Shown here: in pieces, positions 1 to 64,000 of the stretch
How positions within the stretch are numbered: position 1 is the first letter of the stretch
Layout: each line of letters opens with the position of its first letter
From: [Phialemoniopsis] sp. UDSM-2020
Taxonomy: Eukaryota > Ascomycota > Sordariomycetes > Thyridiales > Thyridiaceae
Direction of reading: 5' to 3'
Assembly (NCBI GenBank): GCA_018873225.1
Contig: JAEILZ010000003.1
Span: 1,612,001-1,676,000 of the forward strand
Length of the DNA: 64,000 nt
Position numbers and translations under genes: made by a program
Notes under the pieces: generated by a model
The model's input: the letters and a program-made list of their open reading frames with translations, nothing else
What the model was told of the DNA's origin: nothing
Database searches by the model: none

Positions 1-96
1 CCGTTCCCAGACCCTGCGCAGATGCTCGACAATTTCGACCTGACAGACATGAACGATATCAACTGGACGACATGGAATGGCTTTCTTGGCTTATGA
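1..96 (+). CDS. C-terminal end of a protein, possibly a transcription factor (partial)
   Basis: An open frame runs from the first base to a TGA at 94-96 and gives 31 residues; the rest of the gene lies to the left of the window. The tail is acidic and aromatic (DLTDMNDINWTTWNGFLGL). Short D/N/W/F-rich ends like this are common in fungal Zn2Cys6 activators, and the regulator ending at 62463 in this window has a similar D/N/F/W-rich stretch near its end. No domain is visible, so the identity is a guess from composition only. The ASCH-domain gene on the other strand ends 58 bases further right, so the two genes converge. Confidence 0.5.
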   Translation, partial: PFPDPAQMLDNFDLTDMNDINWTTWNGFLGL

Positions 97-154
97 ATGT
101 ATCAACAATGTTAGATGTACAATACCCAGCTCGACCTGATCGACTCCGGAGGTC

Positions 155-631
155 TCAAAATTGCATGGCTTCAGCCTTTGGAGGATAGATGACCTCGAAC
201 CTCTCGCACAGAACCATGCTGTCATCGCCAAACTCGTGTCCATCCTTCTGCTTCCGATAGAACTCGATATGGCCCTGGTGGTATGCCTCATAATCACCCT
301 CCGCCTCGGCAAGGGCAAAGTCTTCGGCCACGTCGCGGAACTTGCACTCAACAAAGGACAGTGTGCGCATGACGGCCAGCGGTTGGTTACGGCCGTCTAG
401 GATGACGGACAGGTCGCCCACGCCCCAGTGCATGGGCTGTGGGATGGGCCACGACGTCGTGGCCGTCTTCTTTCCCTCGATTGCTAGCCGCCCGAACTTG
501 TCGGTCTTGATCGGGTCGTCGCCGCCGAATCGGAAGACGTCCTTGGGCGCTGGCAACTCGGTACCGACGGCCTTGGAGGCCTGCTGCATGAAGGCGACGA
601 TGTCTGGCCTTGAAGGGTCGACGGCGGACAT
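155..631 (-). CDS. ASCH-domain protein
   Basis: Single-exon gene for 158 residues, starting at the ATG at 631. The family hallmarks are present: a GKKTATTSWP stretch around residue 50, where ASCH proteins carry G-x-K-T-x-T, and the EGDYEAYHQGHIEFY stretch near the C-terminus, which corresponds to the E-G-D-x-S-x-x-x-W-x-x-x-H block. ASCH domains have a PUA-like beta-barrel fold and are thought to bind RNA or modified nucleosides; a bacterial member (YqfB) is an N4-acetylcytidine amidohydrolase. The length fits a stand-alone ASCH protein. A TATA-like box lies 84 bp upstream. The frame stays open upstream of 631, but those residues do not resemble the family, and the chosen start gives the usual N-terminus. 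The biochemical role in fungi is unknown. Confidence 0.85.
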   Translation of the reverse strand: MSAVDPSRPDIVAFMQQASKAVGTELPAPKDVFRFGGDDPIKTDKFGRLAIEGKKTATTSWPIPQPMHWGVGDLSVILDGRNQPLAVMRTLSFVECKFRDVAEDFALAEAEGDYEAYHQGHIEFYRKQKDGHEFGDDSMVLCERFEVIYPPKAEAMQF

Positions 632-714
632 GGTGAAGGTCTTTGGTGGGTGTGGAGAGAATGGGTAGGAAGTTTTGTGTCGGATTGAGCAACACGACTG
701 ATCAAGACCCAACA

Positions 715-722
715 CTTTTATA
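715..722 (-). promoter_or_regulatory. TATA-like box of the ASCH gene
   Basis: Read on the minus strand this is TATAAAAG, 84 bp upstream of the ATG at 631, a plausible spacing for a fungal core promoter. Confidence 0.5.
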
Positions 723-975
723 CGTGAGGAGCTCGTTGTGCGTGGTAATCGCAAGTCATCGTAGAACTTAAGGCCTGTTGCATGATGAAGTTGCGGTTGC
801 AGGTTACCGATCGAGTCACATCGCCTCCCCTGCAGGTGCATCGGCGAGCAGAACGGGAAAGGCTCGCTCGTGTGTTGTGCAACACCAAACCAGCCCTCTC
901 TGTTGCAAGCCACTGTCCAGAAAGGCCTTATTCTCATGCTTATGCTTTCAAAATAATGTTACACTACTACATCAA

Positions 976-1887
976 TCACTCGGTCCATTTCTCGTAGTCC
1001 GGGAAGTATTTGTCCTGTATCCTCCCAGCATAATCTAGAATTATGGGATGACTTCTGATGAGCTTTTGCGATGCTGGCCTATGGAATCCAACACAATTAT
1101 AGGATGAAGTTAATCAGAAGAGAAGGGTTTAGACTTACATGATGCACATGGTCACAGCAACGATGAAGCCGAACAGCGTCGTGTCCGCCTCGGTCGGCGC
1201 ATCCCCCCCAAACACCCAGTAGACGTCGGACGAGCCCGATACGTCGCTCTTGGCCTTGGCCTCGGTCAGGGTGTCGGCGACCCCCTGCCATATCTCCTCG
1301 CGGAAGAAGGCGATCTCCTCCGCGGAGTGACGACCGATGCCCTGGCCGCGTAGACGGGCCATTGTGTCGCGGTAGATCAGGAGGCCTACGCCGATGCGGA
1401 TCGGCCACGCCAGCGACGACAGGATGTGGTCCCGCATTATGTGGTAATTCTGCTCCCACAGCTCATAGTTCTGTACAAGAATTGTGAGTATGGGCTATAG
1501 ACAGTTGCCGGAATTCGATGGAGAGGAGCCACTTACATGAATGAAATACAGCTTCTCCTAGAGTAGCGACCGCAGTGCGAGATCTTGCGTCTTCTGCGCA
1601 CCTGTGAGCCCGGCATTGAGATCCGGCAGGACGCCTTGTTGTGTTAAGCGGCGAGAGATGAGAGCGGAGTCGCCAATCTTGACGGAGCTCTCTCCATCGT
1701 TGTACGAGATGTACGGGAGCTTGCCCTTGGGCGCGTCGCTCAGGTTACCGGCCTCGGCCGTGTATGGTACACCGGCGAGGCGGAGGCGCAGCTCGAGCTT
1801 GGTGACGAAGGGAGACCATACATGTTTGCCGCGGTCGAGCCAGCCGCGAAATACGGTTATTTCGGGCTTTGACGTTGTTGATGCCAT
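976..1887 (-). pseudogene. Metaxin/GST-like protein interrupted by an in-frame TAG
   Basis: Three exons read on the minus strand: 1887-1537, 1470-1139 and 1078-976. The introns have ACTTAC-type donors (GTAAGT on the coding strand) and CAG/TAG acceptors, and the frame continues across both joins to a TGA, giving about 260 codons. The product resembles fungal glutathione S-transferase/metaxin-like proteins: an N-terminal thioredoxin-like half (ITVFRGWLDRGKHVWSPFVTK, then KGKLPYISYND) and a helical C-terminal half ending PDYEKWTE. Codon 110 is TAG (1560-1558), in the run LALRSLL-stop-EKLYFIH, just before the first donor. The sequence on both sides of the stop is still protein-like and splice signals are intact, so the lesion looks recent, or is a sequencing error or readthrough site. 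A GAG-to-TAG change is the simplest explanation (inference). No alternative donor removes the stop. Confidence 0.75.
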
Positions 1888-2453
1888 GTTATCGATGGGG
1901 CGGTGTTAGTGCGTGGGATGTAATCAAGATGCACAGTTGTTCGTTGACGGGTCAGTTTTCTGCAATGTCCAACATCGAAATACATACCGAGTTTCATTCT
2001 TATAGCCATTCTACAATCTAATTGACCGGTACCACATTATATACTTACGTTGGAATGACAAATGAAGCCTATGCTAAAAAAACAAAAGCTAAGTGATGCT
2101 CGGTATTTTGTGTCGTGAAAAAGTCCGGGATCCACATTTAGACTCAAAATGCATCAGCTGGAAATCCGCGGGCCGCCGTGCCTGCTTAGAAAACACCGCT
2201 TAGAAATCAGCCTAGGCCAAGTCAAAAAGGGCATTTTGACCACTCTGTATATGTGTAATTCTAGAGAAGGAATGTATGATTGATATATTGTCCAGAGGCT
2301 ATATTCTAGATACCACTCCATGCACATGGTGGGTGCTGTCGCCAGTACACATGGTGTAGGAGGAGCGACAACACGTTATGAGTCTGGCTGATTATCCCAC
2401 TGCCTAGATATTCTATACAAGACCTCCAGTGCAAGCATAGTCTCAAGTCGATC
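1888..2453. other. Intergenic region
   Basis: It lies upstream of the GST-like gene and downstream of the regulator that ends at 2454. I see no gene, repeat or RNA here. Confidence 0.6.
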
Positions 2454-5078
2454 TCAGTGATACCCATTTCCTTCAATCGCAGACAAGATATCGCTATCTC
2501 CCCACATCAAGTCGTCACTGAACGACATGATGCCTTCCAGATCGCTTCCAGAATAGCCAAAGAAGGCGTCGACTACTTCCGAAGTTGTCTCGTTATGCCG
2601 ACTGATCGAGGATTGGTCAAAATCATGCTGCTCGGCGGCTGCATTGATGCCCTGTGATTCCCCTTCGCCCTGCGTAAAGGTTGTTGACCACGGTGCGCTT
2701 GCACTCAGGCGTTGAGGCTCACTTCCTCCGCTTTCAACAGCGTCAATCCTTCGCTTACGAGGAAGCATGGTGCATGCTAGCTCCGGTGTGCGGCCGTGGC
2801 TGTGCGTCAGACTTTCTCTGACGAATGCTTCGGCTACTTCGATGCAGGCCGTACCCACGCGGAGGACCCTGGAACAGTACGTGTAGGGCAGGTCCATGCC
2901 TGCAACTTCTTTCAAGATGGCCATGCAGCTCTTGAGACTCTCAAGGCCATCCAGTTGAGCCTGATTAAGAGTGTGGGCAAAGAGGTTTGAGAAGAGCTCA
3001 AAGAAGGGGGCAAATGCATGCCACTGAAAGGGTCTAAACGAAGAGGGAGGGAAATTAGCGCTCGTCAATTGATTTGGCTTTTGCGTGTCACTCACCGGCG
3101 TAGCACCATTGAGCCACCTATCGTGGTTTTTCCCGCCCTTATCGACTCGAGGTTGGCTAAGCTCTGTCGCGCTTCCGCAAGGCACTGCTGCTTCTTCTCG
3201 GGCAACTTGCTACAACGCAGTATCATGACTCGGAGCTGATGACATATGAATCGCATCTCCATTTTGAGGAACGGCTTGCCTCTCCAGCCTGACATCGTGT
3301 CCTCCGGATTAGCTTGGTCTTGAAGTTCCTGGAACTGGTCCATTTCCTTCTCTAGACTGACGACGGCCAGCTCAATCTCTTCCTGTGGTTTCTTCATGCT
3401 GCTGGCAGAGTACAAGTTGTTGTATATCCGCTCCTCGATAATGCATGCCTGAATCCTCTGCACCTGATCACTCCAGGCACCTTTAGGAATGGCTACATCG
3501 CAATCGTAAAATGGTAGGTTTGGCGTTATACCCATGAGTGATGACAGATCTTTGTCCAACGTGTAGAGCAACCAGAATGAGAATTGTCTCTCGCTAAGTT
3601 CATCCTCGCGCATGCTTTTCAGCTCATGCTGCTGGTGCAAGCCCATGGCTTTCGCCAACGAGCAGCTTCTATCGAGCAGCATAAGGGATGTTTCAACTGG
3701 GAAATACTTTTGGGCGATGAGAGTCTATGACAAGGCTGATTAGTCCTACCCGATCGTTGAGCTCTGAAGATTGGGCTTACTAGAGCTGTCAAAGCTTGCA
3801 CGTTGAGCAAAGTAGGCTCGCTGAACGTGTCCAGCAGACTCAAAGCTCGCCGAATGTTGGCAACAAAAGGTTGCTCAAACTTGTTCGCCGATAGCACCTT
3901 CATGTCAACGATTGGCTCCTCCAAGGGCATGTGTCTCCCAGCCAGACATCGAATTATGATGTAATTGAAGAGGACTATCCATGCCATATCGCAGCTCTCC
4001 ACTCCAGAAGCGTAGCACCTTGAGACTGCCTCATCAACATGTGCGCGTTCCAATAGTGTAGTGACGGGGTTGATGTGCCGGAAATACCCGTCGAGCAGTG
4101 ATTCCAAGAGCCACTGCGGTGGGAGGATGGGTTGTTGGTTGTCATGAGAGGCGTCGAAGGGATATCTCTGAGCCAGCGAGCCAGAAAGATCTCGGAAAAC
4201 CCGTGTCTTGTAAGCGAGGAAGCTATCCCAGACAGGGAGGTCTGACGAGGCAGCATGTGGTTGAGATAAAAGATCTCTCAGGGAGCTCTGCGGACGTAGC
4301 TTCGTCTCGATAGTGTTATCCGAGTCGAGTAGCATAGCGAGCAGCGAGCTTGGGCCATGGAAGCGTTGTCTGCCGGTGGCATCTGACACGACGCAGCCGG
4401 CGTACCGGTGGCCACCAGCCTGGCTGGGCCGGCTCGAGACATCACCGGTAGGGGTATGCTCTAAAGTAGAGGCCACTTCTGAGGGTTGAGCCTTCGTAGA
4501 AGTACTATTCTTGGCGAGTTGTCCAGGGAGATCTTTGACCGCTGTGATGAGCTCGCTGAACTTGTTTTCGAGGAGGTTTAGGCGGGCTCCAAGCTTCTCA
4601 AAGTCATTCACCCTGCATAGATCAGCTTGACCGATACGGCAGACGCATCATTTGTACCTTACAGTAGTTTCGTCTGATTTGGTCTTCTGCCCTGGTTCTT
4701 CCAGCTGCACTCTATTCCACTCCGGCCACAGTTGGTACATGTAGGCAACTGCCTTCCACACTTGACCTTCTTAAGTCGGCACTGGATAGTTTACACCGTC
4801 AGAACAACAGATTAGCCAATGTAGGGGTCTTGCAGGCTTCCCCTGTCAAAGCACGGTTGGTTGTCCTTGCGTTGATGGGGCATTGTCCATCGCCCATTTC
4901 AGCAATAGATATGGGGACGCATCTTCGATAGCCGAGAGCCGATGCGCCAAAGTGAACAAAGCCGGCAAGCAGGGAAGAGGAAGAAACATCATTAGCGTAC
5001 CTGGTCGCATGCTGCATCGTGCAGCTGCGATGGATCTTCTCGGCCATGGGCCGCGTCGCTACCACGTGGGGAGCCCAT
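2454..5078 (-). CDS. Zn2Cys6 transcription factor, paired with the adjacent sugar transporter
   Basis: Five exons on the minus strand: 5078-5001, 4781-4663, 4612-3781, 3724-3096 and 3033-2454, giving 745 residues with the frame kept at every join. Exon 1 ends in ...AACDQ and exon 2 begins CRLKKVKC, so the zinc cluster (CDQCRLKKVKC...CTNCGRSGIEC) is only formed after a 219-nt intron is removed. A short coiled stretch follows (FEKLGARLNLLENKF), then the fungal-specific regulatory domain (roughly residues 180-560), with the motifs SLAKAMGLHQQHE and FSFWLLYTLDKDLSSLMG. The C-terminus is acidic. The gene is divergent from the MFS transporter at 5612, so a role as its pathway-specific activator is likely but inferred. 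The upstream intergenic region holds an inverted CGG repeat. The first exon is the least certain part, though the zinc-cluster spacing supports it. Confidence 0.87.
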
Positions 5079-5611
5079 GCTTGCACTCGAGAGCTGAGTG
5101 CTCGCCCGGTGTCGGCAAGGACTGTCCGGTCTCTAAAGAGCCCCTTCGGAGACAGACTACTTGTCCGATTGATATGTAGGAAGTTCGGTCTTGGGTTGGG
5201 AACGGAAAGGCTTCAGGTTGCTCTTGGTAAGTCGGTCTCGGCAACCGAGTGCGGACGCTACTGAACCAACCCCTCAAGCTAACCGTGCAAAGCGGAGCCT
5301 TCTCCAATCAGACTGACCAACACCGGCCGAGGATCGCCGGGCTAGTCTACACCCAAGGCCTGCTCACCCATGTTTGGTGGTGTCACCCTTGCCTCAACGC
5401 GCTCCCCATGGGGTAAGGGTGGTTGTAGCCTTGGAAGAAGAACATATGCAGGGGCGCACGACGGCAAGGAGAAGATCGGAGGCTTAACATAAGATTCTGT
5501 CTCTTGGCCGACCAAGCCATTCCTACTGTTCCTCTACCGTCCATCCTCCACCAGTAACTCGATTCTGAAAATCGTACCGAAGCATCGTCGTTTCAAAGGC
5601 ACTCGTATAAC
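5079..5611. promoter_or_regulatory. Shared divergent promoter of the regulator and the transporter
   Basis: A 533-bp region separates the two start codons. At 5237-5249 it contains the inverted repeat CTCGG-CAA-CCGAG, which presents two CGG triplets facing each other, the type of site bound by dimeric Zn2Cys6 proteins. Assigning it to the neighbouring regulator is inference. Confidence 0.45.
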
Positions 5612-7197
5612 ATGGAGAAAGTTGAAACAAATTGGCTTGCCACATTCAGGGCATACTCCTTTGCAATCCTGATTTGTTGCGCGGGTTTCTGCTTTGGGTA
5701 TGACACGGGCATTGCAGGTGAGTTGTCAACTTCAACAACCACGGAGAGATAGGAAGTCAATGCTAACGAACTTCCGTCAAAGGTGGTGTACTGACTTTCA
5801 GCACTTTTCTCGACCACTTCCATGTCGACCGCAAGCAACTCACTAAAGTCAGCTCTTTGGTCGTGGGCCTCCAGCAGGCCGGCGCCCTGGTTGGTGCTCT
5901 CGGATGCGCCCCGTTGACCAACAGGCTTGGCCGCAAGAAATCGATCATGCTCTCCTGCCTCGTCTTCAACATCGGCTGCGTTCTCGAAGTCGTACCGTCC
6001 CACTCCCTACCTCTGTTCTACGTGGGCCGTGTTGTCGCCGGCCTCGGCCTCGGAAGCGCGTACACCATCGTCCCGACCTACTCCGCCGAGATGGCACCCA
6101 AAGAGATCCGTGGGCGCTTGGGTAGCTGCCTACAATGGATGTTTACCTGGGGCGTCCTGCTTTCCTACTGGGTCGACTACGCCGTGGAGAAGACGCTGGC
6201 AAAGTCCGACAGCCAGTGGCAGATCCCGTTGGCCCTGCAGATGGTCTCGTCGACGGTTCTCGGCTTTGGCATCCTTAGTCAGAAGGAGAGCGTCCGGTGG
6301 CTAGTCAAGAAGGGCAGGGAAGAAGAGGGCTGGGAGTCTCTCAAGTGGATCCGGGCCGACGATTCGCACGTCACCCGGGCCGAGTTCAACGAGATCGTAA
6401 CCGGCATCCAGGAGGAGATGCACTCCACGGAAGGGCTCAAGGCGCGAGAGCTCCTCGAGCCTGCCAACCGCACCCGCCTCATCATTGCTTTTACCATCTG
6501 CTTGTCGCAGCAATTCACCGGATCGACTGCCCTGGCATACTTCGGGCCGCAGTTTTTTAAACTTGTCGTCGGGCCTGGAGAGACATTGCTCATCACAGCC
6601 TTGTTCGGGGTGGTCAAGGTCATCGCGTGTGGCATATTCGTCTTCTTCGCCTCCGAGCGATTTGGGCGCAAGAAGGTGTTCATCTTCGGTGCGCTCGGCA
6701 TGTCGACCTGCATGCTCATCACCGCTGTCCTGGTTAAAGTCGTCCCACCGCCTGCCACGGGCGCCACAACGGCTGCCGGGATCGCCACCGTGGCCCTTAT
6801 CTTTCTCAACATTGCCATCTACAACTTCTCCTGGGGTCCTCTGCCTTACCCGTACATGTCTGAGATATTTCCTTCGCGTATCCGAGAGATTGGCGTCTCT
6901 GTTGGCATGGGTTCTCAATGGCTCTTCAACTTTATGTTCTCCATCGTCACTCCTTATATGATTGCCAGCATGGGATGGGGCACCTTTCTCTTTTACGCCG
7001 CTGCTGACGTCTGCATGGCTGTTTGGGTATTTATGTATCTTAAGGAGACTCGCGGCAAGTCTATCGAGGAGATGGAAACTCTGTTTCACTCGAAAGCCGC
7101 CTTCGATGTCGAGCTCAGCAGGAAGAACACTGACAATGTCGCCAGTATCGTGGACAAGACTGAACAAACTGGCACTGAACACGACGAAAAGAGGTGA
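5612..7197 (+). CDS. MFS sugar or sugar-acid transporter
   Basis: Two exons, 5612-5717 and 5783-7197, give 506 residues; the 65-nt intron splits a glycine codon within the first membrane segment. Sugar-porter signatures are clear: FGYDTGIAGGV at the N-terminus, NRLGRKKS in the loop between segments 2 and 3, GRVVAGLGLGSAYTIVPTYS, PKEIRGRLGS, QQFTGSTALAYFGPQ in segment 7, ERFGRKKVF, and the KETRGKSIEEME block (PETKG-like). Twelve membrane segments are expected in the plasma membrane. The sequence looks closer to fungal hexuronate/quinate-type permeases than to yeast HXT proteins, but the substrate cannot be fixed by eye. The divergent Zn2Cys6 gene probably controls it. The length is normal and I see no lesion. 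Confidence 0.9.
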
Positions 7198-8022
7198 GAC
7201 CGCCAATGGGCGAGATACATCTGTGGCCAGGCCAAACTTTTCGGCCTGCTTAAGGAGCTCCGTAGCATACTTGGCCGCCACCATGGTATTGTGGTCCTCG
7301 ACATGCATGCCACAACCTAGCTAGTCACACCAGCACATGACAATACTACTCTGGTATCTAACTATCTCGTCCATGTGACGATGAAAAAAAAATAAAGCGC
7401 TATTAGCCCTGCACCTGTCCCCAAAAATGCAAAAGAAAAACGTACAACACCAGGCATTCGCTGGTCGTCACCGACCCAACTACTACTCCGGCGATCAGCA
7501 GCTTATCTATGGGAGAGCGGACGGGATCCCGAGTTTTCTACTGTCTATGGTCGTACGTGGAAGGTGTAGCGAGAAACACTCTTCATAAGGCGATGCTGTC
7601 GTGCTACGGAGCATCCTTTGGGGCTGTATCGGGGGGACAAAAGGGGGTTTGCTAGTCCGCACCGTTGACCCCGAAGGTATCTGTCAAGCGACACTCTTGG
7701 AAGACCTCCATGTGACCAAGAATGGTTACCTACAGCTGGAAACCAGCCCCGGGTACCGGCATCGGTTATCGAGCCGGGTGGGAGGTCATTTCGCTCCCGG
7801 CCACCGAAGCCCGGAAGAAGTGGAGAACCCTCCAGCCAATGTCCGTGATCGGTCTCTCAACACCACAACAGGCCTTCGTATAAATGATATGTGGGCGCAT
7901 GGGCGCGTGTTTTCACCTGAAGTTCATCAATTGAGGTTTATAGTGGACTTGCTTCTGTTTTTGTGTCGTTACTTTTCAAGCGGAAACCAATATTTGACTG
8001 CAAGTCAGTCAAGACAGCCACC
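7198..8022. other. Intergenic region upstream of the sulfatase
   Basis: No convincing gene. It contains the perfect 10-bp palindrome CGGGATCCCG (7522-7531) and a TATA-like TATAAAT near 7879, about 145 bp before the sulfatase ATG. A frame open through the right-hand part runs into the sulfatase gene in another phase and has no protein-like character. Confidence 0.5.
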
Positions 8023-9549
8023 ATGGCAGGGCAACCCAATATCCTCTTCATCATGGCTGATGACCACGCTTCCAAAGCAATCAGCTGCTACGGACATGGT
8101 GTCAATAAAACCCCGAATCTGGACCGGATAGCAAACGAGGGCATGCGCTTCAACCACTGCTATGTCACCAACTCGATCTGCACACCAAGCCGTGCCGCGA
8201 TCCTGACGGGAACCTACAATCACGTCAACGGGGTGCAGACCCTAGATTGCAAGATAAACAAGTACATCCCCAACATCGCAAAACATCTAAAGACCGCGGG
8301 ATATCAGACTGCAATGGTCGGCAAGTGGCACTTGGGGGAGGGCTCCCCGCATGAGCCCTCCGGGTTCGATTACTGGACCGTGGTTCCGGGCCAAGGTGTC
8401 TATTTTGACCCTGACTTCATTGAGATGGGCGAGCATATCACGGAACGCGGCTATGCTACCGATGTGATCACCGACAAGGCGCTCAACTGGCTTAAGAAGA
8501 GGGATCGCAACAAGCCCTTCTTCATGATGTGCCACCAAAAGGCTCCCCACCGTGCTTGGGAGTGCAATCCGAAAGACAAGGGGTTGTACAAGGACGAGAT
8601 CAAGATCCCGAACACCTTTGACGACGACTACAAGAACAGAGCCAAGGCCGTAGGGATGGCAAAGAACAAGGTCGACACTGACATGACCTACTTCGACCTG
8701 GGTCTGGTACAGCCAGACGGCGGCTCAGAGATCGGGGAGCTACTGCCCGAGTGGGGAGGCAGCAATATCGATCGAAAGATCCCCAACGTGTCTGACGCCG
8801 ATATCCACAAGGTGCGACTCATCTGCAAGGACACCGCAGAGGTCTTCACCTTCAAGAGCAACGAAGAGTTTCGCCACTTCAAATACCAGCGCTACATGCA
8901 GCGGTATCTGCGGACTATCCACTCGGTCGACGAGAACGTGGGCCGACTGCTCGACTACTTGGACGAGGAGAAGCTCGACAACACCATGGTCATCTACACA
9001 TCCGACCAGGGCTTCTTCCTTGGCGACCACGGCTGGTTCGACAAGCGCTTCATGTACGAAGAGTCATTCCAGATGCCCTTCCTGATTCGCTACCCGGGCG
9101 TCATCAGGCCTGGATCGATATGCGACGATATGATATGTAACGTCGACTTTGCGGCTACATGGCTCGACTTTGCCGGCGCAACGAAGCCCTCGTACATGCA
9201 AGGAAAGTCTTTCAGATCTCTGCTCGAGGGCAACACTCCGTCGGACTGGGAGCAGGTGGCGTATCATCGGTACTGGATGCACCGGGATGCGCACCACAAC
9301 ATCTATGCCCACTATGGTGTGCGCAATCAGCGGTACAAGCTCATCTACTGGTACAATGAGGGCTACGGTATTCCCGGGGCGAACGGGGGAGGCGAAGAGC
9401 GGGAGTGGGAGCTGTTCGACTGCGAGAAGGACCCGCTCGAGCTGCTCAACATCTACCATGATCCTCAGTACGCCGACGTTGTTCGAGAGTTGCAGAAACT
9501 GCTCGACCAAAAGATGCTGGCGATTGGCGACACGCCCGAACACATGTAA
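8023..9549 (+). CDS. Sulfatase of the arylsulfatase/choline-sulfatase superfamily (Cys-type)
   Basis: Intronless gene for 508 residues; the ATG at 8023 sits in a strong context (GCCACCATGG), and upstream in-frame codons were not used. N-terminal metal-binding aspartates lie in MADDHASK (residues 11-18). The catalytic CxPSR motif is CTPSR, with Cys53 as the residue converted to formylglycine, and VGKWHLG follows. The second metal-site block SDQGFFLGDHGWFDK lies near residues 325-340. The C-terminal part (ELFDCEKDPLELLN) is typical of heparan-N-sulfatase-like and bacterial polysaccharide sulfatases. There is no signal peptide, so it is probably intracellular, releasing sulfate from small sulfate esters or sulfamates; the substrate is unknown. 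Lack of introns and a bacterial-like architecture are compatible with old horizontal transfer, but that is not shown here. Confidence 0.92.
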   Translation: MAGQPNILFIMADDHASKAISCYGHGVNKTPNLDRIANEGMRFNHCYVTNSICTPSRAAILTGTYNHVNGVQTLDCKINKYIPNIAKHLKTAGYQTAMVGKWHLGEGSPHEPSGFDYWTVVPGQGVYFDPDFIEMGEHITERGYATDVITDKALNWLKKRDRNKPFFMMCHQKAPHRAWECNPKDKGLYKDEIKIPNTFDDDYKNRAKAVGMAKNKVDTDMTYFDLGLVQPDGGSEIGELLPEWGGSNIDRKIPNVSDADIHKVRLICKDTAEVFTFKSNEEFRHFKYQRYMQRYLRTIHSVDENVGRLLDYLDEEKLDNTMVIYTSDQGFFLGDHGWFDKRFMYEESFQMPFLIRYPGVIRPGSICDDMICNVDFAATWLDFAGATKPSYMQGKSFRSLLEGNTPSDWEQVAYHRYWMHRDAHHNIYAHYGVRNQRYKLIYWYNEGYGIPGANGGGEEREWELFDCEKDPLELLNIYHDPQYADVVRELQKLLDQKMLAIGDTPEHM

Positions 9550-10139
9550 CGTAGTCACATATGCTGCATACGCATGATTCAATAGACCTGGGATGTATCG
9601 CACTGCCCTCGTCATGATCCACTGTCTTGCATAGGCGAGAAATGTTCCTCCCAATGGGAGAGTTGAATTGACTTCAGGGGAATGGCATAGGGCTGAACGT
9701 GAGTCAAAGCAGGAGGTAACAAAAGAACTAGAACGTGAAAGGCCCATACTTGATCTCCTCAATCCGACTCTCAGAGTCAACAACATACCGGAGAATCGTA
9801 ACGCAATTGATGCTCTCTAGTTCATTTGTTCGGCACTTGCATATGTGAGTCATCCCGGATTGCTCACTGCAGCGACATCAGTCGCTGTAAGCCGATGTGG
9901 CTCTGATTGGGTGTTTTGTATGGAGACTCTCAGCACAGCCCCCAGCGCGATGCACGGAGCAAATGCCGATGTAGAACAGTGTATCTAGTTCATTGCTTCG
10001 TTCACCACTTGATACTTCTATAAAAAGTCTCTTTTCTTGAGTCTCGCTAATGCCGTATCAATATGATGAGTATCACAACCTCTCGCAACTCCCTCTTCAG
10101 CGACTCTTCGCCGTGCGAAGCAGCCAGTAACATTTCAAT
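9550..10139. other. Intergenic region upstream of the ABC transporter
   Basis: No gene seen. An open frame on the minus strand overlapping the sulfatase end is a shadow of it. A TATA box occurs near the right end (10019-10027). Confidence 0.5.
10019..10027 (+). promoter_or_regulatory. TATA-like box of the ABC transporter gene
   Basis: The sequence is TATAAAAAG, about 113 bp before the ATG at 10140. Confidence 0.5.
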
Positions 10140-12596
10140 ATGGCACCCGATATCTTCCTCGTCAACACACTAGACTACACAACTTCTCTTGCCTTTTTGA
10201 CATATATTTCTTACAACATTATCAGAGATCTAGAGCACGGCAAGAACTCGAGGTTATCAAGGAAAATCTATCAAACACTACGGATTGCGCTGCCACTGCT
10301 GATCATCACCTGTGTTGCTGAAGCCTTGCTCATCTTCACAGGAGAGCACCCTTTGAGCAGACAATCATGGATTTTCCATATTGTTCTATCGGCATTTGCC
10401 TGGGGTGTCGTTTGGAGTTGGCGGCATGTTTCTAATCTAGTTTCTGGTGCGGCGTTTGTGTGGTGTCTGTTCGAGATCCCTTTGGCCGCTCTTCATTACG
10501 CAAGACCGACTCACTCTATGCATCCCCTTCAACTTGCATGTCAAGCGATTAGAGTTATCCCGAGTTTGCTTCTGCTTACGGGACAACATCGAGACGAGAT
10601 GGCATCTCGCAAGATAACGCAGCAACAACCGATCGGATCATTCAACAAGTCAGAGTCAGATGGCCTGAACGGCAAGCTAAGACATGGATCCGAATTTTCG
10701 AATGACGAGACAAAAACTTCAAACTCGAAAGAAAGCTCGGACGATGAAGAAGACGATGAAGACGCGGACATGAAGCGACAGCGGGGGGAGCGACTCGAGG
10801 AGATTGGAGGGTGGTCGAGATATCTCAAGCAGTTTTCGATCTTTCTGCCGCTACTCATTCCCAAGAATGACCGCAAGGTACAACTCTGCTTGACTGCCGG
10901 TCTGATCGGTTTGCTCGCGAATCGCGCATTGATCATTCTTATTCCCCACCAACTCGGCATCATGACCGACCAGCTGCTGGCAGGTCGGATGCCCTACGGA
11001 GCCCTGGTAACATGGATGATCTTGAATCTCTTGAATGACGACCAGGGTTTGATACGCTTGATCAGACGCACAGTTCAGATCCATATCAAGCAGTTCTCGT
11101 ACCGCCAGGTCACCAACAAAGCCTTCACCCACGTCATGTCCCTTTCGATGGACTTTCACGCCGAGCGTGATTCGGCGGAGACGATGAAGGCCATCGAGCA
11201 GGGAGAGCCAATCACCAACGTGCTGCAGACTCTGGTCCTTGAGGTCATTCCCGCCGTCCTCGATACAGGAATCTCGTTGATTCTTCTGGCCTGGAGGTTT
11301 AACCCCTTGATTGCTTTGGCTATGGGCATTGCGGCTGCCATATTCGTCTCTGTCGAAGCCACCGCGTCGAGCTGGAACATCAAGGACCGCCAACTGTCCA
11401 ACAAGGCGAAACGAAAGGAGACTCGCGCCATGCACCAGGCCATCCAAGGCTGGCAGATGGTCGCCTACTTCAACATGTTCCGCTTCGAGAGCACCCGTTT
11501 CGAACAGGCCGTGGACAAGCAGCTGGAGGCGAGCAGAAAGTTTGAGTTCAGACAGGCATACACCGACTCATTCCTGGTCGCAATCGTACCCATCACATTC
11601 GCGGTGCTGTCGTCGCTCATCTTTTACGAGATCTCCCAGGGCCGGTCGACTCCTGGCGACTTCATCTTCTTTTTAGACTACTGGCAATTTCTCATCTGGC
11701 CCATCAAGTATCTCGCCGAAGACTACAGCGAGATGATGGCCAAGCTGATCGACGCCGAGCGACTGCTTAAGCTGTTGAACACGAAAGCCTCCATCTCGGA
11801 CAAGCAAGGGGCCAAAGATCTTTGTGTCAAGAAGGGTCGTATTTCTTTCGAGAAAGTGGGATTCTTTTACGACGGCAGAAAGCAGACACTTCGCGATGTC
11901 TCCTTCACTGTTGAGCCGGGACAGACGATAGCGCTGGTGGGCGAGACAGGAGCCGGCAAGTCTACAATTGCCAAGATGCTGCTCCGGTTCCACGACGTTA
12001 CGAGCGGGCGGATCACAATAGACGGAGAGGATATCCGGGACGTTACTCTGAGCTCCCTGCGGGATGCCTTGGGCGTGGTCCCCCAGGACCCTTTGCTGTT
12101 CAACTCGACTGTGCTGGAGAACGTCCGCTACGCCAAGCCGTCCGCCTCAGACGAGGAGGTCTACGAGGCGTGCCGTGCTGCCGCCATCCACGACAGAATC
12201 CTCACATTCCCTGATGGCTACCTGAGCCGGGTGGGAGAGCAGGGAGTCAAGCTGTCGGGCGGCGAGGTGCAGCGCCTCGCCATCGCGCGAGTCTTTCTCA
12301 AGGACCCGTCGATCCTGATCCTGGACGAGGCGACGAGCGCCGTGGACACAAACACCGAGTCAATCATTCAGCGGTCGGTGGGAAAGTTGAGGAAGGGGAG
12401 GTCGAGTATCGTCATTGCGCATCGTCTGTCGACGACTGCGTCGGCGGACCAGGTACTCGTCATACACGACGGAAGAATTGTTGAGCAAGGTACACACGAT
12501 GAGTTGCTGGCCAAGAGGGGCAGGTATGCGACGCTGTGGCAGAAGCAGATACAACGGCACGACGAGGGTGAAGATGTAGACGATGTACAGCTTTAA
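10140..12596 (+). CDS. Half-size ABC transporter of the HMT1/ATM type
   Basis: Intronless gene for 818 residues with one transmembrane domain and one nucleotide-binding domain, plus an N-terminal hydrophobic extension of roughly 150 residues that is typical of HMT1-like (ABCB6-like) proteins. An acidic Ser/Asp/Glu-rich linker follows near residues 185-220. The core contains SMDFHAERDSAETMKAIEQG, the loop characteristic of the ATM/HMT family. ATPase motifs are intact: Walker A GETGAGKST (about residue 600), signature LSGGEVQRLAIAR (about 705), Walker B SILILDEATSAVD, and the His loop IVIAHRLST. Family members sit in vacuolar or mitochondrial membranes and export glutathione- or phytochelatin-linked metals. 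The N-terminal extension favours a vacuolar HMT1-like protein. No metal-detoxification genes flank it. Confidence 0.9.
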   Translation: MAPDIFLVNTLDYTTSLAFLTYISYNIIRDLEHGKNSRLSRKIYQTLRIALPLLIITCVAEALLIFTGEHPLSRQSWIFHIVLSAFAWGVVWSWRHVSNLVSGAAFVWCLFEIPLAALHYARPTHSMHPLQLACQAIRVIPSLLLLTGQHRDEMASRKITQQQPIGSFNKSESDGLNGKLRHGSEFSNDETKTSNSKESSDDEEDDEDADMKRQRGERLEEIGGWSRYLKQFSIFLPLLIPKNDRKVQLCLTAGLIGLLANRALIILIPHQLGIMTDQLLAGRMPYGALVTWMILNLLNDDQGLIRLIRRTVQIHIKQFSYRQVTNKAFTHVMSLSMDFHAERDSAETMKAIEQGEPITNVLQTLVLEVIPAVLDTGISLILLAWRFNPLIALAMGIAAAIFVSVEATASSWNIKDRQLSNKAKRKETRAMHQAIQGWQMVAYFNMFRFESTRFEQAVDKQLEASRKFEFRQAYTDSFLVAIVPITFAVLSSLIFYEISQGRSTPGDFIFFLDYWQFLIWPIKYLAEDYSEMMAKLIDAERLLKLLNTKASISDKQGAKDLCVKKGRISFEKVGFFYDGRKQTLRDVSFTVEPGQTIALVGETGAGKSTIAKMLLRFHDVTSGRITIDGEDIRDVTLSSLRDALGVVPQDPLLFNSTVLENVRYAKPSASDEEVYEACRAAAIHDRILTFPDGYLSRVGEQGVKLSGGEVQRLAIARVFLKDPSILILDEATSAVDTNTESIIQRSVGKLRKGRSSIVIAHRLSTTASADQVLVIHDGRIVEQGTHDELLAKRGRYATLWQKQIQRHDEGEDVDDVQL

Positions 12597-12784
12597 AAGA
12601 GCACGGTTTTCCTCAGTTCCACAGGAATTTGTCCTTCTAGATGTGCTTGGAAGTGATCCGCATTATTGAAACTATGTACTATGTAGACGAAGAAGGATGT
12701 ATCTACGAAACGCCTGAGGTCAAAGTTGGCCGGGTGTGCGCTCTACTGCCAACCCTAGTGCTACCTGATGTCAACACGCACGTC

Positions 12785-14504
12785 TCAAGTCATAAACCTA
12801 AACTGGGGGCTGTTATCCGCCAACTCAGTGACATCAATCGACGCCCCAGGAATCGGCTTGCCGTACTTCCTATCCCTGTACCGGTTCAGCCACGCCAGCA
12901 CCGCGCTGTTCCCGGCCGAGAGCAGCGCCGTAGCGATGCAGAGCCCCATGCAGATAAAGTGGCCCTTGCGGAACTGCGGCGCGTCGGTGCTCGGGTACAA
13001 GAAGGTCCCCGCGATGGACCCCAGGTTGCCGATGGCCGTGTAGTAGCCCATGCCGACGGCGCGCTTGGTCTCGTTGCCGAAGTTGTTGGCGGCCCAGGCG
13101 TGCGTGGGCGGGTACGTCGCGTAGACGCAGGCGACGGCGATGCAGACGCAGGCGTACTTGCCGCGCAGCTGGGCCTCGGGCAGCGTCGCGAGCAGGGCGT
13201 AGGCGATGGTGCCGACGGACATGAGGATCACTATGGGGATGCCGCGCGTGCGGTAGCGGTCCGAGAGCCAGGATGCGATGAACATGACGGCGAAGGCGCA
13301 GGCGTAGGGCGGCACTGTCATGAGGTTTGCCGTTGTTGGTTCTTTGTAGCCGAGGTCTAGTGTCAAATGTCAGTCAGATATCAGATCTGTATGCATGTTG
13401 CTCAATAGACTGACTGGAAATGATAGTGGGCAAGAAGCCAGAAATGGACGACAGGAGGGCGGCGGTTGGGACATAGATGGCGGCTTGTACGTAGAGTCGC
13501 CAGTCGGTGAAAACCCAGATAAGATGCTTCTTCTGAATCTTGCCAGTCTTATCAAAAGATTCGCTGTGATAACGAGCCTCAGCGATCTCTTGATCTTTGC
13601 CTGAGAAGCGGGAGTTCTTGAGAGGTCGGTCCGGGAGCCAGTAGAGGCAGAACAGTCCCAAGCAGAAGCAAGGCAGGGCTTCAATGAGGAACAGCCATTT
13701 CCAGTTGGGCGTCGGACTCTTGATATGCCCAATACCATAGGCAATGAGGCCGCCGAATGCTCTGTTGGAGTGGATTAGTACAGCAATCTCATAACTTTGG
13801 AGCTGGATGAATACCTACCCGGCAATCGCGGTAGGGCCAAGGAACCAGAACACTCTCACTCCCAATTCTGCTCGATGGTACCAGAGCGAGAGATAGTAAA
13901 CGATGCCAGTGCCAAAGAAACCTTCAAAGACACCGATGAAGACGCGACAAGCTAGTAAGCCACTGAGGTTGAAGGCAACGCACTGCATCATGCTTGCAAT
14001 GGCCCATCCGCAGACACCAAAGGCGATCCATTTAGATGGCGGGAAGATACGGTATCCGATGCAGCCTGGCACTTGGCAGAGGACAAGACCAACGTAGAAG
14101 ATCATGACAACGAGTTGCCACTGAGTTGACGTGAGTTTCTCGTTGGCTGAAGCGACGCCTCCCTTGTCTGTGTCGTGGCCTGAGTCGAGACCGTACAGTT
14201 TCGCATTCTATAGAAGTGATAGCTGTCAGTTACTGTGATGCTGAACAAAGGTATTTGGTAAGAAACCTACCGCCACATTGCCGCGGTCTAGATACTCGAA
14301 GAAGTACAGTAGAGAGATGGTCGGCAGAATGATGAAGTTCAACCTGCGCATGTATCGCTTTTGCGCTGCAACCCACTCGGGGTCCTGCAGATGAGTGACC
14401 CCTTTTTGCACCTCGTCAGGAGCGTAATTGCCACCTCCATGAGTGCCGTTGGCCTCATTGAGGGTGGGATCCTCGAGGTGAGTGATGTCGTTGTCAGTTC
14501 CCAT
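12785..14504 (-). CDS. MFS anion:cation symporter (allantoate/nicotinate permease type, Dal5/TNA1-like)
   Basis: Four exons: 14504-14271, 14207-13819, 13761-13415 and 13356-12785, giving 513 residues with frame kept across all joins. Family blocks include LLYFFEYLDRGNVANAKLYG in the first membrane segment, RVFIGVFEGFFGTGIVYYLS, WKWLFLIEALP, and SWLSDRYRTRG in the second half. Proteins of this family import nicotinate, allantoate, pantothenate or other small carboxylates across the plasma membrane. The start at 14504 gives an N-terminus of usual length; an in-frame ATG at 14570 is possible. It is divergent from the LDH2-type dehydrogenase at 15072 and close to other catabolic enzymes, which suggests uptake of an organic acid used by them (inference). 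Confidence 0.9.
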
Positions 14505-15071
14505 ACTGGCGACCGTTGACAGGTTGTTTTGGAGTGTGCCTGTGGCTTTCAGTGGATGGCAACGGGTCAATGTCTGGAAGACAAAGAATGGTAGGGGTCC
14601 ATCTTTGGGCTAATAAGTATTTGCCGATGTCTGCAACCCCGGAATTCGTGTTGTGATGGATTGATGACCAGGACAACTTCCGGAAACAGATTACCTCACC
14701 CCAGCTTCTTGGGGATCCAAGGTGTTGGTGTGGGGAAAGATGGAGAAAGCGCTACTTGACGCACCACCGGCGAAGCGCCGCGGCGATTCTCCTGGAGGTT
14801 GGCCGGGTAGTATCTGGCTGCCCCATCATCAATCGTCGGCGACATGTGGTCGATCATCACTCCACGGTTCCTGTTTGCGGGGTGCTTGAACCCGCGCAAG
14901 TAGTCTATTCATCAAACAGGTTCATGCATGCTCTAGTTCTGTGGAGGTTGTTTTCTTAAAATGGGTTCCTAGAATATCACTTACGGCTCGACAGTACCAC
15001 ACACATGGAGATAGCCTTTCGAGTAGCATAACTTATCGCGTGTCTCGTGTAACTCCACCCCGTCCGAAGCC
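14505..15071. promoter_or_regulatory. Divergent intergenic promoter (permease / LDH2-type dehydrogenase)
   Basis: A 567-bp region between two outward-facing start codons. No other gene is visible, and I could not pick out a specific operator. Confidence 0.4.
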
Positions 15072-16154
15072 ATGTCTTCTGCCACCGTAAACATAAACCC
15101 ATCCTCAGCGCACTCCCTCGTGGCCGCAGTCCTATCCAAGTACAATGTCCCTCAGGACCGAGCAGACCTGATCGCAGAGGCCCTCGTCCTCGCCGACCTC
15201 CGGGGCGTCGACACCCACGGCATCAACCGCCTGGCCGGCTACGTCGAGCGCATCAAGGCCGGCGTCCTGCACCCCGACCCGCCGCTGTCCTTCGACAGCA
15301 AGACGCCCGTGATGGCCCTGCTCGACGCACACAACACCTTTGGCTTCGTGGCAGGGTGCATGGCCGTCGACAGGGCCGCCGAGATGGCGCGCACGTACGG
15401 CATGGGCGCCGTCGCCGTGCGCCGCAGCAACCACTACGGCATGGCGGCGACGTACCTCCTGCGCGCGGCGCGCCAGGGCCTCGCCGCCTTCGCGTTTACG
15501 AATGCGAGCGCGAGCATGCCGCCTTGGGGAGCGCGGGAGCCTCTGCTCGGTACGTCTCCGTTTGCTGTTGCCGTGCCGGGCGGGAAGGAGGGTGATTTCG
15601 TGCTGGACATGTCGCCGAGCGTGGTGGCGAGGGGGAAGATCCGCAAGGCGGCGCGGCGGGGAGAGTCGATCCCGGAGGGCTGGGCGCTTGATTCGGAGGG
15701 AAGGTCGACGACGGACCCGGAAGCTGCACTTGCGGGTGGTGTCGTGTTGCCGATAGGGGGCCCGAAAGGGTCCGGACTGGCGATGATGATGGACATCTTT
15801 GGAGGTGTGTTGTCTGGTGCCGCCTTTGCGGGCAGGGTCAATGACCAGTACAAGAACCTCAAAGAGCCGCAGGATGTTGGTCACTGGTTCTTGGTATTTC
15901 GGCCTGACATCTTCCTGGAGGGCGGCATGGACGAGCTGCGGGAGCGGATGGACACGCTTCTGCGCAGAGTCAGAGAGTGTGACAAGGCCTCAGGAGTAGG
16001 AAGGATTTTTACAAGCGGCGAGATTGAGGCCGAGATGGAGGTCAAGCGGAGGAAAGAAGGCATCACATATACTCGAGGGGAGGTAGATGCACTCAATGCG
16101 TTTGCGGAGGCGAGCGGCGTAGATGTGAGGTTGGAAGAGATGGTGGTCAGCTAG
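15072..16154 (+). CDS. NAD(P)-dependent dehydrogenase of the malate/L-lactate (LDH2) family
   Basis: Intronless gene for 360 residues starting at ATG 15072. It matches the LDH2/MDH2 oxidoreductase family, whose fold differs from classical lactate dehydrogenase: ADLRGVDTHGINRLAGYVER near residue 43-62 with the conserved His, NHYGMAATYLLRAARQG, TNASASMPPWGAREPLLGT, DMSPSVVARGKI, and GPKGSGLAMMMDIFGGVLSG. Known members oxidise malate, L-lactate, ureidoglycolate, 2,3-diketogulonate or sulfolactate; the substrate cannot be assigned. The length is normal. Its stop lies only 30 bp from the stop of the convergent regulator at 16185, and it shares a promoter region with the permease ending at 14504, so the three may be one functional group. 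Confidence 0.9.
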   Translation: MSSATVNINPSSAHSLVAAVLSKYNVPQDRADLIAEALVLADLRGVDTHGINRLAGYVERIKAGVLHPDPPLSFDSKTPVMALLDAHNTFGFVAGCMAVDRAAEMARTYGMGAVAVRRSNHYGMAATYLLRAARQGLAAFAFTNASASMPPWGAREPLLGTSPFAVAVPGGKEGDFVLDMSPSVVARGKIRKAARRGESIPEGWALDSEGRSTTDPEAALAGGVVLPIGGPKGSGLAMMMDIFGGVLSGAAFAGRVNDQYKNLKEPQDVGHWFLVFRPDIFLEGGMDELRERMDTLLRRVRECDKASGVGRIFTSGEIEAEMEVKRRKEGITYTRGEVDALNAFAEASGVDVRLEEMVVS

Positions 16155-16184
16155 CAGGCTCTTGAATTCAAAGTTTACTTATAT

Positions 16185-18617
16185 CTATGAAGGCATGTAC
16201 CACTCCCCAGTAACATTATCCAAGTGATTCTCGGGGAAGCTATCTAGTAGTGAAAAGGGGTCAACATCCATTCCGACGAACTGGGTGTCGCCTGAGAAGT
16301 CAATCTGCATGTCTCGGTATGGGAAGGCCGGTAGGTAGTTTCTCCCCATCAGTATATCCGCAGACGGGATCGTGGCAGTGTCGGTTCTGCTGTTTTCTTC
16401 TGTTGAACCAGGGCTGGTGAAGGCGTCCTTGGAGTTGAGACTGCTGGTGATGATGTCGAGGCTCCTGTCGACTAGTGGACACGTCGTCTTGCCTTCCCTG
16501 AGCGCTCGCAAGTAGGTCTGCAGTATGCGACTTGCATCGAGATCGCCTGCCTTTGCGTCAGGCACAATGACCGATGCACCGGTATAGATGCAGTACACCA
16601 TGAGGTAGGTAAGGCGGGTAAAGCCAAACGTCTTCTCGAGAAGCAACAGGAGTTTCTCGATGTTATCTGATGCCTGGCGGCAGGCGGTACGGTGGATAGA
16701 CTCCGAGTAGAATGGGCGGTGGAGCAGGATGATGGTGGTGTAGTAGAGTAGACTACGAATCATTTTTCAGTAACACCGATGAGTATGAGATGGAGGGTGT
16801 GCCTTACTTTTGAGTGATAATATGCGGAGGAGGACAGACAAGGGGCAGACGATCCGGGTCGTACTTGAGATGAGGGGGCGATCGTCTCCTCCAATTGTCG
16901 AGTTTGCTCCTTATGCTCTTGAGTGAGCCGTCGATATCGGGACTGCCACGGCGCGAATAGAGCTGGAGAATTATATCGTTGAGTATGATTGCAAGTCTGC
17001 AAGAATTTTCAAAGCAGGATATCGCGTGTGATTGCATCGGCGGATAATCTCGTTCAGTCATGCGGCTCGAGTCCGTGTCGTCTCCAAAGTAAGGCGACCA
17101 CAGTTCGTGCTCGGCAAAATCATCCACTGACAGGTCAAGTAGTAATTAGCATCCGCACTGCTTCTCATTGCCTCCATACTTACACAGTTCCAAGGCTGGA
17201 TCATAGGGAGGGTCGACAAGCGCAGGCAGTCGACCTAGGTAGAGGCTGATCGCCCTGTCACAACCTGTTAGTTGGGCGTTGAAACAGTACTTCAAAAAGG
17301 ATAGGTTTCGTACTTGTCCCAGAAATAACAGCTCCAGAACAATCTTCTTCGTATTTCCATATCCTCCGCTGTAAGCTGGCCGAGACTTAGAAGTTTGCCG
17401 TGGTTGTGGTGCAGTCCCAGATCAGTGCTCATCCTGAATGCCATGCCACTGTACAGCCATGCTTGTGATATCGACCCGTATGCCATCTCTCTCGCACTCA
17501 GCTGCAGTAGTGCCTGTACTGTGGGTATTGAACTGGGTTTCTGGATCTCTTGTCCAAGCAAGAGCCGTGCCCTTCCGATCAGCGCTTCGCCAATCTTTGC
17601 ATCATGGAACCGAGAGGCGTGAGCGCATAGTACTGTCAACAAGAACGGAGAGTAGTATTTCCCGCCCGAAGCCATGTCGCCTACAAAAATGCTTAGTCCA
17701 ACTGGCGCAAAGCGATCTCAGATGAGGGATTCACGAGCATCACTCACGCATGAATGCTGGCCTGTACACCCACATGAACATGGGCGCGACCCAGGTCCAG
17801 TGAACTCGAAGAGTCTTTGACAACACCGCTCGCGGTATGTCATTGTCGATAGCTGCATTGCCCACGGCAAACTCCTCCCACGCCCTCGACTCGATTGCCT
17901 TTGATGTCAGCAGCGTACGCACATCAGACTTGGCTGGCTCGGCACTGTATGGCTCCGGACCGGCGAGTTGGGACTCGAGGGCTGGCGCTACGTGCACCGA
18001 TGAAGTCACACCATAGTAACAAAGCTGATCGTCGTTAGTGAGGTTACGGAGCGAGTTGGCGGTCTTTCGTACCTTGCCATTCTCGTCGAGACTTAGCTCA
18101 GAGAGCATTTCTTTGGGCGTCGGTTCCTTGGAAGGACTTCTAGCGGCTAGCGGCGGACTGTGGCTGCTCTGGGGAGCTTCAGGCACAGCATCATCGTGGA
18201 CGTCCTGGGCGCCGAGGGCAGCGTGCTGGGCACTGAATGCCTGTGCGTTGTGCAGGTCTCGCTCGTCTAGAGACCTGCGAAGGTCGTCGATGGTCTGCTC
18301 AGCTTCCTGCAGGCGTTTGGCCATCGCCACAATCTGGGACATAGGAGGCGGCTTCTCATATCGGCATTCATCCTGGTAGACCTCGCAGGTCTTGCACCGA
18401 GGCTGCGCCCCGTCACAGCGCGTCTGCAGGGATGAAGAGCCTCAAATTAGCTTCAACACAACGCCTGAGACAGACTCAGCTGGATATTTGTTACCTTTCG
18501 CGATCGGCAGTTCGCGCACGTCAATCCCCGTTGCGTCCGGGGATTGGCCGGTCGGCTTTTCCCCGGACCGGAGGAGGCGGCACTCGTCTTCCGAGCTCTG
18601 GATGCCGGGGTACTCAT
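16185..18617 (-). CDS. Zn2Cys6 transcription factor with fungal-specific regulatory domain
   Basis: Six exons: 18617-18495, 18423-17748, 17680-17314, 17254-17184, 17126-16808 and 16752-16185, giving 707 residues in a continuous frame. The zinc cluster CANCRSRK/TRCDG...CKTC...C is completed across the first intron with the standard CX2CX6CX6CX2CX6C spacing. A coiled-coil follows (IVAMAKRLQEAEQTIDDL, about residues 70-90). The regulatory domain contains ALLQLSAREMAYGSISQAW, GMAFRMSTDLGLHHN, IRRRLFWSCYFWDK and AISLYLGRLPAL, the order expected of this domain. It sits between the LDH2-type dehydrogenase and the LigI-like amidohydrolase, so regulation of this catabolic neighbourhood is plausible. 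All donors and acceptors are canonical GT-AG. Confidence 0.9.
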
Positions 18618-18956
18618 GGCTCCGTCACTCTCCGCTCAATTCGAGTGTTTCTAGATCGGTAAAGGTCCTGGGAGGGGCAGAAGCTCGTTGATAATACTCT
18701 TGTCAAATGACAGAAACTTCTCGTCGAGTAAGGCCCCGCGTCATGCGGAGACGCTGGTGGTGGGTGGGTCGGTCTAGGTCGGGGCAACAGACATCGGGGA
18801 AACACTAGCCTCTAAAGTGGCGAAAATAACCCTCCTAGGCTTCCTACCCAAGTATGAACAGAAGACAAACGCTACTAGTTTGTTGCTTTTCTATTCACTC
18901 CTAATAATGACTTGGTATGTTTATCTTCTAGTAGACTTGTGGTAGCAGTTTGCCCC
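18618..18956. other. Intergenic region
   Basis: A 339-bp region upstream of the regulator and downstream of the amidohydrolase. Nothing further recognised. Confidence 0.5.
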
Positions 18957-19948
18957 TTATTGCTTGTTACCATCATACTGCCATAACTGCCTCGGGTTGT
19001 CCACCCATATCTTTCTAACCAGTTCGTCTCCATTTGTTGAGGCTTTCTGGCACCATGCCTTGCACCTGGCAATCCAGGCTTGGTCATCTATACGTCTGTA
19101 ATCCTGAACCTTGTTCCTATCGCCACCGGGGTTCGCAGACACACCGCCGCTATGTGGCCAATCGCTGGCCCAAACCACCCTGTCAGGAGCAGTCTGCAAG
19201 ATGGTAATGACATAGTCGTCCAGCCCTGGCAAGTGTTCAAACCTGTAGGTCCCGCTGAGTTTCGTCCACACGGAACCCGACCTGAGCAGGCCCATAAACT
19301 CGCTATATCCCTTCTGTTTCTGCACGGTACCCCTGGAAGGGTCCGGATCTGCGATGTGGTCGATAATGACAGGCAGGCCCAGCTTGGGCACAATATCGAC
19401 CAACTGCGTGACCTGGTCCAGCGCCACATATAACTGTATCGCCCAATTGTATGGCCTTATTCGGTTGGCGAAAACTTCCAATAGACTTGAAAGATCTGCT
19501 GTGTTTATCCTTGTACTTGTTGTTTTCAAGTTGAGACGAACACCGCGAACGCCGGCGTCGTGCAGGCGACGTAATTCCTCTTCCGTGACGGTGTCTGGGT
19601 CGATGCAAGCCACTGCCCGACCTTCCCCTTTTAGCCGTCGAAGTGCATCTACTATCGAGGAATTGTCGTTTTTGTAGACGGAGAAGGCGACTATACAATT
19701 ATGGGCGATTCCTTGTGTCGCCTGAAACCTCAGCAGGTCGTCCAAGTCTGCCTTCTTTGGTCGGTACGGGTGCTCGGGATGGAGAGGAAAGGTTTCCTAC
19801 GCAGTGGTTACCCATTGTTAGCTACTGCATACTAGAGTGAAGGGGTTCAAGGAGCGCACGGGGGACGTACTTCGTCTACCACGTGGACATGACTGTCCCA
19901 TGCTCCGGGCGGAAGCTCCGTGTCGAGATCCAAGGATAATGATCCCAT
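18957..19948 (-). CDS. Amidohydrolase-2 family hydrolase, LigI-like (2-pyrone-4,6-dicarboxylate lactonase type)
   Basis: Two exons, 19948-19871 and 19796-18957, giving 305 residues. The first exon supplies the metal-binding strand GAWDSHVHVVDE, with the HxH pair at His20 and His22, and the second continues ETFPLHPEHPYRPKKA, the N-terminal pattern of the LigI branch of TIM-barrel amidohydrolases. Later blocks are GVRGVRLNLK, LPVIIDHIADPD and DRVVWASDWPHSGG, whose Asp is the usual catalytic residue. LigI opens 2-pyrone-4,6-dicarboxylate in the meta-cleavage pathway of lignin-derived acids; relatives act on other lactones, so the exact substrate is open. No signal peptide is present, so it is probably cytosolic. 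The RraA-like aldolase nearby could act two steps later in such a pathway. Confidence 0.87.
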
Positions 19949-20640
19949 ACTTTATCTGTGAAGATATCGAACAATGGTTTGAGGAGAAAGAAAACGGCTT
20001 GTTAAGCATCAGAGAGGTGCTGCGAGAAATACTTCCGCGTTCTGGGCTGATGTTACAAGCCGTGCTGGAACAATCAGGGTGTTACCCAGCTAGTAGCCAG
20101 TAATGCGCCATGCCGGGGCGTCGTTATGTTCTGGCAGCTCGGAAATAGTCATGTCCAAATCTCGGGATAATTCCGTGAGCTTGCTACTAGCGCAGGTCGA
20201 CGGGGCGGGTCGGAGACAGCCCACGGGCAAACTCCGGCCAAGTGACGATTGACCTGTAATATGAGAAGCTCAACTAACTAGACATTGCTGTTATTTGTAA
20301 TGCGTTCAATTACCCGAATCTACTACATGGCAGTTGCTCTTCAGGGGTTGGGTCGATAGATTGCATGCATGTCTAAGAATTTGGATCATGCCTCTAATTA
20401 GCAAGGGCGTGGGGCTCTTCATGCAATTGAAGTTGTGGCAAACAATGAGTAAAAAAGTACGTGAGTGGTGAGATGATTGACTTTGAGATTGTTGCATTAT
20501 ATCTTAGCAACTTTACCTGAATGTTTTCGTTTATTCCATGGTTGACCAGGAGTTACATGAGGTAGATTGACCATTACCAGATCGGGAAGACATGTGAAAG
20601 TGCCCAGCCATGTTTTATGCTTCTAGATATTCACGGCCAC
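19949..20640. other. Intergenic region, 692 bp
   Basis: It holds the promoter of the LigI-like gene and the 3' side of the D-2-hydroxyacid dehydrogenase gene. Open frames here are short and do not look coding. Confidence 0.5.
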
Positions 20641-21606
20641 TCATACAAGCTTCCCAGGCGCATCCTCCTTGCCCTCCAAGACGGCCAGCAGCGTCTTCAC
20701 CACCGCCACACCGCTATTGCTCTGGTTCTCCCTTGTCGACGCCCCAATGTGCGGTGTCATGATCACATTGTCAAGCGCGAGCAGCCCGTCCCCATACGCT
20801 TCGAGCGTCGGCGGCTCGACCTCCATGGCGTCCAGGACCGCGCCCCAGAGTCGTCCCTTCCGTAGCTCCTCGAGTAGGGCCTTCTCGTCGACGACACCGC
20901 CCCGCGCCGCGTTGATCAAGATGGCGTTGTCCCGCATGGCCGCGAGTTCAGGCGCACCGATCAGCCCCTTTGTCGACGGCAGCAGCGGCACATGCAGCGT
21001 CACCACGTCCGCGACCTCCAGCAGCTCCCGCAGCGTAGACACCCTCGTGTGCGGCAGGTCCGCCGGCCAGACGTCCGCGGGGGCCACGGGGTCGTACGCG
21101 ACGAGCCGCGCCTCGCACGCGCCGGCCCACTTGCGCGCCGCCGCGAGCCCGATGTTGCCCATGCCCACGACGCCGACCGTCTTGCGGAACAGGCTGAGCC
21201 CCAGGGTGTCGCTGCGCTTCACGCGCTCGCCGCGGCGCACGCGGCGGTCGACTTCCGTCACGCGCCGGGCCAGCGAGAAGGCGAGCGCGAGGGAGAACTC
21301 GGCGACGGCCTCGCTGTTGAGCGCGGGCGTGTTGTGCACGGCCACGCCTGCGGACCGCGCGGCGTCGAGGTCGATGTTGTCGACGCCGACGCCCTGCTTG
21401 ACTATCACGCGGAGCTCCTTTGCTGCAGCAAAGTCGGCGCTCGTGATGCGCGTGTCTGAGCGCACGATCACTGCGTCTGCGTCGCTTTGCCAGTCTGCAC
21501 GGCGCGGGTCGGAGGGCAGAACCACGTCGATCCAGTCTGTCGACTGCAGGAGCGCTATGGCGTCCTGGTGGTAAGGGTCGAGGACGAAGACGACCGGCTT
21601 AGCCAT
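20641..21606 (-). CDS. D-isomer-specific 2-hydroxyacid dehydrogenase
   Basis: Intronless gene for 321 residues; the ATG at 21606 gives the N-terminus MAKPVVFVLDPYH, and the longer upstream frame is not needed. The NAD-binding motif GVVGMGNIGLAAARKWAG is a GxGxxG Rossmann loop. Catalytic residues are visible: Arg in INAARGGVVDEKALL, Glu in AMEVEPP, and His in MTPHIGASTREN, the last matching the phosphoglycerate/hydroxypyruvate-reductase branch. The likely reaction is reversible reduction of a 2-keto acid such as glyoxylate, hydroxypyruvate or 3-phosphohydroxypyruvate with NAD(P)H. There is no ACT domain, so it is not full-length SerA. It is divergent from the RraA-like aldolase, separated by 393 bp, which suggests shared control. 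GC at third codon positions is very high here. Confidence 0.92.
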   Translation of the reverse strand: MAKPVVFVLDPYHQDAIALLQSTDWIDVVLPSDPRRADWQSDADAVIVRSDTRITSADFAAAKELRVIVKQGVGVDNIDLDAARSAGVAVHNTPALNSEAVAEFSLALAFSLARRVTEVDRRVRRGERVKRSDTLGLSLFRKTVGVVGMGNIGLAAARKWAGACEARLVAYDPVAPADVWPADLPHTRVSTLRELLEVADVVTLHVPLLPSTKGLIGAPELAAMRDNAILINAARGGVVDEKALLEELRKGRLWGAVLDAMEVEPPTLEAYGDGLLALDNVIMTPHIGASTRENQSNSGVAVVKTLLAVLEGKEDAPGKLV

Positions 21607-21999
21607 GGTGATCTGCTCTTGTGCTTGATATTGCTGTAGTCTGGGGGTATTTTGGGAACCAAGTTGGAAAGGCACCAAGACCGTAACTATACTACATCAC
21701 ACGGCAGAGCCGCATAGGGCTCATAACGGCATTCATCCCGGTAGTCGACGATCGTGAGCTGTGGATGTATCGGAAGAAAGCCGAGGAAAGCCGCCGGCCG
21801 CGAAAGAAGGGCGGCGGGGCAGCTCGCCAAGCCGGTTCCGGAGCTAGGGAAGCTTTGGGTGGCTGGCCCGCTAATATCTCGTGCAGCACGCAATTACGAG
21901 GAGCTCACCTCGGAGCTTGTCTTCAATTCGTAAACGGCTCGGAATCCGTCCGTCTACACTTGATAACGTACCATCTCCGTTCTCGACCCTCGAACTCCC
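21607..21999. promoter_or_regulatory. Divergent promoter region (hydroxyacid dehydrogenase / RraA-like)
   Basis: 393 bp between outward-facing start codons; no specific site identified. Confidence 0.4.
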
Positions 22000-22975
22000 A
22001 TGGCACTTTCAGTTCTGTCTCGCACAAGAGTCCAGCCATCACTACTGCAGCAAGCCATTCGTAGGCCCAGCTACCGACCAAGCATCAAGCCCCTGTCTCC
22101 ATTGTATTCGTCCCTGCAGTCACGCACCATGGCGTCGCAGGATCCCATTGTCAAAGCACTGGAGGAGTTCACCTCGTATGTGCGCCAACTCTTTTATTCA
22201 ACTTCTGAGATGGAGTATTAACAGGCCATGCGTAGTTGTGATGTCTCTGATGCACTGTGCAAGCTCAAGTTCCGCAACGGTGGCTTCCTCTCAGGCCTTA
22301 CTATGTGGTCTCCCCAGCGACAGGATGGGCCGACCAAGATCGTAGGCCCGGCTTACACTGTCAAATATGTGAAGTTGGACGATCCGTCGCCGAAGCACCC
22401 GACGCACTATGTGAGTTTGATGGATAAAGCACGATCTTCTCAGGGCCATCTACTTTATAGCTAACGGCATTTAGATTGATACCGTCCCTGAGGGGTCTGT
22501 CGTCTTCGTTTCGTGCCCGCCAAGAGTGCCGAATGCCGTGTACGGCGGCCTCATGTCGACTCGTGCGCAGGCTAGCAAAGCGGTTGGATCTGTCATCGAC
22601 GGCCGCTTTAGAGATCTTCAGGAGCATCGGGATCTGAACTTCCCCGTAGGTTGATACTTGTCTGCCCTCATACATAGTTGTATACTAAATCACTGTTAGG
22701 TGTTTGCACGCGACGTTGGTACTGCACCTCCTTACGAGTTGGTCAAGGTTACGGCAGTAGACGTTCCCGTCAAGCTCCAAAGCGAGGACCAGGACATGTC
22801 AATCAACCCCGGCGACTACATCATCGCAGACCTAAACGGAGTGGTGGTTCTCCCAAAGGACTTGGCCGAGCAGGCGCTGCCGTTGATGAAGAAGCAAGTC
22901 GAGGCCGACTCGCAGATGGCTGTTGCGATCAAGCAGGGCATGTCGTTCTCAGAGGCCAGTAAGAAGTTCCGCTGA
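22000..22975 (+). CDS. RraA-like aldolase (HMG/CHA aldolase type) with mitochondrial presequence
   Basis: Four exons: 22000-22175, 22236-22410, 22475-22645 and 22700-22975, giving 265 residues. The body matches the RraA/HMG-aldolase fold: CDVSDALCKL, GPAYTVKYVK, VYGGLMSTRAQASKAVG, and SVIDGRFRDLQE, the G-x-x-R-D element that binds substrate and metal. Family members cleave 4-hydroxy-4-methyl- or 4-carboxy-4-hydroxy-2-oxoadipate and decarboxylate oxaloacetate. The first 43 residues are rich in Arg, Ser and Leu with no acidic residue, like a mitochondrial targeting peptide. An in-frame ATG at 22129, in a perfect CACCATGG context, would give a 222-residue form without it. It is divergent from the hydroxyacid dehydrogenase. 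Confidence 0.88.
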
Positions 22976-23217
22976 ACGCGGAGTTCTATCGGCATATTGT
23001 ATCAAAATAGATCATTTCAAATCATATTCCAAGTCAAAGATCATGTTCTAAGAGACATTGGATAGGATGCTCATGAGTAATGGTATTTCAAACCGAAGTT
23101 GATGGAATGCCTAGAGCCTCTCGCGGCAGAGGTACGTTGAATAATGAAAAGGATGATATCATGTCCTGACGCTTTTGTGCTCCAATATAAGGCTTAGCCC
23201 AGCCCCTTTACCTATGT

Positions 23218-24495
23218 CTAACCCTCATACCACAGACGTCGTAGTTCAGTCAGTGCAATATAGACGGCCTCGTCCGTCCTGATGGTCCTACTGCCCTGAT
23301 CCGGAAGGACATTGATCCACTGATCGAAGAGCTCTTTCGTCTTTCCGCCGCCGATGCCGAGGCTGTATAGTTCCGCGTCGTTCATCGCTGCATACTCCAG
23401 ACCTCGGGGTCCGCCAAACACAATCAAAAGGTGGGTAAACTTTGCCTTGCGCGTAGGGGGGTAGGCTTTATTCACGGGGACGCCCCGCTCAGATGTGCCG
23501 ATGCTCATGTCATAGCCCTCCTCCCAGGGACTCTCTGTGAAGACGTTTGAGAGTGAAGAGCACTTTCTCACGCTGTAGCCCCAGTAGTATCCGGCATCTG
23601 TACGTGGTGCCGTCGGGTGAACGGGCTCAGCTCCCTCGAAGGATTGGTTAGGGAAATTCAACGTGACCCTCGTCTTTGCAGGTATAGATTCTGATATCGT
23701 GACTGGCTGTCTGAGGCCAACATCGACAAGCGTTCTGAGCAATCTTGTTAGTACAATAACGGCATTCAATGAGGTAAGACGGGACATACCCGCTGCCGCT
23801 TTCCGGCTTGCCTGGTACCGTCATCCCTTCCATGTAGGGAAGCTGCTCGTCTCTGTGGGGATGGTGCGGCATGTCCAGACTAGGCAGGAGGCCTTGCAGC
23901 CTCAAGTTGGGGTGCAGGGGAAAGAGGCCCTTGCGCATGAAGGGAGGCGTCTCCATGTAGGAGAACAGATGCTCCATGAAGTGAGACGGGTCTGTGTCGC
24001 CGGTGTAGCTGTCGTGGTCGACGGCCGGGGGGCGCGACTCGACGGGGCTATCATCAAACACGACCACCTCGTCGATACCAAAGACGGCCAGAGCTCTAGC
24101 GATACGGGATGGAGGACCAATTCTCTGCTCGGCAGTGACGCAGCTACATTAAAGTCAGCAGGTGAGATAATAGCCAGCGTCAGTGTCTCGAGAACATACT
24201 CTGCGATTACACTTGTGGGTACGGCGATAGAGACGGTCCAATCTCTACCTCCGAGGGGCTGAAACCTCGCAGAGGGCTTGAATGTGTCGAGTGGCCCATT
24301 CTCAAACCCGCCACCGAGTTTCCGCTTCTACAAATGGTCAGCGTGATGAACACACATGCAATGAATGTTTGAGAGCGGTCTATGGGGGTGTTTGTGGTTG
24401 CAATCGGACAATAATAAACCGAAACCCGGCGGGAGTAGCAGGACTGAGGATCAGGATAGTAATTGACTCACTTTTGCTCTGTGATCAGCGGACAT
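23218..24495 (-). CDS. Putative SPOUT-fold RNA methyltransferase (SPOUT1/C9orf114-like)
   Basis: Four exons: 24495-24472, 24327-24200, 24143-23790 and 23734-23218, giving 340 residues. Exon 1 encodes only eight residues. The product matches the Methyltrn_RNA_3 family: IARALAVFGIDEVVVFDD, SYMETPPFMRKGLFPLHPNL, LVDVGLRQP, GYYWGYSVRKCSSLSNVF, and the HLLIVFGGPRGLEYA block, which forms the AdoMet-binding trefoil knot. Human SPOUT1 methylates RNA and is also linked to centromere/spindle function; the fungal role is not established. The SPOUT core is interrupted by an OB-like insertion, as usual. It is convergent with the RraA-like gene and divergent from the thioredoxin-domain gene, and is most likely a conserved housekeeping gene. 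Confidence 0.88.
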
Positions 24496-24820
24496 GGTGG
24501 TCTGGCGCTCTAGACTCGGCGATACGTGTATGTGAATGTTGAGTCTCGAAATGAGGCAAGCTGGTTTCCTAGCTCAAAATTCGTTGATCTCCTAACTTTT
24601 TCGAGGTGGGGCGGGGAAAAACCGGCAAAATGTTGGTTCTGATAGACACCGCCTTCTACTTTGGGCGGCCCCGTCTGGCCAGCTTGTCGCAATCATGTTC
24701 CCACTTCCCCGTTATCAGCACCGCCTTCGCCTTCGCCATCGCCAGCGAGCTCACAACTCACGAACCGACATCCTCCCGACTAATTGACTCCCTGACAAGA
24801 GACATTCGGCACCAACAAAG
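24496..24820. promoter_or_regulatory. Divergent promoter region (SPOUT methyltransferase / thioredoxin)
   Basis: 325 bp between two outward start codons; no operator recognised. Confidence 0.4.
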
Positions 24821-25605
24821 ATGACCGTCAACGTTGGATCTGCCGGCGAATGGAGCCGCATCATCAAGTCGAGCACGATTGTCGTCGCCGACTGTAAGCT
24901 TTCCTCCCCCTGCTGTTGCCTGCCCCTCTTGCTGATAAAGCCGATGCTGCGACAGTCTACGCCGACTGGTGCGGACCGTGCAAGCAGATCGCACCCGCTT
25001 TCGAATCGCTCTCGACCAAGTTCTCCAAGCCGGGCAAGATCACGTTCGCAAAGATCAATGTCGACAACCAGCAAGAGATCTCCCAGCAGTACCGCGTCAG
25101 CGCCATGCCCACCTTCCTGATCCTCCACAACGGCACCGTGACCGAGACGATCCGCGGCGCCAACCCGCAGGCCCTTAACAGCGCAGTTGAGAAGGCGGTC
25201 AAGCTCGCCGGCACGGCGGCCCCGGGCGCAGGCTTCAAGACGCCCGGTCGGACTCTGGGCGGCGCGCCTGCATCTGGTAGCTCTCGTCAGTCCTTGGGAC
25301 GGCCGGCTGCGTGGGACCTCAACAGCGTGATCAACACCATCATCACCTTCTTTGGGCTATACGTCACATCACTGATCACTGTACGATATTCTCTTGGGCT
25401 GGTTCACTGTGCACATGCTAATATGGATCTACAGCTGGACCCGTACCGGTCAGCACAGATGTCACGATACAACATTAACAACCCAGCAGCGTCGGGGGCG
25501 CCGGGCCGTACTGCAAACAACTTTGGCAGCGGCGGCCAAAAGGTCGGAAGTGGCGCGGCGCCTCGGTCGTCCTTCAGGACACTGGCAGATCTTGGGTCGG
25601 AGTGA
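24821..25605 (+). CDS. Thioredoxin-domain protein with a C-terminal hydrophobic extension
   Basis: Three exons: 24821-24893, 24956-25380 and 25435-25605, giving 222 residues. Residues 1-110 are a thioredoxin domain with active site WCGPC (Cys30 and Cys33), the INVDNQQEISQQYRVSAMPT stretch and the conserved cis-Pro. After a Gly/Ala/Ser-rich linker, a hydrophobic segment (VINTIITFFGLYVTSLIT) could be a membrane anchor, and the tail is Gly/Ser/Asn-rich. It probably reduces disulfides in the cytosol or on a membrane surface. The second intron is 54 nt, a multiple of three, and has no stop codon, so retaining it would insert 18 residues after the hydrophobic segment. GTACGA donor, GCTAAT branch site and CAG acceptor favour splicing. 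Confidence 0.88.
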
Positions 25606-25987
25606 TCCGGCCGGGTGTCGTAGCTGCATGGCAATCGCGGGAGTTGGGCGTCTTTTTTCTCACTGGCATAACTGTACCTATTCAAACAAAACATGATATT
25701 CATTCTGGAAACAGACCACAAGCAACAGTCGAGACACAGAGTCTCTCATTGCTCTCAGTCTTTCTCGCCCTTGTATGCATCACGTGCGGCTCCTAAATCA
25801 CGCCAGTGCTTCAATGCTCCAAGACAGGCCAATCAGACCAGCGCCAATTCAGGAGCTCAGCTAGTGGAGTAGAAACTACGTAGTACAGGGGGTTCCATAT
25901 TAATTTTTAGCAGTCGCGACAACCATCACGGGCGCTGAATCTTTTCATCATCGACCCGCAAACTTTTTGCGCAGCGACAAATTCACC
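25606..25987. other. Intergenic region
   Basis: 382 bp between two plus-strand genes; nothing recognised beyond presumed terminator and promoter. Confidence 0.4.
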
Positions 25988-28456
25988 ATGCTTGCTGCAA
26001 GACGAGTCGGCAATGCTTGCCCGCAGTGTCGGCAGCAGCTGCAGCTCTTGTTTGAGCACGGCTTCGCCTCTCCTACTCCTAACCCCTTGATGCGGCGCCG
26101 CATGCCGCCGTCGAGCCCGGCGCTCGGTCTGCACAGCCGCAGCAAGTATGCGCCGTTTTCCACGAGCAGGATCGCTCGGCAGGAGGGTCACGTCGAGACG
26201 TCACAGCCGCGAGACCAAGACATCGAAGCCGTCGTCCGACAAGCCAAGGAAATGTTTGGCGATACACTGCCCGCCGGCTATCTGTCGCAAGAGGAGTTTC
26301 AACTTTACAAGCGACTGTATGGCGTGCCTCTCCGGGATACAACGGCCGAGGACGTCGGGATGCCTACGCGAAGTGAAGAGAATCATGGTCGTGGCGGATT
26401 ACCTAGACATACGCTGCTGCGGGAAGGCGAACGTGGCAAACTCGAGGAAGTGTCCTACACCCTAGACACCGGACGACAGCAATCCGAAGAGGTGGAACTG
26501 TCTTCAGAGACTGACCTCGGGGACTCACGGCCTCCTACCGCAGCTCAAGTCGACTACCTCAATGCCTTTGCCAAGAACAAGAGAGAGTACGATGCACTAC
26601 TGAAGCTGCAGCGCGACTTTGAAGCGGCGAGCCTCAGGCCTGTCGAAGAGGAAGAGATCGAGGAGGAGCCTGAGGAAGAGGAGCAGGAAGAGGAGGAAGA
26701 AGAAATAGAGGACGAGCCGGGAGCCGTGTTTGAACCGGCTGGAGAGACCGGTAGCAGGTTACATGGTCTCACCCTCGAGGGCCAGTTTGGCACGAACCCG
26801 CGCACCGTCCACCTCCCGAAAGACGACCTCGTCCTCCCTATCACCGAACTCCTCGGTCGAACAGATACCAAGCACATAAGGCAGACCGCCGAAAAGGTCT
26901 TTGGTGGGCCCGGGTTGCCGTACTCGACAGCGACGCCTCAGTCCAAGAAGAACCTCCCGCAGAAGGGCATCGCGATGCAGGCCGGTCAACACAAGATGTC
27001 GGAGATCGAAGCCGATGTCTACATATCTACGGTGTATCCAGGCGTGTACGCCTCTGCGATGAGCGCATTGGTTGAAGTCCGTAAGAGACTCGGGTCGGAG
27101 TGGATCCGAGGCATGCACGCCAAGCGAGACGGTCATGGCCCGCGTGTTCTCGATGTCGGCGCCGGCGGAGCAGGACTCGCCGCCTGGAACGACGTCTTTC
27201 AAGCCGAGTGGGATGCCATGCGGGAACGGGGAGAGGTCGCGACGAAAGTCCCGCCTGAAGGCAGGAAGACCGAAAAGACGGTCATTGTCGGCTCCGACAA
27301 CTTGAGACACCGCATCTCGCGATTCCTGCACAACACCACCTTCTTGCCACGGCTTCCCGACTACCTACACTCGGCAGAGAATGTTGACCGTCTGCTCGAT
27401 GCTCCTGCCACCCCCCAGCCGAGGAAGACTTACGACCTCATCATCGCCTCCCACCTTCTACTCCCCATCGATAAGGACTACAAGCGCAAGGACGTCATCG
27501 ACAACCTATGGGCCCAGCTCAACCCCGACGGTGGCGTGCTTGTGGTCCTAGAGAAGGGACACCCGCGCGGATTCGAGGCCGTTGCAGATGCTCGTATGCG
27601 CATTCTTGACGAGTACATCTCGCCTCACGGGATTGAGGAGGCCACGAATGCCATTGAAGAGGATAGCAACCGGGTGCGTGAGCCGGGCATGGTGGTCGCG
27701 CCTTGCACAAACCACGCCAAGTGCCCGATGTATCTCCAGCCCGGCCTTACCCCAGGCAGGAAGGACTTTTGCCATTTCAGCCAGCGGTTCATCCGCCCGC
27801 CCTTCTTGCAGAAGATACTCGGCGCTACGCACCGCAATCACGACGACGTCAGGTTCAGCTACGTTGCAGTTAGACGCGGCGCACAGCTCACAGCGTCCCC
27901 AGACGGTGCCGAACCCGCATCGCGCCCGCTCACACAGGGCGCCGAGGCCACGGACCGTGCGTTCGATGGCTACGAGGGCACCGAGGAGCTGCCTCACCCG
28001 CTGTCTCTACCTCGCAACGTCTTGCCTCCTCTCAAACGGCACGGACACGTTACATTTGACCTCTGCACGCCTGCCGGACACATCGAGCGCTGGACGGTCC
28101 CCCGCTCCTTCGGCAAGCAGGCCTACCACGACGCCCGCAAGGCCAGCTGGGGCGACCTCTGGGCCCTGGGCGCCAAGACCCGCGTCCGCCGCGAGATCCG
28201 CCTGGGCAAGGGCGGCAAGACGGGCGCCGTCCCGCTCGACGGCGGGGTGCGGGCCACGCGGGCCGCGGCCGAGGCCGGCAAGAAGGGCAAGCCGAGGGTC
28301 ATTGAGCTGCACGCTGGGCCCGACGGCATCCACGCGGCCTCGGAGAGGTTCGCTGGCGGGAGGCGGCCGAGGGAGAGGCGCACCAAGGGCGGGAGGAAGG
28401 AGGCTATGAGGGACTTGCTCAAGGAGCTCCGGGAGGAGAGCGAGTTCAAGGCGTAA
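25988..28456 (+). CDS. RSM22: Mitochondrial Rsm22-type methyltransferase-like ribosome assembly protein
   Basis: Intronless gene for 822 residues. ATG 25988 begins MLAARRVGNACPQCRQQL, an Arg-rich, acid-free N-terminus typical of matrix proteins. A Glu-rich run lies near residues 220-245. The methyltransferase-like half has GHGPRVLDVGAGGAGLAAWN as the AdoMet-site strand and DLIIASHLLLPI. The family signature with four cysteines is present in CTNHAKCPMYLQ and DFCHF, followed by RFIRPPFLQKILG. Rsm22 (METTL17 in animals) binds an iron-sulfur cluster and the mitochondrial small subunit during assembly. The C-terminal part is basic (KGGRKEAMRDLLKELREE). In some fungi Rsm22 is linked to Cox11, but no Cox11 domain follows here. 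The 5' region has no obvious alternative start. Confidence 0.93.
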   Translation: MLAARRVGNACPQCRQQLQLLFEHGFASPTPNPLMRRRMPPSSPALGLHSRSKYAPFSTSRIARQEGHVETSQPRDQDIEAVVRQAKEMFGDTLPAGYLSQEEFQLYKRLYGVPLRDTTAEDVGMPTRSEENHGRGGLPRHTLLREGERGKLEEVSYTLDTGRQQSEEVELSSETDLGDSRPPTAAQVDYLNAFAKNKREYDALLKLQRDFEAASLRPVEEEEIEEEPEEEEQEEEEEEIEDEPGAVFEPAGETGSRLHGLTLEGQFGTNPRTVHLPKDDLVLPITELLGRTDTKHIRQTAEKVFGGPGLPYSTATPQSKKNLPQKGIAMQAGQHKMSEIEADVYISTVYPGVYASAMSALVEVRKRLGSEWIRGMHAKRDGHGPRVLDVGAGGAGLAAWNDVFQAEWDAMRERGEVATKVPPEGRKTEKTVIVGSDNLRHRISRFLHNTTFLPRLPDYLHSAENVDRLLDAPATPQPRKTYDLIIASHLLLPIDKDYKRKDVIDNLWAQLNPDGGVLVVLEKGHPRGFEAVADARMRILDEYISPHGIEEATNAIEEDSNRVREPGMVVAPCTNHAKCPMYLQPGLTPGRKDFCHFSQRFIRPPFLQKILGATHRNHDDVRFSYVAVRRGAQLTASPDGAEPASRPLTQGAEATDRAFDGYEGTEELPHPLSLPRNVLPPLKRHGHVTFDLCTPAGHIERWTVPRSFGKQAYHDARKASWGDLWALGAKTRVRREIRLGKGGKTGAVPLDGGVRATRAAAEAGKKGKPRVIELHAGPDGIHAASERFAGGRRPRERRTKGGRKEAMRDLLKELREESEFKA

Positions 28457-29608
28457 GAAGCCTTGGACTGAATCGCTGTATCACTCTCTGTAAGAACATT
28501 TGTAAAATCCCATGTGTTATGGCTAGAATGGCTCAAAGGTCATGCATATTGGAACAGCTCGACGCTGTTTTCTGTACATTAACTTCAAACAACTATCAAC
28601 AAAAGCCTCTACTAAAAGAGCAATGTATTATTCTTCTCTTTCATCCTTTTACAGCTGAGGCTTATGTGCTTCTAGAACATCATTATGTCTCACCAGCGCT
28701 TCTGCAAATCTCCCTTGCTTCGACTCGAGGCAGCCCAGTACTCAGCACAGTACATCTCTCCACAGTCCAGACCGCTGCAATCTATGCTTAAACACTCGCT
28801 ATCCCCGTTCGGCAACAGCTCGAAAAGCAGGCAGCTCTCAGAGAAGCCTTCCAATCCAAAGGAAAGATCACGGCCTCGATATCAAAAGACTATTTCCCGG
28901 CTAGAGGATTTGTAGCTGTGGACTAACACTTGTCCTTAGTAAGACTGACAATTGTGGTGTGGTAGATTCACCATCTTGGCTGTTGTTGACGCCATCGCAC
29001 CACCGAAATTTCCAGTGTACACAGGGAGTCACAACCCCAAATTTCAAGCAGAGTCGGGATTGTGCCGATTTGATCCCTGATGAACACCTCTATCTGGCGA
29101 AGTCGTTCCGAAATAACGGAAGACAGTGTAGATGCCCGTCCACGACCTGCAAATGGTGGCAAGTGGTTAAACGCAAATGCGTTGGCCCCAATTGTCGAAT
29201 ACAAGGGGCATATGAGCAAATCAAATAGTCCACGATACTCTCGCTGGGACCGGCAAAGACATTTACCGGTACTTAGGACTCTTACTCCAGACGCCGAGGG
29301 TGCGGTGTCCCCTGCCAAGCTGCCGACTCCGGATTGAAACGGACATGTCCTCCGGGCCCCCGATTAAACCTTGCCATGACCCCGGCTTGGCCTCGCTAGG
29401 GAGGGCTAGCAGCACTGGGGTCAATGCCGCGAGGAAGGCGTCATATTAGAACCGATCACGCCGTTGCCAGAGGCCAGAGGCCGGAGATCGGCACGGGCCC
29501 GCTGAACGCCTGAACAGGTCCCGATCCTTCTCATAAATAAGAGAACGGATTTGTACGCAGTGTAAGACGTGCCGTAGTATCTGTTACAAAGAAATCGAGC
29601 AATCAATC
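28457..29608. other. Long intergenic region, 1.15 kb
   Basis: No convincing gene; several short open frames have no family resemblance. It contains an everted repeat TTCCG-AAATAA-CGGAA (29106-29121), a 10-bp palindrome GGACATGTCC (29341-29350), and a TATA-like ATAAATA at about 29534, 75 bp before the next ATG. Confidence 0.5.
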
Positions 29609-32169
29609 ATGGGCTTCGAACCGCTGCCAGATAACGTGAAACGCAAGGGTGACGTGGAGCATGCGGCGCCGGCGGCCATTCAGGCGGGTGTTGATGTTTC
29701 TGCAAAGGCAAAGGGGTGGAAACACTACTTTTGGGATTCATTCGACAAGCCAAAAGAGGTAGCATCGCCCCTACCACGAGAATATAGCATTTGAAATTGA
29801 CAAAGGCATCATAGGAACAATGGCTGATCTTCAAGGTACGGAGAAACGTCAACTGTCCTGCAATCCTGCAAGCCGAGCTAACATTGTTCTCAGCTTGATC
29901 TGACTTTGATAACATTTGGTTGCTTGGGCACTTTCATCAAATATATAGACAGGTTGGTGCACAACACGGCTGGCAAACCTAGACAAGAGTCTGCTGTGAT
30001 TGCTCACACAAACATTAGGTCCAACCTCCAGTCCGCTTTCGTTTCGGGTATGAAAGAGGACATGAGCCTCTACGGGAATGTATGTACTCCGTCGACTCAA
30101 CACGCGCACCCGCAAGCTAATAGATGCATGAGGAACTCAACTACGCCAATACTGCCTACAGCATCGCAAATGTGAGCACGATGCCAGTGAAAATAATTTA
30201 TGCAACTGCTAATAGCCGCTAGATCATTGCCCTCTGGCCATCTGCCCTGATTCTCTCCCGGTCCAAACCGCGGTGGTTTATCCCGTAAGCAGCTTGAGTC
30301 TTGTCTGTGATTTTATTGCTGATAGACCTTTAGGGCAATCGAGCTTGGCTGGACAATATGGTACGCTTCTGTCCTCTGTGACTGTTTTTCTGAATAGTGC
30401 AGGCCCTTACCATCGCAGCACCTTTGGACAAGCTGGCATGCATACCACGACTCAGATGTATGCTTTAAGGACCCTTGTTGGAATATTTGAAGCGTAAGTG
30501 CACCAAGGCTGCGAGAACCTGTGCGTCTTCATCAGATGCTGACTGTTCCAGTGGTCACTTCTCTGCTTGTAGGTGTTGCTCAACTTGCTACGTCGTACGC
30601 CGGAGTTTGAACATGCTGACAAGACTAAAGTGGTCTACCTCTGCGGCGCTTGGTACCAGAAAGGCGAATTGTCCAAGGTAGGTTACCGGACTGACTCAAG
30701 GCTTGAAGCATGCGTATTTTATTTGCTTACCTGATCCTTCAGCGTATCGCCATCATCAATTGTGCCACGGCAATCGGCCCAATGTTCAGCGGGTATCTTC
30801 AGGCTGCTGCATATAACGGGCTGAACCAAGTACACGGTCTCCCGGGATGGCGCTGGGTAAGCATTACTCCTCGCTTTTCCTTTTCCTTTTTCCTTTCGGG
30901 CAAACTTACTGACGTTTGTCTGGTTGCCACTCGAAGCTCTTCATTATTGACGGTGTTATCTCGGTTGGTGTGATTATTCCACAATGCATTTTCTACCCAG
31001 ATGTGCCAGCTCGTCAGAAACCTAGCTATCTCTTCACTGAACGGGTAAGCCGAGCTCTCCTTTCCTTGTGCTGACTCAAAATGACCCAAGATTGTGTACA
31101 GGAAATCGAACTTGCTAGAGATCGAAACCCGAAAGAAGGACGTGTAAAGCAAGGGCGTTTCACATGGCCACAGATCAAGAAATGGTTGCTGACGCTGGAT
31201 ATTTGGCTGCTCTGGGTCATCTCTTTGTGAGTCACTTCAAAGGATCTTCATCCCAAGATTTGGCGTTGACACTTCTTTAGCGGAAATTCGATTGGCAACC
31301 AGCCAACAACGTCAATGGCCTTCTGGTTCAAGGCATGGAACTCGATTCAACCAGGCTCATATACTGTATCGCAAATTAGTGAGTCCTACCAGGGGAGCCC
31401 TGACCGATCGAGTAGTGCTGACCTGTTAGACAACTATCCTACACCCATCCAAGCCATTACAGTCGTCCTGACCTTGATCATGGCCTGGTCCAGTGACACC
31501 TGGCTCGGCGGACGCCGCTGGCCTATGCTTGTGCTTGGTGGCACGGTGAACGGAATAGTGTGCATTCTGCTTGCGGCCACGCCAGTATTCCCCAAGAATA
31601 AGGCCTTCAGATGGTTCCTTTACTACCAGACTGGTTGGGCGCAAGCTAGCTGTAGCATGTTCTGGGCTTGGACCCAAGATACCCTGTTCGTCCACCTTGT
31701 CAACACCAATGTACTAGACGCTCACTTTTGAAATCTTCTAGGTCTGGAGATCCCGGCACCCGGGCCTTCGCCTCGGCCGGACTCAATGTCTGGGCGTGGG
31801 TCGCGTTAGCCACCATGTAAGCGAACATGTCCTTGTAGCTGTTTTTGAAGCGTATGCTAATCGGTCTCCGGCAGTCCTCTTGCCGCATTCCAGACCGTTG
31901 ATCAGCCTGCTGTTGTTGGCGGTAACTACACGGCGGCGGGCTTTTGCTTTCTCATTGTCTTCGCAGCCATTGCATTGGCCTACCTTCAGCATAAGCGGAA
32001 GGGAGGTGAGCGAGAGTCAGGAGGTGCCGATAGCACCGAAGACACGGCCGGGGGCGATGCTCCTACAAGGCCTGCCAGCAAAGACGCCGCCCTCGTGTCT
32101 TCGACCTCTGACACTAAGGCAATCGCTTCGGAGCCAGCCATTGACAGCGTGGTAAGCGGTCGCAACTAG
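29609..32169 (+). CDS. MFS pantothenate/allantoate-type transporter (Liz1/Fen2-like), 17 exons
   Basis: Seventeen exons were joined by frame and splice signals: 29609-29758, 29815-29835, 29894-29952, 30019-30079, 30133-30171, 30223-30284, 30334-30360, 30419-30493, 30552-30568, 30631-30677, 30743-30856, 30937-31044, 31102-31226, 31281-31378, 31430-31685, 31742-31816 and 31875-32169. They give 542 residues. Family blocks appear in order: [105 protein letters not shown], and a C-terminal hydrophobic segment followed by a Ser/Asp-rich cytosolic tail. It is expected to import pantothenate or a related carboxylate with protons. Exons of 17, 21 and 27 nt make it easy to miss. The donor at 31686 (GTTCGT) is weak; the others are standard. 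Confidence 0.88.
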
Positions 32170-32595
32170 CTGTGCGACAGGGAACACGGGAGATCTGCAG
32201 AACGTTTGTGGAACTAGGGGATTAGAAATATTCGCCGTGATTTTGATGGGTGGTTTTGGCAAAACCCTTCTTCAGCGAACCTTGAGCGGGAGATGATGCA
32301 ATGTGGATCTCATGTTGCGTCGTGCCGGCACCGGCCGCTATGCCATGGAAATTGTCCGGACGTGTGTTTCCTTACATTACAGTTCAATTAATCAACGCGA
32401 TACATGATTTGTAGTCCCCTCTCATTTACTAAAGTGAAAGCACGTAATGGCACTACCAATCCGGCCCAGTGACACCATCCTGACTAAAGTCGCACAGAGG
32501 GTGACTACGCGCTGAAGAGGGACTATAATAATCTTTGTACCCTTTCTTTGCACTGATGGTAGTTGGAATAAACAGGACCATCTTTTTTCTTCATC
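32170..32595. other. Intergenic region
   Basis: 426 bp upstream of the aldo-keto reductase; nothing distinctive. Confidence 0.4.
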
Positions 32596-33741
32596 ATGGA
32601 GTATCGCTTTCTTGGACGAACAGGCCTGAAGGTCTCCGCAATCAGCTTGGGCAGCTGGATCACCTACGGTGGACATGTCGAGGACGGTAAGTTCTTGGAA
32701 TCTCACTCTGGTCGGTTTTGTGAGATTGACAATGTTCCTAGAGAAGGCATACGAGTGCATAAAGCTGGCGTATGATGCGGGAATCAATTTCTTCGACACG
32801 GCGGAGAACTACTCCCTGAGCCAAGCAGAGGTTGTCCTGGGCAAAGCCATCAAGCATTATGGTTGGAAGCAAAATGACATTGTCATCTCGACCAAGGTTA
32901 GTGGGCCCGGGTCGAATAGAAGATGCGACGAGCTAAGCTAACCTTTGGCTTGAAGATCTACTTTGGCCAGAACAATTCTGCTCACCCGGACAGGCCGATC
33001 AACAACGTTGGCCTTTCCAGAAAACACATCATCGAAGGTCTGAACCTGTCCCTAGAGCGTCTGGGACTTCCGTATGTGGACATAGTCTACGCACACCGCC
33101 CTGACCGTAACACTCCTGTTGAGGAGGTCGTCCGCGCTTTCAATCATCTGATCGACACCGGCAAAGCCTTCTACTGGGGCACATCCGAGTGGTCGGCCAC
33201 CGAGATTGCCGACGCCTGGCGAGCGGCCAAGGAGCTGAACCTGATCGGCCCGGTCGTCGAGCAGCCGCAGTACAACCTCTTGGTCCGGGACAAGGTCGAA
33301 GACGAGTTCCGCTGGCTCTACGAAAAGTACGGCACCGGGCTGACCGTCTTCTCCCCGCTGAAGCAGGGCATCCTCACCGGAAAGTACAACGGCCACGACA
33401 AGCCGCCCAAGGGCAGCCGGCTGGCCGAGGCGACCGACAAGTTCACGGTCAGCTACAGCAAGACCTTTGGTGACGAGACTTGGAAGCGGGAGCTGGCTCA
33501 GGTGGACGCCCTGCGGCCGGTCGCGGAGAAGCTGGGTGTGTCGCTGGCGCAGTTGTCGCTGGCATGGGTCCTGGCAAACAAGAACGTGTCGTCTGTCATT
33601 ATTGGCGCGTCAAGGCCGGAGCAAGTCACTGAGAATCTGAAGGCTCTCGAGATCAGCAATACGCTGAAGAAGGATACGCTGGACGAGATTGATCAAGTGT
33701 TGGGCAACGCAACACCGAGCCCGCCGCGTCGATTCGGATAA
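32596..33741 (+). CDS. Aldo-keto reductase, potassium-channel beta-subunit-like (AKR6 type)
   Basis: Three exons: 32596-32686, 32742-32896 and 32956-33741, giving 343 residues. The fold-defining start YRFLGRTGLKVSAISLGSW is followed by the catalytic tetrad: Asp49 and Tyr54 in FFDTAENYS, Lys82 in VISTK, and His129 in YAHRPD. The NADPH-binding part has FSPLKQGILTGKY and VSSVIIGASRPEQVTENLKA. Length and motifs match fungal Kv-beta-like reductases, which reduce aldehydes and ketones with NADPH. The fungal substrate is generally unknown. It follows the Liz1-like transporter in the same direction and precedes a regulator, so shared control is possible. Intron signals are canonical (GTAAGT, GTTAGT). 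Confidence 0.93.
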
Positions 33742-34859
33742 AGAACATCAGATCCATGCTCACTGATTTACAAACGCCTTATCAATTTCTGAGCACAAAT
33801 TCATTAGCTTGTGGCGCTATCTTAGATGCCTCTCAAACCCCATCTCTTTTGACCGACTGCCCCTGACTGATGAGAAATGTAATCTTGCCACTCTCCAAGT
33901 AAAGGAGAGAAGTAAAGAAGGAAAGATCCGTGCGTCTCGTGTGGAAGCAAGTGCCTCTGAGAGGAGATGTAATGGCTCCGTGAAGAGGCGCGTGATCCAC
34001 GAGAGACCAAAGCCGCCAACTAGGCTTAGTTGGTCATCTTGCGGGATCGGGAGCGCACCGTGTCCTTGAGACACAGGTGAAAAGAAGAAAGAAAAGAAGG
34101 AAGAAAAGAAGAAAGAAGAAGAAACAAAACCTGATAGGTAGGTAAATAGTAAGATAATATCTCTGAGGGGGAACTACATCTAGAGGGTAAGTGTAAGTAC
34201 ACTTCGGTAATGCATGCAAGCTATATGGTATAAGAGTCCATGACTTCAACAACAACAAACGGCAACATGCCATAGTGGTCGGGACGAATGAGATTGTAAC
34301 TCCTGTGCCTATGCAAGCCAACGCTGGGTATCTTGACGACTGCGGTTCGAAGAAAGCCACTACTTCACTTATTTCTTTTGTCTTTTTGGGTTTGATGTTA
34401 TCCTTTTTACCCTTCTTATTTTCCCCCCCTCTCTCTCATTCGCTTCGAAATCCGGCTAGGGTGTCATCTACACTAAACGCAACGTGGTGTAAGTCGGGGT
34501 CAATGCCCCACAGCCAATGCCGTCCTAACCTAGAGCATAACTTGTAGTCAAGTTCACTTATGCAGTATCTTTTTTGGGACAACGCTTTCCCGGCCCCAAA
34601 ACGAATTATTCGTGCACAGCATGGGTCTGTTGGTGTTTTTCAGTAGCCTGTCATCTTTGCTGACATCCGAATGCTTGTCAGGGGCAGCCAGGGCGATGTG
34701 GAAATCCATGGGTCTCAAGGATCGGCTTTGATTGGGCCAATGAAGGTGCCACTTTTTCTCCCGACTTTGCCGAAGCAACTGCACATCGTCGATCCCGACC
34801 TCAGCTCAACTATCCCAATCACATCGCGACGCACACAGTGACAAAGCCCTGCAAGCAAT
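33742..34859. other. Long intergenic region, 1.1 kb, with a purine tract
   Basis: No gene recognised. It holds a 46-nt all-purine run on the plus strand (34079-34124), then an AT-rich stretch, and the promoter of the next regulator. Confidence 0.5.
34079..34124 (+). repeat. Homopurine tract (GAA/GAAA-rich)
   Basis: Forty-six consecutive purines composed of irregular GAA and GAAAA units. Confidence 0.85.
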
Positions 34860-36093
34860 ATGTCAAGAGCGAGCCATAGGAAATCAAGGCATGGATGCCT
34901 CATCTGCAAGAGCAGGCATGTCAAGGTAAGCACCCATTCTTGTCTCACACTCTTCGATCCGAGATTGCTGACTGCCCCGTCATCAGTGCGATGAGACGCG
35001 TCCTCAGTGCGTCAACTGTCGCACAGCCAATCGAGTATGCTCCTACTCGGCAGGCTCCACTATCCTACCGTCTTCCCCGTCGCTCTCAGTCGTCTCATCG
35101 AGACACATGCGCCAGCGTCAGGTGGCTCGTGTCGACCCTTGGCCTCGGGCCTCACCTCTCCCCATCGATCCTTATGAGATCTCAGAAGCGGTCAATTTCC
35201 AGCACCTCAACCTGCTTAATCACTTCCATGTCCACACTCTTCATACCCTCAGGGGAGGCCACCCTTCGCGCCCAGGACAGATACAGAGAGCCTTAGCATT
35301 TCCCGGAAGCACACCCCCGACACGCATGTATCGATTCCTGGCGCTCTCAGCCTTGCACATGAGCCAGACCGACCCGTCTCAGAGGCAGAAATACATGCAC
35401 GCAGCCGCGACCTTTCACCAACGGTCACTATCACTCTTCAACGCCAAGCTGCGCACCGCAGAGAAAGGCGACATCGGGCTATCAGATACCGTATGTGCCA
35501 GCTTGCTCGGTTATTACATGCTCGCCGATGCCGTCATCAGAGCAGACATTGAGCGAGACGCCGAGTTCTTCGACACATATCTGCTCTACATGCAGTGTCA
35601 CCGCGGCGTCGGGGCCCTGGCCAGTATGACCTGGCCATCGATGTGCGACTCGCACCTCTCGGACCTCATTGAGCTGATCAAGCGCCACGTCCCTGGCCAA
35701 CGGGGCGAGAGGCAAGAGACTGCTCGCCTCTGGGACATGGTTAGCTCGACGGAGATGGACGACGACATGCGCGAGGAGTGTGAAGATGCGCTCGAAAAGC
35801 TAGAGTGGACGTACGCGCTCGACGAAATCTCGCAGGAGCTCGGGATGCTCGAGGCCGTCTTGCTCTGGGTGCTCGTCATCTCGCCCGAGTTCGTCGAGCA
35901 CCTGCGCCGGAGAACGCCCGCCTGTTTGGTGATATTCGCACACTACGCCGTTTTACTACATAGGTGGCGCGAGGTCTGGATATTCGGAGACGCCGGGAGA
36001 ATACTGATCCACCATGTCACTCGGTATCTAGGGGCAGGATGGCGAGAGTGGCTACAAGTCCCGCATGAAGCGATCCGCACTGCGGCTGGCTAG
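34860..36093 (+). CDS. Zn2Cys6 transcription factor, Upc2-like organisation
   Basis: Two exons, 34860-34925 and 34987-36093, giving 390 residues. The zinc cluster is split exactly before its third cysteine: exon 1 encodes GCLICKSRHVK and exon 2 begins CDETRPQCVNCRTANRVC. Spacing is CX2CX6CX6CX2CX6C. The short body (about 330 residues after the finger) contains MYRFLALSALHMSQTD and HQRSLSLFNAKL, which resemble the fungal-specific domain of short regulators such as Upc2-type proteins. Targets are unknown; neighbours are an aldo-keto reductase upstream and an FMN reductase 516 bp downstream, both plausible targets. The protein lacks a long acidic tail. The intron has standard GTAAGC and CAG ends. 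Confidence 0.87.
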
Positions 36094-36609
36094 ACAGGAT
36101 GGAGACAAAATTGAATGCTGAAACTAGGAAATAAACACCGTCATAATGTCCGTCTTGGCAAGTGTATGCTGGATACCCTTGCAGCGTTGAAAAAGGGCCC
36201 AGAACAAATGTCCATGTAGAGGATTATCCCACTGCCTACATCAGACAGGTCCTCAATACCTCGTATCAGTCGATCCGGCGATATGGATTCACATGCCCAC
36301 AGTGCGAAACTAGTGAGCCACCCTCTCGGTCTAGGCCGCATTTGCGGTAGAGTGCCCTTCCCCACATGCGACCATGCAGCCGACTGTGCATATGGCGCGC
36401 GGGCTGGGTCCTCAATGCCTGGATCTGAAATGCGACTTTGCATGCGACCTTGCATATGGCCGAAGACATGGCGAAATACTGTGTTGGAATAGCAATAAAG
36501 GAGGGATCATGAGTGAGGATAAAAAAGGCAGTGGAAGTCTTCCAGGATGCCGGTATTCTTCCTCAAGCGCTATCATCTTATCCTTTCTAGCTCTCCAGCA
36601 TACTCTGCC
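36094..36609. other. Intergenic region
   Basis: 516 bp; nothing beyond a presumed promoter. Confidence 0.4.
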
Positions 36610-37221
36610 ATGAAATTCGCCATCATCGTCGGGTCTACCAGGCCTAATCGTATTGGCCCTCAGGTCGCCAAATGGATTCTTGACCTCTTGAAAAGCGACC
36701 AGGGACTGGAACATGTCGACTTCTCCACCATCGACCTTGCATCGTTCTCTCTTCCCATGTTCAGCGAACCCGTCCATCCAATGATGATCCAGGACCTGAG
36801 CAAGTTCACCGATCCGGCCGCAAGATCATGGAACCAGGAGATTGCCAAACACGACGCCTACATCATCGTCTCCGCGGAGTATCTCTCTGGCATTCCGGGC
36901 GCGCTCAAGAACGCCATCGAGCATCTCTACCATGCGTGGACCGGCAAGCCGGCGATGCTTGTCACATATGGGATATTTGGGGGAATTCAGTCGAGTGCGC
37001 AGTTGCGTCAGGTTCTGGGAACTGGGTGTCGGATGAAGATCGCAGGTGCATGCCCTGCGCTGGAGTTCCCCGGCCGTGACGAGCAGAAGGACAACACGAG
37101 CCCCGCGCTATTTCAGGCATTGGCTGGCAAAGTTGATCCTAGCACGTTTGAATTCTGGGGAGAGAAAAGGCAGGAAGTTATCTCTGGTTGTCACGAGCTA
37201 TCTAGTCTGTGCAGGGCTTGA
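36610..37221 (+). CDS. NADPH-dependent FMN reductase (flavodoxin-like)
   Basis: Intronless gene for 203 residues starting MKFAIIVGSTRPNRIGPQVA, where GSTRPNR is the phosphate-binding loop for FMN. Other family blocks are LPMFSEP, IIVSAEYLSGIPGALKNAIE, which contacts the flavin, and KPAMLVTYGIFGGIQSSAQLR. These small dimeric enzymes reduce quinones, azo compounds, chromate or free flavin with NAD(P)H. An ATG 63 nt upstream is in frame and would add a 21-residue hydrophobic N-terminus, but the internal start aligns better with the family. Its stop is 107 bp from the stop of the convergent regulator. Cytosolic location is likely. Confidence 0.92.
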   Translation: MKFAIIVGSTRPNRIGPQVAKWILDLLKSDQGLEHVDFSTIDLASFSLPMFSEPVHPMMIQDLSKFTDPAARSWNQEIAKHDAYIIVSAEYLSGIPGALKNAIEHLYHAWTGKPAMLVTYGIFGGIQSSAQLRQVLGTGCRMKIAGACPALEFPGRDEQKDNTSPALFQALAGKVDPSTFEFWGEKRQEVISGCHELSSLCRA

Positions 37222-37328
37222 GTGATCTTGTAATCGAACTGCCAAGAACGAATGGACATTATCGAATTCGTTCCAGCAACTCAGCTAAGGACAATTCAAT
37301 TGTTAGTCGCGCTATCTTAATGAAGGGT

Positions 37329-38808
37329 TCATGGCTCCTCTGACTTGCCTGCAAGCTTCCAACCCGTGCTGTGATCCTCCAAGACCTTTGTTACGATTGC
37401 ACAAGCACGCTCTGCATCACTATCATTGATCAACTGCCCCAAGTTTCCCTTCAGGTGCGTGTACGTCTTGAAAGCGAGGTAGAAGCAGTGAAGTTCCCAG
37501 AGAGAGATAACCGTAGAGAACGTGTACTGGAAGTCCGGCGCGATGTTGAGTCTGTCAAACGTCATTCTCAAAGCGGCAGCCACGCGTGGTGTAATAATAT
37601 CACCCAATGAGTCGACCTGCCCATGCAACGTCAGGATGGAGCTGCATGGTTAGCTACAATGGCTGTTTGCGCAAGATATGGAGTCAATTTACCTCACGTA
37701 AAGCCCAAGAACGGAACAATTCACCTCAGCCCCCTGACAACGATCTGCATGAAGCGCGGAGGCTAGGTTGCTAAGGTCCTGGTCCAGAACGCGAAGCTCA
37801 TTTGCAACACCTGTCATTAGCACCCCACCATGTACTATGATGACCGCCTCGAGAAGTGAGGCGGCTTGAACCAAGCGGATTAATAACGTTAGTGGTGACG
37901 AGCTAGGTACATGAGCGACGTCAAACATCCGACTGGGACAGGGCGCCGGACACGAGAAGTTGATAGGTCCTAGCTCAGGATCATGATCGACAGTATGTAT
38001 TAGCCTTGGGACCAAGTTAGCAAGCGAGCTGCAGTACAGGGGCAGACATATTCACCTTTCCAGGACGTAGAGACAGCAAATTGTTCTCCGTCCGTCATCC
38101 ATGCTTGTTAACATAAGGGCTTCCGACTCGTAGTGCCGACGGAAGAGTCCCATCAATCTGGCAATTGCTATAGCGGATGCAGTTGACCCTACCGCTGCCG
38201 TGTGATTCGCTTGCAAATGCTCGTATAGGGCTAACAAGATCCTTGACTGTAGGAGATCAAGGATTTGTGTTCCTTTAGATAGAAGCGCTGCATGCAGGAC
38301 TGTGATTTGCAGATACATGTCGTGGATCCCTCTGATGTCTGCCTCGTCTAGATTGGGTCTGGCTATGCGCGACAAGAGCGCACAAGTGAGCACCAGGATG
38401 CAAAAGGCCTCTTCTTGAACAGACGCGGGATCTTGGCAGCGAGCGATAAAGGTTGGTCCATCGATGACTGGTAGCCACTTGTTGAAGCCCCCGAGGTAAG
38501 GTCCGACTTTGCCGGAAACATCACTGCCGATGAATTGAGCGAAATAGGAGCTGAGGTCCGTGTTAGGATAAAGGCCTCGATGATGCGATGAGACATCGCT
38601 GTCGAGTCCGACGGTATCGGCTTTAGGGATTGATGCCTGCGATCGATCAAAACTGCAGCCAAGTCCAACCCTAACAGATGTGTGAGTATCTTGGCGGAAA
38701 GCTGGCAGGACGCACAGCAACCTACCGGACGCAGCGGCCGCACTTTGGCGTCGCTAAGTCGCATTTCTTCTTCCTGGTGATACATTGTCGACAGCGCTGC
38801 GCCTTCAT
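37329..38808 (-). CDS. Zn2Cys6 transcription factor
   Basis: Four exons: 38808-38726, 38670-38056, 38004-37693 and 37641-37329, giving 440 residues. The finger starts almost at the N-terminus, CRQCITRKKKCDLATPKCGRC, and its last cysteine (VGLGC) is in exon 2. The rest resembles the fungal-specific regulatory domain: LPVIDGPTFIARCQDP, FCILVLTCALLSRIA, and QSRILLALYEHLQANHTAAV followed by a conserved helix with MGLFRRHY. The middle part is more compact than in typical 600-700-residue regulators. It converges with the FMN reductase gene. Later exon joins are less certain than the first, but all keep frame and end in a TGA after a protein-like C-terminus. Confidence 0.83.
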
Positions 38809-39314
38809 GGTCTTTGTCACGATGGGCTCGAACGCCGAGCTTGCACTTCGCAAAGTCTACGGCATGTGATGTCAAAGAAAACAAAAATGGGTAAAGGGAA
38901 ACCGCCAAGTCCGGCTGGTCAAGAGTGGCTTCAGCTCGGGCTTGGCTGGGATGTTTGCGATACTGTTTTCACACTGTGACTCAGTGCAGACAGATTAATC
39001 GGCGGTTTCTCTCGTAATCGTACCTAAACAATCAATTGCAGCATTATCCCACTACCTAAGCATAATTGGATCATACAATCCTCCACTCGCCAGGCTCAAT
39101 GGGCAATGGTTGAAGAGCACAAGCTAGTACCAAGTCGCGCACGATCGAATTTGAACGAGATGACCAAGTCCACGTTGATGCATCTTAACGAAAACGTGGT
39201 GTCTCCGTATTTCTCCTCCACGCTTCACAAAGATCAGAGACGTCCGCGATGTTGCACTCTAAGACACCGTCCCTAAAACTCGTCCCGCAAATCCAGATCT
39301 CAAACAAGAGACGT
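38809..39314. other. Intergenic region
   Basis: 506 bp between the regulator start and the small secreted protein stop; nothing recognised. Confidence 0.4.
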
Positions 39315-39716
39315 CTAACAGGAAACAAAGATGGACCCAAAGTCGACCGTGTTGCATCCGCCCTTGAGGTCCTTCTGCGAGCCGGCACAGTCCTTGCCGC
39401 TAAAGGCCTTCCAGCTACAGCCGCCCTTCAGCTGGACGTCGATGCTCTGGCCGCCGACAGTGACGCATTTGCCGCCGGTCCCGTGCTGAACCGACTTCTT
39501 GCCTTCGTTGCAGTCCGGGCCTTTCCACATGATCCTGTGATGTCGCTGTGTCAGTGATGACTTGTAGTAGTTGGATACGAGGCCCGCTTACGCATCCCAG
39601 ACGCCACGTGGCGCCAGGTTCGAGTTTGCACCTGATTGCCCGGTAGGCATGGCATCTGCCAAGGTCGAGAGAGTGGCAATGGTGAGGATGGCCAGCTTGG
39701 TGGTGAAGGCTACCAT
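39315..39716 (-). CDS. Small secreted cysteine-rich protein
   Basis: Two exons, 39716-39592 and 39534-39315, giving 114 residues. The N-terminus MVAFTTKLAILTIATLSTLA is a signal peptide, with likely cleavage after ADA near residue 22. The mature part is small, Gly/Lys-rich and contains six cysteines (in PDCNEG, GKCVTV, GGCSWK, KDCAGS, GGCNTV and the final VSC), compatible with three disulfide bonds. I do not recognise a named family. Size, secretion and cysteine content fit fungal effector or antimicrobial-like proteins, but also harmless secreted proteins. It is divergent from the HET-domain gene with an 868-bp region between them. An AT-rich TATA-like stretch (TATTAAAT on the coding strand) lies about 110 bp upstream of the ATG. 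Confidence 0.82.
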
Positions 39717-40584
39717 ATTGAATTATGTGATTACTGGTTCTGTTTGATAGAGATCCGGGTGGTGTTGGGTATGATGAATGGTGAAGGGGTGAACAGAAAA
39801 AATATGTCTGGTGGGCTCCAAATATTTAATATGTAGACAAGCCCCTGGTGACTACCATGGAATCATCACAGCTTGAAAATTTGGCTCACTCGTCACTATG
39901 TGGTTCGTCGTGCGCGAAAAGCTCTTGTACCAAGATTGACAAAAGAGTATTCTGGTAGACCTTCGGGACACATATGCTGTGCAGTCACACTACATCGTAG
40001 ACCAGCAGTCCACTCAATTGCGAAGTCTAAATCAAGATAGCTAAACAAGAATCTCAACTTAATGATTGTCGAAGCTGCCACAAGACGTGTTGCACCAACT
40101 TGGATAATCCTTCGATCTCGAAGTAGCCAACGTGCAAGTGATAGACACGCATCTGGCTAGACTCTTGCGCCTCGAGTGTGTGATTACGGATGGTATTCCA
40201 GTGACTTCAGACGCTCGAACAGAACCCAATCGATGCTGGGTGTGATGGTCGCATATGCGGGCTTGTGAAGGGGCGGTGTGGCATTCATGGATTGGTGCCT
40301 AAATCGAGGTCTGGCTCTAGAATGTTCGGAACTAGCTCTAAGGTGACGACCAGCTATCTACACCGTGATTAACAGGGATGAGTACATAACTGCAGCTGAC
40401 GTAGCATGTCACTTTGTACAAGGCAGATTTTGTGTCAAAAAAGAAATTCGCCAAGTTTAAATAGCGTGAAACTCATTGCACTCTCGCATGTTTCTCCCGC
40501 TGATAATTAATTCACCATTGAGTGTCCAGAGTTGGTACGCATTGCTACTCGAGCAAGAAGAAGAGTGAACATATTTTCATAGGA
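39717..40584. other. Divergent intergenic region, 868 bp
   Basis: It separates the secreted protein and the HET-domain gene. No further gene seen; AT-rich. Confidence 0.4.
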
Positions 40585-42583
40585 ATGGCGGCCCATTCCT
40601 CGTGTTACAAGTAAGATGAAGTCATTGGCATTCTCAAGAGGTTCTCTAAGGGACTAACGATACGTTTCAAGGGAATCTCTTGCGCAAAGTAGATCCCAGA
40701 TCAGGTTGCTGCAGATCGAGCCAACAAAATCCTCTGACGACACGATCAAGATTCGTCTGGCTTGTGTAGATCTCTCCCTGACACCCGTGTTCGATGCGTT
40801 GTCATACACCTGGGGAGATCAGACAGTTCAGTTATCTATCGTGGCTGATGGCAAGCCGTTTAAAGTCAGCAGCAACCTTTACGCAGCACTTAAAACCCTA
40901 AGGGCGACTGGCCGCCATGGTTTCCTCTGGATTGATGCAATATGCATCAATCAAAGCGATGTTTCGGAGAAGAATACTCAAGTCCCCTTGATGGCTCGAA
41001 TTTACTTGAAGGCCCGGACTGTCATCTGCTGGCTTGGAGTATCAGACAGTAACAGCGATCTAGCTATCTCAACGCTCAAAGACTGTGCAGAAGATGCTAC
41101 CCGTATGGGCTCCTTCAAGCATCATCACCCACCATGGGTTGCGATTGACCACTTTATTCGTCGTCCTTACTGGACCAGAATCTGGACCGTCCAAGAAAAT
41201 CAGTTAGCTCGCAAACGTATCTTCATCTGTGGAGACAAGGAGATCGCAGGAGGTGATCTTTCCATCTCTTTCGATACACTTTCCCTCTTCGTTCGTTTCG
41301 GAAAACTTCTGGCTGATTTGCCCGAGGGACCAGCCAGCCACGCAGCTCAGAGTGTGGGACACTTCAAATTCTTTCAAATGAGCATACTGAGCATGGTTGC
41401 ACAATATCGACAACAGGGGATCCACCCACTTCTTTTGCTGAATGGATTACTATTGGAGACGTCCGGATTTCAAGCTACCGACCCGCGCGATCGTCTTTAC
41501 GGCCTCTTTGGCATCATGCCTCGGGACATCTATCAACTATTGAAACCAGACTACGAGCAGAGCATCACAACACTTTTCACCAGCTTTACACTTCTTTTGT
41601 TTGAAGAATTGTTTGAGATGATCGCACAATCAGGAATTGGACATACGCACTCACAAAGGCAGCAAACCGGATGTTCCGATCTACCTACATGGATTCCTTC
41701 TTATTCTGGAGAATTCATCGATAATCCGCAGTTACGAGTTGAGGTACCGGGCTTCCAAAGCATCCAATACCAAGCTGGAGGCAATATCCACCCTGAGTGG
41801 GGTCTGGTCCCCGGAATGTTAGCCCTCCGGGTCAGGGGCCTTCGAAGAGATGCTGTTGCTACCGTTTTCTACCCCAGAAGGACCTTGAATACTAGAGTAG
41901 CAGCCTGGTCATGCCAGGCGGCTGCCATGACCTGTAATGATCATCCATGTGGAAACTGGAGACGAGCTTTCTACCACACCCTCCTTCTTAACCAGGATCG
42001 TGATGTTATGATCAAGTATGAAGATTCTGAAGCCGTTCTTTGTCAGTTGCAGATTTCACTTGAGATGGAATACCTTTCCCTCATGCAATCAGCTTTCGGA
42101 CAATCGTCGCATGGAATTTCATCAATCATCGCACAACACCATTCTCTAGCTGATATCAAGCAACACATATTCGAACTCGAATTTCAGTACTGGCTCGAGA
42201 AAAATATAAGTTCACAAATCAGTGACCTACGGGGCGGAAAAGAGCTGCGACCTTCTGTTACGAAGCCCATGCCAGATGATGCGGCCACGGATTGTTCAAT
42301 CAAGATGGTCAAGGCTGGTTTTCTCGACATCTTAGATCAGAAGACAAAAAACAGGAGCTTCATAATGACAGAGGATGGGTACATGGGGCTAGCTCCGGTG
42401 GGAACACAGATTGGGGATCAATTGGTACTTCTCAATGGCTGCCCTGTTCCGCTCTTACTGCGAAGAGAGAATAGCATGTTCCAAGTCATTGGTGATACTT
42501 ATGTATATGGACTGATGGAAGGACAGGCATTTCAGGAGACTGACTCAGGATCCGCTGTTCTGCAGGATTTCCTACTCGTATAA
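40585..42583 (+). CDS. Heterokaryon-incompatibility (HET) domain protein
   Basis: Two exons, 40585-40610 and 40672-42583, giving 645 residues. Without the first exon no ATG precedes the domain; with it the protein begins MAAHSSCYKESLAQSRSQIR. The HET domain occupies roughly residues 45-200 with its three usual blocks: FDALSYTWGD, GFLWIDAICINQSDVSEKN and YWTRIWTVQE, the last followed by LARKRIFICGD. The long C-terminal part contains ATDPRDRLYGLFGIM and GDTYVYGLMEGQAF, both common in HET proteins. No NACHT, WD40 or ankyrin repeats are visible. HET proteins trigger cell death when unlike hyphae fuse and are often treated as fungal NLR-type immune components. The sequence is intact. The partner is unknown. 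Confidence 0.93.
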
Positions 42584-43403
42584 GTTTGCTGGTTTTCGTG
42601 CGCTGCTGGAATTTGTCTTTTCTAAAAGTGCTACTTTTGTAGCTCAAAACTCGAGATGCATACTATGTATACTATATGATAGATGGCAAACAATGCATCG
42701 CACCCTGTCGCGCCTTGAACCCGAACTTGCCACTTTGTATCAGGACCAGGCAGTGCTGGCCAACAGCCATTATCAATGACTACAGTACCTTGGAGCCGAA
42801 GATCCAGGGGCGAGCCCCCTGTAACATACCAGACACATGAATGGGCAGAAGAAGCGTACGTAGCTAGCCCACGTATGTGACCATTTGAAGAGCCTGGACT
42901 AACACTCCTTGTCAAAGCTTCACCGATTTGTTGCGTGGGCCGAGTCGCCCTTTTTCTGCCTTATCACTGCTTTCGTGATGACATGGTGCCGACCAGTGAT
43001 ATATATTGCGGGAAAACCTTTGCACTCGAGAGATAACATGCAAACACGACAACTTCTTCTTCACTGCTTTACTCTACAAATTTGTGACCGTCGGTAGCAA
43101 CAGTCCGGCCGCTTAACTCCGGAGTTTCCACATCTCGGCAGAAGAATCCGGAACGGATGCCGAATGCCGTAAGAAGCGGACAGCACGCCATCTCCCCTCA
43201 CCTGTTCCTGTCTCCCCCCAATCTGCTCTCGAAAAAGGCACTGCACCCTCGCTCGCCAAGACCTCTGAGCTGCCCAGCCCATCTTTTGCGTTGAAATAGA
43301 CAGTGGTCAGTGCTTTACACAGGCTCATTCAGCACTAGGCAAATCACTAACGTATCTGACAGCTCACTAAAGCATAGCGCTAACTCGACACCACGACTCA
43401 ACC
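42584..43403. other. Intergenic region, 820 bp
   Basis: No gene recognised; short open frames only. It includes a TATATATT stretch near 43000 and the promoter of the cupin gene. Confidence 0.45.
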
Positions 43404-43961
43404 ATGGCTGACAAAACCGCACCACCCCCGAGGCTGCCCAACCCGCAGCGCATCATCACCGACACCGACCCCAACACCGGCCTCTCCGGCTTCAGCAAGT
43501 CGCAGGACGAGAGCCTCGGCGTCATCAACGACCTGGGCGGCTCGCTCTTCCGCCTCGGCTACGTGACCGACCGCGCCCCGCAGTCCCTCGACGGCAGCGC
43601 CGACGTCGCCGCCTACGGCGCGCAGCTGCAGCAGGGCCCGCCGCAGCTCGTGCCCTCGGGCGGCGGCGCCAACGTGTGGTACATCGACACGCCGCCCGGC
43701 GGCGAGAGCCCGTTGCACCGCACGGTCAGCGTCGACGTCGTCGTCCTCGTCGCCGGCGAGATCGAGCTGACGCTCGAGTCGGGCGAGACGCGCACTCTGA
43801 AACCCGGCGATTTGGTGGTGCAGCGCGCCACGATGCACAAGTGGCGCAACCCGAGCACGGACAAGTGGGCGCGCATGATGGCCGTCATGGCCGAGAGCCG
43901 GCCGGTCAGACTCGGCGACGGCAGGGAGTTCGGGGCGTACTTTCCGCCGCGGGAGAACTAG
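43404..43961 (+). CDS. Single-domain cupin protein
   Basis: Intronless gene for 185 residues, start ATG 43404. The C-terminal half is a small beta-barrel cupin: TPPGGESPLHRTVSVDVVVL carries the first metal-binding block, and GETRTLKPGDLVVQRATMHKW is the second block (PGD...H). The N-terminal 60 residues contain RIITDTDPNTGLSGFSKSQD, found in a group of fungal cupins next to secondary-metabolite or aromatic-degradation genes. The usual first-block pattern GxxxxxHxH is degenerate, keeping one His, so metal binding may be altered. Function unknown. Extremely high GC at third positions, which also opens a full-length antisense frame. No signal peptide. Confidence 0.85.
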   Translation: MADKTAPPPRLPNPQRIITDTDPNTGLSGFSKSQDESLGVINDLGGSLFRLGYVTDRAPQSLDGSADVAAYGAQLQQGPPQLVPSGGGANVWYIDTPPGGESPLHRTVSVDVVVLVAGEIELTLESGETRTLKPGDLVVQRATMHKWRNPSTDKWARMMAVMAESRPVRLGDGREFGAYFPPREN

Positions 43962-44659
43962 ATAGCCCGGCGAACATAGCATATCAAATGAGGCTGTTAT
44001 TCAATGACCGACGGGAGTTCATTGGAGAAATGTTTCACTCTCTTGTCCAGGAACCCCAGGTTTCAGATCTGAATGTTTCACGCTGAAAATGTGCCTTCGG
44101 ATGAGATTGACACCGGGTTGAGAGCGCACATACCCCTTCTTCATTATAGCCGTGCCGGATTCCGAAGTCGACCCTTGGATTTCGATCGCTCGGCAATCGT
44201 ACTCGTCTGAAACTGCCAAAGATTGCCCCTTGAGCACTCTGTAATTACTTGCTTAGATTCCTGGTAATTTCGATTTGGTAAATGGCTTGACACGATCAAG
44301 AACCGGCAGTTCAGACGTGGCATCTGCTTGCCGTCAACAAGAATTTAGGAATTACATCAAAGGGGCATGCACGGATTTTTGTAGTGTCTCGAGTTGTCAC
44401 TCCGTCTGAAGTCTCAACTCGCATGAAGCACCAAGACGGCTGGCCATCCTTTTTGCGTGTTACAGAGTCGGCGATCATCATGGACCACGATCTTCCGCTA
44501 CCTCCCCTTCACCAGATCGAGACGATGGCTCGTAGTTGTCCCCAGGAAATCCTGGAATAAAAGCCAGCATGTCGCACAAACTCGGTGCAAGGTCCGTAGA
44601 TGTAGTTCTCCACGCTGGTTTTCGTGTATTTTCACCCCTGTCTTTGCCTTACCTTCAGC
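43962..44659. other. Intergenic region, 698 bp
   Basis: Promoter side of the GH7 gene; no gene recognised. Confidence 0.4.
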
Positions 44660-46188
44660 ATGACTTATCTCAACATGGCAGCCGTGCTGCCCCTTCTCGT
44701 CGCCCTCGCTGCAGCGCAGCAGATCGGCGACATCCCCGAGGTGCACCCCAAGCTGCCGACGCAGTTCTGCACCGCCTCGGGCGGCTGCGTCACCCGGCAG
44801 ACGCGCATCGTGACCGACGCGCTGTCGCGGCCCTTCCACGCCGCCGGCGACCCGTCCGTCAGCTGCGCCTCGGCGCGGGACAACCAGACGCTGTGCCCGG
44901 ACGTCGAGGCCTGCGCGCGCAACTGCGTGCTCGAGGGCGCCGACTACACGCAGCTCGGCGTGCTGACCAAGGGCAGCGCGCTGACGCTGCGGCAGTACCT
45001 CTGGGATGGCGCGGCGTACACCTCCGTCAGCCCGCGCCTGTACCTGCTCGCCGAGGACGACGAGAACTATGAGCTGTTGAAGTTGACCAACCAGGAGCTG
45101 ACGTACGACGTGGACCTGTCGCAGCTGGGCTGCGGCATGAACGGCGCGCTGTACCTGTCCGAGATGGAGGCGGACGGGTCCAAGAGCGAGCTCAACCCGG
45201 CTGGAGCCAAGTACGGCACGGTAAGAGGGTCTGCTGCAAGGCCGTGAGGATTTCGCTGACTTGTCTTTGAAGGGTTACTGTGATGCGCAATGCTACAACG
45301 TCACCTGGATCAACGGTCTGGTAAGTCTCCCCATGCCGTGCGGTAGACCTCAGACCGCTGACACTGACTTCTCTCCAGGCAAACCTCAACAACTCGGGCT
45401 CCTGCTGCAACGAGATGGACATCTGGGAGGCCAACAGCCGCGCGACCGTCCTCACGCCGCACACGTGCAACGCCCCCGGCTCCTTCCTGTGCGCCGGCGA
45501 CGCGTGCGGCCGCGGCGCCTCGGCCGCCTGCGACAAGTCGGGCTGCGGCATCAACCCCTACGCCTCGGGGTCCAAGGAGTTCTACGCGCCGGCCAGCACC
45601 ACCGGCGTCGACACGAGCCGCCCCTTCACCGTGGTGACGCAGTTCGTCACGGCCGACAACACCTCGGCCGGCGCCCTGAGCGAGATCCGCCGGTTGTACG
45701 TGCAGGGCGGGCGCGTCATCGAGAACGCGCGCATCCAGCTCGGCGGTCAGGACGCGCCGGGAGTCATCACGCAGGACTTTTGCACCGAGAAGAACGCGTC
45801 CGACTTCAACCGGCTCGGCGGCGTCAAGGGCATGGGCGACTCGCTGGCGCGCGGCATGGTGCTCATCTTCAGCATCTGGAACTCCGAGGGCGACTTCATG
45901 ACGTGGCTCGACTCCAACAGCTCCGGCCCTTGCAACGCTACCGAGGGCGACCCGGCGCTCATCGTCAAGAACAACCCGGAGGTGTCGGTGACCTTTTCCA
46001 ACATCAAGTGGGGCGAGATCGGGACCACGTTCAATGTCTCGAGCTCGGGCGCCGATGCGGAACGGGCCGGCTTGGTCAGCGCCATCAAGGCTGGGACGCA
46101 GAGCTCGGCGGCGGCGGCGGACCGGACGCTGATCAGCAGCGCCGTGGTCGGCTTGGCGATTGTGTGGTTTGGCCTCGCGTTGTCGTAA
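44660..46188 (+). CDS. GH7 cellulase-family glycoside hydrolase with GPI-type C-terminus
   Basis: Three exons: 44660-45220, 45273-45320 and 45379-46188, giving 472 residues. An N-terminal signal peptide ends at ALAAA-QQ (from ATG 44660; ATG 44675 is an alternative). The catalytic block is NEMDIWEANS, with Glu215 as nucleophile, Asp217 and Glu220 as acid/base, the GH7 E-x-D-x-x-E pattern. Disulfide-forming cysteines are numerous, as in Cel7. GH7 enzymes cut cellulose from chain ends (cellobiohydrolase) or inside (endoglucanase). No cellulose-binding module follows; instead the protein ends in a small-residue stretch and a hydrophobic tail (ISSAVVGLAIVWFGLALS), resembling a GPI-anchor signal. 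That would tether it to the membrane or wall. The substrate is not settled. Confidence 0.93.
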
Positions 46189-46717
46189 GGAATCAATTGT
46201 CGGGGTGGTGAGTGAGTGGCGCGCACGATGTCTCCGGGGAGATGTATAAAGTAGCTGAAAGAAACAAATCGAACATTGTTCAAATTGAGGGCATGACCAG
46301 GCGAAGTTTTGCGCCCGTACCCGGAAATGCGTCATCCGAGAACCATGGGAATTTGCCGGTGGCATGACTGCCTAACAAAATCAATGGATCAAATGTCAAG
46401 CTCTTTCTAGGCTGGAAGACAGTGCTTAGGTAGTCAGCAGGCCTGTAATATCCATGCATACCAGCCTAAAGTGGTAGCTAGGCAGTGCTGCGCCCCAGTA
46501 ATCCAGAGTCGTGTGACGCCCGGGCAGCTCCGACGCGACCCGTCTTTTGGCCTCACCCGGTCCGTCCCATGATTCGCGGCAGTGGCACTGCCGCCGTATC
46601 AGACCACCCAACATAAAGATGCCACCAACCAATATGATATCTACAGTCTGTCCACAAATCGGACAAAGGTCCAAACATCATCGAACCAAGAATTAACATC
46701 GTCACAAATCAAATACA
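46189..46717. other. Intergenic region, 529 bp
   Basis: Nothing convincing. Confidence 0.4.
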
Positions 46718-47044
46718 ATGAACCACGAAAGTCCACGGCATTCTTCCTCGTCCTCCCGTCGGAGCCATGGCTTCGATTTTGGCGAGGACATCGACGCCGT
46801 CATCGGGGTCACGGCAACAGCCTACGCGGGAGAGCAGGTGTACGAGGCGTCAAAATCGAAGAAACACCAGAAAAGCCACCTCATCAAAGCTGGCCTCAGT
46901 GGCTTGGTCGCGCTCGGAGCTTTCAAGATGTTCCGGCGCGAACACAATGAAAAGCACCATCCGGCAAAGAAGTCACACCATCACCAAGAGACGGCTATGG
47001 TACGATATGGAGACAACCACCAGGCTGCCCAGCATGGCTCCTGA
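46718..47044 (+). CDS. Small basic His/Lys-rich protein of unknown function
   Basis: Single-exon frame for 108 residues, starting MNHESPRHSSSSSRRSH. Features in order: a Ser/Arg/His-rich start, an acidic-to-neutral middle FDFGEDIDAVIGVTATAYAG, a Lys/His-rich stretch SKSKKHQKSHLIK, a short hydrophobic helix AGLSGLVALGAFKMF, and a His-rich tail (KKSHHHQE). Fungi have many proteins of this kind, with a small Gly/Ala helix flanked by basic regions, but I cannot name a family. No signal peptide is visible. Coding status is inferred from length, start context (ACAATGA) and structured composition, so it is moderate. Confidence 0.5.
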   Translation: MNHESPRHSSSSSRRSHGFDFGEDIDAVIGVTATAYAGEQVYEASKSKKHQKSHLIKAGLSGLVALGAFKMFRREHNEKHHPAKKSHHHQETAMVRYGDNHQAAQHGS

Positions 47045-47752
47045 AACCGAATGGGTAAAAATCCATCCATTCATCCAATAACTGCTCGCTTGCGAGGCAG
47101 AAGCCATCCAAGGGCCACCAAGCGTCCTGCGACCTAAGATATCATCTCCAAGTGTCCGTACGTCCACCCGTCGACCTAAGACCTCTCTGACTCCAGCTTT
47201 CCTTTCCCTCACTTTCCAGGCACAAGTCTAATCAAATACAGAATTAATGACCACGCTCGATGCTATTCGGACGGAATGTTAGGAATTCGACTCTCTCCGG
47301 TATGAGTTCATGGCACATTCAAGGCTCCATCAAGTCGGGGATCTTCTCATTCCATGGGAGCAAGTTAGAGTGTCTGTTGATCAAGAGTGAAAGAGCAGAA
47401 ACCCTGTGCAGCGAGGAGTGGCAGCCATGATATGCTCAACAGTGAGATGCTACCACGGGATGTCTTGACTGGGGATACATCAATCGCTGTTCCATGGTTC
47501 GGAGAGAGAGGATACATCCCTCAAGAGTCTATTGGCCTGGGTACAAGTCTGGGTCCTATGACACATGAATCACTTGAAGACACGTTTATGTGACCATCAA
47601 ACAGTATACAAAGATCGTTAGAGCGTACTATTAGAACTCAGTATCTGTCGGTTTACACAATACACGTCACCACACCAATCGCAAATGTTCAACAGACTTC
47701 ACAGCAAAGGACATCAAATAACAGCCCTGTCATACATCCCTACCCTTTCTTC
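47045..47752. other. Intergenic region, 708 bp
   Basis: One 68-codon open frame (47387-47593) has no supporting feature. Otherwise nothing seen. Confidence 0.45.
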
Positions 47753-48781
47753 ATGAGTCCGCTACCACCACCATGTTCTCTGATGGCTCCTGCTCCTGTC
47801 CAGGGCGACGTGCTCTCGACTTTCCTACAATGCCGGAACGACTTGTGGAAACTACCTATCACACACCTTCAGGACCCAGGTCTAGCTGCCAGTGTGGCTG
47901 CTCCAAAACGGCCCTACCCAGACCACATCGTGGTGTCCCAGAGCGAAAGCTCGTACAAGCGGGACACTACAGAGGCTTTCGACCTGGAGGGAACGAACTT
48001 CGCTGCCTATTGCCTAAGTGTGTGTGCCAGAGACGGTGTCAGCACAACCTTTGTGCAGCCGCCCGATGCTCTCATCGTGTGTCCGCCATGCGATCTTCTG
48101 CTACCTACCCTGGCCCAGTCCATCACGAATGCCAACCCGCTCGTCAAAGCGGAACAGGAAGCGAACGCACCCCAGCGATTCCCCGTCCGATCGAGAGCCA
48201 AAGTGGAGGTGTACAGAAAGGGCGCCTCAACGTACTGCAAGACACGCTGTGCGCAGGGCCTTCCGATTCGAGAAATCAAGCAAGCCTCAATCATCATCTG
48301 TCCCGCTTGCGAAGAAGTCGAGGCTGCCACTGTGGCCATCGACCTAAGTGCCTCTGCCCCTTCCACCCCGTTGCCAGTCCCAATAGCACCGCCGTTCGAC
48401 AAGCCAGATGTCTCGCTCCGGGAAGTCAGCACTACACACCCTTGGTGCTACCAGGTGATGGCTCTGCTGCCAAAAGCCGAGACCGACACGGCTCGCTCGG
48501 AGCTCGAGGAAGAGGTGGCCACGCTGTTTGAGGACTACACAGGCATCATATCCTACGACCTGAAGTGGCTGAGGTCATCCCCCGAGCACGATGTTGAGAA
48601 CTCGTTGACCATGTCGGAGAGGTTCGTCATCGAGCACTCGTGCAGAATGTACATCGACACCTGCCTTGCGCGTTTCCCCCCGCCGTTGGCCATGGACGCG
48701 GCGATGTGTCTCGATGCTGGATTCAAGGGCAATCCTCGGGCTAGGTTCACCTTCCATGTTACTGATGGGGGCAAGGACTGA
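47753..48781 (+). CDS. Unknown protein with two CX3C...CPxC repeats
   Basis: Intronless frame for 342 residues. Residues about 85-120 read YCLSVCA followed by 17 residues and CPPC; residues about 160-190 read YCKTRCA followed by 15 residues and CPAC. The two blocks share the YC-x3-CA start, an Ile/Val-rich stretch and the CPxC end, so they look like a duplicated zinc-ribbon-like unit. The region between them contains a Lys/Arg-rich segment (RFPVRSRAKVEVYRKG). The C-terminal third is acidic then helical (ARSELEEEVATLFEDYTG) and has no known motif. I recognise no family. It is convergent with the helicase gene, the stops being 320 bp apart across a purine tract. A nuclear or zinc-binding role is only a guess. 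Confidence 0.65.
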   Translation: MSPLPPPCSLMAPAPVQGDVLSTFLQCRNDLWKLPITHLQDPGLAASVAAPKRPYPDHIVVSQSESSYKRDTTEAFDLEGTNFAAYCLSVCARDGVSTTFVQPPDALIVCPPCDLLLPTLAQSITNANPLVKAEQEANAPQRFPVRSRAKVEVYRKGASTYCKTRCAQGLPIREIKQASIIICPACEEVEAATVAIDLSASAPSTPLPVPIAPPFDKPDVSLREVSTTHPWCYQVMALLPKAETDTARSELEEEVATLFEDYTGIISYDLKWLRSSPEHDVENSLTMSERFVIEHSCRMYIDTCLARFPPPLAMDAAMCLDAGFKGNPRARFTFHVTDGGKD

Positions 48782-49101
48782 GTAAAGTCGGTGAATGTGT
48801 ACTGGGTACTTTAGAAGAGGTATCAAGGATGGATAAAACTCTTCTTTGTTTGGGCCTAGGTAGTGGGATAACAACCTGGAAGCGACAAAAAAAGAAAAAA
48901 AAAGAGAAAGAAAAGAGGAGCAAGGAAAAAAGAGAAAAGAAAAAGGAGAAAAGGGTAACCAAGGTTGAACACGGAAATCTGCGTACGGGAACACAGCAGA
49001 TCATAAATAGATCACAGTCCCACATAGTAATTTGATCACTGTGTTAACGATATCATCAAAAGTCTCCAGTGCTAATTACAATCCGCTACTGAATTCACTA
49101 A
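48782..49101. other. Convergent intergenic region with purine tract
   Basis: 320 bp between the stops of the repeat-Cys protein and the helicase gene; mostly A/G-rich and AT-rich sequence with a tract at 48887-48955. Confidence 0.5.
48887..48955 (+). repeat. Homopurine tract
   Basis: An A/G-only run of about 69 nt, broken by one C at 48921, made of AAAGAG-type units. Confidence 0.85.
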
Positions 49102-52100
49102 TTAACTGGTGCAATCAACAGTGGCCACACGCCCAGTCCTCCACAGCTTCTCATGAATTCCCAACAAAGCTTTGGCCTTGATGAAATTCGGCTTGCCGCC
49201 GTGATAGGTCACGACAGACTTGCCGCCACCCTTTTCCTTGCCCTTGTCTTTCTTGTTAAGCTTCCCAACAACAAAGATGTCACCAACAATGATGAGCCCG
49301 CTCTTTTGGCGGCTCAGGATGACGTTGAGAAGCTGAGCCTGGTTTGTGCGGCCAGGTCCTGATTGGACAGTAGTCCCCATTACCACGATCACCACGTCGC
49401 ATTCCTGTCCCCGGACTGCCTCCGCCGTCCCTGCTGTGTTTATCAGGTGGATGGCTTCGTACTCGGGCGTTTTTATTTGCTCCCGAGTGCGCTTCAGGTC
49501 GCCTTCAAGGACACAAATCAGCAGTATCTGGTTCGCGGATAGACGCCGAGAGACCACCAAGCCCCGAGCGAAGCCCAGGGCCACGTCAACCTGGCCAGGG
49601 TTCTTCCTCGACCCTGCCGCCCCTGATGTCTTCGATCCTACGCAGTGGACAAAGAGTGGCGCGAGAGAGCCTGGGCCAGGGCTCTCGACGTCCGGGAACC
49701 TCTCGCGGACGTAGTCCTCAACGCGCCTTCCAGTTGCAAATTCATCGCCGGTCTGACCGATGAGGTATTCCAAGGGCTCGGAGGGGTAGAAGGCGTCCGA
49801 AAGTACATCAAACATACCAACTGCCATGCGACACTGGACCTTGAGCCGGTATACCGGGAATCCAGATTGCATGAACCACTCCAGGGCCGAAACCTTGCTC
49901 TCCTCGGCGAAGCGGTTGTAGAGGTTGCCCTCGGCGTCCGTCTCGTTCTCCAAGTGCACTGTTAGTCCCGGCTGCTTGAGGTCGCCGATGACAAAGAGAG
50001 GCAAAAGTGTATTGCCCCAAATTGAAAGGAGGTCTGGGCGGCTCATGCTGGCTGCCTCGTCCACTACGACGCCACTGGCCTCAGTATTCTTCCAACCGCG
50101 GAGAACGATGTCATTCTCGAAGGCGGCGGGGGTCGCGCCAACGAAGTCTGCGATACCAAGGATGGTGTCCATAAGCTCGACTACTTTGTCGGAGTCGAAC
50201 CCACCTGCGTCTGTGAACGTGTCCCATGCCATGTCTCCAGTGGCCACCCGGCGCAGCATCTGGAGATCCTGGTCGCCATCTATCTCCATCTGGAGGGCAT
50301 AGAGACCCGGGTGATCATTTTCATGCAGGCCCCTGACATGGGGAGAGCGGAGCAGGACGAGAACCCAGAAGGTCAACGAGAGATGTAGATTCCACTCTGT
50401 ATCAAGCGTTCCGTATGAAGTGGCGGCTTCATCAACACCAGGGGCCGACGATAGCAGCCGAGTGAAAGCGGCCAGCTCGTTTTCCAGCTCGTATGGGCGC
50501 ACTGCGAGCTTGTAGTGGCGCTTGTCGTCACCCGAACGGGCGTTGTAACGGTCGGTGACTACGTGAATTCTCTGATCCAGAGACCCCATAAGGATGTCCA
50601 CAGCGATGTCCGTCGGGGCTGAACAGAGGATCTTGCCGACTTTGGCCTCCATTGCTAACGCGGAGGCGGCAGCCGCGACCGTTTTGCCGAACCCCGATCC
50701 ACCGGTGATGATGCCGACGCCGAGGTGCCTGTGGTTCAGGTAGTTCCTGAAACGGGCCCGGTCCTGAGGCAGCGCCTCGTCAACGATTGCGTCGACGTAC
50801 GCCATGTCTTCGGCATCGAGGTCCAGAAATCGAGTGACCGGCAGTGTCAAAGGACGAGATACGCTTGGAGCCAGGTTCAAGGACGCCATGGCTTTTTCTA
50901 GACCTTTGGGGGCGGAGAGCTTCAACATGTAGTCGAAAAAGCCACCGCCACGCATCACGGCGCGTTGGAGAGCCATGAGAAGTGCAAGCTCTCCCTGAAC
51001 CTCCAGGTCCGTGTCTGAACCCCAATCCTCTGCCTGCAGGCCGTAGACAGCGCCATTGGTAGGCGGCGCGCCAGGGTGGAGGGTCAATACGGCGTCGACT
51101 TTGCGTTTAAGTTCTTGCATTTCGACTTCGGCCTCGTCGGATTGGCGGCTGTCTTGCCCTTCTTCCCCGTTCTTGGGTGTGGTGTGCATCCTTGCAGAAT
51201 CTTGGATGGTTGAGTGCACCAGAGCTGTTAGGAGAGAGTTGTCATCCTCGTAGCTGTATCCACCGCACGGTTAATGAATGCACTGTGAATGGACGCGGGA
51301 AAGAAGTAAGACAAAACAGAGAAAAAGAAAGAGAAGAAAAACGGAGGACGAGTAGAGAGAAAGCAAGAAAAGAAAAGGAAAGAAAAGAAAAGGAAAGAAA
51401 AGAAAAGAAAAGAAAAGAAAAGAAAAGAAAAGAAAAGAAAAGAAAGAAAACAAATGAAAAAGAGAAAAAGAAAGAAAAAGAAAAAGAAAGAATAACCAAG
51501 GCTTACCTCAAGACTCTTGCAAACAGCTCCTCGCCCTTGTTTGAGCTTAATACCTTCCGGTATTGCACCACGTCCCACTGGTGCTCTATGCCGTAGGGGT
51601 AGTCGTATCTCGGGAGTTCGTCGAGATCAGCCGGGAAGCTCTTTTGGCATTGAGTCGCGTGTTTTGGCAACCACGAAAGTAAATGTAGTCATGTCCAAGA
51701 ACTGCATCAGGTTGGGACCCGACGGACAGAGAGGTGCGTTTCCGCTGACCAACTTGACGAGATCGGGATTCGCGGAGTTCTGGAAAGGCAGCCCAAGCCC
51801 CTCAACTTGCAGGCGAGCGTCGTCACGCAAACGCACCGTAACCAGCGTCAGACCTAGGTCGAGCTTTTTGGCATCAGGGAAGCGTCGCAATGTCTCATTC
51901 GGTGCCTCTTCGATCTTAATTTGGTATTTGCCGCGGGGAAGCTTGGCGTTAATCCTGTGATGATCGAAAGGCAGGATCGCATTTGCCGCTGCTCGATCGC
52001 CTACTCAAGTCAGTACGACTGCAAGTTAAGTCTTGATCGGGTGCAAACATGTACTCACATATGTGACGAACTCCGAAGCCATCCTCCTCATTGGAAGTCT

Positions 52101-52427
52101 GGTCCTTGCCGAGCGGAATGTCGATGCCGAACCCAAACCACGGTGTGGTTCTGGCCGAGCACACCAGACCAAACGTTGCTGAGAGCAATGTGGTCAAGCC
52201 AAGATCCTTGCCACTGGCAATAATGGGGCCTTCATTTCCGAGCCTGAGTTGTGCATGTTAGTCTCGATGATCTTTGAAGTGGGATTCAGATGTTGGGAGC
52301 AGGTTAAAACTTACAATATTGCGCAGTCCCTCACAAAGCTTTTCGGAGCTTGCTTTCCCTGACCGCTGCTGGCCACGGGAGCCTTGCCCTTGCTTTGAGC
52401 CATCTTGTCAGTCTTTGATTGAGACAT
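49102..52427 (-). CDS. Large SF1 (Upf1-like) helicase-domain protein, interrupted by a 1-nt frameshift
   Basis: Four exons: 52427-52315, 52243-52059, 52000-51507 and 51253-49102, about 980 residues. The helicase domain (last exon) has Walker A GGSGFGKTV, DEAA box VVVDEAASM, motif III VIGDLKQ, a TAEAVRGQECDVVIVVM strand (motif V position), and NVILSRQKSGLIIVGD (motif VI). The N-terminal 260 residues (FGFGIDIP, then KLDLGLTLVTVRLRDDARLQ) match nothing I recognise. In exon 3 the frame ends KELPG-stop near 51627, while the next frame continues LDELPRYDYPYG up to the exon end and joins exon 4 in phase. One base too many near CCCGGC explains it. Whether it is a mutation, an assembly error or a programmed shift is open. 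Intron 3 is 253 nt and contains a purine repeat. Confidence 0.78.
51365..51450 (+). repeat. AAAAG-type pentanucleotide microsatellite inside a helicase intron
   Basis: Eighty-six consecutive purines, largely tandem GAAAA/GGAAA units, lying in the intron at 51254-51506. On the transcribed strand it is a long polypyrimidine tract. Confidence 0.9.
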
Positions 52428-53176
52428 GACAACTTCCTACACGAACAACTTGTAAAGTCGAAATGTAGACAAAAGGAACCCCAATCTAGGCAAAGCCTGA
52501 CAGGTACCAGCCTCTGTTGAGAACTGGTGGGGGGAACCCAAAGTCAACAAGCCGACCACCTTTACGACGGCCGGATCCTACCCTCCTGGTATCCTTCGTG
52601 ACCACCAGAGCAGAGGTGTCGTTCAAGCGTCAATTACTCAAAGGCAGATGCCAGTGATAAAAGTACCGCCCCCATCCGGGTAGCGGTGGACTCGAGAACT
52701 TCACAACCACTACAGATGGCACGAGATCTTCCTCTCGGGCAAACATCCAACACGCCGGAAGAAAACCAACAGGCGGAAGTAAATGATAGACAAGAATGTC
52801 TATCAGAAAGAAAACCAGGTCACTTCGGTTAAAAATCGTTACCGCAAGCAGTAACGTTTCGCACAAAAGGCTGGATTCGAAGATGGCTAGAAAAAAGGAA
52901 GGAGAAAAAAATGGGCGGAACGGGGGCTATTTGTTTGTTTTTAGAGACAACCTCATGGGGGCCAGTGCTTTCTCGACTAGACGCGTCAATTCTATCAAAT
53001 TGTTTTCACTTTTGCTTGTTCTATTGTTCTGTATACCGATCAACGATCAAGATCCAAACCGGCTTGAGCCTCAGCTGGCGATCATCTTGACCTAATCAGC
53101 TGGAGGTTGTGAATACTGTTATATCATTCTCCCGGTTCAGATCCAACCCCTACGACTTATCCACGGTATCAATTCA
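52428..53176. other. Intergenic region, 749 bp
   Basis: It contains the helicase promoter and the 3' side of the SDR gene. Short open frames only; no gene supported. Confidence 0.45.
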
Positions 53177-54280
53177 TCAAGCCTGCGTAATCCTCCCGCT
53201 CATGATCAACAGGCGGCCACCGTCGACCCTAATATTCTCGCCATCAACATACGCGCCAGCACTACTTGCGAGGTACAAAGCGGTGGCGACCATCTCTTGC
53301 TCCGTCCCGGCGCGCCTGGCGGGCATGTCCTTCTCAAAGCGCATATTGTTATAATTCGGGTCGTTAGGATTCGTAGGATTCATCGCACTTGGGAAGAGCC
53401 CTGGTGAAATAGCATTGACACGGACTGAACACGAATGACTGGTATTAGCTTATGGTTGCCAGTAGACATGTGATAACTACTTGCTGTAGAACTCGGCAAA
53501 TTCGGCAGCCATGATCCTGATCATGTGGTCGATCGCTGCCTTTGACAACTGGTATGCAGGCGCGAATTGTCTATCAACAGTTTGTAAGTTCGGTCTCTGT
53601 AGCAATCTTCAGGGGTGATAGTACCCATGGTGTTGCGCTGCGACAGAGCTGAAGCAGATGACGTTGCCTCTTCCTTGTCCCCTTCGGGCAGCAGTACCAA
53701 GCAGGTCGACGAGTCCGGCAACCATGTAATATGGCGCGAACACGTTGACCTTGAAGCTCTGCTCCATATCTGCATATTTCATCGACTGCATAGCTTCTGC
53801 GAGTTTTGAAAGAGGCTCAGAGACAGTGTAGACCTTCTGTTGCATCTTGCGGATGCCAGCGCAAAGGACAAGGGAGTCGAGCTCTTCGTGTGAAGCTCGG
53901 ACTGCTGCGATGGAATGCTGCAGGCCATCCTCAGAGGAGAGGTCTCCCTGGACGCTGACTACGCTTTTAGCAGTGATCTTGCACAGTCTCGACTAATAAG
54001 ACAAACATTTGAATCGAGCATGTCTTATTTAACTCAGCACTGAGAGCATCTAGTTCGGCTTTTGCAGCATCCAGTCGCTCGGCTACAATGTCGATAAGGC
54101 AGATCGAGGTGGCGCCGTTTGCTAAGAATCCCCGGGCAATCATCTTGCCAAGACCACTGGCTAACACAATGTCAGCAATTCGAGAGAACTTGACCCTGGA
54201 ATTCTTCACCAACCTCCTCCGGTAATCACTGCCCTTCTGCCCTCCACAGAGAACAGCTCGTTCGCAACCAAATCAGCCAT
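53177..54280 (-). CDS. Short-chain dehydrogenase/reductase (SDR)
   Basis: Five exons: 54280-54214, 54160-54007, 53963-53625, 53570-53485 and 53424-53177, giving 297 residues. The classical SDR motifs appear in order: TGGASGLG (glycine-rich cofactor loop, residues about 20-27), the acidic residue in LIDIVAER, the NNAG-position equivalent LCAGIRKM, VICFSSVAAQHHG with catalytic Ser, and YQLSK with catalytic Tyr and Lys. It ends DGENIRVDGGRLL, typical of classical SDRs. The third intron begins GTACTA; the fourth uses a GC-AG pair (GCAAGT donor); the second is only 43 nt and is the weakest join. The start is 437 bp from the P450 gene in the opposite direction, so the two share a promoter. Substrate unknown. 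Confidence 0.83.
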
Positions 54281-54717
54281 GGCGTTGTAATAGAGACTGG
54301 CTGCTGCTTGGATGGGCTTGTTCGACTATGGCCTTCGATACGGATCTTTGCTCGAGAGTTACACACCACTATGTAGTGCCCTTGATCATACTCCAAGATA
54401 GGTCCAGATATCCGGAGAGGCGAATCCCTCCACTGGATTTAGTCTCCATCGAGGTACTTCCTATCTTGGGGTTTAGTGGGCTTGTTAGTGGAGACGGGAA
54501 TTCTCCGACTTTTTGGCGCCTGAGAGTCGGCCGTTTCCGTGCTCCGTTCTTAGCCTACCGAGAAGGGCGATTGAACGACGCTGGTGTACATGACAGCAGA
54601 TTTTCGGATATCATGTATTTGTTTAAAAGATCCAACATGGTGATGGGTATCAGATCCCAGCCAGGAGAGGCCAAGCCAATCCTCTAGAAGACGTGTGGTC
54701 AAAGCACTCAAAGAACG
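54281..54717. promoter_or_regulatory. Divergent promoter of SDR and P450 genes
   Basis: 437 bp between start codons. CGG triplets occur in inverted pairs, including CGG-CCGTTT-CCG at 54528-54539 and CGG-N7-CCG near 54495-54507. Confidence 0.5.
54528..54539. promoter_or_regulatory. CGG-N6-CCG candidate operator
   Basis: CGGCCGTTTCCG, an inverted CGG pair with 6-bp spacing, the same geometry as the sites at 56958, 56985 and 60290 but without their inner TA-rich pattern. Confidence 0.4.
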
Positions 54718-56610
54718 ATGTCGTCGGCGCTTCAAATTGTATGGGACCACGCCGTCTCCCACGGTCCGTGGATCGCTCTCTCTATCGCCGTTTTAGCTTG
54801 CTACTTCCTCTATCAGCAGGCTTACGGAACCGATGTGCCCTACATTCGCGGCCTGCCTTCACCTCCCGGCGCTGTCCCATTCTACGGCCACCTGAAGCTT
54901 TTGGGCGATGATCACCCAACCCAGTTTGAGAAATGGGGCAGAGACAACGACTGGGCCGTGATTCAGGCAAAGTTTGGAGAGCGACGCGTTGTTGTCTTGA
55001 ACACATTTGAGGCGGCGCAGGCCTTCATCGTGAAGAATGCCACTGCAACCATCGGTCGCCCCCTGTTCTACACGTTCCACAAGATTCTTTCGACCTCCCA
55101 AGGTAGGTCTTCAAAACTTTAAGCGAGATGAGTTTCGAAGTCGGAGCTGACATGCCCTGCAGGACCGACGATTGGTACATCGCCATGGGACGAGAGTAAG
55201 TCGGCCTTGCCAACGTGATCTAGGCCACTCACCTAACCAGCATTCCCTAGCGACGAAGAAGAGGCGGACAGTGGTTTCGAAATATCTGACCCGGCCTGCG
55301 ATAAAGAAGTCTGGGCCTATGCTCGATACCGAATCGTTTGCTTTCGTACACGATCTTTACCAAGGCAGTGGAAATGGTGCTTCGGACATCACAGATCCTC
55401 AGATCTACACAAAGCGAATGGCACTCAATCTGACCATGATGATCTGTTACGGAACCCGCTATGAGTCTGTCGAAGACGAAAGTCTGAAGAGGATTCTACA
55501 CATTGCAGAAACGGTCTCTACGTAAGACACCACGCTCAGGCGATGGCCAGATCGAGAAATACTCAAGTGATTGTTGATGCTGACTTCTCAACAAACAGCT
55601 TTCGGTCGACCAACAGAAATTGGCAAGACTTTGTGCCATTCTTGCGTTACACACCAGGTACTGGTAGGAGCGAGCAAGCCAACCTAATTCGAGAGGAACG
55701 TGATGTCTGGCTCAATGAGCTGTTGTCAGCGGTGGACAAGGCAGTCAAGCAGAAGAAGGCGAAGTCTTGCATTACAGAGAGCATGCTTGCAGATGGCGAG
55801 GCATCCAAAATCGACCTCGACGATCTCAAGTCGATCAACGTTTCGCTCGTCTCAGGAGGCTTTGAGACGGTCGCCACCACGGCGTCTGCAGGACTCGGAA
55901 TCCTCGCAACGCCCGAAGGACAGGCAATACAGCAAAAGGCCTACGATGACCTAATGCGGCACTACAATACAGTGGAAGAGTGCTGGGATAGCGTCGTTAG
56001 TGAGGAGGCTAGCGAGTACGTGGTCGCCCTTGTCAGGGAGATGTTGCGGTATTTTGCTGCCATCCAGTTCCTTCCAGCTCGTCAGACGGAGAAGGCGTTT
56101 GTTTGGGAGGGAGTCACAATTCCGAAAGGTGTTACCGTCATTCAAAACGCGCAGGCCATCAATCATGGTAAGCACCTGCCTCTGCTATTCCAATGGAGGG
56201 CTTTATTGCTGGCTGTCTTACTAACCTGGCCATCACCGGCTCCAGACAAAGCATTCTACGGAAAAGACGCGGACAAGTTCAACCCTGAGCGCTGGCTTCA
56301 GGACGAGAAGAACGACGTTCCCCCACCAGCAGCTCCATATCATTACTCATTTGGTGCGGGTTCACGCGCCTGTCCTGCAGTTGCTATCTCGAATAGGCTG
56401 CTCTACACGGCATTCTCGCGACTCATCTTGATGTTCCGTATCATACCCGGGAAGCATGGAAAAGTTATGGATACAGACTACGTTGCATACAATCGTGACA
56501 CGACGTTGCAGACTTGCAAGCCGAAGGAGTTCTCCATGAGACTCGTGCCGCGCCAGGAAGATTCAGTCATGATGGGTTGCTTTCAAAAGTCCCGTGAGCA
56601 CAAGTTTTAG
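54718..56610 (+). CDS. Cytochrome P450, CYP504-like (phenylacetate hydroxylase type)
   Basis: Five exons: 54718-55102, 55163-55195, 55251-55521, 55599-56167 and 56246-56610, giving 540 residues. An N-terminal membrane anchor is followed by a Pro-rich hinge (YIRGLPSPPGAVPFYGHLKL), then GDDHPTQFEKWG. The I-helix oxygen site is SGGFETVATTAS, the ExxR motif is LVREMLRYF (E-M-L-R), and the heme-binding loop is SFGAGSRACPAVA with Cys462 as ligand. The N-terminal hinge and the C-terminal PYHYSFGAGSRAC pattern resemble CYP504 enzymes such as fungal phenylacetate 2-hydroxylase, but assignment by eye is approximate. It is ER-anchored and uses NADPH-P450 reductase. Its start lies opposite the SDR gene, and the CoA/acyl enzyme at 57172 follows. 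Confidence 0.9.
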
Positions 56611-56957
56611 ACATAGCTAGTCTCAAATCATACAAAGCATCGTCGTATAATTTTCAGAGCAGTACTGAAGATGAATTGTATGAGGACACGAGTGATTGTT
56701 AAGCTAGTGCATGTGGCCATGGTCCCTCACACACTATCCTCCCAAATGTACGACGGCATCCCTGCCTAACATTCCCAAGGATCTAGATAGAGTCAAGTCC
56801 GCCTGGCTTTCTTTAGTCTGTGCACCGTAGCCACTCTGTTACCCGGGGGCCCAGCTTGTCCCTGCAGTCCATCGCTCAGGGCACAAGTTGTGTGTTGGTC
56901 GATTGAAAACGGCATTGATGAGGTATAATGACCCACCTGGTAGGTAGTGCCTCCAGG

Positions 56958-56969
56958 CGGATTATTCCG
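56958..56969. promoter_or_regulatory. CGGANTANTCCG palindrome, copy 1
   Basis: CGGATTATTCCG, 203 bp upstream of ATG 57172. It is followed by ACA, as is copy 2. Confidence 0.65.
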
Positions 56970-56984
56970 ACATTGTTGCCCCCG

Positions 56985-56996
56985 CGGAGTAGTCCG
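56985..56996. promoter_or_regulatory. CGGANTANTCCG palindrome, copy 2
   Basis: CGGAGTAGTCCG followed by ACA, 27 bp after copy 1 in the same orientation of flank. Confidence 0.65.
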
Positions 56997-57171
56997 ACAA
57001 TGGATGTCATAGATAGCGCACTTTCCCGTGACCATCCAAACTCGGAAAGATTAGATATTCTATGGTGTAATAGGGGCACTTATATTCATTGAAAGAAAAT
57101 AGTTTACCGTATAGCGGTGACATGTTGAGTGCATACATGCTCTGTATTGAGTGTCCTAGATCTCAGCTAAA

Positions 57172-58227
57172 ATGGTGTACCCCGAAGTCCCCGACATCGT
57201 GTGCGAAGGGTCGCCACACGCCATCGGGCTCGCCCATGGCAAGACAGCCAAGGAGCGCATTAGACAGTCTGTGCTGGTATACACCAAACTGTACGGAGAG
57301 ACAGCCCAGATAGACTGGCAGGAGGCCAGAAGGAGGGCTTCGGAATTCGGCCCCGCCATCAGAGACTTGACACCACACCTGTACGAAGAGATGCAAGGTA
57401 TCGCGGAAGGATCTGAGCTCGACCTCGAAGACATCATCTGCCTCAACGTCCGCAGTGAGATCGCACTGACCAACTACTCCGACGGCTGTTCGTCCATGGC
57501 CAAAGCCATCGATGATAAGATTTTTGTGGCGCAAAACTGGGACTGGGTAGAGAAGGCTGGAGATTCGACCGTCCTCCTCGACATCCGGGCACCGAACAAG
57601 CCCCGGATCCGGATGCTCAGCGAAGCCGGCGTGGTCGGAAAGATCGGGATGAACGATGCTGGTGTGGGAGTGTGCATGAACGCAATCAAGTGCGGCACGA
57701 TCGACAAATTCAAGATGCCAGTCCACGCGGCTATGAGGATGGCACTCGAGAGCCGGTCTTGGGCCGATGCGAAAGCCGTGCTCGATAAGCTGGGTTTGGC
57801 CTCGTGCGTCAACATCATGGTGGCGGACAAGACCGGCCGTCTTGGTACTTTCGAGTGCACTCCAAAGGGCATCAATCCTATCGCGCCGAAAGGCAAGGAG
57901 CAAATTGTCTGGCACACTAACCACCTCTGCGAAACGAATGTGTTTCCGGGCATCATTGACCATCCTGCTGCCAACTCGTTCTCCCGACTTGATCGCATCA
58001 AGGAGCTTTCTGCCGGTCAGGCGATCTCCGTGGAAAGCATCAGAAAATGGATGTCAGACGAGCAAGGGGCTCCAACCTCCATCTGCCGCTCAAAGCCGCC
58101 TGGGGCAACTGGGGTGGAACGAATGGTTACCTTGGCTACCATCATCACTGATGTCTCCAACGCCGAGATGCATATATCTTTTGGCAAGCCAAGCCTCGAT
58201 CCACCTATCAAAACGATCACTTTCTAA
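57172..58227 (+). CDS. Ntn hydrolase of the isopenicillin-N acyltransferase (C45 peptidase) family
   Basis: Intronless gene for 351 residues, start ATG 57172. The family signature is a Gly-Cys pair at which the precursor cuts itself; here it is Gly105-Cys106 in NYSDGCSSMAKA, at the position and context used by isopenicillin N acyltransferase (Gly102-Cys103). Upstream are PHAIGLAHGKTAKERI and EEMQGIAEGSELDLEDIICL; downstream are VAQNWDW, NDAGVGVCMNAIK, and HTNHLCET near the C-terminal third. In Penicillium the enzyme swaps the side chain using phenylacetyl-CoA; relatives hydrolyse amides. The usual peroxisomal C-terminal SKL-like signal is absent (ends PPIKTITF), so it is probably cytosolic and may be hydrolytic. 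Two CGGANTANTCCG sites lie upstream. Confidence 0.92.
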   Translation: MVYPEVPDIVCEGSPHAIGLAHGKTAKERIRQSVLVYTKLYGETAQIDWQEARRRASEFGPAIRDLTPHLYEEMQGIAEGSELDLEDIICLNVRSEIALTNYSDGCSSMAKAIDDKIFVAQNWDWVEKAGDSTVLLDIRAPNKPRIRMLSEAGVVGKIGMNDAGVGVCMNAIKCGTIDKFKMPVHAAMRMALESRSWADAKAVLDKLGLASCVNIMVADKTGRLGTFECTPKGINPIAPKGKEQIVWHTNHLCETNVFPGIIDHPAANSFSRLDRIKELSAGQAISVESIRKWMSDEQGAPTSICRSKPPGATGVERMVTLATIITDVSNAEMHISFGKPSLDPPIKTITF

Positions 58228-58300
58228 GTGTAGAAGTTGCCACGGTGGACAAGATAGTCAACAGTAGCGAGCAGTGTAATTTAAGATGTTAGCTTTGCAT

Positions 58301-60098
58301 TCATTGACTTTCTACAGAAGATTGTAGAAAGGACAAGAATATCTCGTGATATGTCTTTGCAGGCGGATATGACTCTGCTGCTGCTGCTAAAATGTTGGAA
58401 CATTGTATCAGAGATTTGAGTGACTGTTGTCGCGCTGGTGTCGTTTCCGGCGATGCTTGACTGATAGCTTGCGCAAGCAAGACGTTCCCTGCCGTGAATA
58501 CATGTTCTGACGTGAGCCAAAGTGATACAATATGGCCTTGACGTTGGCGTTCATACTCCTCCGCAATGACTCGATTGGCCGCCTCCCTTATCGCTGTCTG
58601 CAGATCCAGAAACCACGCACTTTGGTGAGAGCAAAAGTCGCAACGATGGTTCAGTACAGGTGCCAAGGATAGCCAAGCTCTGGTATCGAGAACCGCTCTA
58701 ATATCCGCATCAGAGGCGAGGCTTAGAAGCTCAGGGGTCATCGGACACTCGGCCCAGGTCTGGCTGAGCGCTGGATCAAGAGATTGGTGTACAAGCCTCC
58801 TAAGGCGAGAGCTAAGATATGCAGCGTGCAGTGCTGCCTCGGATTTCTCAGCCCTGGGCCCACTGGCCAAGGTCGGCAGCTCGATGAGCTCATCTGGGAG
58901 TAGAGTCGGCCGTCCAAGTCTAGCACACACCTGTTTCTCAAGAGTGTATAAAGCACAGAACAGGCCCCTGGTGCGCTTTTGCGGAAGGTCCCGCGTACTG
59001 CCTCCAAACGGATCATTCCAAGCCACATTTCCACGAATTCCACTTTCTGACGTCCAGTGTGCCTCTTGCACAATGTGAGATCTGTGTAGACAAGCCTGGA
59101 CGCTCAGCCTACAGGCAAGGCCGAGCCAGTGCCAGACTATTTTGCGCCGATGATCGACCAGCTCGTACACGATCAGGAGTATGAGGGCTTGAAGCGTATC
59201 GGCGTCATCCTTCGCAAAGACAGCATCGATCAGCTCGCCCGCCCAGTCTCGTAATGCCCTGGCAATCGTCTGCATCTCGGGCCTGCGTCGGGCGTGATGA
59301 GCAGCAGCCGTGGCAGCTGCTAGACAGACAAACAGTCGACGTGCCACAGGAAGCCGACGGATCGGGCTGTCCAGCAGTAACTGCTCTGGCTCGATCACCT
59401 GCCATTGCGCATTGATGATGGGCAGGAAGTGGCCTTCGACGAGATGGCGTACAAGATCGTTGCGTATGATACTGGGATCGACTTCGCGCTCCAAGTAGGC
59501 AATGGGATAATCCACAGCCGCTGGTGGGGAAAGGTCCGGGGTTTCGATCGAAACTTTGGCCTCTTGTGCAGCACCCAGCACAGCACATGTCATAACCTGT
59601 GCAGTGGTCGCGCCTACATAGACCGGGCAAGCTGTTTGAGGTGTCACCACCAGCGATGGCTCCTCTATCGGATCCGCTGCCGAGGAGACAAAAGTCATGT
59701 CTGGCACATCGTGAGGAGAGCTGAGGCCCTGGTCTCCATGTTTGAGTAAGGCGATTCGTTTTCTAAGCTTCCGAACCTTGTCGTCCAAAGCAGCAACATG
59801 TCTGTAAAGCGTTAGCAAGGGCCTCTGGCTCAGGGCACCGCGGCCGTAACAACAGCCAGGGCTTATTATTACCCTCGAGGAATGTCACGTCCTGTAGCTG
59901 CATCGTAAAAGACGCAATCCAGGCTGTATTTGTGACAGTTACTGCAGTTTGGGAGCCGATTATCGCACTGAATGATGAAGCTTTAATCTTCTGACGTTTG
60001 GTTCGAAAGAGAACAGCGTCTTTGAACAACCAGATGGGACGTACCTTTTTCTTGCGTCGCTGACATCTTCTGCATGTCGGTAAGGTCAAAGAAGACAT
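58301..60098 (-). CDS. Zn2Cys6 transcription factor
   Basis: Three exons: 60098-60045, 59967-59873 and 59801-58301, giving 549 residues. The zinc cluster is split directly before its third cysteine: exon 1 encodes CRRCQRRKKK, exon 2 CDNRLPNCSNCHKYSLDC. A short coiled region follows (ALDDKVRKLRKRIALLKH). The fungal regulatory domain is visible in QALILLIVYELVDHRR, LACRLSVQACLHRS, RTRGLFCALYTLEKQVCARL and ARLGRPTLLPDELIELP. It starts 361 bp from the divergent regulator at 60460 and ends 73 bp from the acyltransferase-like gene, with which it converges. The shared palindrome at 60290 lies between the two regulators. Targets are probably the local cluster (inference). Confidence 0.88.
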
Positions 60099-60459
60099 CC
60101 TACCAAAGCTTCTGGCTCACATTGGCTTTAGCAATGTCGGGCTTTGACGATGGTGATGTCTTTGATTCGCACGGCACTGGCTGTCTTGACATATACAAGC
60201 CTTGATAAACATCGAACGGGGCGGGGTAGCAACAAGCTCTCCTCACTACAAGCCACATTCAGCGCTAGTCGTAGATAAGAGGGCGCTACGGAGTACTCCG
60301 GAAGATCGCTGGCGCGTGATGTGGTCTCCAGTCTCTAGTGCGTGGGTGCGGAGCCAAGGGAGTGCGGAGGCCCTGGGAGCTTGAAGGTCTTCAAAATGCT
60401 CACCTTGACGCCATGCGCCAAGGTGCACAGTTCTGACAGATTCTCAACTCATCAGACCG
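60099..60459. promoter_or_regulatory. Divergent promoter between two Zn2Cys6 regulators
   Basis: 361 bp, containing the perfect 12-bp palindrome at 60290-60301. Confidence 0.5.
60290..60301. promoter_or_regulatory. CGGANTANTCCG palindrome, copy 3
   Basis: CGGAGTACTCCG, a perfect 12-bp palindrome of the same consensus as those at 56958 and 56985. Confidence 0.65.
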
Positions 60460-62463
60460 ATGGAGACTTCGCCGTCATCGACGACTAGCAGAGCTCGGCC
60501 CGCACACAAAAAGGCTTGCACCCGTTGCCGGCAGCGTAGAGTCAAGTGTGACAACAGCCTACCCTCGTGTCAAGCATGCCTTCGTGCTGGGGCACTGTGT
60601 CTCAACGATGATACCCTCGGGCTTGGGACGCCGCGGTCTCTGGTTGCACATCTAGAGCAAGAAGCTGCGCTCCTCGAGGAGGAGCTTAGGTGGCTTGAGA
60701 GCAGGGCTGCCCAGGCGGGTAATTCGTCTAGTCAAGCTAAGTCGTTTCAAGGAGAGCAGGCCACCTTTGCTAGGGCTGTCGCGACCGCGGTTGCCGATAC
60801 CGCGATACCACTAAACAACAATGATGCGACGGAGCAGTCGACCGTACGAGTGTCCTTTCACACTCGCCCGAGTCAATTGCCTCAGCCGCTGATTCGTGAG
60901 AATTGGAACACCAAACACATTCGACCGACAAAAGCTCTGGCAGTCAAAGACCTCCCTCCCATGGCGGCGGAGTTGCTTTACAAGAACTACACCGAGATCC
61001 ACTTACCGCAGTATCCCTGTGTGTCCGAGATTGACCTCGCTCGTGCATTCCAGCGTTGTCGGGACGAAGGAGGCGACAGTGACAGTGTAAGCGAGAGCAA
61101 TGGAGGATCGAATTTCGACACATTCATCGTATCTGTGGCCATGGCCATCAGCGCGAACACACTCCTTTGGAAGGATGAATCGAATGCTTTAGCCGCTTCA
61201 GCCGGCTTCTGGGAAGCTGCTAGAATGCTACTTGACTTGCCAGACATCATCCAAAACGAGACGCAGCATCTGCAATACTGCCTGCTGATGGTGCACTACG
61301 GGTTCACAAATCCAATGGTTGTGGACGTGTGGACTTGTATCGGAGATGCTGTACGGCTATGTCTTCAGCTGGGCTATCACTGCGATATCACCAGTGCAGG
61401 CGATAATCTGAGCCCAATGGAAGTGGACGCCCGAAGACGCCTACTTTGGACCACGTGCGCGATGGAATGGTAGGCTGTGGTGATGGACTGCGTGACAAAG
61501 GATTTACTGCTGACTGCGTACAGGGCTATCTGTCATCACATGCGGTTACCTCCTGTCCTCAAACATCATGATATCTCAACGCCCTACCCGTCGATACTCT
61601 CGGACGAGGCAATCTACCAGGGAAATTCTGCAGGCTTCCAGAAAAAGGCTGCCGGCCGACACATGTTGCAACTGAGATTCCTTGAAATGGAGGCCCTGCG
61701 AGTGCTCTTTCACCACGAACCGGTCGAGTCCTTTGAGCAGTGGTCTGTCGATATCATGCTTCGAGTCGATAAGTACTACCAAGACTCTCTGATCTATATC
61801 AATGAGAGCAAGCTCGAGTTCCGCAACATCCAGTACCATGGGCTACGTGGCAGGGTACACAAGCCCACGCCACGGGTCCCCCAGCCGTCACTATCGTCCC
61901 GCCTCATCTGCATTGCGTCTGCTCAAGCAATAGTGGAGGATTATAGCCGGCAGCGAGACCAAGGTCGCTTGTTCTACCCATGGCACGCTGGTCACATATT
62001 GTTCGAGGTGGCGATTTATCTGATCGACACCGCTTGGAATTGTCATGAGTGGCTCCGGGAAAGTTTGAAAGCTGAAGAGGTGGCCGAGTGTTTGAAAAGG
62101 TTCCCTCCTACGATCCGTCGAGTCTCCACCTTCTGGCCAGCCCTGGAAGCGTGCGCAGACACACTGGATGAGCTCATCGCAGCCGTACTGGTGCGCCTCG
62201 AAACACCACTCAGCGTCGACGCCTTGAGTCTACATGATGACGATGCAATATCTGCACGCATCAACCAATATCTCTTTCCGGCCACCGAGGCTGGTCCCGT
62301 CTATGCGAGCCAGGACATCGCGCCAACTACGCTAGACTTTGACTTCAACAATCTGGACTGGAGCAACAACGAACAATTGGACTTTCTCGAAGTGGATAGC
62401 ATTCTTATGTCTCTTATGTCTACAGACGTGGTCGCACCAGCCTTTTCCACGTCGAATATTTAG
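60460..62463 (+). CDS. Zn2Cys6 transcription factor
   Basis: Two exons, 60460-61469 and 61524-62463, giving 649 residues. The zinc cluster is CTRCRQRRVKCDNSLPSCQA, continued by CLRAGALC, with standard spacing, followed by a coiled-coil region (LVAHLEQEAALLEEELRWLE). The regulatory domain contains YCLLMVHYGF, WTCIGDAVRLCLQLGYH, ARRRLLWTTCAMEW and ICHHMRLPP. The C-terminus is acidic and hydrophobic (DFDFNNLDWSNNEQLDFLE), typical of an activation region. The intron removes only 54 nt with GTAGGC and CAG ends. It ends 42 bp from the amidohydrolase stop on the other strand, so the two converge. With the divergent regulator it forms a two-regulator head pair in the cluster. Confidence 0.9.
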
Positions 62464-62505
62464 TTGTAACATAAGACGTATCGTCAAAATATTGGCCTAA
62501 GGCTT

Positions 62506-63843
62506 TCAAACCATACCAGCAGCTTGTCCGTTCTTCTTCCACACCTTGGCGTCCTTCATTACGAAGTCGACTTTCCTAAAAGCACCTTGATCCTCTCTAG
62601 GATCGGTTTCGAGGGCGACAATATCCGCTGCGACCCCTTGCTCGATCCAGCCAAATCTTTTACCACAGAGATCACCTCCACAAGCTTTCCATCCCCCAAG
62701 CGTACCAGCCACAAGTACGTCCTCAACCGGAACACCAGCCCTGATCATAAGTTCCATCTCTCTAGCATTTTCCCCATGTGGGAATGTCCCTGTGTCGCCA
62801 CCGCAAGCTAGGACAATTCCCATCTCCCATGCCCGCTTCACATTCGACAGGACTTGTTCAAAAGTTGAACTGAACAGCCGCTCAGCGATCGCGAGTGTTG
62901 GAACAAGGATGGTCTTGTTCTCGAGGCAAACCTGCAAGACTTCCTCGTTTGCCCTGTACGCGTGCTCAACGGTAGTACTGCCGCTCCTAGCAGCCATGAT
63001 TACGCCTTCGTTGGTGCCGGCATGACAGGCAACTGGAGCATTCGCCAATTTTGCTTCAGCAACCAATGCTCTCATTTCCTCTTCGGAATAGACCAGCAGG
63101 TCCGGATTAGGGTCTTTAGGAGGATGAAGTACAGAACCAATGTACGGGTGTTGTTGCTTCGGAGGGTATCGCATGGTTCGACGCCTATAATCAGCGTAGA
63201 ACTTGATGATATCAGCTCCGTATCCGATACGTCTCCTGACAGCTTTCCTTATTTCTTCAACACCATCGGCCGGATCCGAGCCGGTAGGGACGCAGGTTCC
63301 CCCAATGTGATTTTCATTGCGAACCTCGTAGGCGAACGTCGAAGCAATGATCTTCGTCGCAACGAATAGCCTGGGACCCGGAATGATACCTCGGTTGATC
63401 GCGTCACGTACGTTGCAATCTGCCTCTTGCATACCCTCAGATCCCAGATCCCTGCACATTATCAGCACAAGAGAGAAACTCTGTTGCCGGAGCGGCACTG
63501 CTTACCTATACGTGGTGTAACCTGCTAACAAACCAACCCTGCAATGGTTCGTGGACCTGATGATGCGCTCTACGAAGCTCTCTTCTTTCTTTTGCTGCGC
63601 AGACGGGACCTCATCATAGGAGTGTAGGAAAATGTGCGTATGTGCATCAACGAACCCAGGGCAAACGAATTTGCCTCGAAGATCAATGTCTGGCTCGGCA
63701 ATCTCCAAAGGCAGTGGCGTGTTGCGGTGCCAGACCTTCACGATCTCGCCAGATGTTTTCGACACCGTGATTGAATAGTCCTTCAATATTTCTTTGGTCG
63801 TCGAATCAAATAGCTTCGAGGTGTGGATGGTAAACTCGGCCAT
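62506..63843 (-). CDS. Metal-dependent amidohydrolase (imidazolonepropionase-like)
   Basis: Two exons, 63843-63506 and 63451-62506, giving 427 residues. The metal site is intact: VDAHTHIFLH supplies the HxH pair, IIKFYADYRRR the Lys position, CHAGTNEG and VEHAYRAN two histidines, and CGGDTGTFPHG the catalytic Asp. The N-terminal beta-sandwich half (DLRGKFVCPGF) and the C-terminal QGVAADIVAL are typical of imidazolonepropionase/Xaa-Pro-dipeptidase-type amidohydrolases, which act on cyclic or linear amides and peptides. The substrate is not known. The start at 63843 gives MAEFTIHTSKLF and the usual length; no signal peptide. It converges with a regulator 42 bp away. A CGGAATA half-site, close to the cluster operator, lies about 25 bp upstream. 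Confidence 0.9.
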
Positions 63844-64000
63844 GTTGCGATGTTTGTGTGGGCTATTCCGAGTATCAGCTTGCTATTCAGGGGTTGAATG
63901 AGGCGATGTTTCCTCGGCAACAGCAACAGATCGTATATCTGGTCCAAGTCAAATTTGACACAATAGCTATCTCAGCAGCATGTCACCCTACCACTAGAAT
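63844..64000. promoter_or_regulatory. Upstream region of the amidohydrolase (partial)
   Basis: 157 bp to the window edge. It includes ATTCCG (63865-63870), half of the CGGANTANTCCG element when read from the minus strand. Confidence 0.35.

Follow-up and report, generated by a model that had tools for sequence, protein, structure and literature searches.

Putative CGG-N6-CCG operators in a gene block with two divergent Zn2Cys6 regulators of [Phialemoniopsis] sp. UDSM-2020

The locus described here raises the question of how a block of enzyme genes and the two divergent Zn2Cys6 regulator genes within it could be controlled. In the window, a stretch of 64,000 nucleotides that was analysed as a whole, three matches to one pattern, CGGANTANTCCG, lie in promoters of this block. 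They are inverted CGG triplets six bases apart, the spacing of Ppr1, the yeast pyrimidine pathway regulator; UaY, the regulator of purine catabolism in Aspergillus, controls a catabolic gene set from TCGG-N6-CCGA sites. Such shared paired sites suggest that local regulators may switch the whole block. Judging from the sequence, we consider it likely that they are Ppr1-type operators bound by one or both of the local Zn2Cys6 regulators, which would make them a solid instance of an established mode of control, not of a novel one.

A gene block with two Ppr1-like regulators

The acyltransferase-like gene (57172 to 58227, forward strand) is a single exon with a DGCSS motif and belongs to the IAT/AAT proteins of the C45 Ntn hydrolases (Pfam AAT, 2.5e-20; NCBIfam C45_proenzyme, 8.1e-72; PDB 2x1d, 7.9e-43). 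Next to it lie the regulator genes TF1 (58301 to 60098, reverse strand; three inferred exons, Fungal_trans at 8.6e-16 on the main exon) and TF2 (60460 to 62463, forward strand; two inferred exons, the first with Zn_clus at 1.1e-8 and Fungal_trans at 1.3e-8), followed by an amidohydrolase gene on the reverse strand (62506 to 63843, lower limit approximate; Pfam Amidohydro_1, 7.8e-15). Its product is related to Xaa-Pro dipeptidase, arginine carboxypeptidase and ochratoxinase (PDB matches 9kov, 8yag, 8ihq, 2qs8, 3be7 and 4c5y). On the other side, a cytochrome P450 gene with introns (54718 to 56610, forward strand; Pfam p450, 2.3e-24 in the 3' part; start codon read from the sequence) is divergent from a short-chain dehydrogenase (SDR) gene, also with introns (53180 to 54280, reverse strand, limits approximate; Pfam adh_short, 9.5e-11 in one exon).

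In the Zn2Cys6 family, the linker determines the distance between the triplets, and the lysines that contact CGG lie between cysteines two and three (PMC4245848). Both regulators contain the CX2CX6CX6CX2CX6C cluster, and zinc cluster and linker of both match PPR1 (1pyi) best in the PDB, TF1 ungapped with an E value of 2e-13 and TF2 with 1.4e-9 and a one-residue gap. The linker from the sixth cysteine to the PR motif comprises 11 residues in TF1, the same as in PPR1, and 10, one fewer, in TF2; owing to this shorter linker and the gap, TF1 has the features of the PPR1 class in full and TF2 has nearly all of them. The second of the CGG-contacting lysines is kept in TF1, and TF2 carries an arginine there (by eye). 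The likeness to Ppr1 thus lies in the site geometry and in the zinc cluster, linker and coiled-coil start of TF1, which align to 1pyi without gaps, whereas target genes, inner letters (here CGGA..TCCG) and the rest of the protein differ, and binding is only predicted here. The likeness to UaY is one of site form and of control over a catabolic set; its enzymes are unlike those of the window block.

Three exact matches in the window and genome-wide

Two of the matches, CGGATTATTCCG (56958-56969) and CGGAGTAGTCCG (56985-56996), precede the ATG of the acyltransferase-like gene, at -214 and -187; the third, CGGAGTACTCCG (60289-60300), is a perfect palindrome in the 361-bp promoter between the divergent Zn2Cys6 genes. 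No strand is assigned to any of these sites. The first-pass annotation had listed the same triple, and all three are exact matches, with the third coordinate given one too high (60290). Dinucleotide shuffles of the window contain CGGANTANTCCG 0.05 times on average and at least three times in 0 of 100 cases, and a triple within 3.34 kb is expected 3.5e-5 times given 24 random places in the genome. As a look-elsewhere check, we counted shuffled windows with at least three CGG-N6-CCG in 4 kb sharing at least four spacer letters, which were 2 of 1000. A comparable triple appears in 143 of 1000 shuffles once all inverted spacings from N4 to N12 count, and in 127 of 300 once direct and everted arrangements count as well. 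Because loosened spacing and arrangement yield so many triples, the triple by itself, chosen after the fact, is suggestive but not conclusive. The acyltransferase sites are also alike beyond the motif: at a shift of 27 bp, the best 20-base stretch that includes it is identical at 16 of 20 positions, so the pair may represent a single local duplication, not two independent events.

Across the whole window CGG-N6-CCG is not enriched (20 versus 17.4), and it also occurs inside coding regions of the cluster (57824, 58982 and 63267). A half-site near 63865 had been put forward as a possible further member of the group; the window contains 22 half-sites of the form CGGANTA, and TATTCCG at 63864, being just one of them, was dropped as carrying no weight by itself.

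Throughout the 44.2-Mb genome, CGGANTANTCCG is present at 24 places, compared with 33 for the reversed control pattern. The rarity and clustering of the motif, as first proposed, hold; a role as a genome-wide regulon motif does not and was rejected, since 7 of the 21 places beyond the triple are within ORFs of at least 200 aa and the neighbors elsewhere are mixed, with no functional coherence (20 ORFs scanned, from 15 of 20 loci). The form found at 60289 is over-represented, accounting for 10 of the 24 places.

The wider pattern in two related blocks

The core of the block, consisting of the acyltransferase-like gene, two Zn2Cys6 genes and the amidohydrolase gene, recurs on C9 and C1. Beyond the exact motif, we counted CGG-N6-CCG in seven promoters (4121 bp) of the window block, which lies on C5, and the C9 block, cut at gene starts that were read or estimated by eye. 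The pattern is present in all seven, the regulators' own promoter included, in line with the initial view that the cluster promoters carry sites of Ppr1-type geometry. Nine sites were counted, compared with 0.73 in shuffles, none of 5000 of which reach nine; the other spacings from N0 to N15 have between zero and three inverted CGG triplets each, and nine matches at any spacing or arrangement occur in 2 of 1500 shuffles. Six of the nine sites have the form CGGA-N4-TCCG, the commonest one here; the genome as a whole contains 505 such places.

This wider pattern also accommodates a weaker site, CGGCCGTTTCCG (54528-54539, no strand assigned), in the divergent SDR/P450 promoter: it has neither CGGA/TCCG nor TA, and its tentative inclusion by the first-pass annotation can stand. 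Another full site, CGGACTTCTCCG, 74 bp beyond the window end, precedes the amidohydrolase start by 231 bp. The inner TA, initially taken as the defining feature, is absent from all six CGG-N6-CCG sites of the C5 and C9 promoters other than the triple, and exact CGGANTANTCCG was not found in the three C9 promoters or in the amidohydrolase/transporter promoter, four promoters of which the first-pass annotation had no full view. The two C9 acyltransferase sites lack the A/T as well as the TA core. C9 alone has four sites in three promoters (7 of 5000 shuffles). Together with the amidohydrolase/transporter promoter, the count is five CGG-N6-CCG where 0.80 would be expected (P = 0.0014) and three CGGA-N4-TCCG where 0.032 would be (P = 5e-6, genome-wide rates); TA was relaxed after C9 had been examined, and the C9 result with its P values is no blind prediction. 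The arrangement is similar too, with acyltransferase doublets at -214/-187 in C5 and -237/-195 in C9 and with sites mid-promoter between the divergent regulators of both blocks. Both C9 regulators have 11 residues from the sixth cysteine to PR (by eye, translated frames). C9 coding regions also hold the pattern, at 1281824 and 1283311.

Other promoters speak against the operator reading. At C1:205-217 kb, where the block is complete for a third time, its three promoters hold a single CGG-N6-CCG, in that of the amidohydrolase gene, and none was found in the promoters of the pair on C10. Taken together, the C1 and C10 promoters (2853 bp) contain this one CGG-N6-CCG, three CGG-N7-CCG and no CGGA-N4-TCCG. 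In its favor, one further acyltransferase paralog (C1:6179338) has a CGGA-N4-TCCG at -377. The stretches upstream of two lone amidohydrolase paralogs, presumed promoters read or estimated by eye, have one CGG-N6-CCG (L049) and none (L050). Enrichment of N6 throughout the family was considered and rejected: promoters (700 bp each) of 12 of the 14 acyltransferase-family genes contain five N6 and six N7. Paralogous blocks with and largely without sites in one genome provide built-in controls.

Candidate readers of the sites

The sites are probably a cluster- and self-regulating operator. A dimer of one local Zn2Cys6 regulator, or of each of them, would bind CGG-N6-CCG; we infer TF1 as the likeliest binder. 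Occupancy of the shared TF1/TF2 promoter would set the level of the regulators themselves, and occupancy of the acyltransferase doublet and the single amidohydrolase/transporter and SDR/P450 sites would switch enzymes and importer together. Binding, like activation or repression, is a prediction here and not an observation. A triplet found by eye thus becomes a testable operator with two candidate regulators and four promoters in one cluster.

Could the three matches be chance, combined with a generic repeated word and one local 27-bp duplication? The over-represented palindrome CGGAGTACTCCG, the genome-wide excess of TACGGAGTACTCCGTA (four copies versus none for its control) and CGGAGTACGGAGTA (12 versus one), the resemblance of the acyltransferase pair and the triples obtained at other inverted spacings all point this way, but this leaves the CGG-N6-CCG sites with different letters, in C9 and the other promoters, unexplained, and we consider it improbable. 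It is equally unlikely that the sites serve a regulator of the same geometry encoded elsewhere while the local ones read something else. PPR1-type linkers are common among Zn2Cys6 proteins, whose genes are numerous (31 matching stretches with TF2 as query alone, its own included); yet the sites cluster where the regulator pair is also encoded, in the promoters of those blocks and among them the one of the regulators themselves, and at the other loci scanned the exact motif marks no coherent gene set.

A special case of the local-regulator operator, and one whose odds overlap with it, is a TF1/TF2 heterodimer formed by an obligate pair of divergent gene products. Two different half-site preferences would then account for the unequal inner letters (ATTATT, AGTAGT). 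Both DNA-binding domains are PPR1-like, and TF1-like and TF2-like genes neighbor each other in four places (C5, C9, C1:210-212 kb and C8:534-538 kb), although adjacency is no proof of interaction. Against it, the site at 60289 is a perfect palindrome and the family typically binds as homodimers (PMC5559640), and we give it a low probability. Slightly less probable still is a duplicated catabolic block whose copies keep their own regulator pairs, acting as heterodimers; two copies would have retained the operator, and the third would have changed most of it, with N6 almost gone and N7 possibly in its place. If true, one genome would hold a natural series of regulator-operator co-evolution.

Returning to the operator read by local regulators, literature searches for CGGN6CCG with Zn2Cys6 found nothing, those for CGGAGTACTCCG and UaY nothing relevant, and five spellings of the site matched a single paper, on Candida albicans transcription factors. 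The titles and abstract openings among the matches listed for acyltransferase paralogs, clusters and amidohydrolases do not name this gene block. The closest enzyme is IAL of Penicillium chrysogenum, the product of the penDE paralogue ial, for which no penicillin-forming activity was reported; it shares the family and the DGC processing motif with the acyltransferase-like gene, and the available part of its description mentions no neighboring regulator pair or amidohydrolase gene (PMC2692852). The window block probably serves uptake and cleavage of an amide-bonded substrate. Several acyltransferase-like genes of this fungus adjoin regulator genes, in four places together with an amidohydrolase gene, and this neighborhood is more suggestive of the breakdown of amides than of the synthesis of an antibiotic.

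The cluster and its copies within the genome

The cluster comprises, in this order, an SDR gene (−), a P450 gene (+), the acyltransferase-like gene IAT (57172..58227, +), the divergent Zn2Cys6 regulator genes TF1 (58301..60098, −) and TF2 (60460..62463, +), and the amidohydrolase gene AH (62506..63843, −). Past the window end, an MFS transporter gene (locus L045) is divergent from AH. IAT encodes a C45 Ntn hydrolase akin to the Penicillium acyltransferase (PDB 2x1d, E 7.9e-43). A search of the protein collection yielded 601 relatives. Within the best 120, the named entries near the top come from fungi, the closest full-length one is 57% identical, and another shows 62% identity over 79% of the length. 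AH resembles prolidase, arginine carboxypeptidase and ochratoxinase-type amidohydrolases. Because two amide-bond enzyme families are combined with a transporter, a P450 and an SDR, this gene content suggests the breakdown of an amide-bonded compound.

Genome searches, window copies included, yielded 16 stretches for IAT (read as 14 genes), four places for TF1, 31 stretches for TF2 and 13 for AH, six of the latter at 51% identity or more. All four genes occur together in three places: the window, which spans C5:1612001-1676000 in genome coordinates, and two further complete blocks, C9:1274019-1283689 (IAT 55%, AH 62% identity) and C1:205600-216740 (IAT 43%, AH 59%). A pair at C10:628900-632060 consists of AH and IAT only. 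A TF2-like gene is also located within 3 kb of three further IAT genes (C1:274, 6179 and 8279 kb). Of the 13 IAT genes other than the window copy, five have a TF2-like stretch at most 6 kb away, where chance predicts 0.8% per gene (P 5e-8).

From the exact motif to CGG-N6-CCG

The first-pass annotation had proposed three copies of CGG-N6-CCG with an inner TA pattern as the operator of one local regulator. Those at 56958 and 56985 were confirmed, while the third starts at 60289, not 60290; the low chance expectation also held, since shuffled windows averaged 0.05 matches and none of 100 reached three. With 24 places genome-wide against 33 for the reversed control (44.18 Mb, 11 contigs), the exact motif is rare, yet nothing special across the genome. 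Given 24 places, the expected number is 3.5e-5 for a triple within 3.34 kb and 5e-4 for a pair within 39 bp. Because the pattern was picked after being seen, we shuffled the window and scored three sites within 4 kb with at least four spacer letters in common. CGG-N6-CCG triples appeared in 2 of 1000 shuffled windows, comparable triples in 143 of 1000 when inverted spacings N4-N12 were allowed, and in 127 of 300 when direct and everted arrangements were added. CGG-N6-CCG occurs 20 times in the window (17.4 expected) and 12784 times in the genome (one per 3456 bp), CGGA-N4-TCCG at 505 genome places.

We then considered four window-cluster and three C9-block promoters (4121 bp; gene starts were assigned by eye, and the C9 upstream regions extend as far as the retrieved sequence or 700 bp). 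All seven contain CGG-N6-CCG, with nine sites overall against 0.73 in shuffles of the same promoters, and nine were reached in 0 of 5000. Other inverted spacings occur 0-3 times each, and a count of nine turned up for any spacing or arrangement in 2 of 1500 shuffles. The sites are located at 54528, 56958, 56985 and 60289, and at C5:1676074 (CGGACTTCTCCG), 74 bp past the window end and upstream of both AH (231 bp from its start) and the transporter gene (∼450 bp from its start). In the C9 block, C9:1283873 and C9:1283915 lie upstream of IAT, C9:1280380 (CGGAAAACTCCG) between the divergent regulators and C9:1275862 (CGGATCAGTCCG) upstream of AH. The inner TA did not survive as a common feature, being found only in the three originally reported sites of the nine; six have the form CGGA-N4-TCCG. 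Promoters not seen in full during the first pass (2765 bp) contain five N6 sites against 0.80 (P 0.0014) and three CGGA-N4-TCCG against 0.032 (P 5e-6, the TA having been dropped only after the C9 regulator site was seen).

The C1 block has one N6 in three promoters (AH promoter, CGGCCAATGCCG) and the C10 pair zero; these promoters, 2853 bp in total, thus contain a single N6 and lack CGGA-N4-TCCG. Upstream of two lone AH paralogs, N6 is present in one case (CGGACTAGACCG) and missing in the other. Combined, the C1, C10 and lone-AH stretches contain two N6 in 4455 bp (1.3 expected) versus nine in the 4121 bp of the window and C9 blocks (P 0.024), and no CGGA-N4-TCCG versus six (P 0.012). For 12 of the 14 IAT genes, the promoters taken together show no preference for N6 (N6 five, N7 six). 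Coding regions of the window block (57824, 58982, 63267) and the C9 block (C9:1281824, C9:1283311) also carry CGG-N6-CCG. CGG-N7-CCG is found in promoters of the IAT paralogs C1:206649 (at −152), C10:630987 (−393, −296), C1:2210 (−297), C1:275275 (−621) and C1:6179338 (−613); its recurrence possibly reflects another spacing in those blocks.

The regulators and their predicted site

In Zn2Cys6 regulators, how far apart the CGG triplets lie is determined by the linker, according to passages of PMC4245848. The TF1 DNA-binding domain, its exons read from the sequence, matches PPR1 (1pyi, E 2e-13) ungapped across cluster, linker and coiled-coil start. The top match of TF2 is also 1pyi (E 1.4e-9), with the TF2 linker one residue shorter. 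PPR1's own triplets are six bases apart, which makes CGG-N6-CCG the predicted target of both local regulators, with TF1 as the cleaner fit.

In the most likely mechanism, TF1 (alternatively TF2, or the two together) would bind as a dimer to CGG-N6-CCG in its own promoter as well as in the enzyme and transporter promoters, which would place the cluster under joint, self-adjusting control. The sites, the spacing preference in two blocks, the PPR1-like domains and the repeated block are observed; we infer binding, the regulator responsible, the sign of control and the inducer. Control of this kind is hardly new; the interest lies in ready-made controls inside one genome.

Motif places elsewhere in the genome

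No evident gene set emerged among the 21 other places of the exact motif (20 loci), seven of which fall within stop-to-stop ORFs of 200 aa or more (L007, L010, L012, L016, L019, L021, L024). Of the 20 loci, 15 supplied the 20 neighbouring ORFs that were scanned (L006, L007, L012, L019 and L021 contributed none). Among these ORFs are a carboxylesterase, a DJ-1/PfpI protein, Sec23/24, a sugar transporter, an FAD oxidoreductase with a Rieske domain, an amidohydrolase of another family, a mitochondrial carrier, RTA1 and fragments of three Zn2Cys6/Fungal_trans regulators; seven had no family match and two only sub-cut-off matches. At L014, the motif site lies ∼360 bp upstream of one of these three regulators.

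The perfect palindrome CGGAGTACTCCG, part of a wider over-represented word, makes up 10 of the 24 motif places. The tandem word CGGAGTACGGAGTA has 12 genome copies versus one for its control, and the palindrome TACGGAGTACTCCGTA four versus zero, at L008, L009, L014 and L015 (position 4993-5008). Three ORFs scanned at L013 gave no match at the family cut-off. This locus carries two CGGAGTACTCCG sites 928 bp apart (L013:4531 and L013:5459); of all 24 places, only these two and the pair at 56958 and 56985 are closer together than 1 kb.
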